Shown here: piece after piece, positions 1 through 34,155 of the stretch | Layout of the letters: the number at the start of each line of letters is the position of its first letter | Position numbering within the stretch: the stretch's first letter is position 1 | From: Desulfuromonas sp. | GTDB taxonomy: Bacteria > Desulfobacterota > Desulfuromonadia > Desulfuromonadales > UBA2294 | Direction: 5' to 3' | NCBI GenBank assembly: GCA_002869615.1 | Contig: PKUH01000113.1 | Coordinates: 1 to 34,155, forward strand | Length of the DNA stretch: 34,155 nt | The notes under the pieces: model-generated | What the model saw: only the letters and a program-made list of their open reading frames with translations | Told to the model about the DNA's origin: nothing | Database searches by the model: none | Program-made: the position numbers and the translations under genes

Positions 1-13
1 AGTGAGGTGCCAG

Positions 14-142
14 ATGAAAAAAGTTCTTGTTTTATCAACGATAGCGCTTCTTTTATTTGTTTCAGGATGCGCGACCACCGGCCCGACCCGGGTCAAATGC
101 CCGGCCTGCGGCTATGAGTTCGAAACTGAGACTGGTGGTTGA
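14..142 (+). CDS. Tiny putative lipoprotein with a CPxCG zinc-ribbon half motif (42 aa)
   Basis: The reading frame starts MKKVLVLSTIALLLFVSGC and ends at TGA 140-142. A GAGGTG ribosome binding site lies five bases before the ATG. A Lys-rich n-region, a hydrophobic core and a lipobox (V-S-G-C, Cys19) mark a type II signal peptide, so the mature product would be a lipid-anchored peptide of only about 24 residues. That peptide contains C-P-A-C-G-Y-E-F, the half-knuckle seen in rubredoxin-like and zinc-ribbon proteins, followed by an acidic Gly-rich tail. One CxxC cannot complete a four-Cys zinc site, so metal binding would need a dimer or partner. The gene ends just before a terminator. Function is unknown. 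The start, signal peptide and terminator together make it a credible gene despite its size. Confidence 0.65.
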   Translation: MKKVLVLSTIALLLFVSGCATTGPTRVKCPACGYEFETETGG

Positions 143-162
143 TTACAAATCATGTCAGCAAC

Positions 163-195
163 AAAAAAGCCCCCCGTAATCCGGGGGGCTTTTTA
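163..195. terminator. Bidirectional Rho-independent terminator between the lipoprotein gene and nuoN
   Basis: An 8-bp G/C stem (169-176 with 182-189) closes a five-base loop. It is flanked by six A on the left and five T on the right, so it reads as an intrinsic terminator on both strands. It would end the small lipoprotein transcript on the plus strand and the long nuo transcript on the minus strand, 17 bp after the nuoN stop. Confidence 0.9.
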
Positions 196-211
196 TTCGG
201 CCTAAGAAGAG

Positions 212-1681
212 TTACTGCATGAAGGCAGCCTTTGCCATCTCCATGACCCCGTCCGGCAGTACACCAAGATAGAGTACCCCGAGGAGAGCGATCACAATCG
301 AGATTACCGCTCCGGCGTGCAGTTTCACCCAGGAGTAATCCTCAAGCGGTTCACGGAAATACATGTAGACCATAACCCGCAGGTAGTAATAGAGTGAGAC
401 CGCCGAATTGAGGACACCGATAACCGCCAGCCAGATATACCCGGCCTTAACGGCTCCGGCAAAGACATAGAATTTTCCAGCGAATCCGGCGGTCGGCGGC
501 AGACCCATCAGCGAGAAGAGGAAAACACACATCGCAACACCGAGAAACGGCCTCTTGTAACCGAATCCGGCAAAACCTTCCAAAGTCAGGTTCTCCTCTC
601 CCTTCTTGCCAGCCAGAACCAGAACACCAAAGGCACCGATATTCATGAAGGTGTAGGCGAGCATGTAGAAGAGAACACCGGAGATGCCGACGAAGTTGGC
701 AGCAACCAGACCAACCAGGGCATAACCGGCATGTGATATTGAGGAGTAGGCGAGCATCCGCTTGATGTTGGTCTGTGAGATCGCAATGAAGTTACCGACC
801 GTCATCGTCAGGACCGCCAGGATCCAGAGCATGATTGTCCACTCGTCGCGCATTTCACCGAGAGCGAAAAACAGGATACGAATATAGGCGGCAATCGCAG
901 CAGCTTTCGGGCCGGCGCTCATGAACGCTGTCACCGGAGTCGGCGCGCCCTGATAAACGTCGGGTGCCCACATATGGAATGGCACGACAGCTATCTTGAA
1001 GAAGAACCCTGTACTGAGCAAAATCATACCGGCAATAGTCATCGGATTGCCAACCTCGGCCGGATGGCTCGCCAGGAACTGACCGATAGCGTCGAGATTG
1101 AAGTCCCCGGTCACGCCATATAGAAGAGCCATTCCGTAAAGTAAAAAACCGGTCGAAAAAGCGCCGAGCAGGAAGTACTTAAGACCTGCTTCGTTTGAAC
1201 GGACATCGCCCCGGAACAGGCCGGCCAGCACATAAAGCGAAATAGACAAAACCTCGAGGCCGAGGAAGATGGTCATCAGGTTGGTCCCTGAAACCATCCA
1301 CATCGCACCGGCGGTCGAAAACAGGATCAGCGCGTAATACTCACTGATCGGGTATCCTTCCCGCTTCAGGTAATCGTCAGAAATCAGGATTGTCAGTATT
1401 GCGGCAACAATAAAAACAATATTGAAAAAGACGGCAAAACTGTCCTGCAGTACATGACCGGCGAACCCACCGTGACTGACAGGGTCAATCCAGTCAGTAT
1501 AGGTGTAGATAGCCGTTACAATCAGCCCGATTATGCTGATCCATGCAACATGACTTGTCCGGCCGCGAGCCGAGAAGACGCCGATCAGCAGTAATGCCAT
1601 AGCAAAGCAGATCAGAATCAGCGACGGCATGATTGCCGAAAAATTCACATTTTCAATGGCGGTTTGCACCAGATTTTCCAT
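212..1681 (-). CDS. nuoN: NADH-quinone oxidoreductase subunit N
   Basis: This is the antiporter-like membrane subunit of complex I and one of the three proton-pumping modules of the membrane arm. The 489-residue product is a polytopic membrane protein of normal family length. Visible motifs are the conserved Glu helix (FLGLEVLSISLYVLAGLFRG), the helix with P-F-H-M-W-A-P-D-V-Y-Q-G-A-P-T, and K-R-M-L-A-Y-S-S-I-S-H-A-G-Y, all typical of the Mrp-antiporter fold. I prefer the second ATG (1679-1681). The GGAGG sequence lies nine bases before it, while the first ATG (1685-1687) is only three bases from that GGAGG. It is the last gene of the nuo operon, 37 bp after nuoM, and is followed by the terminator at 163-195. 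Confidence 0.97.
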   Translation of the reverse strand: MENLVQTAIENVNFSAIMPSLILICFAMALLLIGVFSARGRTSHVAWISIIGLIVTAIYTYTDWIDPVSHGGFAGHVLQDSFAVFFNIVFIVAAILTILISDDYLKREGYPISEYYALILFSTAGAMWMVSGTNLMTIFLGLEVLSISLYVLAGLFRGDVRSNEAGLKYFLLGAFSTGFLLYGMALLYGVTGDFNLDAIGQFLASHPAEVGNPMTIAGMILLSTGFFFKIAVVPFHMWAPDVYQGAPTPVTAFMSAGPKAAAIAAYIRILFFALGEMRDEWTIMLWILAVLTMTVGNFIAISQTNIKRMLAYSSISHAGYALVGLVAANFVGISGVLFYMLAYTFMNIGAFGVLVLAGKKGEENLTLEGFAGFGYKRPFLGVAMCVFLFSLMGLPPTAGFAGKFYVFAGAVKAGYIWLAVIGVLNSAVSLYYYLRVMVYMYFREPLEDYSWVKLHAGAVISIVIALLGVLYLGVLPDGVMEMAKAAFMQ

Positions 1682-1718
1682 GAACATCTTCCTCCGGAAA
1701 CAGTGTTGATGCTTTTAA

Positions 1719-3275
1719 TTATTTAATATCGAGGTGGCCAGATGCATCGACATCCTGCACCATGGCGACCTGCTGATTCCCCTTGACCTGCTGCAACAGG
1801 TTTTCCAGGGAAGGATTCATTTTGCTGAAAAAGGTATTCGGATAGATTCCGATCCAGAAGACAAAGATCAACAGCGGTACCATCAGAACGATTTCACGCA
1901 GCGACAGATCCTTCAGCTCTTCATTCTTCGGATTGGTGATTTTACCGAACATGACCCGCTGGTACATCCAGAGCATATAAACAGCGGCCAGAATCACACC
2001 GGTCGTTGCAAAAACGGCATACCAGCGGAGTTCACTTTCAAATGCTCCCATCAGGGCGAGGAACTCGCCGACAAAACCGTTCGTTCCCGGCAGGCCGATT
2101 GACGAGAAGGTAATGATCAGAAAGATCGTCGCGAAAATCGGCATTTTCTTGGCAAGGCCGCCGAACTCGGAGATTTCCCGGGTGTGGCGCCGTTCGTATA
2201 TGAATCCGACGATAAGGAAGAGCGCGCCGGTCGAGATCCCGTGGTTGATCATCTGGATCAGACCGCCGGCCATACCCTGAATGTTCAGGGCAAAAACACC
2301 GAGCATAACAAAACCGAGATGGGCCACTGAAGAGTAGGCGACCAGCTTCTTGACATCGCTTTGCACCATAGCGACCAGTGAACCGTAGATAATACCGATG
2401 ACGCAGAGCGTCGCCAGGACCGGCATGCACTGCTGCAGCGCATCCGGGAAGAGCGGGATTGCAAAACGGACAAAACCGTAGGTTCCCATCTTCAGCAGAA
2501 TCGCTGCCAGGATAACCGAGCCGGCCGTCGGAGCTTCAGTATGGGCGTCGGGCAACCAGGTATGCAGCGGGAACATCGGCACCTTGATGGCAAAGCTGAA
2601 GGCGAATGCCATAAAGAGCAGGAGCTGGTAACTCGCCGGAATGTCGGCCAGATAGAACTGGGCAATGCTGAAGCCCTTCATTTCGATACCGGACTGGATC
2701 GCGAAATAGTAGACAAAGATGATCGCTACCAGCATCAACAGCGAGCCGACCGCCGTGTAGATAAAAAACTTGACGGCGGCGTAGATCCGGTTTTTGCCCC
2801 CCCAGATACCGATCAGGAAGTACATCGGAATCAGCATCAGCTCCCAGAAGACGTAGAAAAGGAACAGATCAAGGGAAATAAAGGCTCCGAGCATCGCTGT
2901 TTCAAGCAGCAGCAACAGAGACATAAAGCCCTTGACGCTCTTTCCGACAGCATTCCAGGTCGACAGCACAGCAATCGGCATGATGAAAGTCGTCAGCATG
3001 ACCAGCCAGAGGCTGATGCCGTCGATGCCGACGTTGTAGTTCATCTGGAAGTACCCCTCAACGTTGATCCAGGGGATAAACTCGGTGTACTGCATATCCG
3101 AACTCATGGTGAACACATCATTGAAAGCCAGTGGAAGGCTGACAAAGAAGGTGACGAGGGTCACAACCAGAGTAAAGCTTTTCAGCAGAGGCTCGTTGTC
3201 CCTGGGAATAAACAGCAGGATCACCATGCCCAACAGTGGCAGGAAAGTCATCAGACTGAGAAGGTGTTCGCTCAT
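1719..3275 (-). CDS. nuoM: NADH-quinone oxidoreductase subunit M
   Basis: This is the second antiporter-like proton-pumping subunit of complex I (518 aa). It shows the conserved Glu in FYVFWELMLIPMYFLIGIWG, the P-L-H-T-W-L-P-D-A-H-T-E-A-P-T helix with its broken-helix proline, and a Lys/His-rich central channel region (K-K-L-V-A-Y-S-S-V-A-H-L-G). Length and motif spacing are normal for NuoM, and the hydrophilic C-terminal tail is short. A ribosome binding site (AAGGAG) precedes the ATG. It follows nuoL by 43 bp, consistent with one transcript from nuoA to nuoN. Plus-strand frames across this gene are antisense shadows of its codon pattern. Confidence 0.97.
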   Translation of the reverse strand: MSEHLLSLMTFLPLLGMVILLFIPRDNEPLLKSFTLVVTLVTFFVSLPLAFNDVFTMSSDMQYTEFIPWINVEGYFQMNYNVGIDGISLWLVMLTTFIMPIAVLSTWNAVGKSVKGFMSLLLLLETAMLGAFISLDLFLFYVFWELMLIPMYFLIGIWGGKNRIYAAVKFFIYTAVGSLLMLVAIIFVYYFAIQSGIEMKGFSIAQFYLADIPASYQLLLFMAFAFSFAIKVPMFPLHTWLPDAHTEAPTAGSVILAAILLKMGTYGFVRFAIPLFPDALQQCMPVLATLCVIGIIYGSLVAMVQSDVKKLVAYSSVAHLGFVMLGVFALNIQGMAGGLIQMINHGISTGALFLIVGFIYERRHTREISEFGGLAKKMPIFATIFLIITFSSIGLPGTNGFVGEFLALMGAFESELRWYAVFATTGVILAAVYMLWMYQRVMFGKITNPKNEELKDLSLREIVLMVPLLIFVFWIGIYPNTFFSKMNPSLENLLQQVKGNQQVAMVQDVDASGHLDIK

Positions 3276-3318
3276 TGCAAAACGCTCCTTGTATTAACTC
3301 TAGAAAATTCTCTGCCTG

Positions 3319-5301
3319 TTATCGCAGGACAAAGTAACCAACAAAAACAACAACCCCGACTACCATCCATGCCGCATAATTCTGGGTCAAACCCGTCTGC
3401 AGCAGGTAGCGGGAACCGGAGGAGATGCCCCGGGTCACATAACCGAAACCATTAACGACCCCGTCAACAATACTGACATCCAGCCCCTTCCAGCAGAAAC
3501 GGCCAAAGGCCTTGCATGGGTTAATGAACAGAAAGTCGTAGAGCTCGTCAATGTACCACTTGTTATAGACCCAGCGATGCAGCTTGCTGAACCGTGCGGT
3601 AAACCGCGCCGGCAGCTCCGGGCGCTTCATGTACAACAGGGTTGCCACACCGATTCCGGTGAGACCGAGAATGACCGAAAGGACCATCAGACCGATTTCA
3701 GTCGAAGCGCTGCCATGGGCACTGATGTCATAGGTCTGCTGCGTATGATGAAAAACCGGAGCCAGGAATTGATCAAGCTTGTTACCGATATGGAACTTGT
3801 CGATGACATGCGGAATCCCGACAAAACCGCCGACGGTGGCCAGCGTTGCCAGGACAACCAGCGGCAGGGTAATCACCCAGGGTGACTCGTGCACGTGGTC
3901 CTTGGCACGGGCATCGGTCTTCTGCGGACCATGGAAGGTCATGTAGAGCGACCGGAACATGTAGAAAGCCGTCATCATGGCCGCCACCGAACCGACGACC
4001 CAGACGATGATGCTGCCGCGGGTCGATGCGAAGGTCCACCAGAGGATCTCATCCTTGGAGAAGAAGCCGGAGAAGAACGGCATGCCGGAAATGGCCAGAC
4101 AGGAGATCAGGTAAGTGATCCAGGTGACCGGCATGAACTTGCGCAGGCCGCCCATGTTGCGCATATCCTGAGGATCATCATCCAGATGAGCATGATGCAG
4201 GGCATGGTGCATGGCGTGAATAACCGAACCGGAACCGAGGAAGAGACAGGCCTTGAAGAAGGCATGTGTCATCAGATGGAAGATACCGGCGGTAAAGGCG
4301 CCAACGCCCATCGCCATGAACATGAAGCCGAGCTGCGAAACAGTTGAATATGCGAGAACGCGCTTGATGTCATTCTGGGCAAAACCGATGCTGGCGGCAA
4401 ACAGGGCGGTCGCAGCACCGACACAGGCTATAACCATCATTGTGCCCGGGGCCATTGCAAACAGTCCGTTCATCCGGCCGATCATGTAGACGCCGGCGGT
4501 AACCATGGTCGCAGCATGGATCAGGGCTGAAACCGGGGTCGGACCTTCCATTGCATCCGGCAACCAGGTATAAAGCGGAATCTGGGCCGATTTACCGGTG
4601 GCACCGAGGAAGAAGCAGAGGGTGATGATGGTGACGACAACACTGCCGGTCCCGAGCAAATGACCATTAGCGGCAATCTCTTCGAAATTGATCGTCCAGA
4701 CGCCATGCTCCGAACCGAGGGTCCAGAACAGAGTCAGCAGTCCGAGCAGGAAGCCGAAGTCACCGACCCGGTTGACGACAAATGCCTTTTTGGCGGCATC
4801 GCCAGCCGATTTCTTTTCAAAGTAGTAGCCGATGAGCAGGTACGAGCAGAGACCGACGCCCTCCCAACCGATAAACATGACCAGGGCGTTGCCGCCGAGG
4901 ACCAGCATCAGCATCGAAAATACGAAGAGGTTCAGATAGCTGAAGTAGCGGTAAAAACCCTCTTCGCCATGCATGTAACCGATTGAATAGAGGTGGATCA
5001 GCGAGCCGACACCGGTAACAACGAGCAGCATCACCGCCGAGAGCGGATCAAACAGGAACTCCCAGTCAACCTGAAGCTGACCGACCGTCATCCAGGAAAA
5101 AACTTTCTCGTTGTGGCTTTTGTCAATATCACCGAGCAGCTGAAAGAAATACTTGCAGGACACGACGAAAGACATGGCCACAGCCAGTGTTCCGATGGCA
5201 CCGATTACCTTTTCACTCTTGAGAACCTTCTTGCCGAGCAGACCATTGATGATGGCGCCGACGAGGGGAAAGAGCGGAATGAGCCAAAGTTTATCGTACA
5301 T
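3319..5301 (-). CDS. nuoL: NADH-quinone oxidoreductase subunit L
   Basis: This is the largest and most distal antiporter-like subunit of complex I (660 aa). The conserved Glu helix FIGWEGVGLCSYLLIGYYF, the T-W-L-P-D-A-M-E-G-P-T-P-V-S-A-L-I-H-A-A-T-M-V-T-A-G motif and the K-R-V-L-A-Y-S-T-V-S-Q-L-G helix are all present. The region after residue about 460 is the long amphipathic lateral helix and final membrane anchor that distinguish NuoL from NuoM and NuoN. A His/Asp-rich cytoplasmic loop (H-H-A-L-H-H-A-H-L-D-D-D) follows the central channel. The gene sits between nuoK and nuoM in standard order with gaps of about 45 bp. Confidence 0.97.
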   Translation of the reverse strand: MYDKLWLIPLFPLVGAIINGLLGKKVLKSEKVIGAIGTLAVAMSFVVSCKYFFQLLGDIDKSHNEKVFSWMTVGQLQVDWEFLFDPLSAVMLLVVTGVGSLIHLYSIGYMHGEEGFYRYFSYLNLFVFSMLMLVLGGNALVMFIGWEGVGLCSYLLIGYYFEKKSAGDAAKKAFVVNRVGDFGFLLGLLTLFWTLGSEHGVWTINFEEIAANGHLLGTGSVVVTIITLCFFLGATGKSAQIPLYTWLPDAMEGPTPVSALIHAATMVTAGVYMIGRMNGLFAMAPGTMMVIACVGAATALFAASIGFAQNDIKRVLAYSTVSQLGFMFMAMGVGAFTAGIFHLMTHAFFKACLFLGSGSVIHAMHHALHHAHLDDDPQDMRNMGGLRKFMPVTWITYLISCLAISGMPFFSGFFSKDEILWWTFASTRGSIIVWVVGSVAAMMTAFYMFRSLYMTFHGPQKTDARAKDHVHESPWVITLPLVVLATLATVGGFVGIPHVIDKFHIGNKLDQFLAPVFHHTQQTYDISAHGSASTEIGLMVLSVILGLTGIGVATLLYMKRPELPARFTARFSKLHRWVYNKWYIDELYDFLFINPCKAFGRFCWKGLDVSIVDGVVNGFGYVTRGISSGSRYLLQTGLTQNYAAWMVVGVVVFVGYFVLR

Positions 5302-5345
5302 CTATACTCTCCTAACCGGAATGAATCCCTACAACAAAAAGCAGG

Positions 5346-5648
5346 TTACCATTTCAGCAAACTGAAATCGTCAACCGCAATCGACTCCCGATTACGGAAA
5401 AATGCGATCATCAGGGCGAGACCGACGGCTGCTTCGGCAGCGGCGACAGTCATAACAAAGAAAACGAAAATCTGACCATCCATGTTGCCGAGGTGACTCG
5501 ACAGGGAAATAAAGGTCAGGTTGACGGCATTCAGCATCAGTTCAATACACATGAAGATAACAATCGCGTTCTTCCTGGTCAGAACCCCGAAGGTCCCCAG
5601 AGAGAAGAGAATTGCACTCAACACCATGTAGTGACTTGTTGTAATCAT
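5346..5648 (-). CDS. nuoK: NADH-quinone oxidoreductase subunit K
   Basis: This is the small membrane subunit of complex I, homologous to MrpC/ND4L, with three transmembrane helices in 100 residues. The two membrane-buried glutamates needed for proton transfer are present, in [13 protein letters not shown] and in the later helix [11 protein letters not shown]. The family-typical N-terminus ([20 protein letters not shown]) starts a few residues in. It lies 23 bp after nuoJ and 44 bp before nuoL. Confidence 0.97.
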
Positions 5649-5671
5649 TGGATCTTCCTCCCGTTAAGCCG

Positions 5672-6184
5672 TTAGACTTCTTTTTTAGCCAGCACCACGG
5701 CACCGACAATGGCCACCAGGAGCAGGATAGAGGCAATTTCGAACGGCAGCAGGAACTTGGTGAACAAGGACTCGGCAATCAGTTCGGTGTGTCCGATCTG
5801 AGCAACCGCCGCTGCGTCAAAATCCTTCTTGATGTTGATCATGTCCATCGGCCGGCCACGATTGAGCAGATAGTAGATCTGACCAAAGATCATGGCAGCA
5901 AGGACCGTTGCCCAGCCGACACTGTGGCTCCCCTTGCGGGCTACGGCGGTTCCGAGATTCAGCAGCATGATCGTGAAGATGATCAGCATCAGAATGGCAC
6001 CGGCGTAAACCATGATCTGGATGGCTGCCATGAATGGGGCATTCAGCATGACATAGAAGTTTGCCAGGCAAACAAATGTCATCATCAGGGCAATCGCATT
6101 ATTGATCGGGCTCTTGCAGGTTACGACCAGAAAACCCGAAACAACAGCGACCAGGGCAAGCAGGTAAAAATACATTATTTCCAT
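5672..6184 (-). CDS. nuoJ: NADH-quinone oxidoreductase subunit J
   Basis: This is the ND6-like membrane subunit of complex I (170 aa, five transmembrane helices). The third helix carries the conserved Y-A-G-A-I-L-M-L-I-I-F-T-I-M-L-L segment whose pi-bulge switch takes part in coupling quinone chemistry to proton pumping. The N-terminus (F-Y-L-L-A-L-V-A-V-V-S-G) and the P-I-N-N-A-I-A-L-M motif are typical. The protein ends in a short Lys-rich tail (AKKEV). It lies directly between nuoI and nuoK with gaps of 23 bp each. Confidence 0.96.
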   Translation of the reverse strand: MEIMYFYLLALVAVVSGFLVVTCKSPINNAIALMMTFVCLANFYVMLNAPFMAAIQIMVYAGAILMLIIFTIMLLNLGTAVARKGSHSVGWATVLAAMIFGQIYYLLNRGRPMDMINIKKDFDAAAVAQIGHTELIAESLFTKFLLPFEIASILLLVAIVGAVVLAKKEV

Positions 6185-6207
6185 CGATTCAGTGCTCCCG
6201 TCACGAA

Positions 6208-6609
6208 TTAGCGTACAAGACGATCTTTATCGAAGGTGAAGTCTTCGCGATGATAATTGGCCAGTTCGTAATCGCCGGTCATCTCGATCGCTTCGACCGG
6301 ACAGGCCTCGACACAGTAGCCGCAGAAGATGCACCGCAGAAGATCAATCTTGTAGACCTTCGGGTACTTCTCACCTTTTACATTCTCGGCCGATTCGACC
6401 GTAATACACTTGGCCGGGCAGACGGTCGGGCAGAGATAGCAAGCAACACATTTTTCGCGGTCATGGTCGGGAACCAGGCGGTGCAGTCCACGAAAACGCT
6501 CAGCCGGCTGCAGCCGATGCCCTTTGCGCGGATACTGAACAGTCGTGGTATTCCCCGGGCCCAAGTGCTTGAATGTGATCCATAAACCCTGGATAAACTC
6601 TTTAATCAT
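6208..6609 (-). CDS. nuoI: NADH-quinone oxidoreductase subunit I, two [4Fe-4S] clusters
   Basis: This peripheral-arm subunit carries clusters N6a and N6b between NuoG and the N2 cluster in NuoB. Two ferredoxin motifs are intact: C54-x2-C57-x2-C60-x3-C64 followed by P, and C93-x2-C96-x2-C99-x3-C103 followed by P. Between the first helix and the clusters is the family motif Y-P-R-K-G-H-R-L-Q-P-A-E-R-F-R-G. At 133 residues it is shorter than the E. coli protein (about 180), mainly at the C-terminus, as in several deltaproteobacterial and actinobacterial versions. It lies 28 bp after nuoH. Confidence 0.97.
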   Translation of the reverse strand: MIKEFIQGLWITFKHLGPGNTTTVQYPRKGHRLQPAERFRGLHRLVPDHDREKCVACYLCPTVCPAKCITVESAENVKGEKYPKVYKIDLLRCIFCGYCVEACPVEAIEMTGDYELANYHREDFTFDKDRLVR

Positions 6610-6637
6610 GAGAAATCCCTCTTTCTCGAATTAATGA

Positions 6638-7690
6638 TTACTGGAACATCAGGACAACAAAGCCGGTGAGGACGATATTGGCCAATGACAGCGGCAGGAA
6701 TATCTTCCAGCCCAGGAACATCAACTGATCGTAACGCACCCGTGGCCAGGTCGCCCGGATCCAGATAAAGAAGAACATGAAGCAGAAGATCTTGAGCAGG
6801 AAATTGATCGGACCGTAGAACGGGCCGTCCCAGCCACCAAGAAACAGGGTCGCAGTGATTCCGGCAATCACGATCATATTGGCATATTCAGCCATGAAGA
6901 ACATGGCGTATTTCATCGATGAATACTCGGTACAGAAACCGGAGACAAGCTCGGTTTCGGCTTCCGGAAGGTCAAACGGGGTCCGGTTGATCTCGGCCAG
7001 GCCACTGAACATGAACAGGACAAAAGCGAGCGGCTGCGAGAAGATGTACCAGTTGTGCATCCAGTGCGGCAAGGTAGCGATGCCCCAGAGCGGTTCCATC
7101 TGGGCGGCAACAATACCGCGGAGGCTGAGGGTTTCCGACAGCATGAAAATGGAAACGATGACCAGGCCGGCAGTCAGCTCGTAAGAGACCATCTGGGCCG
7201 AGGAACGAATACCGCCGAGCAGCGAATACTTGCTGTTCGAGGCCCAGCCGGCAAGAACAATACCGTAGACACCGAGACCGGCCATTGCCAGGACGAAAAG
7301 GATGCCGATATTGAGATCGGTAATCTGCAACGGAATGATGTACTGGCCAATCGTCAGGTCAGGGCCGAACGGCACAACCGCCATGGTGATCAGTGCCGGG
7401 ACCAGGATCATCATCGGGGCCAGGATAAACGGGACCTTGCTCGCTTCGGCCGGAATAATATCTTCCTTGAAAAAGAGCTTGATACCGTCGGCGATCGGTT
7501 GCAGCAGACCATACCAGCCGGTTTCCATCGGTCCGAGGCGGGTCTGCATCCGACCGATGATTTTACGTTCGGCATAGGTTGCGTAGGCCACAATCCCCAT
7601 CAGTACGCCGAAGACCACGAGAATTTTAATAATCATGGCCGCAACGAAAAGAAGCGGGCTGTTTGAGAGGCTAAGCATTTCTGGCGTCAT
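6638..7690 (-). CDS. nuoH: NADH-quinone oxidoreductase subunit H
   Basis: This is the membrane subunit that forms much of the quinone cavity and the first part of the proton path. The 350-residue product has eight or more transmembrane helices. It shows the hallmark loops E-R-K-I-I-G-R-M-Q-T-R-L-G-P, G-L-L-Q-P-I-A-D-G-I-K-L-F-F-K-E-D, the N-R-T-P-F-D-L-P-E-A-E-T-E-L-V-S-G motif, and R-A-T-W-P-R-V-R-Y-D-Q-L-M. An upstream in-frame ATG at 7705 is possible, but a GAGGA ribosome binding site sits five bases before the ATG at 7688-7690, so I use that start (MTPEML). It lies between nuoG and nuoI. Confidence 0.96.
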   Translation of the reverse strand: MTPEMLSLSNSPLLFVAAMIIKILVVFGVLMGIVAYATYAERKIIGRMQTRLGPMETGWYGLLQPIADGIKLFFKEDIIPAEASKVPFILAPMMILVPALITMAVVPFGPDLTIGQYIIPLQITDLNIGILFVLAMAGLGVYGIVLAGWASNSKYSLLGGIRSSAQMVSYELTAGLVIVSIFMLSETLSLRGIVAAQMEPLWGIATLPHWMHNWYIFSQPLAFVLFMFSGLAEINRTPFDLPEAETELVSGFCTEYSSMKYAMFFMAEYANMIVIAGITATLFLGGWDGPFYGPINFLLKIFCFMFFFIWIRATWPRVRYDQLMFLGWKIFLPLSLANIVLTGFVVLMFQ

Positions 7691-7736
7691 GGTAATCCTC
7701 TTCATTTACCTTTGTTATCTCATCAATACGGGCTGG

Positions 7737-10217
7737 CTACTTACTGACATCAACAGCAACAGCAGCTTCACCCTTGTAAACATTATTAATTCCGGCGTCG
7801 GCAAAGTGATACGGTGCAAATAAGACCCCTTGCGGCAACCGGTTGTCGATTTTGGCCTTGAGCTGGAGTTCTGCACCGTTCGCTTTGACTTTGATCATAT
7901 CGCCCTCGGCAACTTGCAGTGCCGAAGCATCTTCACGACCGAATTCAACGTAGGCTTCAGGGACAACCGCTACCGGTCCCTTCGCCCTGGTCGAAACCGT
8001 ACCGCTGTGATAAAGAGCGCTGCCGGTCAACAACAGATATTTGCCATCAATGGCCTTGTTGCCGGCAACGGCAATAACTTTTTTCTGCTTGATGACCGGA
8101 CTCTCACCACCCCAGACAACGCCTTCCGGTCCGATATCGTTGAATTCAATACCGGCATAGTTTTTAACCTCTTCGGCAATCGCCGCGAATACGGCAGCCG
8201 GACCGGTATAACTGACGCTGCTGCCGAGCCTGGCGGCGAGCAGTTCAAAAATTTCAAAATCGGTTTTTGCCTCACCAGGGCTGGTGATACCCGGCCGAAC
8301 CCGCTGAATCCGGCGCTCGGCGTTGGTGAAGGTTCCATCCTTCTCGGCAAATGATGCCGCCGGCAGAACAACATCGGCTCGCTCCGCCGTCGGCGACAGG
8401 AACAGGTCCTGAACGACAACAAAGCCGGCTCCGTCGAGGGCCTTTTCCGTGCGGCTGCGATCCGGGTAGGAACTCATAATATCTTCACCGGCAATGTAGA
8501 GAGCCGACAGGTTGCCGGCTGCGGCCGCATCAAGCATCGCCGAGGCGCCCATACCCTGACCGGCCGGGATAACCCCGAGGTCGATGGCACCCTGGCTGTT
8601 GGCCTTTTCGCCACAGAGGTAGAGGCCGCTTCCTTCCTTATCAACATTGCCGCTGAGGATCGCCAGATTGGCGGCAGCAACGGCAATTTCCTTGCTTTGC
8701 GCTGTGTAGGGGAGACCGTATGCGAGCAGGATAGCGCTCTTCTCGGCTCCGGCCAGTGCCTTGGCTGCAGCACGGATCTGCTCGGCCGGGACGCCGGTTA
8801 CCGCGGCAACCTTTTCCGGAGTGTACTCGGCCAGGCTCTTCTGCAGATCATCAAGCCCCTCAACACCAGCGGTCACCGCCGAACCATCTTCAATCAGAGC
8901 CTGCGCCATGGCGTTCAGAACGTTGACCTCAAGCGCCGGCTTATGGAGCATGGTCACAGCATTCGGCAGCTTGCCAAATTTGCCCTTTTTATCGGCGACA
9001 ACGAAAAGCTGGGCCTCGTTGCGCTTGACCGCCTGATTGACAACCATGCCGAAGACCGGATGGGTCTCATAGAAATCGGAGCGAATAGAGATGATGACAT
9101 CAGCATCTTCAACCTGCGGGAACGTACCGGTTGAGGCCTGGATACCGAGGGTTTGAAACAGTCCTTCCGTCACACCCTTGTAGCACTCGCCGCCGGAGTG
9201 ATCGATATTTTCGGTACCGGCTGCTTTGGCGACGTTCTTCAGCAGAAAGAGTTCTTCATTGGTCAGGCGGGCTCCCGAGAGGATGCCGAAACCCTTGTCA
9301 GCCGCGGCTTTCTGCAAACCTTCGGCAACAGCAGTCAATGCCTCATCCCAGTTCGCTTCAACCAGTTTTCCATCCTTCCTGACCAGCGGCGTCGTCAGTC
9401 TCTCCTCGCTATTGGCGTAGGAGTAGCCGAAACGACCACGGATGCAGAGGTTTCCGTCATTAACACCAATCTTGTCGTTGAAGCGAATGGTCTGAACCTT
9501 GTTGTCCATCACCCCGAGGCTGACGGTGCAACCATTGCCGCAGTAACTACAGACCGAGTCGACTTCCTTGAGCTGCCAGGGACGCGCCTTGAACTTGAAC
9601 GGCCGCGGCAAAATCGCACCAACCGGACACATCGACACGCACTGGCCGCAGAATTCACAGTTAAGGCCGCGATCAAAAGCGGTTGCGATCTTGGTTTCGA
9701 ACCCACGATTGATGAACGAGTAGGAACCATAACCGACGATTTCGTCGCAAACACGCGCGCATTTGCCGCAAAGAACACAGCGGTTCATGTTGCGCTCGAT
9801 CAGCGGGTTGACCTCGTCGGTCGGCAGATCGAATTTTTCACCTTGAAAACGGTTGGTGACAACTTCATATTCGTAAGTGAGGTCCTGCAGGTCGCATTCG
9901 CCGCCCTTGTCGCAGACCGGGCAGTCGATTACGTGGTTGACCAGAAGGAATTCAAGAACGGTCTTGCGAACCTTCTTGATTTCATCAGACATGGTTGTTA
10001 CCACCATACCTTCGGTCACCGGAGTGGTGCAGGCCGGAATCAGACGGCCTTTCATCTGCTCAACTTCGACCAGGCAGACCCGGCAGGCGCCGTAGGGCAA
10101 AAGCTTCTTGGCGTAGCAGAGAACCGGAATATCAATACCGGCCTCAATTGACGCTTCGTAAATTGTCGCAGTTTTGCTGACCGTGATCTCTTTGCCGTCG
10201 ATCGTCAGGTTAACCAT
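7737..10217 (-). CDS. nuoG: NADH-quinone oxidoreductase subunit G, multi-cluster electron wire
   Basis: This 826-residue peripheral-arm protein passes electrons from NuoF/NuoE towards NuoI. An N-terminal plant-type [2Fe-2S] domain has C34, C45, C48 and C63. The His-ligated cluster motif is H94, C98, C101, C107. Two ferredoxin motifs follow (C146/149/152/156 and C186/189/192/196). A molybdopterin-oxidoreductase-like domain begins with C222, C225, C229 and C257, the ligand set of the extra N7 cluster, which not all bacteria keep. The rest is the degenerate molybdopterin fold and a C-terminal beta-barrel. It carries no cofactor-binding Cys/Sec active site in the usual position, as expected for NuoG. 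It follows nuoF by 36 bp. Confidence 0.96.
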   Translation of the reverse strand: MVNLTIDGKEITVSKTATIYEASIEAGIDIPVLCYAKKLLPYGACRVCLVEVEQMKGRLIPACTTPVTEGMVVTTMSDEIKKVRKTVLEFLLVNHVIDCPVCDKGGECDLQDLTYEYEVVTNRFQGEKFDLPTDEVNPLIERNMNRCVLCGKCARVCDEIVGYGSYSFINRGFETKIATAFDRGLNCEFCGQCVSMCPVGAILPRPFKFKARPWQLKEVDSVCSYCGNGCTVSLGVMDNKVQTIRFNDKIGVNDGNLCIRGRFGYSYANSEERLTTPLVRKDGKLVEANWDEALTAVAEGLQKAAADKGFGILSGARLTNEELFLLKNVAKAAGTENIDHSGGECYKGVTEGLFQTLGIQASTGTFPQVEDADVIISIRSDFYETHPVFGMVVNQAVKRNEAQLFVVADKKGKFGKLPNAVTMLHKPALEVNVLNAMAQALIEDGSAVTAGVEGLDDLQKSLAEYTPEKVAAVTGVPAEQIRAAAKALAGAEKSAILLAYGLPYTAQSKEIAVAAANLAILSGNVDKEGSGLYLCGEKANSQGAIDLGVIPAGQGMGASAMLDAAAAGNLSALYIAGEDIMSSYPDRSRTEKALDGAGFVVVQDLFLSPTAERADVVLPAASFAEKDGTFTNAERRIQRVRPGITSPGEAKTDFEIFELLAARLGSSVSYTGPAAVFAAIAEEVKNYAGIEFNDIGPEGVVWGGESPVIKQKKVIAVAGNKAIDGKYLLLTGSALYHSGTVSTRAKGPVAVVPEAYVEFGREDASALQVAEGDMIKVKANGAELQLKAKIDNRLPQGVLFAPYHFADAGINNVYKGEAAVAVDVSK

Positions 10218-10253
10218 CGTGTCCTCTTTATCGTTAAAAATGCGTCTAGTTCG

Positions 10254-12035
10254 TTATTCAATTGCCATGAAGCGGCAGGCGTCGTAGCAGGAAGTACATT
10301 CGGTGCACTTCTCCTTGTCGATAACCGCGACCTGCCCTTTTTCCCAGGCAATACAGTCAACCGGGCATACCTTCGGACAAATACCGCACTTCTTGCACTT
10401 CTCTTCAATGACTTCAAACTTGAGCAGAGGCTTGCAGCTGTGGGAAGGGCATTCCTTTTCTTTGATGTGGGCCTCGTACTCATGCCGGAAGTAACGGATG
10501 GTCGACAGAACCGGGTTCGGCGCCGTCTGACCGAGGCCACAGAGCGAACTCTTCTTGATGTCGTAAGCCATATCCTGAAGCAGTTCGATATCGCCTTCCT
10601 GACCCTTGCCTTCGGTGATCCGCTCGAGGATTTCGAGCATGATCTTCAGGCCGATCCGGCAGGGGATACACTTGCCGCACGACTCAACGCGGGTAAAGTT
10701 AAGAAAGAAGCGGGCAATGTCGACCATGCAGGTCGTTTCGTCCATGACAACCAGACCACCGGAACCCATCATCGCACCGGCCTGGATCAGGGAATCATAG
10801 TCGACCTGGGCATCGAGAGCTTCTGCCGGCAGACAGCCGCCGGAAGGGCCACCGGCCTGAACCGCCTTGAACTTGCGGTTGTTGAGGATACCGCCACAAA
10901 CATCGTAGATAACTTCGCGCATCGCGGTGCCGGCCGGAACTTCAACCAGGCCGGTATGCTTGACCTTGCCGGTCAGGGCGAAGATCTTGGTCCCCTTGGT
11001 CCCTTCGGTGCCGATATTGGAGAACCATTCGGCGCCGTTGTAAAAAATGTAGGAAACGTTGGCAAAAGTCTCAACGTTATTGATGTTGGTCGGCTTGCGC
11101 CACAAACCACGGACGGCCGGGAACGGCGGGCGGGGGCGGGACATGCCGCGCTCACCCTCGATCGAAGCCATCAGGGCTGTCTCTTCACCACAAACAAACG
11201 CTCCGGCGCCGGCCTTGATCTTCATGTCGAACTTGAAGCCGAGATCGAGGCAGTTTTCGCCGAGGATCCCTCTTTCGTAACAGGTATCGATCGCCTTTTG
11301 CAGACGCTTGATCGCCAACGGATACTCGGCACGGCAGTAGACGTAACCGAAGGTGCAGCCGATGGCATAGGCGGCAATCATCATCCCTTCAATGATTCCG
11401 TAGGGGTCGCCTTCAAGGATCGAACGGTCCATAAATGCGCCCGGGTCACCCTCGTCAGCGTTGCAGATCAGATACTTTTCATCACCCGGCGTCGCCTTGC
11501 AGAATGACCACTTGACCCCGGTCGGGAAACCACCGCCGCCACGACCACGCAGGCCGGACTTCTTGACTTCCTCAATAACTTCTTCCGGCGTCATGGTGAC
11601 CGCTTTCCTGATACCGGTAAATCCTTTATGGGCGAGAAAATCCTCAATACTTTCGGCATCGATGGTTCCGCAACGCGAAAAGATCAGACGCTGCTGCTTC
11701 TCGAGAAACTGGCCATAGTAAGGTCCGGCGACCTTCTTTGGCACTGGCTCCTTGCCGATCATGTGTTCTTCAACGATTTGCGGCACCAGTTCGGGGGTCA
11801 CAAAATCGTAGGTGATCGCCTCCTCACCCGGCATAACAACATCGACCATAACGTCGTTGGCACAGAGACCACGGCAGCCTGTCTTTTTAATGTCGCAACG
11901 CTTGCCGACCTTTGCTTCCAAGCCCTGCTTCTCGAATTCATCTTCGAACGCGTCAATAACTTTCTGGGCTCCGGAGGCAAAGCCGCCGGTTCCGGTACAG
12001 ACAAGTATTTCGATATTTTCAGCTGTGTCGGCCAT
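10254..12035 (-). CDS. nuoF: NADH-quinone oxidoreductase subunit F with extra N- and C-terminal Fe-S domains
   Basis: This is the NADH-oxidising flavoprotein of complex I. The central part shows the FMN/NADH glycine-rich loop (G-L-R-G-R-G-G-G-G-F-P-T-G), Y-L-I-C-N-A-D-E-G-D-P-G-A-F-M-D-R, and the N3 cluster ligands E-S-C-G-K-C-I-P-C-R-I-G plus a later C-G-L-G-Q. At 593 aa it is longer than E. coli NuoF (445). There is an N-terminal thioredoxin-like [2Fe-2S] domain (about residues 8-95) and a C-terminal pair of [4Fe-4S] motifs (CKKCGICPKVCP and CTECTSCYDACR, about 540-590). This architecture is known from HndC-type and HymB-type hydrogenase diaphorases and from Geobacter-type Nuo. In the N-terminal domain the expected second Cys is Gly18, while an additional Cys47 is present. 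It lies 18 bp after nuoE. Confidence 0.95.
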   Translation of the reverse strand: MADTAENIEILVCTGTGGFASGAQKVIDAFEDEFEKQGLEAKVGKRCDIKKTGCRGLCANDVMVDVVMPGEEAITYDFVTPELVPQIVEEHMIGKEPVPKKVAGPYYGQFLEKQQRLIFSRCGTIDAESIEDFLAHKGFTGIRKAVTMTPEEVIEEVKKSGLRGRGGGGFPTGVKWSFCKATPGDEKYLICNADEGDPGAFMDRSILEGDPYGIIEGMMIAAYAIGCTFGYVYCRAEYPLAIKRLQKAIDTCYERGILGENCLDLGFKFDMKIKAGAGAFVCGEETALMASIEGERGMSRPRPPFPAVRGLWRKPTNINNVETFANVSYIFYNGAEWFSNIGTEGTKGTKIFALTGKVKHTGLVEVPAGTAMREVIYDVCGGILNNRKFKAVQAGGPSGGCLPAEALDAQVDYDSLIQAGAMMGSGGLVVMDETTCMVDIARFFLNFTRVESCGKCIPCRIGLKIMLEILERITEGKGQEGDIELLQDMAYDIKKSSLCGLGQTAPNPVLSTIRYFRHEYEAHIKEKECPSHSCKPLLKFEVIEEKCKKCGICPKVCPVDCIAWEKGQVAVIDKEKCTECTSCYDACRFMAIE

Positions 12036-12053
12036 AAAAACCTCGGTCAGTTA

Positions 12054-12551
12054 TCAATCCATCTTGACGTACTTGTCGATGACTTCATCCATCTTCTGAA
12101 CTGTCAGCGAACCGTACGTATCGTCATTCACCATAATGACCGGCGCCATACCACAGGCCCCGATACAAGCGACATACTCGGCGGTAAACTTAAGATCCTC
12201 GGTAGTTTCGGCATGGCCTACACCAAGACGATCCTTGAGGGTATCACCGATCCGGCCAGCCCCCTTGACGTGGCAGGCGGTCCCCATGCAAACGCGGATA
12301 ATATACTTGCCCCGCGGTTCGAGGTGGAACTGGGCATAAAAAGTCAGAACCCCGTAGATCTGGCTCGCATAGACATTGAGTCGTTCAGCCGTCAGATGAA
12401 CGGTCGGCTCCGGAATATAGCCGTAATGCTCCTGAATTGCCTGCAAAGCCGGCATCAGGGCGCCCGGCATATCGACATACTTGTCGAGGATCTCGTTACA
12501 CGGCGCGAGATCGACTTCCTGTTCTTGAACTTGCTCCACAGCTTCGCTCAT
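12054..12551 (-). CDS. nuoE: NADH-quinone oxidoreductase subunit E, thioredoxin-like [2Fe-2S] protein
   Basis: This 165-residue protein carries cluster N1a beside the FMN of NuoF. The four ligands are C88-x4-C93 (V-C-M-G-T-A-C-H-V-K-G-A) and C129-x3-C133 (C-I-G-A-C-G-M-A-P-V), the usual spacing. An N-terminal helical bundle (I-Q-E-H-Y-G-Y-I-P-E) precedes the thioredoxin fold. The operon order D-E-F and the short gaps on both sides support its place in complex I rather than a separate hydrogenase. Confidence 0.96.
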   Translation of the reverse strand: MSEAVEQVQEQEVDLAPCNEILDKYVDMPGALMPALQAIQEHYGYIPEPTVHLTAERLNVYASQIYGVLTFYAQFHLEPRGKYIIRVCMGTACHVKGAGRIGDTLKDRLGVGHAETTEDLKFTAEYVACIGACGMAPVIMVNDDTYGSLTVQKMDEVIDKYVKMD

Positions 12552-12577
12552 GGAATTACCTCTTGAGTCGGAGTCAG

Positions 12578-13756
12578 TTAACGGTCGATTTCACCAAGGA
12601 CAATATCCAGGGTACCGATCGTTGCGATTACGTCAGCCAGCAGCGCGCCCTCGACCATCTGCGGCAGAGCCTGCAGATTGACGAATGATGGCGGCCGGAT
12701 TTTCATCCGGTAAGGATTGGCCGAACCATCGGAGACGAGATAGTAGCAGAGCTCGCCTTTCGGCGCTTCGATGCCGACATAAACTTCGCCTTCCGGCGCC
12801 GTAAAGCCTTCGGTAATAATCTTGAACTGATGAATCAGGCCTTCGATAGAGTTGACGACATCCTGTTTCGGCGGCAGACAGATTTTCGGGCAATCAGCGA
12901 GAATCGGGCCGTCCTGCAGCTTGTCGAGCGCCTGCATAATGATCTTGGCCGATTCACGCATCTCGATGAGGCGCGCCTTGTACCGGGCGAAGGTGTCACC
13001 CTCTTCCATAACCGGCACCTCAAAATCGTAATCTTCATAGCCGCTGTACGGGTTATCACGACGCAGATCCCAGTCAACACCGGAGGCGCGCAGGGCCGGA
13101 CCGGAGAGGCCGATATCGATCGCATCTTCACCCGAGATCGTGCCGACGTCGATCGTCCTCTTCTGCCAGATTTTGTTGCCGGTCAGCAGGCCTTCGTAAG
13201 TATCAACATAGGAGTCCATGTCTTCGGCAAACTTGCGGATATCGTCGGTCACACCTGCCGGCAGATCAGCCGAAAGTCCGCCAACCCGGAAATAGTTGGT
13301 GGTCATCCGGGCGCCGGAGATCTTTTCATAGATATCGATAATCGCCTCGCGCTCGCGGAAACAGTAGAGGAATACGGTCATGGCACAGATATCGAGGGCG
13401 TGGGTTGCCAGCCAGACAAGGTGGCTCTTGATCCTGGTCAGCTCGGCAAGCATCACCCGGATAACCTTGGCCCGCTCCGGGATCTGATCGGTAATGTCGA
13501 GCAACTTCTCAACCGCAAGAACATAGCCGAGGTTGTTGCTCATCGGCGCCAGGTAATCGAGACGGTCGGTCAGGGGAATCGTCTGGTGGTAAGTCCGGTG
13601 CTCCGAAAGCTTTTCCACGCCACGATGCAGGAAGCCGATATGCGGCGTCGTTTTGACGACATTTTCGCCATCGAGCTCAAGAATCAGCTGGAGAACACCA
13701 TGGGTCGAAGGATGCTGCGGACCCATATTTATGGTCATGGTTTCAGTTTGTGCCAT
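12578..13756 (-). CDS. nuoD: NADH-quinone oxidoreductase subunit D (49-kDa homologue)
   Basis: This 392-residue subunit is derived from the large subunit of NiFe hydrogenases and forms the quinone pocket with NuoB. The start M-G-P-Q-H-P-S-T-H-G-V-L, with the His that contacts the quinone headgroup, is present. So are the H-R-G-V-E-K-L motif, D-R-L-D-Y-L-A-P-M, and the C-terminal L-x-D-V-I-A-T-I-G-T-L-D-I-V-L-G-E-I-D-R that replaces the nickel ligands. It is a single-domain NuoD, not the NuoCD fusion of enterobacteria. The gap to nuoC is 55 bp and to nuoE 26 bp. Confidence 0.97.
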   Translation of the reverse strand: MAQTETMTINMGPQHPSTHGVLQLILELDGENVVKTTPHIGFLHRGVEKLSEHRTYHQTIPLTDRLDYLAPMSNNLGYVLAVEKLLDITDQIPERAKVIRVMLAELTRIKSHLVWLATHALDICAMTVFLYCFREREAIIDIYEKISGARMTTNYFRVGGLSADLPAGVTDDIRKFAEDMDSYVDTYEGLLTGNKIWQKRTIDVGTISGEDAIDIGLSGPALRASGVDWDLRRDNPYSGYEDYDFEVPVMEEGDTFARYKARLIEMRESAKIIMQALDKLQDGPILADCPKICLPPKQDVVNSIEGLIHQFKIITEGFTAPEGEVYVGIEAPKGELCYYLVSDGSANPYRMKIRPPSFVNLQALPQMVEGALLADVIATIGTLDIVLGEIDR

Positions 13757-13811
13757 CGTTTGCCTCTTTATCCTTGAGGATTAAAGTGTCGCGAGTAGAT
13801 TTTCTTTCGAT

Positions 13812-14294
13812 TTACTGCAGACGACCCTGATACGGTTCACGATCAGGGCCCTGAACCGGGTAGTCCTTGCGCAGGGGGTGCCCCTCCCAATCGGCCGGCA
13901 TCAGGATGCGGCGCAGGTCGGGATGGTTGTTGAATGCAATCCCCATCAGGTCCCAGCATTCCCGCTCATGCCAGTTGGCTGTCGCCCAGACCGTGCAGAC
14001 CGTATCGACGGCCGGATCACTCTCTTCAACCGGAACCTTGATCCGGAGGCGATCCTTGAGGGAGATATTGTAAAGATTGTAGACCACCATGAAGCGGGGG
14101 GACTGACCGAGATAGTCGACCCCGCAGAGGTCGCAGAGGAAATTATATCCGAGGTCACCTTTAAGGAAATTGCAGATCTCGACGATCTGCTCTTTTTTAA
14201 CCGTGACCGTCGTCTCGCCCCGGAACTCTACAACATCCAGAACGGCATCTGCGAATTTCTGCTTCAGCTTGCCAACTGCGGCATGTTCACTCAT
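13812..14294 (-). CDS. nuoC: NADH-quinone oxidoreductase subunit C (30-kDa homologue)
   Basis: This peripheral-arm subunit has no cofactor. It packs against NuoD and NuoB. The family signature W-x2-A-N-W-H-E-R-E-C-W-D-L-M-G-I-x-F-x-x-H-P-D-L-R-R-I-L-M-P-x-D-W-E-G-H-P-L-R-K-D-Y-P is complete near the C-terminus. An upstream in-frame ATG at 14312 has no ribosome binding site, whereas an AGGG lies nine bases before the ATG ending at 14294, so the shorter 160-residue form (MSEHAAVG) is preferred. It lies 55 bp after nuoB. Confidence 0.95.
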   Translation of the reverse strand: MSEHAAVGKLKQKFADAVLDVVEFRGETTVTVKKEQIVEICNFLKGDLGYNFLCDLCGVDYLGQSPRFMVVYNLYNISLKDRLRIKVPVEESDPAVDTVCTVWATANWHERECWDLMGIAFNNHPDLRRILMPADWEGHPLRKDYPVQGPDREPYQGRLQ

Positions 14295-14349
14295 AGCTTG
14301 CTTCCCTGTCATTTATTTATTTTAGTAAGCTCCGGCCATACCGGAGTTA

Positions 14350-14859
14350 TCAGACTTCGGAAACCCGTTCGCCGACTCCGAGAACCGATCCGAACGAGTT
14401 GCGCTCATTCATGATCTTTTCCTGGAGCTTGCCAATACCGTAAATCAAGCCCTCCGGGCGGGGCGGACAGCCCGGGATATAAACATCAACCGGCAGATGC
14501 TGGTCAATACCCTGAACCGTACTGTAGGTATCAAAAATCCCGCCGGAGCAGGCACAGGCACCCATGGCGATAACATACTTCGGTTCCGGCATCTGCTCGT
14601 AAACGGTCTCGATAACCGGCAGCATCTTTTTAGTTACGGTCCCGGCAATAATGATCACGTCAGACTGGCGCGGCGACGCACGGAAAAGGATCCCGAGCCG
14701 GTCGAGGTCAAAACGGGCCGCACCGGCGGCCATCATTTCGATTGCGCAACAGGCGAGACCAAAGGTCATCGGCCACATTGAACGGGATCTGGACCAGTTA
14801 ACCAGCTTGTCCAGACTCGTTGTAATGATATTGTTTCCCAGTGTCTGATCTACTCCCAT
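14350..14859 (-). CDS. nuoB: NADH-quinone oxidoreductase subunit B, carries cluster N2
   Basis: This 169-residue subunit binds the terminal [4Fe-4S] cluster N2 that reduces quinone. The four ligands are visible: the tandem C37-C38 in [12 protein letters not shown]102 in M-G-A-C-A-C-S-G-G, and C131 in P-G-C-P-P-R-P-E. The D[16 protein letters not shown] motif is also conserved. The start codon lies inside the end of nuoA (10 bp overlap), which suggests translational coupling. Confidence 0.98.
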
Positions 14860-15206
14860 TCCAGCGCTCCTTTTTTCCAGACATATACGTAGCCGACAAA
14901 CAGGATAAGAATAAAAACGCCCATTTCAGCGAAACCGAACATGCCGAGCCTTTTGAACATCACCGCCCAGGGATAAAGAAAGACAACCTCGATATCAAAT
15001 ACGATAAAGAGCATTGCGATGATGTAAAACTTGACCGAAAAACGATCCCGGGCCGTACCGAAAAGCGGCATGCCGCACTCATACGGTGCGAGCTTGACGG
15101 CGGACGGCTTCTTCTGTCCGACCAGGCGGGAAAAAACCACCGAGCCGGCCGCAAAGGCGAAGGCTATGGCGACAAGCACCAGGATCGGCAAATAATTGTC
15201 TAGCAT
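14850..15206 (-). CDS. nuoA: NADH-quinone oxidoreductase subunit A, first gene of the nuo operon
   Basis: This 118-residue membrane subunit (ND3 homologue, three transmembrane helices) has the conserved loop Y-E-C-G and the helix [21 protein letters not shown], whose acidic residues take part in the proton path near the quinone site. A strong ribosome binding site (GGGAGGAG) lies seven bases before the ATG. It is the first gene after a promoter-bearing leader of about 720 bp. Confidence 0.97.
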
Positions 15207-15284
15207 GTAATGACTCCTCCCAACGAGATGACTGTCACATTTAATCTAATCAGGGCTGGTTTTAACGGCATTTTAAGCGTGTGC

Positions 15285-15313
15285 AAGTTAGGATACTTTA
15301 AGGTCTTTGTCAA
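15285..15313 (-). promoter_or_regulatory. Predicted sigma-70-type promoter of the nuo operon
   Basis: On the minus strand a perfect -35 box TTGACA (15313-15308) is followed, after exactly 17 bp, by TAACTT (15290-15285), which keeps three of the six -10 consensus positions. It would give a 5' leader of about 70 bases before nuoA. A weaker alternative pair lies further downstream, TTGCAC with TAAAAC at 16 bp spacing. This is a pattern call only. Confidence 0.55.
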
Positions 15314-15325
15314 GGGAAAAATACC

Positions 15326-15348
15326 GTATACTGTATGCACTTTAGCGG
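15326..15348. promoter_or_regulatory. Near-palindromic operator-like element upstream of nuo, also found upstream of atpZ
   Basis: The core GTATACTGTATGC is close to a dyad (GTAT-N5-ATrC type) and lies about 13 bp upstream of the nuo -35 box. The 23 bases here match 19 of 23 bases at 23928-23950 upstream of the atp genes, in the same plus-strand orientation. The shared part includes the downstream string TTTAnCGG. GntR-type repressors commonly use such GTATAC-like dyads, and Geobacter is known to have a repressor (HgtR) acting on energy-metabolism genes. I cannot say that this is its site. Confidence 0.45.
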
Positions 15349-15930
15349 GATCGCCTGATGAGCCGCAAATCCGCTTATTCTGGCCTTTTACGACAAATTT
15401 GGTCGCCTTTTACCTTTAATGATTATCAGGTTTTATTCGAGACAATAATCGCCCTTTTTCACGCCGGCCAATCGGCTCCATAAACAGAGTTAATTGGTCG
15501 CTGAAATTCGACTGTTCCATTTACTGCATTATCAGTTGATCGTGGGCTTTTCAAGCTATATCGGAAGATCGCAATCTTGGCCGATTTTACTATCGCCTGG
15601 TCCGCCCTTTTCGGCGAAGACAACCAATCTTGCCGGTTGCGCTCACCGCATCCGCTGCCGGAATCGGGCCGCAAGAGCAATACGCCGAGCCGGTGGCAGA
15701 CCGACCATCTTGTCGTTCTTCCCGCTGCCGCCGGCAATGCGACAGAATAAGCGGCAAGCCGGGGTCCAGCGTTACCCGCCTGTTTAAGTTTCCGGCACTG
15801 CCGGGACAGGCGGAACGATCACCAATTAAAATACGGAAATTTCTACTTTTACCTGTACCCTGTATGGTGGTACTCTGATGTATGTTATGCACGCTGATTA
15901 GCGAACTTAGGCGCCTGGGGGCCAGAGAAT
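15349..15930. other. Intergenic stretch between nuo and the PAS-GGDEF gene with no supportable gene
   Basis: About 580 bp lie between the nuo control region and the diguanylate cyclase gene. Open frames here (for example minus 15590-15892 and plus 15494-15787) have compositions unlike proteins (Arg/Ser/Cys-rich, no hydrophobic pattern, no family motif) and no convincing ribosome binding sites. A 41-codon frame at 15358-15483 (MSRKSAYSGL...) follows the operator-like element but also lacks a ribosome binding site. A weak promoter pair for the cyclase gene (TTTACC 15848-15853, 17 bp, TACTCT 15871-15876) is the only regulatory guess. No c-di-GMP riboswitch signature was recognised. Confidence 0.4.
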
Positions 15931-16842
15931 ATGTCGATAACAGATTTGCCGTTTCGTAACGATTTCTACAAGGTTATGCTCGACCAGATGTCGGAAGGGG
16001 TCTACTTCACCGACACCGAACGACGCATCCTGTACTGGAACACGGCAGCCGAGCAATTGACCGGCTACAATTCCCAGGACGTTGTCGGATCCTATTGCAA
16101 CGACAACATCCTGCGCCATGTCGATTGCGATGGTTGCTCGCTCTGCGAAGACCACTGCCCGCTTTTTGACTCGCTCAAGGAAGGTCGTCAGGTTTACAAA
16201 CGGGCCTACCTTTACCATAAAAAAGGCTACCGGGTCGCCGTTGATGTCAAGGTTTCCCCGGTCTTCGGATCGACCAATCAGATTTTAGGAGCGGTCGAGG
16301 TGTTCTCCGATGCTTCCGATTCAATTGTTCTTGAGAATCTCAACCAGACCTTGCGCAAGCAGTTACGCATTGACCTGATGACCAAACTCCCCAACCGACG
16401 CGCCTTGATGCAGTCACTGAAGGACGAATTTATCCGTTACAAGCGTTACGAGTCGACTTTTTCGCTGGTAGCGATCGACATTGATCATTTCAAACAGATC
16501 AACGACACCCTGGGCCATCCAACCGGAGACCGGGCTCTGATCTGGTTTGCCAATCAGCTCACTTCGGTGTTTCGCAAGGTCGATACAATTAGCCGGTACG
16601 GCGGTGAGGAATTTTTCGTGTTGTTGCCGAATACTGCCGCCGACACTGCAGTAAAGGCGGCAGAAAAGTTGAAGATACGCTTGAATGAACAACCCTGCCC
16701 GGTGACCGGCGAGATGCTGACGGCCAGCATCGGGGTGACCTCTCTCCTTGCTACCGACACCCTGCGAAGCGTTCTCGAACGTGCCGACCAGGCGATGTAC
16801 CGGGCCAAGGAAAGCGGCCGCAACCGGATCTGCGCCGTCTAG
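15931..16842 (+). CDS. PAS-GGDEF diguanylate cyclase with a cysteine-rich PAS domain
   Basis: This 303-residue soluble protein should make cyclic di-GMP from GTP. Residues about 10-130 form a PAS domain (D-Q-M-S-E-G-V-Y-F-T-D, W-N-T-A-A-E-Q-L-T-G-Y). Its variable loop holds C66-x2-C69-x2-C72-x3-C76, a possible metal or redox site. The GGDEF domain begins near residue 145 (D-x-M-T-K-L-P-N-R-R). The active-site motif is GGEEF (224-228), preceded five residues earlier by an intact RxxD inhibitory site (R215-K-V-D218), so both catalysis and product inhibition are expected. There is no transmembrane segment or receiver domain. No strong ribosome binding site is seen. Its TAG stop shares the CTAG at 16839-16842 with the opposing rnfE stop. 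Confidence 0.93.
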   Translation: MSITDLPFRNDFYKVMLDQMSEGVYFTDTERRILYWNTAAEQLTGYNSQDVVGSYCNDNILRHVDCDGCSLCEDHCPLFDSLKEGRQVYKRAYLYHKKGYRVAVDVKVSPVFGSTNQILGAVEVFSDASDSIVLENLNQTLRKQLRIDLMTKLPNRRALMQSLKDEFIRYKRYESTFSLVAIDIDHFKQINDTLGHPTGDRALIWFANQLTSVFRKVDTISRYGGEEFFVLLPNTAADTAVKAAEKLKIRLNEQPCPVTGEMLTASIGVTSLLATDTLRSVLERADQAMYRAKESGRNRICAV

Positions 16843-17444
16843 GAGCGGGTCATACTGCGCCGGGAATCAATCTTGTTCATCCCGGCGAGCAGGATGCCGA
16901 GGGTGATAAACGCACCCGGCGGCAGAATCATTAGCAGGAAGGGCTCATAGCCGGACCCGAACAACGAAATTCCGAGCAGCGAACCACTACCGAAGATTTC
17001 CCGTACCGCCCCGAGTACAAACAGCGCCAGGGTAAAACCGAGCCCCATACCGACGCCGTCAATAATCGAAATGAAGGTTCTGTTTTTCGAGGCAAAGGCT
17101 TCGGCGCGCCCGAGAATCAGGCAATTGACGACAATCAACGGGATAAAAATTCCGAGTGATTTGTGCAAAGAGTAGACGTAAGCTTCCATCACCAGTTGTA
17201 CGATGGTCACGAACGAGGCGATGATAACGATAAAGGCCGGAATCCGGACCTTCGGTGGAATCATTTTACGCAACAACGAAACGACAATATTGGAATTGAC
17301 CAGAACAAACGTTGTTGCCAGACCCATTCCGAGCCCATTTTCGGCACTGGTCGTCACCGCCAGTACCGGGCAAAGCCCGAGCAGTAGCCTGAATACAGCA
17401 TTTTCCCGCCAGATCCCCTTGCTGAATTCTCCAGCGATATTCAT
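16839..17444 (-). CDS. rnfE: Rnf complex subunit E (ion-translocating ferredoxin:NAD oxidoreductase)
   Basis: This is an integral membrane subunit (201 aa, six predicted helices) homologous to NqrD. The N-terminal motif W-R-E-N-A-V-F-R-L-L-L-G-L-C-P-V-L-A-V-T-T-S is typical and contains the Cys that, with its RnfA counterpart, ligates an intramembrane iron centre in Rnf/Nqr structures. The helix R-T-F-I-S-I-I-D-G-V-G-M-G-L-G-F is also conserved. It is the last gene of rnfABCDGE. Its start overlaps the rnfG stop by 4 bp, and its stop overlaps the stop of the convergent diguanylate cyclase gene, so there is no room for a dedicated terminator before that gene. Confidence 0.95.
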   Translation of the reverse strand: MNIAGEFSKGIWRENAVFRLLLGLCPVLAVTTSAENGLGMGLATTFVLVNSNIVVSLLRKMIPPKVRIPAFIVIIASFVTIVQLVMEAYVYSLHKSLGIFIPLIVVNCLILGRAEAFASKNRTFISIIDGVGMGLGFTLALFVLGAVREIFGSGSLLGISLFGSGYEPFLLMILPPGAFITLGILLAGMNKIDSRRSMTRS

Positions 17445-18031
17445 TGGACAATCTCCTGGCGATGATCCCGATAAAATTCAAGGCCCGCCTTGACCGCCTT
17501 GACCACGGCACGTGGCGAGATCGTCGCACCGGTAATCTGGTCGAACTCGCCGCCATCCTTTTTCACCCGCCAGTCAATATTATCGAGATTCTTCTGTTTG
17601 AACTGATCCTTGAACCAGTCCAGGGTAATCTTGTCCCCCAGACCCGGTGTTTCAGCATGGCTGAGAATCTCGATTCCGGAAACGCTGCCGGTTGCATCGA
17701 CTCCGACCATAATGAAGATATTGCCGCTGTAGCCGTCAGAAGCGACGACCTTGAAGGCAACACCGCTCAACTGGTCTTCCTTGCGCCCCCGATAGAAGGT
17801 CCGCGAAACGTCACGTCCCTTCTTGTCGCGGCCGGTGATCAGCTCGATGGTATCGCTGTCCGGGCTGTTGTCATAAGCCGGCATCACCGCCTGCAGGGCG
17901 CGCAGGGTTTCGAGGCGTCGCTGTTCGGCAATCGGCTCGCGGGTCACCGATTCGACCAGCGACAGAATCAATCCGGCACCGGCGGTAATCAATGTCAGCA
18001 CCAGGGCCAGTTTCAGAATATCCTTCATCAC
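17441..18031 (-). CDS. rnfG: Rnf complex subunit G, covalent flavoprotein
   Basis: This 196-residue protein has one N-terminal transmembrane helix (about 5-27) and an extracytoplasmic FMN-binding domain. The attachment motif I-T-G-A-T-I-S is at 166-172, with Thr170 as the expected phosphoester-linked residue. The H-A-E-T-P-G-L-G-D motif (125-133) that lines the flavin site is also present. Overlaps of 4 bp with rnfD upstream and rnfE downstream show tight coupling. RnfG receives electrons across the membrane and works with RnfD. Confidence 0.95.
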   Translation of the reverse strand: MMKDILKLALVLTLITAGAGLILSLVESVTREPIAEQRRLETLRALQAVMPAYDNSPDSDTIELITGRDKKGRDVSRTFYRGRKEDQLSGVAFKVVASDGYSGNIFIMVGVDATGSVSGIEILSHAETPGLGDKITLDWFKDQFKQKNLDNIDWRVKKDGGEFDQITGATISPRAVVKAVKAGLEFYRDHRQEIVQ

Positions 18032-19014
18032 CTGCCCTCCGTTGCGCTGCCAAAAACCCGTGGGCGGGTATAACGATCAATCAGCGGCGTCGCCGCATTC
18101 ATCAGAAGAATCGCGAACGAAACCCCTTCCGGGTAGCCGCCGAACAGCCGGATCAGAACAGTAATCAGGCCGCAGCCGAAACCGAAAACGTACATGCCCC
18201 TTGGCGTGACCGGTGAAGTTACCATATCGGTCGCCATATAGAAGGCGCCAAGGACGAGACCACCGGTCAGCAGATGAAACACCGGATCGGGATAACGCGT
18301 CGGATCGACCAGCCAGAAAATGCCGCTGGCGATCACCACGGTCGCAATAAAGGTCAGCGGGATATGCCAGGTAATAATCTTTTTCCAGAACAGGTAGGCG
18401 GCACCGAGCAACAGGGCCAGGGCCGAAACCTCGCCGACGCAGCCGGCCATGTTGCCGATAAAATAATTTCCGAAGCCGGCGGTCATGTTCTCCGGCAGTT
18501 GGCCGGTCAACATAACCGCTGTCTTCCACTCGCCAAGCGGCGTCGCTGCGGACATGACATCGATTCCGCTGCCGAGCGGCGCCGGCGCTGTCCAGGCTGT
18601 CATGTGCACCGGGAACGAAATCAACAGGACAACCCGCGCCACCAGAGCCGGGTTGAAGGGATTATAGCCGAGCCCGCCGTAGACCTGCTTACCGACAATA
18701 ATCGCGATCGCGGCGCCGAGCAGGGAGAGCCACCAGGGTGCATTCGGCGGCATATTGAATGCCAGCAGAATCCCGGTCAGGGCGGCCGAACCGTCAGCAA
18801 CCGACCATTTTGTCTTGAACATTTTATTGCAAAGCGCTTCGGCGGCAACAGAACCACCGGTACACAGGACCAGCGTCAGCAGGGCCGGCAATCCGAAGAA
18901 ATAGACGGCAACCACACAGGCCGGCAACAGGCTGTAGATGACCGCCCGCATGATCTTGTCGGTCGTCTCGCCGGAATGGATATGAGGGGAAGAGGAAAGA
19001 TAGATTCCGGTCAT
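18028..19014 (-). CDS. rnfD: Rnf complex subunit D, membrane flavoprotein
   Basis: This 328-residue polytopic membrane protein is homologous to NqrB. It starts with the family segment S-S-S-P-H-I-H-S-G-E-T-T-D-K-I-M. The FMN site is S-A-A-T-P-L at 155-160, with Thr158 the likely attachment residue, the place of the S-G-A-T motif in relatives. G-G-L-G-Y-N-P-F-N-P-A-L-V-A-R (113-127) and the later G-A-F-Y-M-A-T-D-M-V-T-S-P-V-T-P are strongly conserved in the family. It overlaps rnfC and rnfG by 4 bp each. Confidence 0.95.
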   Translation of the reverse strand: MTGIYLSSSPHIHSGETTDKIMRAVIYSLLPACVVAVYFFGLPALLTLVLCTGGSVAAEALCNKMFKTKWSVADGSAALTGILLAFNMPPNAPWWLSLLGAAIAIIVGKQVYGGLGYNPFNPALVARVVLLISFPVHMTAWTAPAPLGSGIDVMSAATPLGEWKTAVMLTGQLPENMTAGFGNYFIGNMAGCVGEVSALALLLGAAYLFWKKIITWHIPLTFIATVVIASGIFWLVDPTRYPDPVFHLLTGGLVLGAFYMATDMVTSPVTPRGMYVFGFGCGLITVLIRLFGGYPEGVSFAILLMNAATPLIDRYTRPRVFGSATEGR

Positions 19015-20342
19015 GACTGGATTTTCCTCCGCTTTTCAAGGATGGCGGCCTTCGCGTGGCGCAGACTCTGGACCAGCGGGATGTAAGACGGGCAGCTGTA
19101 GCTGCAGCAGCCGCATTCGATACAATCCATTGCACAAAAGTTTTCCGCCTGGTCAAACAGTTCCAGCCTGGTGTAGGCGGCAATTGTCGTCGGCAGCAAT
19201 CCGGCCGGGCAGGCCCGGACACAACGGGCGCAGCGAATACAGGGGCCCGCTTCGGCCAGCGCAACATCTCCCTCCCGGAAAACAAGCAGGCCAGAGGTGC
19301 CTCTGGTCGCCGGGACGTCGAGCGAGAGCTGGGACATGCCCATCATCGGGCCACCCATAATCAGTTTGGCCGGTTCGCCGGAAAGACCGCCGCAGAACTC
19401 GGCAAGATGCTGCAGGGGCGTTCCGATCCGGATGCGCAAGTTTTTCTGCTCCTGAATGCCGCTACCGGTCACGGTGCAGATGCGCTCGACCAGCGGTCGG
19501 CCTTCGTATACGGCATCGGCGGCGGCGGCAGCGGTACCGACATTCTGCACAACAACACCGACTTCCATCGGCAGTGCGCCACTCGGAACTTCACGACCGG
19601 TTATCGCCAGGATCAACTGCTTTTCAGCGCCCTGCGGATACTTGACCGCAAGCGGCACAACCTCGATGCCGGTCCCGACACACTGTTCCGTCATCAGTTC
19701 AATCGCATCCGGCTTGTTCGATTCGATCCCGATATAGATGCGATCGACGCCAAGGATTTTGCGCAGAATTACGATACCACGCATAATCCTGTCAGGCTCT
19801 TCCAGCATCAATCGATGATCGGCTGTCAGGTAGGGCTCACATTCGACCCCGTTGAGGATCAGGGTGTCGATCGGCTTTTCTTCCGGCGGCGACAGTTTGA
19901 CATGGGCCGGAAACGTGGCACCGCCCATACCGACAATGCCGGCATCACGCAGCCGGTTCTTCAGCTCATCAGCAGTCAGTTTTTCCGGGTCGCCCTGCAC
20001 CAACCCTTCGATCCAGGTATCTTCGCCATCCGGCCTGATCACAACCGACGGCAGGGGACGGCCGGAAGGATGCGGCCGCGGTTCGATCGCAATCACTTCA
20101 CCCGAGGTCGAAGCATGAACCGGCACCGAAACAAACCCCTTGGCGTTGCCGATAACTTGACCCTTTTTAACCAGCGAGCCGACCTCGACACAGACCTCTG
20201 CCGGGGCGCCGATATGCTGCGAAAGGGGAATGACCAAAATCTCCGGCAGCGGCACTTCCTCAATCGGTCGGGTCGCCGTTGATTGCTTGCTGTCATCCGG
20301 ATGCAGGCCACCCGGGAAGGTTTTCAGTTTACCGATTGCCAT
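19011..20342 (-). CDS. rnfC: Rnf complex subunit C, NADH-binding flavoprotein with two [4Fe-4S] clusters
   Basis: This 443-residue peripheral subunit is related to NuoF and NqrF/NqrA. The N-terminus is a barrel-sandwich domain (G-S-L-V-K-K-G-Q-V-I-G, P-V-H-A-S-T-S-G-E-V). A Rossmann-like flavin/NAD region follows with G-I-V-G-M-G-G-A-T-F-P (136-145), N-G-V-E-C-E-P-Y and an SLBB-like domain. C-terminal ferredoxin ligands are C368/371/374/378 and C407/410/413/417. It lacks the long repetitive C-terminal extension of E. coli RsxC, so it resembles the shorter acetogen and Desulfo-type forms. The rnfB stop is three bases upstream. Confidence 0.95.
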   Translation of the reverse strand: MAIGKLKTFPGGLHPDDSKQSTATRPIEEVPLPEILVIPLSQHIGAPAEVCVEVGSLVKKGQVIGNAKGFVSVPVHASTSGEVIAIEPRPHPSGRPLPSVVIRPDGEDTWIEGLVQGDPEKLTADELKNRLRDAGIVGMGGATFPAHVKLSPPEEKPIDTLILNGVECEPYLTADHRLMLEEPDRIMRGIVILRKILGVDRIYIGIESNKPDAIELMTEQCVGTGIEVVPLAVKYPQGAEKQLILAITGREVPSGALPMEVGVVVQNVGTAAAAADAVYEGRPLVERICTVTGSGIQEQKNLRIRIGTPLQHLAEFCGGLSGEPAKLIMGGPMMGMSQLSLDVPATRGTSGLLVFREGDVALAEAGPCIRCARCVRACPAGLLPTTIAAYTRLELFDQAENFCAMDCIECGCCSYSCPSYIPLVQSLRHAKAAILEKRRKIQS

Positions 20343-20345
20343 TGA

Positions 20346-21197
20346 TCAGGCCGCCTTCTCTTTTTTACGCATCGGAACGGTCGCTTCGGCGAAACTGCTC
20401 CCTTCAGGATAGCTGATCATAAAATCGCGGATACACTTGGTCGGGCATTTTTCGACCGCTTCCGACGCCTTGTCGTGATGATCGTAAACGACCGTTGCCA
20501 GGAAGTTCTCGATTTCATAGGCCTCCGGCACCTGTTTTTTGCAGATCTGGCAGGCAATACAGCCGACATCGCAATATTTCCGGACCAGTGCGCCCTTGTC
20601 ATGACTGTTGCAAAGAACATGGGTCGTCGCCTCAAGCGGTTTCATCTTGATCACATCGCGCGGACAGGCGGCAACACACTTCCCGCATCCCGTACACTTT
20701 CTGCGGCTGATCACCGCCAGATGATCCGGAGTCATCTCAATCGCTCCGAACGGACAGATCCGCTCGCAGGTGCCGAGACCCATACAGCCGCCCGGACACT
20801 GCTTCGGTCCATCCGCCACCTTCTGGGCGGCCCGGCAATCGGTCAGACCGAGATACTTGTATTTATTTTTTGCTTTGTGATTATCGCCCTGGCACATGAC
20901 GACCGCGACTTTCGGGGTTGTCGTAATCGGCGCCAGGCCCATGATATTGGCAATCTTTTCCATGACCGCAGCGCCCCCCGGCGGACAGGGTGCAGAGATT
21001 GTATCACTGCCGGCGACCATCTTGGCATAACCGGCACACCCGGGAAAACCGCAGGCACCACAGTTCGCCCCCGGCAGCAGTTCGAGAACAGCTTCCTCGC
21101 GCGGATCGACTTCAACGGCGAATTTACGGGCGGCAAAGCCGAGGGCCAGAGCCGCCAGGAATCCGATTGCGCCAAGACTGAGAATTGAAGATAACAT
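20346..21197 (-). CDS. rnfB: Rnf complex subunit B, multi-cluster ferredoxin-oxidising subunit
   Basis: This 283-residue protein has an N-terminal membrane anchor (residues 3-23). The Fe-S domain that follows has C46, C49, C54 and C71 (G-A-N-C-G-A-C-G-F-P-G-C). Two ferredoxin motifs come next (C-M-G-L-G-T-C-E-R-I-C-P and C-T-G-C-G-K-C-V-A-A-C-P), then an additional Cys-rich C-terminal region (C-D-V-G-C-I-A-C-Q-I-C). It is longer than E. coli RsxB (192 aa) and resembles the extended RnfB of acetogens and Desulfovibrio. It accepts electrons from reduced ferredoxin. It starts 13 bp after rnfA. Confidence 0.96.
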   Translation of the reverse strand: MLSSILSLGAIGFLAALALGFAARKFAVEVDPREEAVLELLPGANCGACGFPGCAGYAKMVAGSDTISAPCPPGGAAVMEKIANIMGLAPITTTPKVAVVMCQGDNHKAKNKYKYLGLTDCRAAQKVADGPKQCPGGCMGLGTCERICPFGAIEMTPDHLAVISRRKCTGCGKCVAACPRDVIKMKPLEATTHVLCNSHDKGALVRKYCDVGCIACQICKKQVPEAYEIENFLATVVYDHHDKASEAVEKCPTKCIRDFMISYPEGSSFAEATVPMRKKEKAA

Positions 21198-21210
21198 CTT
21201 GTCGTCTCTT

Positions 21211-21792
21211 TTAACCTTTTACCAGTCCGGCAAAGCCCATGAAAGCGAGCGAAAGCAGACCGGCGGTGATCAGGGCGATAGCGGTGCCGCGAAACGATTT
21301 CGGAACCGGGCAGAGATCAACCCGTTCACGCAGACCTGCGAACAGGATCATCGCCAGAGTAAAACCGATCGCTGCTCCGAGGGCAAATACGACCCCTTCA
21401 AGGAAACTGTATTCTTTCTGGATATTGAGTACAGCCAGACCGAGGACAGCACAGTTGGTCGTTATCAGCGGCAGGAAGATGCCGAGAGACTGGTAGAGGA
21501 CCGGGCTGGTTTTCTGGATAACCATCTCTACGAGCTGGACCAGCGATGCAATCACCAGGATAAAAGCAATGGTCTGCAGATATTCGATCCCGAACGGGAT
21601 CAGGACAAAGTACTGGATAAACCAGGTCACAACCGTCGCCACGGTCATGACGAAGGTAACAGCCATTCCCATCCCGAGAGCCGTTTCGACTTTTTTCGAA
21701 ACTCCGAGAAACGGGCAGATGCCGAGGAAGCGGGCGAGAACGAAGTTATTTACGAAGATGGCGCTGACCAGAATCAGCAGCAGTTCAGCCAT
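21211..21792 (-). CDS. rnfA: Rnf complex subunit A, first gene of the rnf operon
   Basis: This is an integral membrane subunit (193 aa, six predicted helices) homologous to NqrE and paralogous to RnfE. The start [23 protein letters not shown] carries the conserved Cys for the intramembrane iron site. A second Cys lies in the later [10 protein letters not shown] segment. A good ribosome binding site (AGGAG, eight bases before ATG) and a near-consensus promoter precede it. The order A-B-C-D-G-E is the proteobacterial one, not the clostridial C-D-G-E-A-B. Confidence 0.96.
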
Positions 21793-21838
21793 CGTTGAGT
21801 CTCCTGAAAACCATCCGGGTAAATTGGTCTGACCAGCC

Positions 21839-21868
21839 GTTATAGATCAGATTCAACCCGAAAGTCAA
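21839..21868 (-). promoter_or_regulatory. Predicted sigma-70-type promoter of the rnf operon
   Basis: On the minus strand TTGACT (21868-21863) and TATAAC (21844-21839) are separated by 18 bp. Each differs from consensus at a single base. The predicted leader to rnfA is about 40 bases and contains the AGGAG ribosome binding site. Confidence 0.65.
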
Positions 21869-21869
21869 A

Positions 21870-21888
21870 TTTATTTATTTTCATTATC
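21870..21888 (-). promoter_or_regulatory. Possible Fur box beside the rnf promoter
   Basis: The minus-strand 19-mer starting GATAATGAAAAT matches 14 of 19 positions of the classical Fur consensus (GATAAT repeats) and lies directly upstream of the rnf -35 box. The stretch is AT-rich, so a chance match is possible. An iron regulator would make sense for an operon encoding many Fe-S clusters, but this is inference. Confidence 0.25.
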
Positions 21889-22040
21889 AATAAAACATTA
21901 ATCGATTTACCGCAGAAATATTTATCGATAATAAAAACATTTCGCCAACAATGCAACTGAATACCAGCTGCCTATCGGCTAACGACACCGGGATCGCTAC
22001 GGCGCCATCAATGCCGCTGAGCCTTGCTCGCCAACCCTTC

Positions 22041-22069
22041 TTGACATCAAACAAGCGCTGTGTTAAGCA
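22041..22069 (+). promoter_or_regulatory. Candidate hemL promoter
   Basis: A perfect TTGACA (22041-22046) is followed 17 bp later by TAAGCA (22064-22069), a poor -10 box but preceded by TG, as in extended -10 promoters. The leader to hemL would be about 35 bases. Confidence 0.4.
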
Positions 22070-22109
22070 GACGTTCACTTCCATTCATCTCAAATTCTGT
22101 GAGGAAATT

Positions 22110-23393
22110 ATGAACCAGCAGACGTCTGCAAAACTGTTCGCCCGCGCCAAGGAACTGATCCCCGGTGGCGTCAACAGCCCGGTTCGGGCATTCAAATCGG
22201 TCGGGCGCGACCCGATCTTCATCAATAAGGCCGCGGGCTCGAAAATAGAGGATGCCGACGGAAATACCTATATTGATTATGTCGGATCCTGGGGCCCGAT
22301 GATCCTCGGCCATTGTCATCCCAAGGTCGTTGAAGCGATCAAGGCCGCCGCCGACAGCGGCGCCTCTTATGGGGCTCCGACCGAAAAAGAGACGATCCTT
22401 GCCGAAATGGTCTGTGATGCCTACCCGAATATCGAAATGGTGCGGATGGTCTCCTCCGGCACCGAAGCGACCATGAGCGCCATCCGTCTGGCCCGTGGCT
22501 ACACCGGCCGCGACAAAATCCTCAAGTTCGACGGTTGTTATCATGGCCACGCCGATTCCCTGCTGGTCAAGGCCGGCAGCGGCCTCGCCACTTTTGGCGT
22601 GCCGACCTCGCCCGGCGTACCGGCCGATTTTGCCAAGCACACCTTGACCGCAACGTACAATGATCTAGAAGAAGTCAAGGCGATGGTCGCAGCCAACAAA
22701 GGCGAAATTGCCGGGATCATCCTTGAACCGATCGCCGGCAACATGGGCTGCGTCGCCCCGAAAAAAGGTTTCCTGGAAGGGTTACGTCAGCTCTGTGATG
22801 CCGAAGGCATCGTTCTCATCATCGACGAGGTTATGACCGGCTTCCGCGTCGCCTACGGCGGAGCCCAGGAACGTTTCGGCGTGCGTGGCGACCTCGTCTG
22901 CCTCGGCAAGATCATCGGCGGTGGTCTGCCGGTCGGTGCCTTCGGCGGCAAGCGAGAGATCATGAAAGCCCTCTCGCCGGACGGCGGCGTCTACCAGGCC
23001 GGCACCCTCTCCGGCAACCCGCTGGCGATGAGCGCCGGCATTGCCACCTTGAAGCTGCTCAAGGAAGAGGGATTCTACGACAAAATCGAAGAAAAGAGCG
23101 CCTACCTCGAAAAAGGTCTGCGGGCCGCTGCTGAAAGCGCCGGCGTCGCCACCTCGTTGCAGCGGGTCGGCGGCATGTTCTGCACCTATTTCCAACCGGA
23201 AGAGGTCTTCTGCTTTGCCGACGTCAAAGCGGAGACGCCGCAGATCTTCGCCAGATTCTTCCAGTCGATGCTCGAAGAAGGGATCAACCTGGCTCCGAGC
23301 CAGTACGAGGCCGGCTTCATGAGTGCCGCCCACTCGACCGAAGATCTCGATGCGACGATCGCTGCAGCCGAGAAATCTTTTAAGGCGCTTTGA
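22110..23393 (+). CDS. hemL: Glutamate-1-semialdehyde 2,1-aminomutase
   Basis: This PLP enzyme converts glutamate-1-semialdehyde to 5-aminolevulinate in the C5 route of tetrapyrrole synthesis. That fits an organism group that makes many c-type cytochromes. The 427-residue length is normal. [16 protein letters not shown] (115-130) binds the cofactor phosphate. [10 protein letters not shown] (237-246) holds the ring-contacting Asp. The Schiff-base lysine is K267 in C-L-G-K-I-I-G-G-G. The frame is open 53 codons further upstream, but a GAGG ribosome binding site five bases before ATG 22110 and the family N-terminus ([23 protein letters not shown]) fix the start. It is monocistronic, with its own terminator. 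Confidence 0.97.
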
Positions 23394-23426
23394 TTCGTTA
23401 CCCACTTTTTACCAAGTTTTAAATTC

Positions 23427-23459
23427 AAAAAGCCCTGTCACGTGACAGGGCTTTTTTTT
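23427..23459. terminator. Rho-independent terminator after hemL
   Basis: A perfect 22-base palindrome (23431-23452, arms AGCCCTGTCAC and its complement) is preceded by four A and followed by eight T. It lies about 35 bp after the hemL stop. Confidence 0.93.
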
Positions 23460-23522
23460 GGGGCATCTCACTTCTAACGATTACCGAACGTTTTGTCATA
23501 GCTTTTCCAGGAAGGTTGAGTC

Positions 23523-23700
23523 GTGAGCGTGCGCGCTCACACTGCGCCTTACTCTTTTGGCAACGCTAAAAAGAGTAAGCAGAAAAACGCTGCGTCCCAA
23601 CTCTCAGTTGTTCCCGAAATGTCACAGATGAAAATCGACCGTAAAAAAACTCCGTCCGCCATTGCCAGTCGGCAATTCTGTCCTCAAACAGTTTTTACGG
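23523..23700. repeat. Cluster of three hairpins; likely dispersed palindromic repeat or structured RNA
   Basis: Three dyads follow one another. First, GTGAGCG (23523-23529) pairs with CGCTCAC (23534-23540) around a TGCG loop. Second, an 11-bp perfect stem CTTACTCTTTT (23548-23558) pairs with 23569-23579 around a ten-base loop. Third, CCGTAAAAAAACT (23639-23651) pairs with AGTTTTTACGG (23690-23700) with a two-base bulge, and encloses a hairpin ATTGCC-AGTC-GGCAAT (23661-23676). The second dyad resembles palindromic repeats scattered in many proteobacterial genomes (a TTACTyTTTT stem followed by GCAGAAAAACGC-like sequence) that are often misread as short ORFs. The rest of 23460-23957 shows no gene. 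Confidence 0.5.
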
Positions 23701-23877
23701 CTGTTTCGATTTAAATCCGTGCCCCCCTCGGCGCTCCGCCATGGGACGAAAAACCAAAAACCTGTCATTCCCGACCCGATCGCGAATCCATTTTTTTCAA
23801 CTGTTTCCATAATTCTTCGTCGTAACAACACGATCAAGGGGAACACCACAGATGAGAGTTTTTATTGGCGAAAAAAG

Positions 23878-23906
23878 TTGACTTGGACTACCTGCTATGC
23901 TAGAAA
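23878..23906 (+). promoter_or_regulatory. Candidate promoter of the atpZ-atpI-atpB-atpE operon
   Basis: TTGACT (23878-23883) is followed after 17 bp by TAGAAA (23901-23906), four of six consensus bases. An overlapping extended -10-like TGCTATGCT lies at 23893-23901. Transcription would start near 23913, just before the dyad at 23926-23942. Confidence 0.45.
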
Positions 23907-23925
23907 AAGTCGTTTTTAGACCGAG

Positions 23926-23950
23926 TTGTATGCTGTATACAATTTACCGG
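23926..23950. promoter_or_regulatory. Dyad operator-like element upstream of atpZ, shared with nuo leader
   Basis: TTGTAT-N5-ATACAA (23926-23942) is a symmetric 17-bp dyad placed just downstream of the predicted transcription start, where a repressor would block transcription. Bases 23928-23950 match 15326-15348 upstream of nuo at 19 of 23 positions, including TTTAnCGG after the dyad. Confidence 0.5.
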
Positions 23951-23957
23951 GCTCCGG

Positions 23958-24209
23958 ATGTCAGACAACAAAAACCAAATGTACCGATCCCTGATGTATG
24001 CTTCCAGCCTCGGGATCGCCATGGTCGCTGCCATCCTGATCGGCTTGTATGTTGGCTACCAGCTTGACAAATGGCTTGACACATCGCCCTGGTTCACTCT
24101 TGTTTTTCTGTTTCTGGGAATCATTTCAGGATTCAGAAACATTTTCATTTTATCGAAGCGGGCGATGAAGGATGATAGCGATCAGCAAGACACCGACGAT
24201 CAGCACTGA
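23958..24209 (+). CDS. atpZ: AtpZ/AtpI-family small membrane protein of the F-ATPase operon
   Basis: This 83-residue protein has two transmembrane helices (about 14-33 and 43-63) and a charged, Asp-rich C-terminal tail. The pattern S-S-L-G-I-A-M-V-A-A-I-L-I-G-L-Y-V-G-Y-Q-L-D-K-W-L-D-T-S-P-W-F matches the ATPase_gene1 family, found first in many atp operons and linked to c-ring assembly or to Mg/Ca handling. No strong ribosome binding site precedes the ATG. The next gene starts inside its 3' end. The symbol atpZ is used because a separate subunit I gene follows. Confidence 0.85.
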   Translation: MSDNKNQMYRSLMYASSLGIAMVAAILIGLYVGYQLDKWLDTSPWFTLVFLFLGIISGFRNIFILSKRAMKDDSDQQDTDDQH

Positions 24210-24576
24210 ACTGGCTTTCACCAGAAGTTTCTTTCGCCGGAACTGGCTAATCCTTGGAGTGGCGCTGCTGATGGCCCTGGTTTTCGGTTCACAGCCGATG
24301 ACGAAAGGGATTCTGGCCGGTGGCCTGATTTCGATTGCCAGCTTTTACTGGCTCAACCGGTCACTAAAGAAACTGCTGGGGCCGACGGCGACCGGATCGA
24401 AGTTCTTGATGCAGATCCTCTCGATGCTGAAACTGGTGATCATCGCCCTGATTCTGCTGCTGCTGATCATGAACTATGATATCGATCCGATCGGGATATT
24501 GATCGGGTTGTCGATAATTGTTGCAAACGTTTTCGTAGTTGTCATAAAGAGTTTATTCACGGGAGATTTATCGTAA
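24172..24576 (+). CDS. atpI: ATP synthase subunit I
   Basis: This 134-residue membrane protein has four predicted helices, the usual layout of the AtpI chaperone-like family that helps assemble the c ring. Conserved features include the [13 protein letters not shown] segment and the C-terminal pair of helices. The start at 24172 overlaps atpZ by 38 bp, has only a poorly spaced AAGG before it, and no other good start is seen, so the exact N-terminus is uncertain. Its stop overlaps the atpB start (TAATG). Confidence 0.82.
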
Positions 24577-25250
24577 TGGTTCATCCTTTTTTATTCCTTG
24601 AGTGGATTGCCCACAAGGTCCACGTTGCGGTCGGTAATCACGTTCTGTACACCTGGCTGGTCATGGCGATTCTGATCGTTCTGGCTCTCGTCGCAAGCCG
24701 CGGCCTGAAAATGGTGCCGTCCGGCCTGCAGAATTTCTTCGAGCCGGTCATCGACATGATCGAGGGAATGATTGAAGAGATCATGGGACCGAAGGGAAAG
24801 ACCTACTTCCCGCTGATCGCGACGATTGCCTTCTTTATCCTGACCTGTAACCTGATCGCCCTGATTCCCGGTTTCTACCCGCCAACCGCTTCGCCGAATA
24901 CCAACGCGGCAATGGCGATCATCGTTTTCTTGATGACCCACATTATCGGCGTCAAGGAACACGGGCTGCACTACTTCAAACACTTTACCGGTCCAATCTG
25001 GTGGATGGCGCCGCTGATGGTGCCGATCGAGATTATCGGCCATCTCGCCAGGCCGCTATCGCTGACCCTGCGTCTGTTCGGCAACATGTACGGCCACGAG
25101 ATCGTTATCATGGTCTTCATCTTCATGGCGCCGCTGATCGTTCCGGTGCCGATCATGTTGATGGGTGTTCTGGTTGCCTTTATCCAGACTTACGTATTCA
25201 TGCTGCTGTCGATGATCTACATCGCCGGCGCTATTGAAGAAGCTCACTAA
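24576..25250 (+). CDS. atpB: ATP synthase Fo subunit a
   Basis: This 224-residue membrane protein forms the ion half-channels of Fo. The essential arginine is R166 in [16 protein letters not shown]. The family motifs [15 protein letters not shown] and [16 protein letters not shown] are present. A GGGAG ribosome binding site precedes the TAATG overlap with atpI. It is followed after 69 bp by atpE. Confidence 0.97.
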
Positions 25251-25319
25251 TCCGTTTCAAACGGTTGATTCAAGTCCTATATTTTTTAGGAACAACAAAA
25301 AACAGGAAGGAGAAACATC

Positions 25320-25586
25320 ATGGAATTTTACACTATGTGCGTTATCGCTGCTGCTTTCGGCATGGCTATCGGTTCGTTCGGTACCGGCCTCGGCCAGGGT
25401 ATTGCTATCAGCAAGGCTGTTGAAGGCGTTGCTCGCAACCCTGGCGCCAGCGGCAAGATCATGACCATCATGCTGATCGGTCTGGCAATGATCGAGTCCC
25501 TCGCTATCTACGTTCTCGTCGTTGCACTGTTGATTTTCTTCGGTGTCGGCCCGATCTTCGAAGCCGTTGCCAAGATCGCTGGTTAA
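25320..25586 (+). CDS. atpE: ATP synthase Fo subunit c (rotor ring)
   Basis: This 88-residue hairpin protein has helix 1 with G-T-G-L-G-Q-G-I-A and the polar loop A-R-N-P-G. Helix 2 carries the ion-carrying Glu59 in L-A-M-I-E-S-L-A-I-Y. Q26, E59, S60 and Y64 correspond to Q32, E65, S66 and Y70 of the Na+-binding Ilyobacter c subunit, while T67 of that protein is Leu61 here. A strong ribosome binding site (AGGAAGGAG) and a 69-bp leader with two small dyads (25252-25264 and 25275-25291) may support the high c-subunit dosage. The F1 genes and atpF are not nearby. Confidence 0.97.
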   Translation: MEFYTMCVIAAAFGMAIGSFGTGLGQGIAISKAVEGVARNPGASGKIMTIMLIGLAMIESLAIYVLVVALLIFFGVGPIFEAVAKIAG

Positions 25587-25610
25587 TCAGCAAATCAAAG
25601 CAGGACACAG

Positions 25611-25642
25611 AAAAGGGCCGCCCAATGGGCGGCCCTTTTTTT
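25611..25642. terminator. Strong Rho-independent terminator after atpE
   Basis: A 13-bp stem (25611-25623 with 25627-25639, A4 on the left pairing with T4 on the right) closes a three-base loop, and seven to eight T follow. On the minus strand it ends in four T, so it may also stop transcription from the mscS-type gene. Confidence 0.93.
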
Positions 25643-25719
25643 ATTGGCTTCCGGCCACATTTGCTCATTTATTGTTTTTGATCATTTTCCGACTCATGAA
25701 ATAAATCAATTGAGAAGAA

Positions 25720-25746
25720 CCAGCATACCGGCGAAAGCTGGCAGGT
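25720..25746. repeat. Small hairpin resembling a degenerate dispersed repeat
   Basis: CCGGC-GAAA-GCTGG (25728-25741, one G-T wobble) is a GNRA-capped hairpin inside a CCAGC...GCTGG dyad. It resembles the CATTCC-GCGAAAGC-GGAATCC repeats common between genes of many proteobacteria. A more decayed relative may lie at 23765-23790 (TCATTCCCG ... CGAATCCA). Confidence 0.3.
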
Positions 25747-25775
25747 GGTCGTGACATTTACCCCAACACTGCGAC

Positions 25776-28223
25776 CTATCTCTTTTGTCCCGACAGATCG
25801 ATCTCCGGCGCCACGCTCCTGAGATGCAGGTCACGCTGCGGGAAAGGTATCTCGATACCGGCCTGTTTGAACTCCCGGCTGATTGCCACTCCGAGGTCGC
25901 TGATCAGGGTCAGGCGATTCTTGATATCATCGACCCAGACCCGGAGTTCAAAATTGATTGAGCTGTCACCGAATTCGGTAAAGATCGCCGATGGCGGTGG
26001 ATCGCTGACCACCGCCGGATGGCCATCACCGACCTGGTTGAGAACCTCGATCACTTTTTCCAGATCGGTACCATATTTGACCCCGACTTTGAGCGTAACA
26101 CGCGAGACATTACTGGAGAGTGTCCAGTTGAGAACCTTTTCCGATATCATGTGTGAGTTCGGCACGATCAGTTCCGAACGGTCCCAGGTTTCAACGACGG
26201 TCGAACGCATGCCGATCTTGAGGATCGCCCCCCACTGGCCATCGATGATAACCGCGTCCCCGACCTTGACCGGCCGTTCGAACAGCATGATCAATCCGCT
26301 GACGAAGTTGTTAAAAATATCCTGTAACCCGAAACCGATACCGATACCGAAGGCACCGGCGAGGATCGCGAAGTTCTGCAGCTCGATTCCGGCCATGGTC
26401 ATGGCGACAATAAAGCCGACCAGGACAAATCCATAGTGGCTCAGTTTTTTGAAAGCGTCTCTTACACCGCGATCGATCTGTTTGCCGAAAAAGATTTGCG
26501 TTTCCAGAAAAGATTGAAAAAACCACGAGAGCAGGATCGCCGAATACATGACGATCAGGATCAGGCCAACCATTCTGACCGAAATATGAAACTCGCCGAT
26601 TGAATACTCGAGAGCAATCAGGGAGACCCAGGCGGCGTTGACATTTTCATAAAGTCCCCAGATCTCGAGCAGATAGAGAAGGGTAATAACCGTGATCACA
26701 ATCCGGGCGATCCGTGAGAAGCGGCCGCTGACCCGCGACCCGAGGTTTTTGACAAACCGGCTATCAGTGACAATATCAGACTGGAAGAAGTATTCGATCC
26801 CGCCTTCGGCAATGCGCATCGCCATCAGGGCAAAAATCATTACGAACACGGTGCCGATCGAAGATTCAATCAGCTGCAGGGCAAAGGTCGCGTAACCACT
26901 TATCTGGGCAATCAGGACAACCAGGAGTATCCCTTTCCCGATGCTTACGATCAGCAGGTAGCGATCGAAACGTCCGGTGAAATGCTTGCGGTGTCGGCGG
27001 GCTATCGAATAGAGAAACGGCAGACCGAACACCGAAACCAGAACCAGAAATAGCCGGTAGAGCGGTAGCGGAAGTGCCAGGGTCGTCAAGGTTTTCGAGA
27101 CAATGAAAAAACCGGCCAGAATATAAATCAGTGTCTGCTGGTTTCCTTCCGGCAACAGCTCACTCGCCAGGCGTGCCGCACATATCGTTGCAATCAGCAG
27201 GATAAAAAGCTGCAAAAGCGGCGGCGGTAGACTGCTATAAAAAAGAACAGGCGCTGCAAGGGCAATGAAGAGCGCCGCCGAGACCGGCCGGTGGAAGATA
27301 AACTGCCAATCTTCGGTTCTGGCGGTCGATGAGACCTCAAGCCGCTTGAATACTATGATCAGCCCGGCGACCAGGAAGAATTGTGCCAGCAGAAGCCAGC
27401 TATGCTGCTTGAAAAACGACGTGTCGAACTGTAATGCAGCGCGCACCCCCTCGCCGGTTCTGACCAGCAATCTCTCATCGAGCTGCGCCAGGTAATCACT
27501 GCTGAACAGGGGATGGGCATTCCGTTTATAGGGGTCCCGTCGCAGTGCCGCCACTTCGGTATCAAGCGTTTCGCGCAGACCGATCATTTCTTCGCGTAAT
27601 CGTGAGACCTGTTCCTGCAGTTGCAGCAAATCAGTCGATTTCTTCTTCGCCCGGGCCAGCGTTTCGTCAATTGCATTGCGCACCTTATTAAAGGTCTGGC
27701 GCGGAACTTTTGCCCCGGCCGCTTCGAGCGAGCTGCGCCACTTGGCCCAATACTCTTGCCGCTCGGTCCATTCCGTGCGAATCTCTTCGAGATTTTTTAA
27801 TGGAACACCGACCTGCTCGAGTAGCTGCTTGAGACTGCGGCTCTGGTTGTCGACCTGGGCCCTGACATTAAGCAGGCGATTAACCGGCCAATCCTTTGGC
27901 TGACCATACTCCTTGAGCTTCGCCTCGAATTCCCCCCAGACTTTCCTCGCCTTCTGATAGTCATCCGTAAAGGTCTCGGGACCGCTGATCTCTTCGAGCG
28001 CCGCGATCAGCTTGACCAGGTCGGCATCGATCTGCGAAGAGCGCGGCACAACCTCTTCCAAGCCCGGGTAGACTACCTGTTCCTGGATGGAATCCGGCGT
28101 TGCCGGAGCTGTCTCCTCGGCCGCAGGGACACCATAAGGCATCAGGAGATGGAGGGCGAACAGCCCGGCCAGCAATATCGTTGCGTTGATCCGCAATCCA
28201 TCACTCCGAGGCATCAGAACCAT
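25776..28223 (-). CDS. Large MscS-family mechanosensitive channel with periplasmic coiled-coil domain
   Basis: This 815-residue protein starts with a signal peptide (hydrophobic core A-T-I-L-L-A-G-L-F-A-L, likely cut near A-A-E-E). About 240 residues of charged, coiled-coil-like periplasmic sequence follow. Many transmembrane helices come next, then the MscS pore and beta domain: G-A-F-G-I-G-I-G-F-G-L-Q-D-I-F-N-N-F-V-S-G, R-P-V-K-V-G-D-A-V-I-I-D-G, I-V-P-N-S-H. The layout is that of MscK/YbdG-like or DUF3772-type channels that open under hypo-osmotic stress. Although the frame is open upstream, I place the start at ATG 28221-28223, eight bases after AGGA. That ATG overlaps the corA stop by 10 bp. 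Confidence 0.88.
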   Translation of the reverse strand: MVLMPRSDGLRINATILLAGLFALHLLMPYGVPAAEETAPATPDSIQEQVVYPGLEEVVPRSSQIDADLVKLIAALEEISGPETFTDDYQKARKVWGEFEAKLKEYGQPKDWPVNRLLNVRAQVDNQSRSLKQLLEQVGVPLKNLEEIRTEWTERQEYWAKWRSSLEAAGAKVPRQTFNKVRNAIDETLARAKKKSTDLLQLQEQVSRLREEMIGLRETLDTEVAALRRDPYKRNAHPLFSSDYLAQLDERLLVRTGEGVRAALQFDTSFFKQHSWLLLAQFFLVAGLIIVFKRLEVSSTARTEDWQFIFHRPVSAALFIALAAPVLFYSSLPPPLLQLFILLIATICAARLASELLPEGNQQTLIYILAGFFIVSKTLTTLALPLPLYRLFLVLVSVFGLPFLYSIARRHRKHFTGRFDRYLLIVSIGKGILLVVLIAQISGYATFALQLIESSIGTVFVMIFALMAMRIAEGGIEYFFQSDIVTDSRFVKNLGSRVSGRFSRIARIVITVITLLYLLEIWGLYENVNAAWVSLIALEYSIGEFHISVRMVGLILIVMYSAILLSWFFQSFLETQIFFGKQIDRGVRDAFKKLSHYGFVLVGFIVAMTMAGIELQNFAILAGAFGIGIGFGLQDIFNNFVSGLIMLFERPVKVGDAVIIDGQWGAILKIGMRSTVVETWDRSELIVPNSHMISEKVLNWTLSSNVSRVTLKVGVKYGTDLEKVIEVLNQVGDGHPAVVSDPPPSAIFTEFGDSSINFELRVWVDDIKNRLTLISDLGVAISREFKQAGIEIPFPQRDLHLRSVAPEIDLSGQKR

Positions 28224-29278
28224 CTTTTTTTCCTGAAATAGAGGATCATCCCGACGACGGTCGCACCCATCAGCATCCAGACTGCCGGGTAAGCCCAGCG
28301 CCACTTCAGCTCCGGCATATACTCGAAATTCATCCCGTACACTCCGGCAATAAAGGTCAGTGGAATAAAAATCGAGGCCATGATCGTTAAAACCTTCATC
28401 ACTTCGTTCATCCGGTTGCTAACGCTCGACATGTACAGATCAAGCAGCCCTGAGACGGTGTCACGAAAAATTTCGACGGTATCCATTACCTGAATCGAGT
28501 GGTCGTAGAGGTCGCGCAGAAACATCCGGGTTTCCGGATCGAACAGCGCCGAATCTTCCTTCTGCATTTCGGCAATAACCTCCCGCAGCGGCCAGATCGA
28601 TTTACGCAGAACCAGCAGCTGGTTTTTAAAATGATAGATCCGGTTGAGGCAATCCTGGGTCGGCTCGTGAATCAGATCCTGCTCGAGCAGGGTCAATTGG
28701 TCACCGATTTTTTCGAGGATATGAAAATAACTGTCAACCACCGAGTCGATGAGGGCATAAACGAGATAATCGGCCCCGCGATTTCGAATTCTTCCACTCT
28801 TCCGCTGCAAGCGTTCTCGGACACCATTGAATACGTCGCCCCGGCGCTCCTGGAACGACAGGACGTAATTTTTACCGAAAACAAAACTGAATTGCTCGGC
28901 ATTGACAACCATTTTTTCGTCATCAAAACTGAGCATCTTGAGAATGATCACTACGTAATCATCAAAGAGTTCAAACTTCGATCGATGGCCAGTATTAAGA
29001 ATGTCTTCGAGGGCGAGCTTGTGGATGCCGAAATTCTCTCCCAGTTTATTGATCAATTCAATATCATGCAGTCCGTAGAGATTAATCCAGCTGACACTCG
29101 AGGTTTCTTTCAGTGGCGTACATTCTTCGATCGTTACATCGTCAAGTCGTTCAATCTTTTCCGGAGCATAATCGATGATGTTCAGTTCCGGGTTCTCGAT
29201 CTTCTGTTCACCGACATGAACCAGGGTTCCGGGGGCCAGGCCAACTTCTTTTGCTTTTATCTTCAATAATTTGAACAT
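28214..29278 (-). CDS. corA: CorA-family magnesium/cobalt transporter
   Basis: This 354-residue protein has a long cytoplasmic domain and two C-terminal transmembrane helices. The pore signature Y-G-M-N is intact (GMN at 315-317), followed by F-E-Y-M-P-E-L and ending R-K-K-R-W-F. The upstream helix region (I-P-L-T-F-I-A-G-V) is typical. GAGGAG lies six bases before the ATG. The gene ends inside the start of the mechanosensitive channel gene, so the two are cotranscribed and probably translationally coupled, pairing divalent cation entry with osmotic relief. Confidence 0.95.
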   Translation of the reverse strand: MFKLLKIKAKEVGLAPGTLVHVGEQKIENPELNIIDYAPEKIERLDDVTIEECTPLKETSSVSWINLYGLHDIELINKLGENFGIHKLALEDILNTGHRSKFELFDDYVVIILKMLSFDDEKMVVNAEQFSFVFGKNYVLSFQERRGDVFNGVRERLQRKSGRIRNRGADYLVYALIDSVVDSYFHILEKIGDQLTLLEQDLIHEPTQDCLNRIYHFKNQLLVLRKSIWPLREVIAEMQKEDSALFDPETRMFLRDLYDHSIQVMDTVEIFRDTVSGLLDLYMSSVSNRMNEVMKVLTIMASIFIPLTFIAGVYGMNFEYMPELKWRWAYPAVWMLMGATVVGMILYFRKKRWF

Positions 29279-29323
29279 CCGATTCTCCTCAAAAGCAACA
29301 GGAGCTTGATATCCTACGGATAA

Positions 29324-29331
29324 AGTATACT
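29324..29331. promoter_or_regulatory. Palindromic -10-like box between divergent corA and lapA-like genes
   Basis: AGTATACT reads as TATACT (five of six -10 bases) on both strands in the 84-bp gap between the corA and LapA-like starts. No convincing -35 box is found at 16-18 bp on either side; TTGATA at 29306 is only 14 bp away. A shared divergent promoter is possible but weakly supported. Confidence 0.25.
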
Positions 29332-29362
29332 CTTAAACTGACTGAAGAAAGCAGGCGTCGAC

Positions 29363-29566
29363 ATGAAACTGAAGCTGATCTCCATTGTCCTGTCAGTGAT
29401 CCTGATATCACTTTTCGCCCTGCAGAACATTGAACAGGTCGAAGTCACTTTTTTGTTTTGGGGCTTCACCCTGCCGCGTTCACTGCTGATGCTGACCCTG
29501 TTCTGTCTCGGCATCCTCTGTGGTATTTCCATTTCCACGATCGCCGGGCACAAAAAACGGCGATAA
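29363..29566 (+). CDS. LapA/DUF1049-family small inner-membrane protein
   Basis: This 67-residue protein has two transmembrane helices (about 4-20 and 40-60). The family pattern A-L-Q-N-I-E-Q-V-E-V-T-F-L-F-W-G-F-T-L-P-R-S-L-L-M is clear between them, and a basic tail (H-K-K-R-R) follows. Relatives include LapA (YciS) of E. coli, which works with LapB in controlling lipopolysaccharide synthesis, but no lapB is seen here. The ribosome binding site is weak. Its TAA stop abuts the stop of the convergent PsiE gene with no base between. Confidence 0.8.
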   Translation: MKLKLISIVLSVILISLFALQNIEQVEVTFLFWGFTLPRSLLMLTLFCLGILCGISISTIAGHKKRR

Positions 29567-30031
29567 TCAACCCGTTTCTTCTGCTCGACTCCCGCCAGCT
29601 GTTTCCCGCTGATGCACCAGTATCGAGGCGATTCGGATCATTCCCAAAACCAGTAAAAGCACGCTGAGAGCTAAAATTGAAGTCGCTTCCAGCTGGTTTT
29701 TAAAAAGATTAATCATCACTTCGCGCAGCACAAAAACGATTCCGCCATCAATGATAAATGTTAAACGGATGCGGTTGATATTGAAATATTCGACCAGCGA
29801 CCGGGATAGCTCGACCAGAACGAAAAGGGTCAGAACATCCGAAATTATTTTATAAAATTCACCGCTGATTCCAGTGCCATTAAAGAGCGCGTAAACCTGA
29901 TAAAAAAGCCGCCCGACACCGATGATCATCCCGAGCATGATAAAAAGAAGAATAAATGCAAATACAATTTTGACCAGTATGTTAAAATAGTCCTTTAATT
30001 TTCCTTCCAATGAACTCCGTTTCACGTTCAC
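29567..30031 (-). CDS. PsiE-family membrane protein
   Basis: This protein of about 154 residues has four predicted transmembrane helices. The PsiE-like signature is L-T-L-F-V-L-V-E-L-S-R-S-L-V-E-Y-F-N-I-N-R-I-R-L-T-F-I-I-D-G-G-I-V-F-V-L-R-E-V-M. PsiE was named for induction by phosphate starvation in E. coli, and its biochemical role is unknown. The start is ambiguous. The frame opens with GTG at 30031, but GAGGTG overlaps it, so a second GTG at 30025 or a later TTG may be used. It is the last gene of the rimB operon, 17 bp after the aspartoacylase-like gene. Confidence 0.75.
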   Translation of the reverse strand: MNVKRSSLEGKLKDYFNILVKIVFAFILLFIMLGMIIGVGRLFYQVYALFNGTGISGEFYKIISDVLTLFVLVELSRSLVEYFNINRIRLTFIIDGGIVFVLREVMINLFKNQLEATSILALSVLLLVLGMIRIASILVHQRETAGGSRAEETG

Positions 30032-30048
30032 CTCGCTTTTTACTCAAG

Positions 30049-31077
30049 TTATTTCAATTGTGGCCAGAAGTCCTCCGGACCGAGATCGGATTTCAGGTCC
30101 TCAACCACCTGTTCGGCATCCGGGTCCCCTTCAAGCATGGCGATATGATAAAGCGCGTCGCCCTGATAGACCAGCGGCTGAATCAGCCGGCCGACAACCA
30201 GTCCGGAAACGGGAGCGGTGACCTTTTTTTCTTTTTCGCCAAAAGGATCGGAGACAACTCCGAGATCATCCCCCTTGTTGACATGTCGGCCGACAACCGT
30301 CGATTTGATTTGCATACCGCTGATCGGCGCCCGCACCCATTTCGAGGCTGATGATTTGAAGATCGAATGTGAAATCCGGGACGGCCGACTGGTCAGCATA
30401 CCGATTGCGCGCATCACATTGAGGACCCCGCGTAGCCCGGTGCGGATCGATAACTCGTCAAAACGAAACGATTCACCGGCCTCATACAGCAGCATCGGGA
30501 TACCGAGATCGGCAATCGCTTCGCGTAAGGAACCATCCCGCGTCTGTGCATCGATCATTACCGGCGCACCGAAGGCGATCGCCATCGCCTCGGTCTCAGG
30601 ATTATCAAGACCACCCCTGACCTGGGGGAGGTTGAACCGGTCGTTGGATCCAGTGTGGAGATCGATCCCATGCGTACAGTGCGAGAGGATTTCCGTCAAC
30701 AACAGGCTGGCCAGCCGCGAGGCGAGCGACCCTTTTTCCGACCCGGGGAACGAGCGGTTGAGATCCCTTCGATCCGGCAGATAGCGGCTGCGATGAATAA
30801 ATCCGAAGCTGTTGACGACGGGAATCACTATCAGTGTCCCGCGCAGGCGATCGATATTTTTACGCTTCAGCAGCCGTCGGATAATCTCGACGCCATTGAT
30901 TTCATCGCCATGGATGGTCGAGGTGACAAACATTTTCGGACCCGGCTTGCGACCATGAATAACATGGACCGTCAGGGTCATTTCGGTATGGGTGTAGAGC
31001 TTGGCCATCGGCAGATCGATGGTTGCACGCTGCCCGGGCCTGATCGTCACACCGCCTATGGTAATCGGTGGTTGCAT
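30049..31077 (-). CDS. Succinylglutamate desuccinylase/aspartoacylase-family zinc hydrolase
   Basis: This 342-residue protein has the M14-type zinc carboxypeptidase fold. The first ligands are H56-G-D-E59, the third is H141 in D-L-H-T-G-S, and R-R-D-L-N-R-S-F-P-G (103-112) is the substrate-carboxylate loop. A catalytic Glu is likely in L-L-Y-E-A-G-E. A C-terminal beta-barrel (V-R-A-P-I-S-G, V-T-A-P-V-S-G-L-V-V-G) resembles biotinyl-like domains of this family. Its start follows the rimK stop directly (TGAATG). In this setting, next to an ATP-grasp glutamate ligase, it probably trims or hydrolyses an amide or glutamyl product. A role in arginine succinyltransferase catabolism is unlikely because no ast genes are near. 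Confidence 0.85.
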   Translation of the reverse strand: MQPPITIGGVTIRPGQRATIDLPMAKLYTHTEMTLTVHVIHGRKPGPKMFVTSTIHGDEINGVEIIRRLLKRKNIDRLRGTLIVIPVVNSFGFIHRSRYLPDRRDLNRSFPGSEKGSLASRLASLLLTEILSHCTHGIDLHTGSNDRFNLPQVRGGLDNPETEAMAIAFGAPVMIDAQTRDGSLREAIADLGIPMLLYEAGESFRFDELSIRTGLRGVLNVMRAIGMLTSRPSRISHSIFKSSASKWVRAPISGMQIKSTVVGRHVNKGDDLGVVSDPFGEKEKKVTAPVSGLVVGRLIQPLVYQGDALYHIAMLEGDPDAEQVVEDLKSDLGPEDFWPQLK

Positions 31078-31983
31078 TCAGCCCTTGCCCCGGGTTCGGG
31101 TTTTCCCCGGTTTGCTTTGTTTTTCGATAAACTGAACAATCTGGCCGGCAACGTCCTTGCCGGTTGCCTTTTCGATGCCTTCAAGCCCCGGTGATGAGTT
31201 GACCTCCATGACCACCGGGCCATGGTTGGATCGGAGGATATCAACCCCGGCGACGTTGAGACCCATGATTTTAGCGGAGCGCACAGCCGTCGATCGCTCT
31301 TCCGGAGTCAGTTTGACCACCGAAGACTGACCGCCCCGGTGCAGGTTGGAGCGAAATTCTCCTTCGGCGCCCTGACGCTTCATTGCCGCCACGACCTTGT
31401 CGCCAATGACAAAGCAGCGGATATCGGCTCCGCCGGCTTCCTTGATAAACTCCTGCACCAGGATCTGGGCTTTGAGGCCACGGAAAGCTTCGATGACTGA
31501 TTCAGCCGCCTTCTTGGTCTCGGCAAGCACCACCCCGATCCCCTGGGTTCCCTCCAGCAGTTTCACCACCAACGGCGCCCCACCGACCAGGGAGATCAGA
31601 TCCTGGGTATATCTGGTCGTATGGGCAAAGCCGGTCACCGGCAGACCGATCCCCTTGCGCGACAGTAACTGCATGCTCCGCAACTTGTCGCGCGAGCGGC
31701 TGATCGCGACCGATTCATTAACACTGTAAACGTTCATCATTTCAAACTGCCGGACAACCGCAGTGCCATAGAAGGTGATTGACGCGCCGATCCGGGGGAC
31801 AATCGCATCAAAACCGGTCAACTCTTCTCCCTTGTAATGAATGGTCGGCCGCTGCGACGCAATGGTCATGTAGCAGAGCAGAGTGTCGATGACCTTGGCC
31901 TCGTGCCCCCTTTGCTCTATCGCCTCGACCAGACGACGGGTTGAGTAAAGTTCCGGGTTCCGGGAGAGAATTCCTATCTTCAT
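31078..31983 (-). CDS. rimK: RimK, ribosomal protein S6 L-glutamate ligase (ATP-grasp)
   Basis: This 301-residue ATP-grasp ligase is collinear with E. coli RimK, which adds glutamates to the C-terminus of ribosomal protein S6 and can make poly-glutamate. Diagnostic blocks are the start [26 protein letters not shown], the [17 protein letters not shown] loop, R-S-N-L-H-R-G-G and [15 protein letters not shown] basic tail ([11 protein letters not shown]) follows. It overlaps the upstream protease gene at TAATG. The coupling with a retropepsin-like protease is known from other proteobacteria. Confidence 0.95.
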
Positions 31984-32435
31984 TATTTTCCTTTCGAATA
32001 TGCCTTTCTCAGATCGCGGCCTCCGAGAAAAGATTTCTGCGGGTCGACATTAAAGTTCCCTGCCAGGGCCGTGCGGCCCAGCAACATGCGAAATTTCATG
32101 GTGTCGCGATTGGTCAATGTCAATTCGATCGGCCACGACAGATCTCTAAACACGACCTTCTCTTCAATCACATAGCGACGCTCCTGATGTCCGCCGGAAT
32201 CGGTTACGGTCCGCTGATCTTTGACAATGGACTCGCACACCAGCTCCAGATCATTGTTCTTCTGCAGCGGATGGATGCCGAAACGAACCATGTCAACGCC
32301 ATCCCTGCTGAACGGTTCGATGAAATAGGCATGCAGGGCAGACGTCCTGGCACCGGTATCGATCTTCGCTTTAATCGCCGGGATATTAAGACCCGGCAAG
32401 GCCAGCCACTCTCGCCAGCCGATCAACTCATTCAT
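31983..32435 (-). CDS. rimB: RimB-like retropepsin-type protease (ATP-dependent zinc protease family)
   Basis: This 150-residue protein has the aspartic-protease-like motif D26[10 protein letters not shown] near the N-terminus and the C-terminal block R-M-L-L-G-R-T-A-L. These define the family annotated as RimK/LysX-associated or ATP-dependent zinc protease. In Pseudomonas its relative RimB acts with RimK in ribosomal S6 modification. I use ATG 32433-32435 ([10 protein letters not shown]), where family similarity begins. The frame is open further upstream with atypical residues. It is the first gene of the rimB-rimK-hydrolase-psiE operon. Its promoter was not clearly identified. Confidence 0.85.
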
Positions 32436-32672
32436 TATAATCCGCCCATCACCTGCAGAAGACTTAACTAGAGTATTCCATATTTTGTTTGTTTCGCAAT
32501 GATCACGATTCAGTACATACACCCTATCCTGTTAAAATTACAAATAAAAAACGGCAGAAGTTAACCTTTCAACACCATTTTCAGTCATTGCCATTTTTCC
32601 CTCGCAACTTGCGCTGGACCAATCATTTTCAGGGAAACATCCTGATGTTTTTTAATTCCACATTTTAGTGTT
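32436..32672. other. Intergenic region between rimB and the sigma-54 regulator, mostly featureless
   Basis: This AT-rich divergent region should contain the rimB promoter on the minus strand, but several weak candidates compete (for example TTGCGA 18 bp from TACTCT). A short dyad AAACAT-CCTG-ATGTTT followed by T (32635-32652) looks terminator-like on the plus strand, but no gene ends there. No open frame is convincing. Confidence 0.35.
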
Positions 32673-32702
32673 GCTAATATGTTGCAAATGCAACATATTA
32701 GC
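32673..32702. promoter_or_regulatory. Perfect 14-bp-arm palindrome with TGTTGCA/TGCAACA half-sites
   Basis: GCTAATATGTTGCA, two A, and its exact complement form a 30-bp inverted repeat 58 bp before the sigma-54 regulator gene. It ends directly next to a perfect TATAAT box (32703-32708) and occupies the -35 region. Sigma-54 activators often bind such dyads through their Fis-type HTH and repress their own sigma-70 promoter. The TGTTGC/GCAACA half-site recurs at 34084-34130. Confidence 0.7.
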
Positions 32703-32708
32703 TATAAT
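32703..32708 (+). promoter_or_regulatory. Perfect -10 box (TATAAT) of the sigma-54 regulator gene
   Basis: TATAAT abuts the palindrome. The best -35 positions lie inside the palindrome (TGTTGC at 17 bp or TTGCAA at 15 bp), so a protein bound to the dyad would compete with RNA polymerase. The leader to the ATG would be about 45 bases. Confidence 0.5.
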
Positions 32709-32759
32709 AAATTAAACGAATCAAATAACCTGCTACCTATTTGCGGCGAGTAAAGAATC

Positions 32760-34064
32760 ATGGAATATTGCGAAGCAGTCCTCGACAGTGTTGCTGACGG
32801 TGTTTTTACCGTTGATAACGATATGCGCATCACCACTTTTAACCGTGCGGCCCAGGAAATGACCGGATATTCCAAAGAAGAAGCAATCGGTCGATACTGT
32901 TTTGAAGTCTTCCGCACGTCAGTCTGCGAAAGCGACTGCCCGGTTCGGCTGGCGATGCTCAACGACGCTCCGGTCACCAACCGGGAGTTTGATATCCTCG
33001 ATCGGCATGATCAAAAACTGCATGTTTCGGTCAGCGCTTCAGTTTTACGAGATGAGCACGGTAATGCCGTCGGCGGTGTCGAGACATTGCGCGACCTCTC
33101 CCTGATTCTGGCCTTGAAGCGGGAAATCAAGGATATGTACTCGTTTCAGGATATGATCAGTCGCAACCATGAAATGCAGCACCTGTTTAATGTCATCCCT
33201 GATGTCGCGCTCAGTGACGCAACCATCCTGATTCAGGGCGCAAGCGGAACCGGCAAGGAACTCATTGCCCGTGCTATTCATGACCTGAGCGGGCGCAAGG
33301 ACGGTCCGATGGTCACGGTCAACTGCGGAGCCCTGCCGGAACCTTTACTCGAAGCCGAGATATTCGGCGCCAAGCGTGGCGCCTACACCGGCGCCATGGA
33401 GAACCGCCCGGGCCGCCTTGAAATGGCTCAGGGAGGCACGCTCTTTCTTGATGAAATCGGCGACCTGCCGCTGCCGCTCCAGGTCAAACTACTGCGCGTG
33501 CTTGAAAACCGCGAATACCAACCCCTCGGCGCCAAGCATCCGCAGAAGGCCGATGTTCGATTTCTCACCGCAACTCACCGCAACATTGTCGATATGGTTG
33601 AAGAAGGAACATTCCGGCGTGACCTCTTTTTCCGTATTAATGTTGTTTCTCTCGAGGTACCGTCGCTCAACAGCCGGCCGGAAGATATACCGCTGCTCCT
33701 CGATTTTGCCCTCGATAAGTTCAACCAGAAGTACGGCAAACGGATCCGCGGATTCTCCCCCGAAGCGATGCAGGTCATGCTCGAACACGACTACCCCGGG
33801 AATGTCCGTGAACTCCTTAATCTGGTCGAGCAGGTTGTCATTCTCTGCCACAGCGGCGAAATCGAGCTCGAACAGCTCCCGGCATCCCTCACCATGAGTC
33901 GACGCGACAAGGATGTTGCAACCCGATCAAGACGGCGCCCCAACAAGGAAACATTGCTTCGCATCCTTGAAAAACATAACGGCAACAGGACCGAGGTTGC
34001 CGAAGAATTCAATGTTGACCGCACAACCCTCTGGCGCTGGATGAAACGTTTCGATTTGACCTGA
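32760..34064 (+). CDS. PAS-domain sigma-54-dependent transcriptional activator (Fis-type HTH)
   Basis: This 434-residue enhancer-binding protein has an N-terminal PAS domain (about 5-115) containing C56-x3-C60-P in its variable loop. A linker helix follows. The AAA+ domain has Walker A G-A-S-G-T-G-K-E (160-167), the sigma-54-contacting loop G-A-Y-T-G-A (207-212, Tyr in place of the usual Phe), and Walker B G-G-T-L-F-L-D-E (225-232). A C-terminal Fis-type HTH (N-K-E-T-L-L-R-I-L-E-K-H-N-G-N-R-T-E-V-A, then a recognition helix V-D-R-T-T-L-W-R-W) ends the protein. There is no receiver domain, so the signal should be sensed by the PAS domain itself, possibly redox or a ligand. It is flanked by matching operator-like sites on both sides. 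Confidence 0.95.
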   Translation: MEYCEAVLDSVADGVFTVDNDMRITTFNRAAQEMTGYSKEEAIGRYCFEVFRTSVCESDCPVRLAMLNDAPVTNREFDILDRHDQKLHVSVSASVLRDEHGNAVGGVETLRDLSLILALKREIKDMYSFQDMISRNHEMQHLFNVIPDVALSDATILIQGASGTGKELIARAIHDLSGRKDGPMVTVNCGALPEPLLEAEIFGAKRGAYTGAMENRPGRLEMAQGGTLFLDEIGDLPLPLQVKLLRVLENREYQPLGAKHPQKADVRFLTATHRNIVDMVEEGTFRRDLFFRINVVSLEVPSLNSRPEDIPLLLDFALDKFNQKYGKRIRGFSPEAMQVMLEHDYPGNVRELLNLVEQVVILCHSGEIELEQLPASLTMSRRDKDVATRSRRRPNKETLLRILEKHNGNRTEVAEEFNVDRTTLWRWMKRFDLT

Positions 34065-34083
34065 TTTGACCCCTCATCAACAA

Positions 34084-34130
34084 TGTTGCATTGTGTTGCG
34101 TTGCTATAAATTGCAACACCAATTGCAACA
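34084..34130. promoter_or_regulatory. Cluster of TGTTGC/GCAACA half-sites downstream of the sigma-54 regulator
   Basis: Two direct half-sites TGTTGC (34084-34089, 34094-34099) face two complementary half-sites GCAACA (34113-34118, 34125-34130). An AT box (TATAAA, 34105-34110) lies between them. Same core as the palindrome before the regulator gene. It probably serves the next gene, which lies beyond the window. Confidence 0.55.
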
Positions 34131-34155
34131 TTTACATTTGAATCCTAAAATTAAA

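Follow-up and report, generated by a model that had tools for sequence, protein, structure and literature searches.

A perfect palindrome beside a PAS/sigma-54 regulator gene of Desulfuromonas sp. is a likely operator for control of the regulator's own gene

Within the window, that is, the whole 34,155-nt stretch of DNA that was analysed, a perfect 30-bp palindrome at 32673-32702 is likely to be the operator by which the adjacent PAS/sigma-54 activator controls its own gene, as suggested by the comparison of related sequences. In the circuit that we propose, the Fis-type HTH of the regulator would recognise TGTTGCA half-sites, either paired as TGTTGCA-N2-TGCAACA or in short arrays about one helical turn apart. 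Where such sites lie upstream of sigma-54 promoters, the regulator would work as an enhancer-binding protein that switches on PF02579 (orange-protein/NifX-like) genes and their partners, which would be Mrp/MinD-type ATPases in relatives and, in its own genome, an NrfD/FeS/cytochrome operon together with tiny single-helix membrane peptides. At its own gene, the operator would stand directly against the TATAAT of a non-sigma-54 promoter and the regulator would repress its own level. We infer binding and activation by the regulator from sequence; activation via upstream arrays combined with self-repression at the TATAAT would be the simplest reading of the data.

Results

Palindrome and half-sites

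Sequence inspection and a repeat scan showed 14-bp arms around a centre of AA (GCTAATATGTTGCA-AA-TGCAACATATTAGC) at 32673-32702, exactly as claimed in a preliminary description of this DNA, and a TATAAT without mismatch directly 3' of it at 32703-32708 (plus strand), also as claimed. Such dyads had been called rare by chance, and the numbers bear this out: given the local composition, about 3e-5 palindromes of this kind are expected in the intergenic region, and in 40 composition-preserving block shuffles of the whole window the longest perfect arm was 11 bp, compared with 14 bp here. The palindrome is real and far beyond chance, and it is one of the window's longest perfect dyads. Three further long perfect dyads (164-194, 23427-23456 and 25611-25639) differ from it in being terminator-shaped, GC-rich stems with A/T runs alongside.

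The core operator TGTTGCA-AA-TGCAACA would occupy 32680-32695. Two elements had been overlooked in the preliminary description. One is a third half-site, TGTTGC at 32669-32674 (plus strand), which precedes the dyad's left half-site by 11 bp, about one helical turn; together with it, the palindrome is the core of a predicted three-half-site operator. The other, downstream of the regulator gene, is an array of four half-sites at 34084-34130 (TGTTGC at 34084 and 34094, GCAACA at 34113 and 34125), a putative enhancer of the next operon; the contig, C113, ends shortly afterwards, at 34155.

Half-sites cluster beside homologs of the regulator

Homologs of the regulator were collected at E <= 1e-150, which corresponds to about 55% identity and above; they are present in 46/136 genomes of the order Desulfuromonadales, and the 47 loci at this cut-off were compared. 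With the window excluded, 128 GTTGC/GCAAC half-sites were counted in the 250 bp downstream of homologs, compared with 22 (sd 4.6) in shuffles, and 34 in the 200 bp upstream, compared with 14 (sd 3.7). Of the 47 loci, 31 carry at least four half-sites in the 250 bp that follow the regulator gene, and 30 carry a convergent dyad. Convergent half-sites in the homologs' downstream arrays most often start 9 bp apart, just as in the palindrome. Many of these downstream arrays precede a TGGCAC-N5-TTGG-type sigma-54 (-24/-12) element, followed by PF02579 (NifX/orange-protein-like) or Mrp/MinD-type genes. This footprinting ties the motif to the regulator independently of the window. The adjacent regulator had been proposed earlier as a natural binder of the palindrome, and the clustering of half-sites beside its homologs, often before a sigma-54-like promoter and with the palindrome's own spacing, supports that proposal well.

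Conservation of the dyad at orthologous loci, which the preliminary description had named as a test, stood only in part: the motif is conserved, mostly downstream, and a dyad upstream of the regulator was found at just 2/47 loci, one of them (G045) besides the window. In a relative of the same genus (G001), two direct TGTTGC half-sites, 11 bp apart, lie upstream of the homolog where the window has its dyad. Because the upstream dyad is so restricted and conservation of the motif lies mainly on the downstream side, the sites probably serve chiefly to activate a neighbouring sigma-54 operon, and autoregulation would probably be a lineage-specific addition.

The regulator and its relation to DVU2106

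The regulator gene (32760-34064, plus strand) encodes 434 aa with a PAS domain, a sigma-54 AAA+ domain (PF00158, E 1.9e-65), a GAYTGA loop and a Fis-type HTH (HTH_8, E 2.6e-7), as identified by domain matches and alignment. With its sigma-54 AAA+ domain, its loop of the GAFTGA type and its C-terminal Fis-type HTH, the product has the features of a bacterial enhancer-binding protein, and its AlphaFold model is confident (mean pLDDT 86.7). Three PAS cysteines, C47, C56 and C60, are invariant across 27 aligned proteins, one Desulfovibrionaceae-like candidate among them, which suggests redox sensing through these residues. DVU2106 of Desulfovibrio is called OrpR in later work, and OrpR holds an iron-sulfur cluster by its PAS cysteines. 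A close paralog of the window regulator in the same genome (C13:43511-45241, 57% identity) has a NifX-like gene nearby and no TGTTGC arrays. Divergent from the regulator, the window carries RimB-like retropepsin, RimK glutamate ligase and AstE/AspA-like genes (30049-32522, minus strand).

In Desulfovibrio vulgaris Hildenborough, DVU2106 is a sigma-54 activator of the orp operons, with palindromes upstream of the sigma-54 promoters of PF02579 and Mrp-type genes; its own gene has a sigma-70 promoter overlapped by its binding palindrome, and self-repression was reported (PMC3897727). The window regulator has in common with it the single-component sigma-54 activator type and sites before sigma-54 promoters of PF02579/Mrp-type genes, adjacent in relatives and on another contig, C94, in its own genome. 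We also compared it with Desulfovibrionaceae-like candidates; their locus G330 was recognised by the loop GAFTDA, by adjoining Mrp-type genes and by one exact published 13-bp IHF site. The gene neighbourhood is common to both groups, as is the PAS cysteine pattern C-x8-C-x3-C, seen in the window regulator and one candidate. Identity, however, is about 46-47%, the loop is GAYTGA in the window regulator and GAFTDA in the candidates, and the recognition helices differ (DRTTLWRWMKR against ITKDTLRRI). The operator words differ as well: TGTTGCA-N2-TGCAACA in the window, GGACGAA/GGGCG-type dyads (GGACGAATAATTCGTCC, GGGCGCAAAACGCGCCC) at the Desulfovibrionaceae-like loci. No TGTTGCA dyad was found beside the regulator at the latter loci, to which this comparison of operator words refers.

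In the phylogenetic tree, the window's group forms a separate, well supported clade (100/99) within a larger family (93/94) that includes the Desulfovibrionaceae-like proteins, and the tree does not support strict orthology to DVU2106. The common cysteines and neighbourhood, together with the different helix, dyads and clade, therefore point to a DVU2106-like circuit, in which the window regulator is by sequence a sister subfamily of DVU2106-type regulators with another operator word.

A literature search for TGTTGCA-N2-TGCAACA found nothing relevant among the papers returned. A likeness exists with LuxO of Vibrio, whose site is TTGCA-W3-TGCAA: the half-site TTGCA, the NtrC-family activator type and the placement of sites some 100 bp ahead of sigma-54 promoters all resemble the window system. 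The LuxO site has one base more between its half-sites than the window operator; moreover, LuxO works in quorum sensing as a phosphorylated response regulator, with targets unrelated to those of the window regulator.

Control of the regulator's own promoter

A promoter scan upstream of the regulator returned no promoter with a usual spacer, and no good -35 hexamer stands at a 16-18 bp spacer; the best candidate, TTGCAA (4/6 matches), lies within the dyad with a spacer of 15 bp. The preliminary description had the palindrome covering the -35 region, which holds by position, but not for a recognisable -35 box. As that box is poor, it is the TATAAT by itself, the putative -10 of the regulator promoter, that argues for promoter overlap. 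Since the operator abuts this TATAAT, regulator bound there would be expected to keep RNA polymerase off and its own level low, and it probably represses its own promoter. The negative autoregulation proposed in the preliminary description is thus plausible, with DVU2106 as a precedent.

Alternatively, the upstream site might bind the same regulator with a positive or neutral effect, serving positive autoregulation or storage/nucleation. With so poor a -35 box, the promoter could be an activated one, and regulators of this sort are normally activators. We consider this unlikely, however, as the stretch from the palindrome to the regulator gene showed no sigma-54 -24/-12 element, the dyad abuts the TATAAT, which is a repressing position, and DVU2106 is reported to repress itself.

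Copies elsewhere in the genome

The search for GTTGCA-N1..5-TGCAAC in the regulator's own genome gave six places, four of them within genes and the others being the window palindrome and C94:6279. Dyads on C15, C31, C91 and C110 were rejected as sites because they are coding. The genome search for TGTTGCA-N2-TGCAACA proposed in the preliminary description gave only two other copies of the 16-bp core, of which one is coding and the other lies at the C94 operon. When arrays of three half-sites were searched, matches outside genes were obtained only on C113 (twice) and at C108:96706; a further match on C24 falls in a doubtful 85-aa ORF, and the remaining ones lie in coding genes. The intergenic sites on C113 flank the regulator at both ends.

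On the reverse strand of C94, the dyad is followed by the sigma-54-like element CGGCACGATACTTGA, a NifX-like gene, a PF02579 gene and genes for NrfD-type proteins, an FeS protein and cytochromes; no Mrp gene was seen in this operon. As this layout is the one found after the regulator in relatives, C94 may follow C113, the two contigs having no overlap. The C108 array precedes a sigma-54-type element, TGGCATGAAGATTGG, and then three small single-helix membrane peptides, of a kind that the C94 operon also encodes and that recurs behind the G001 regulator gene. On C57 (L004:1418-1517), the sigma-54-like TGGCACCATCCTTGC and then the dyad TGTTGCATGTCGCAACA lie before a dctP-like TRAP transporter gene; this dyad was set aside for its unusual place downstream of the TGGCAC-N5-TTGC element.

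These distributions also bear on whether the palindrome could serve another transcription factor and only happen to lie next to this regulator. Most homologs do lack an upstream dyad, as such a factor would allow, but the same half-sites also cluster just after the gene and, in most genomes, beside its homologs, and the intergenic copies in the own genome lie at the regulator gene and before sigma-54-type promoters, which makes a different factor distinctly improbable. We give almost no credence to the palindrome being a mobile repeat or forming a terminator or leader hairpin in RNA, as its long perfect dyad symmetry might suggest: terminator, hairpin and repeat readings were rejected, given that no T run follows the palindrome, that it lies upstream of the TATAAT and therefore outside the predicted transcript, that it does not resemble the terminator-shaped dyads elsewhere in the window, and that its core has so few other copies.

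A possible regulon

Returning to the regulator as the binder of its own operator, a wider proposal can be made tentatively, and we hold it somewhat short of an even chance: an OrpR sister subfamily, with a redox-sensing cysteine PAS domain and a TGTTGCA code, might govern a small Desulfuromonadales regulon of orange-protein-like metal-sulfur proteins, an NrfD-type quinol/cytochrome complex and undescribed single-helix peptides of about 50 residues. The analysis as a whole supplies a defined operator word and a few likely targets for a widespread, apparently unstudied Desulfuromonadales activator. It also suggests that circuits of the DVU2106 type occur outside Desulfovibrio with a changed DNA specificity, and it links orange-protein-like genes to a respiratory membrane complex.

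The membrane peptides have about 50-57 residues and a single helix, with the pattern ..WLVxLAVIVGLTVxxxxxVGWPIxAHLAxKFMG, and their genes lie in tandem behind half-site arrays and sigma-54-like elements on C94 (L052:5607-5732 and 2465-2623, minus strand), on C108 (L122:7549-8150) and in the same-genus relative (G001:C193:1-650).
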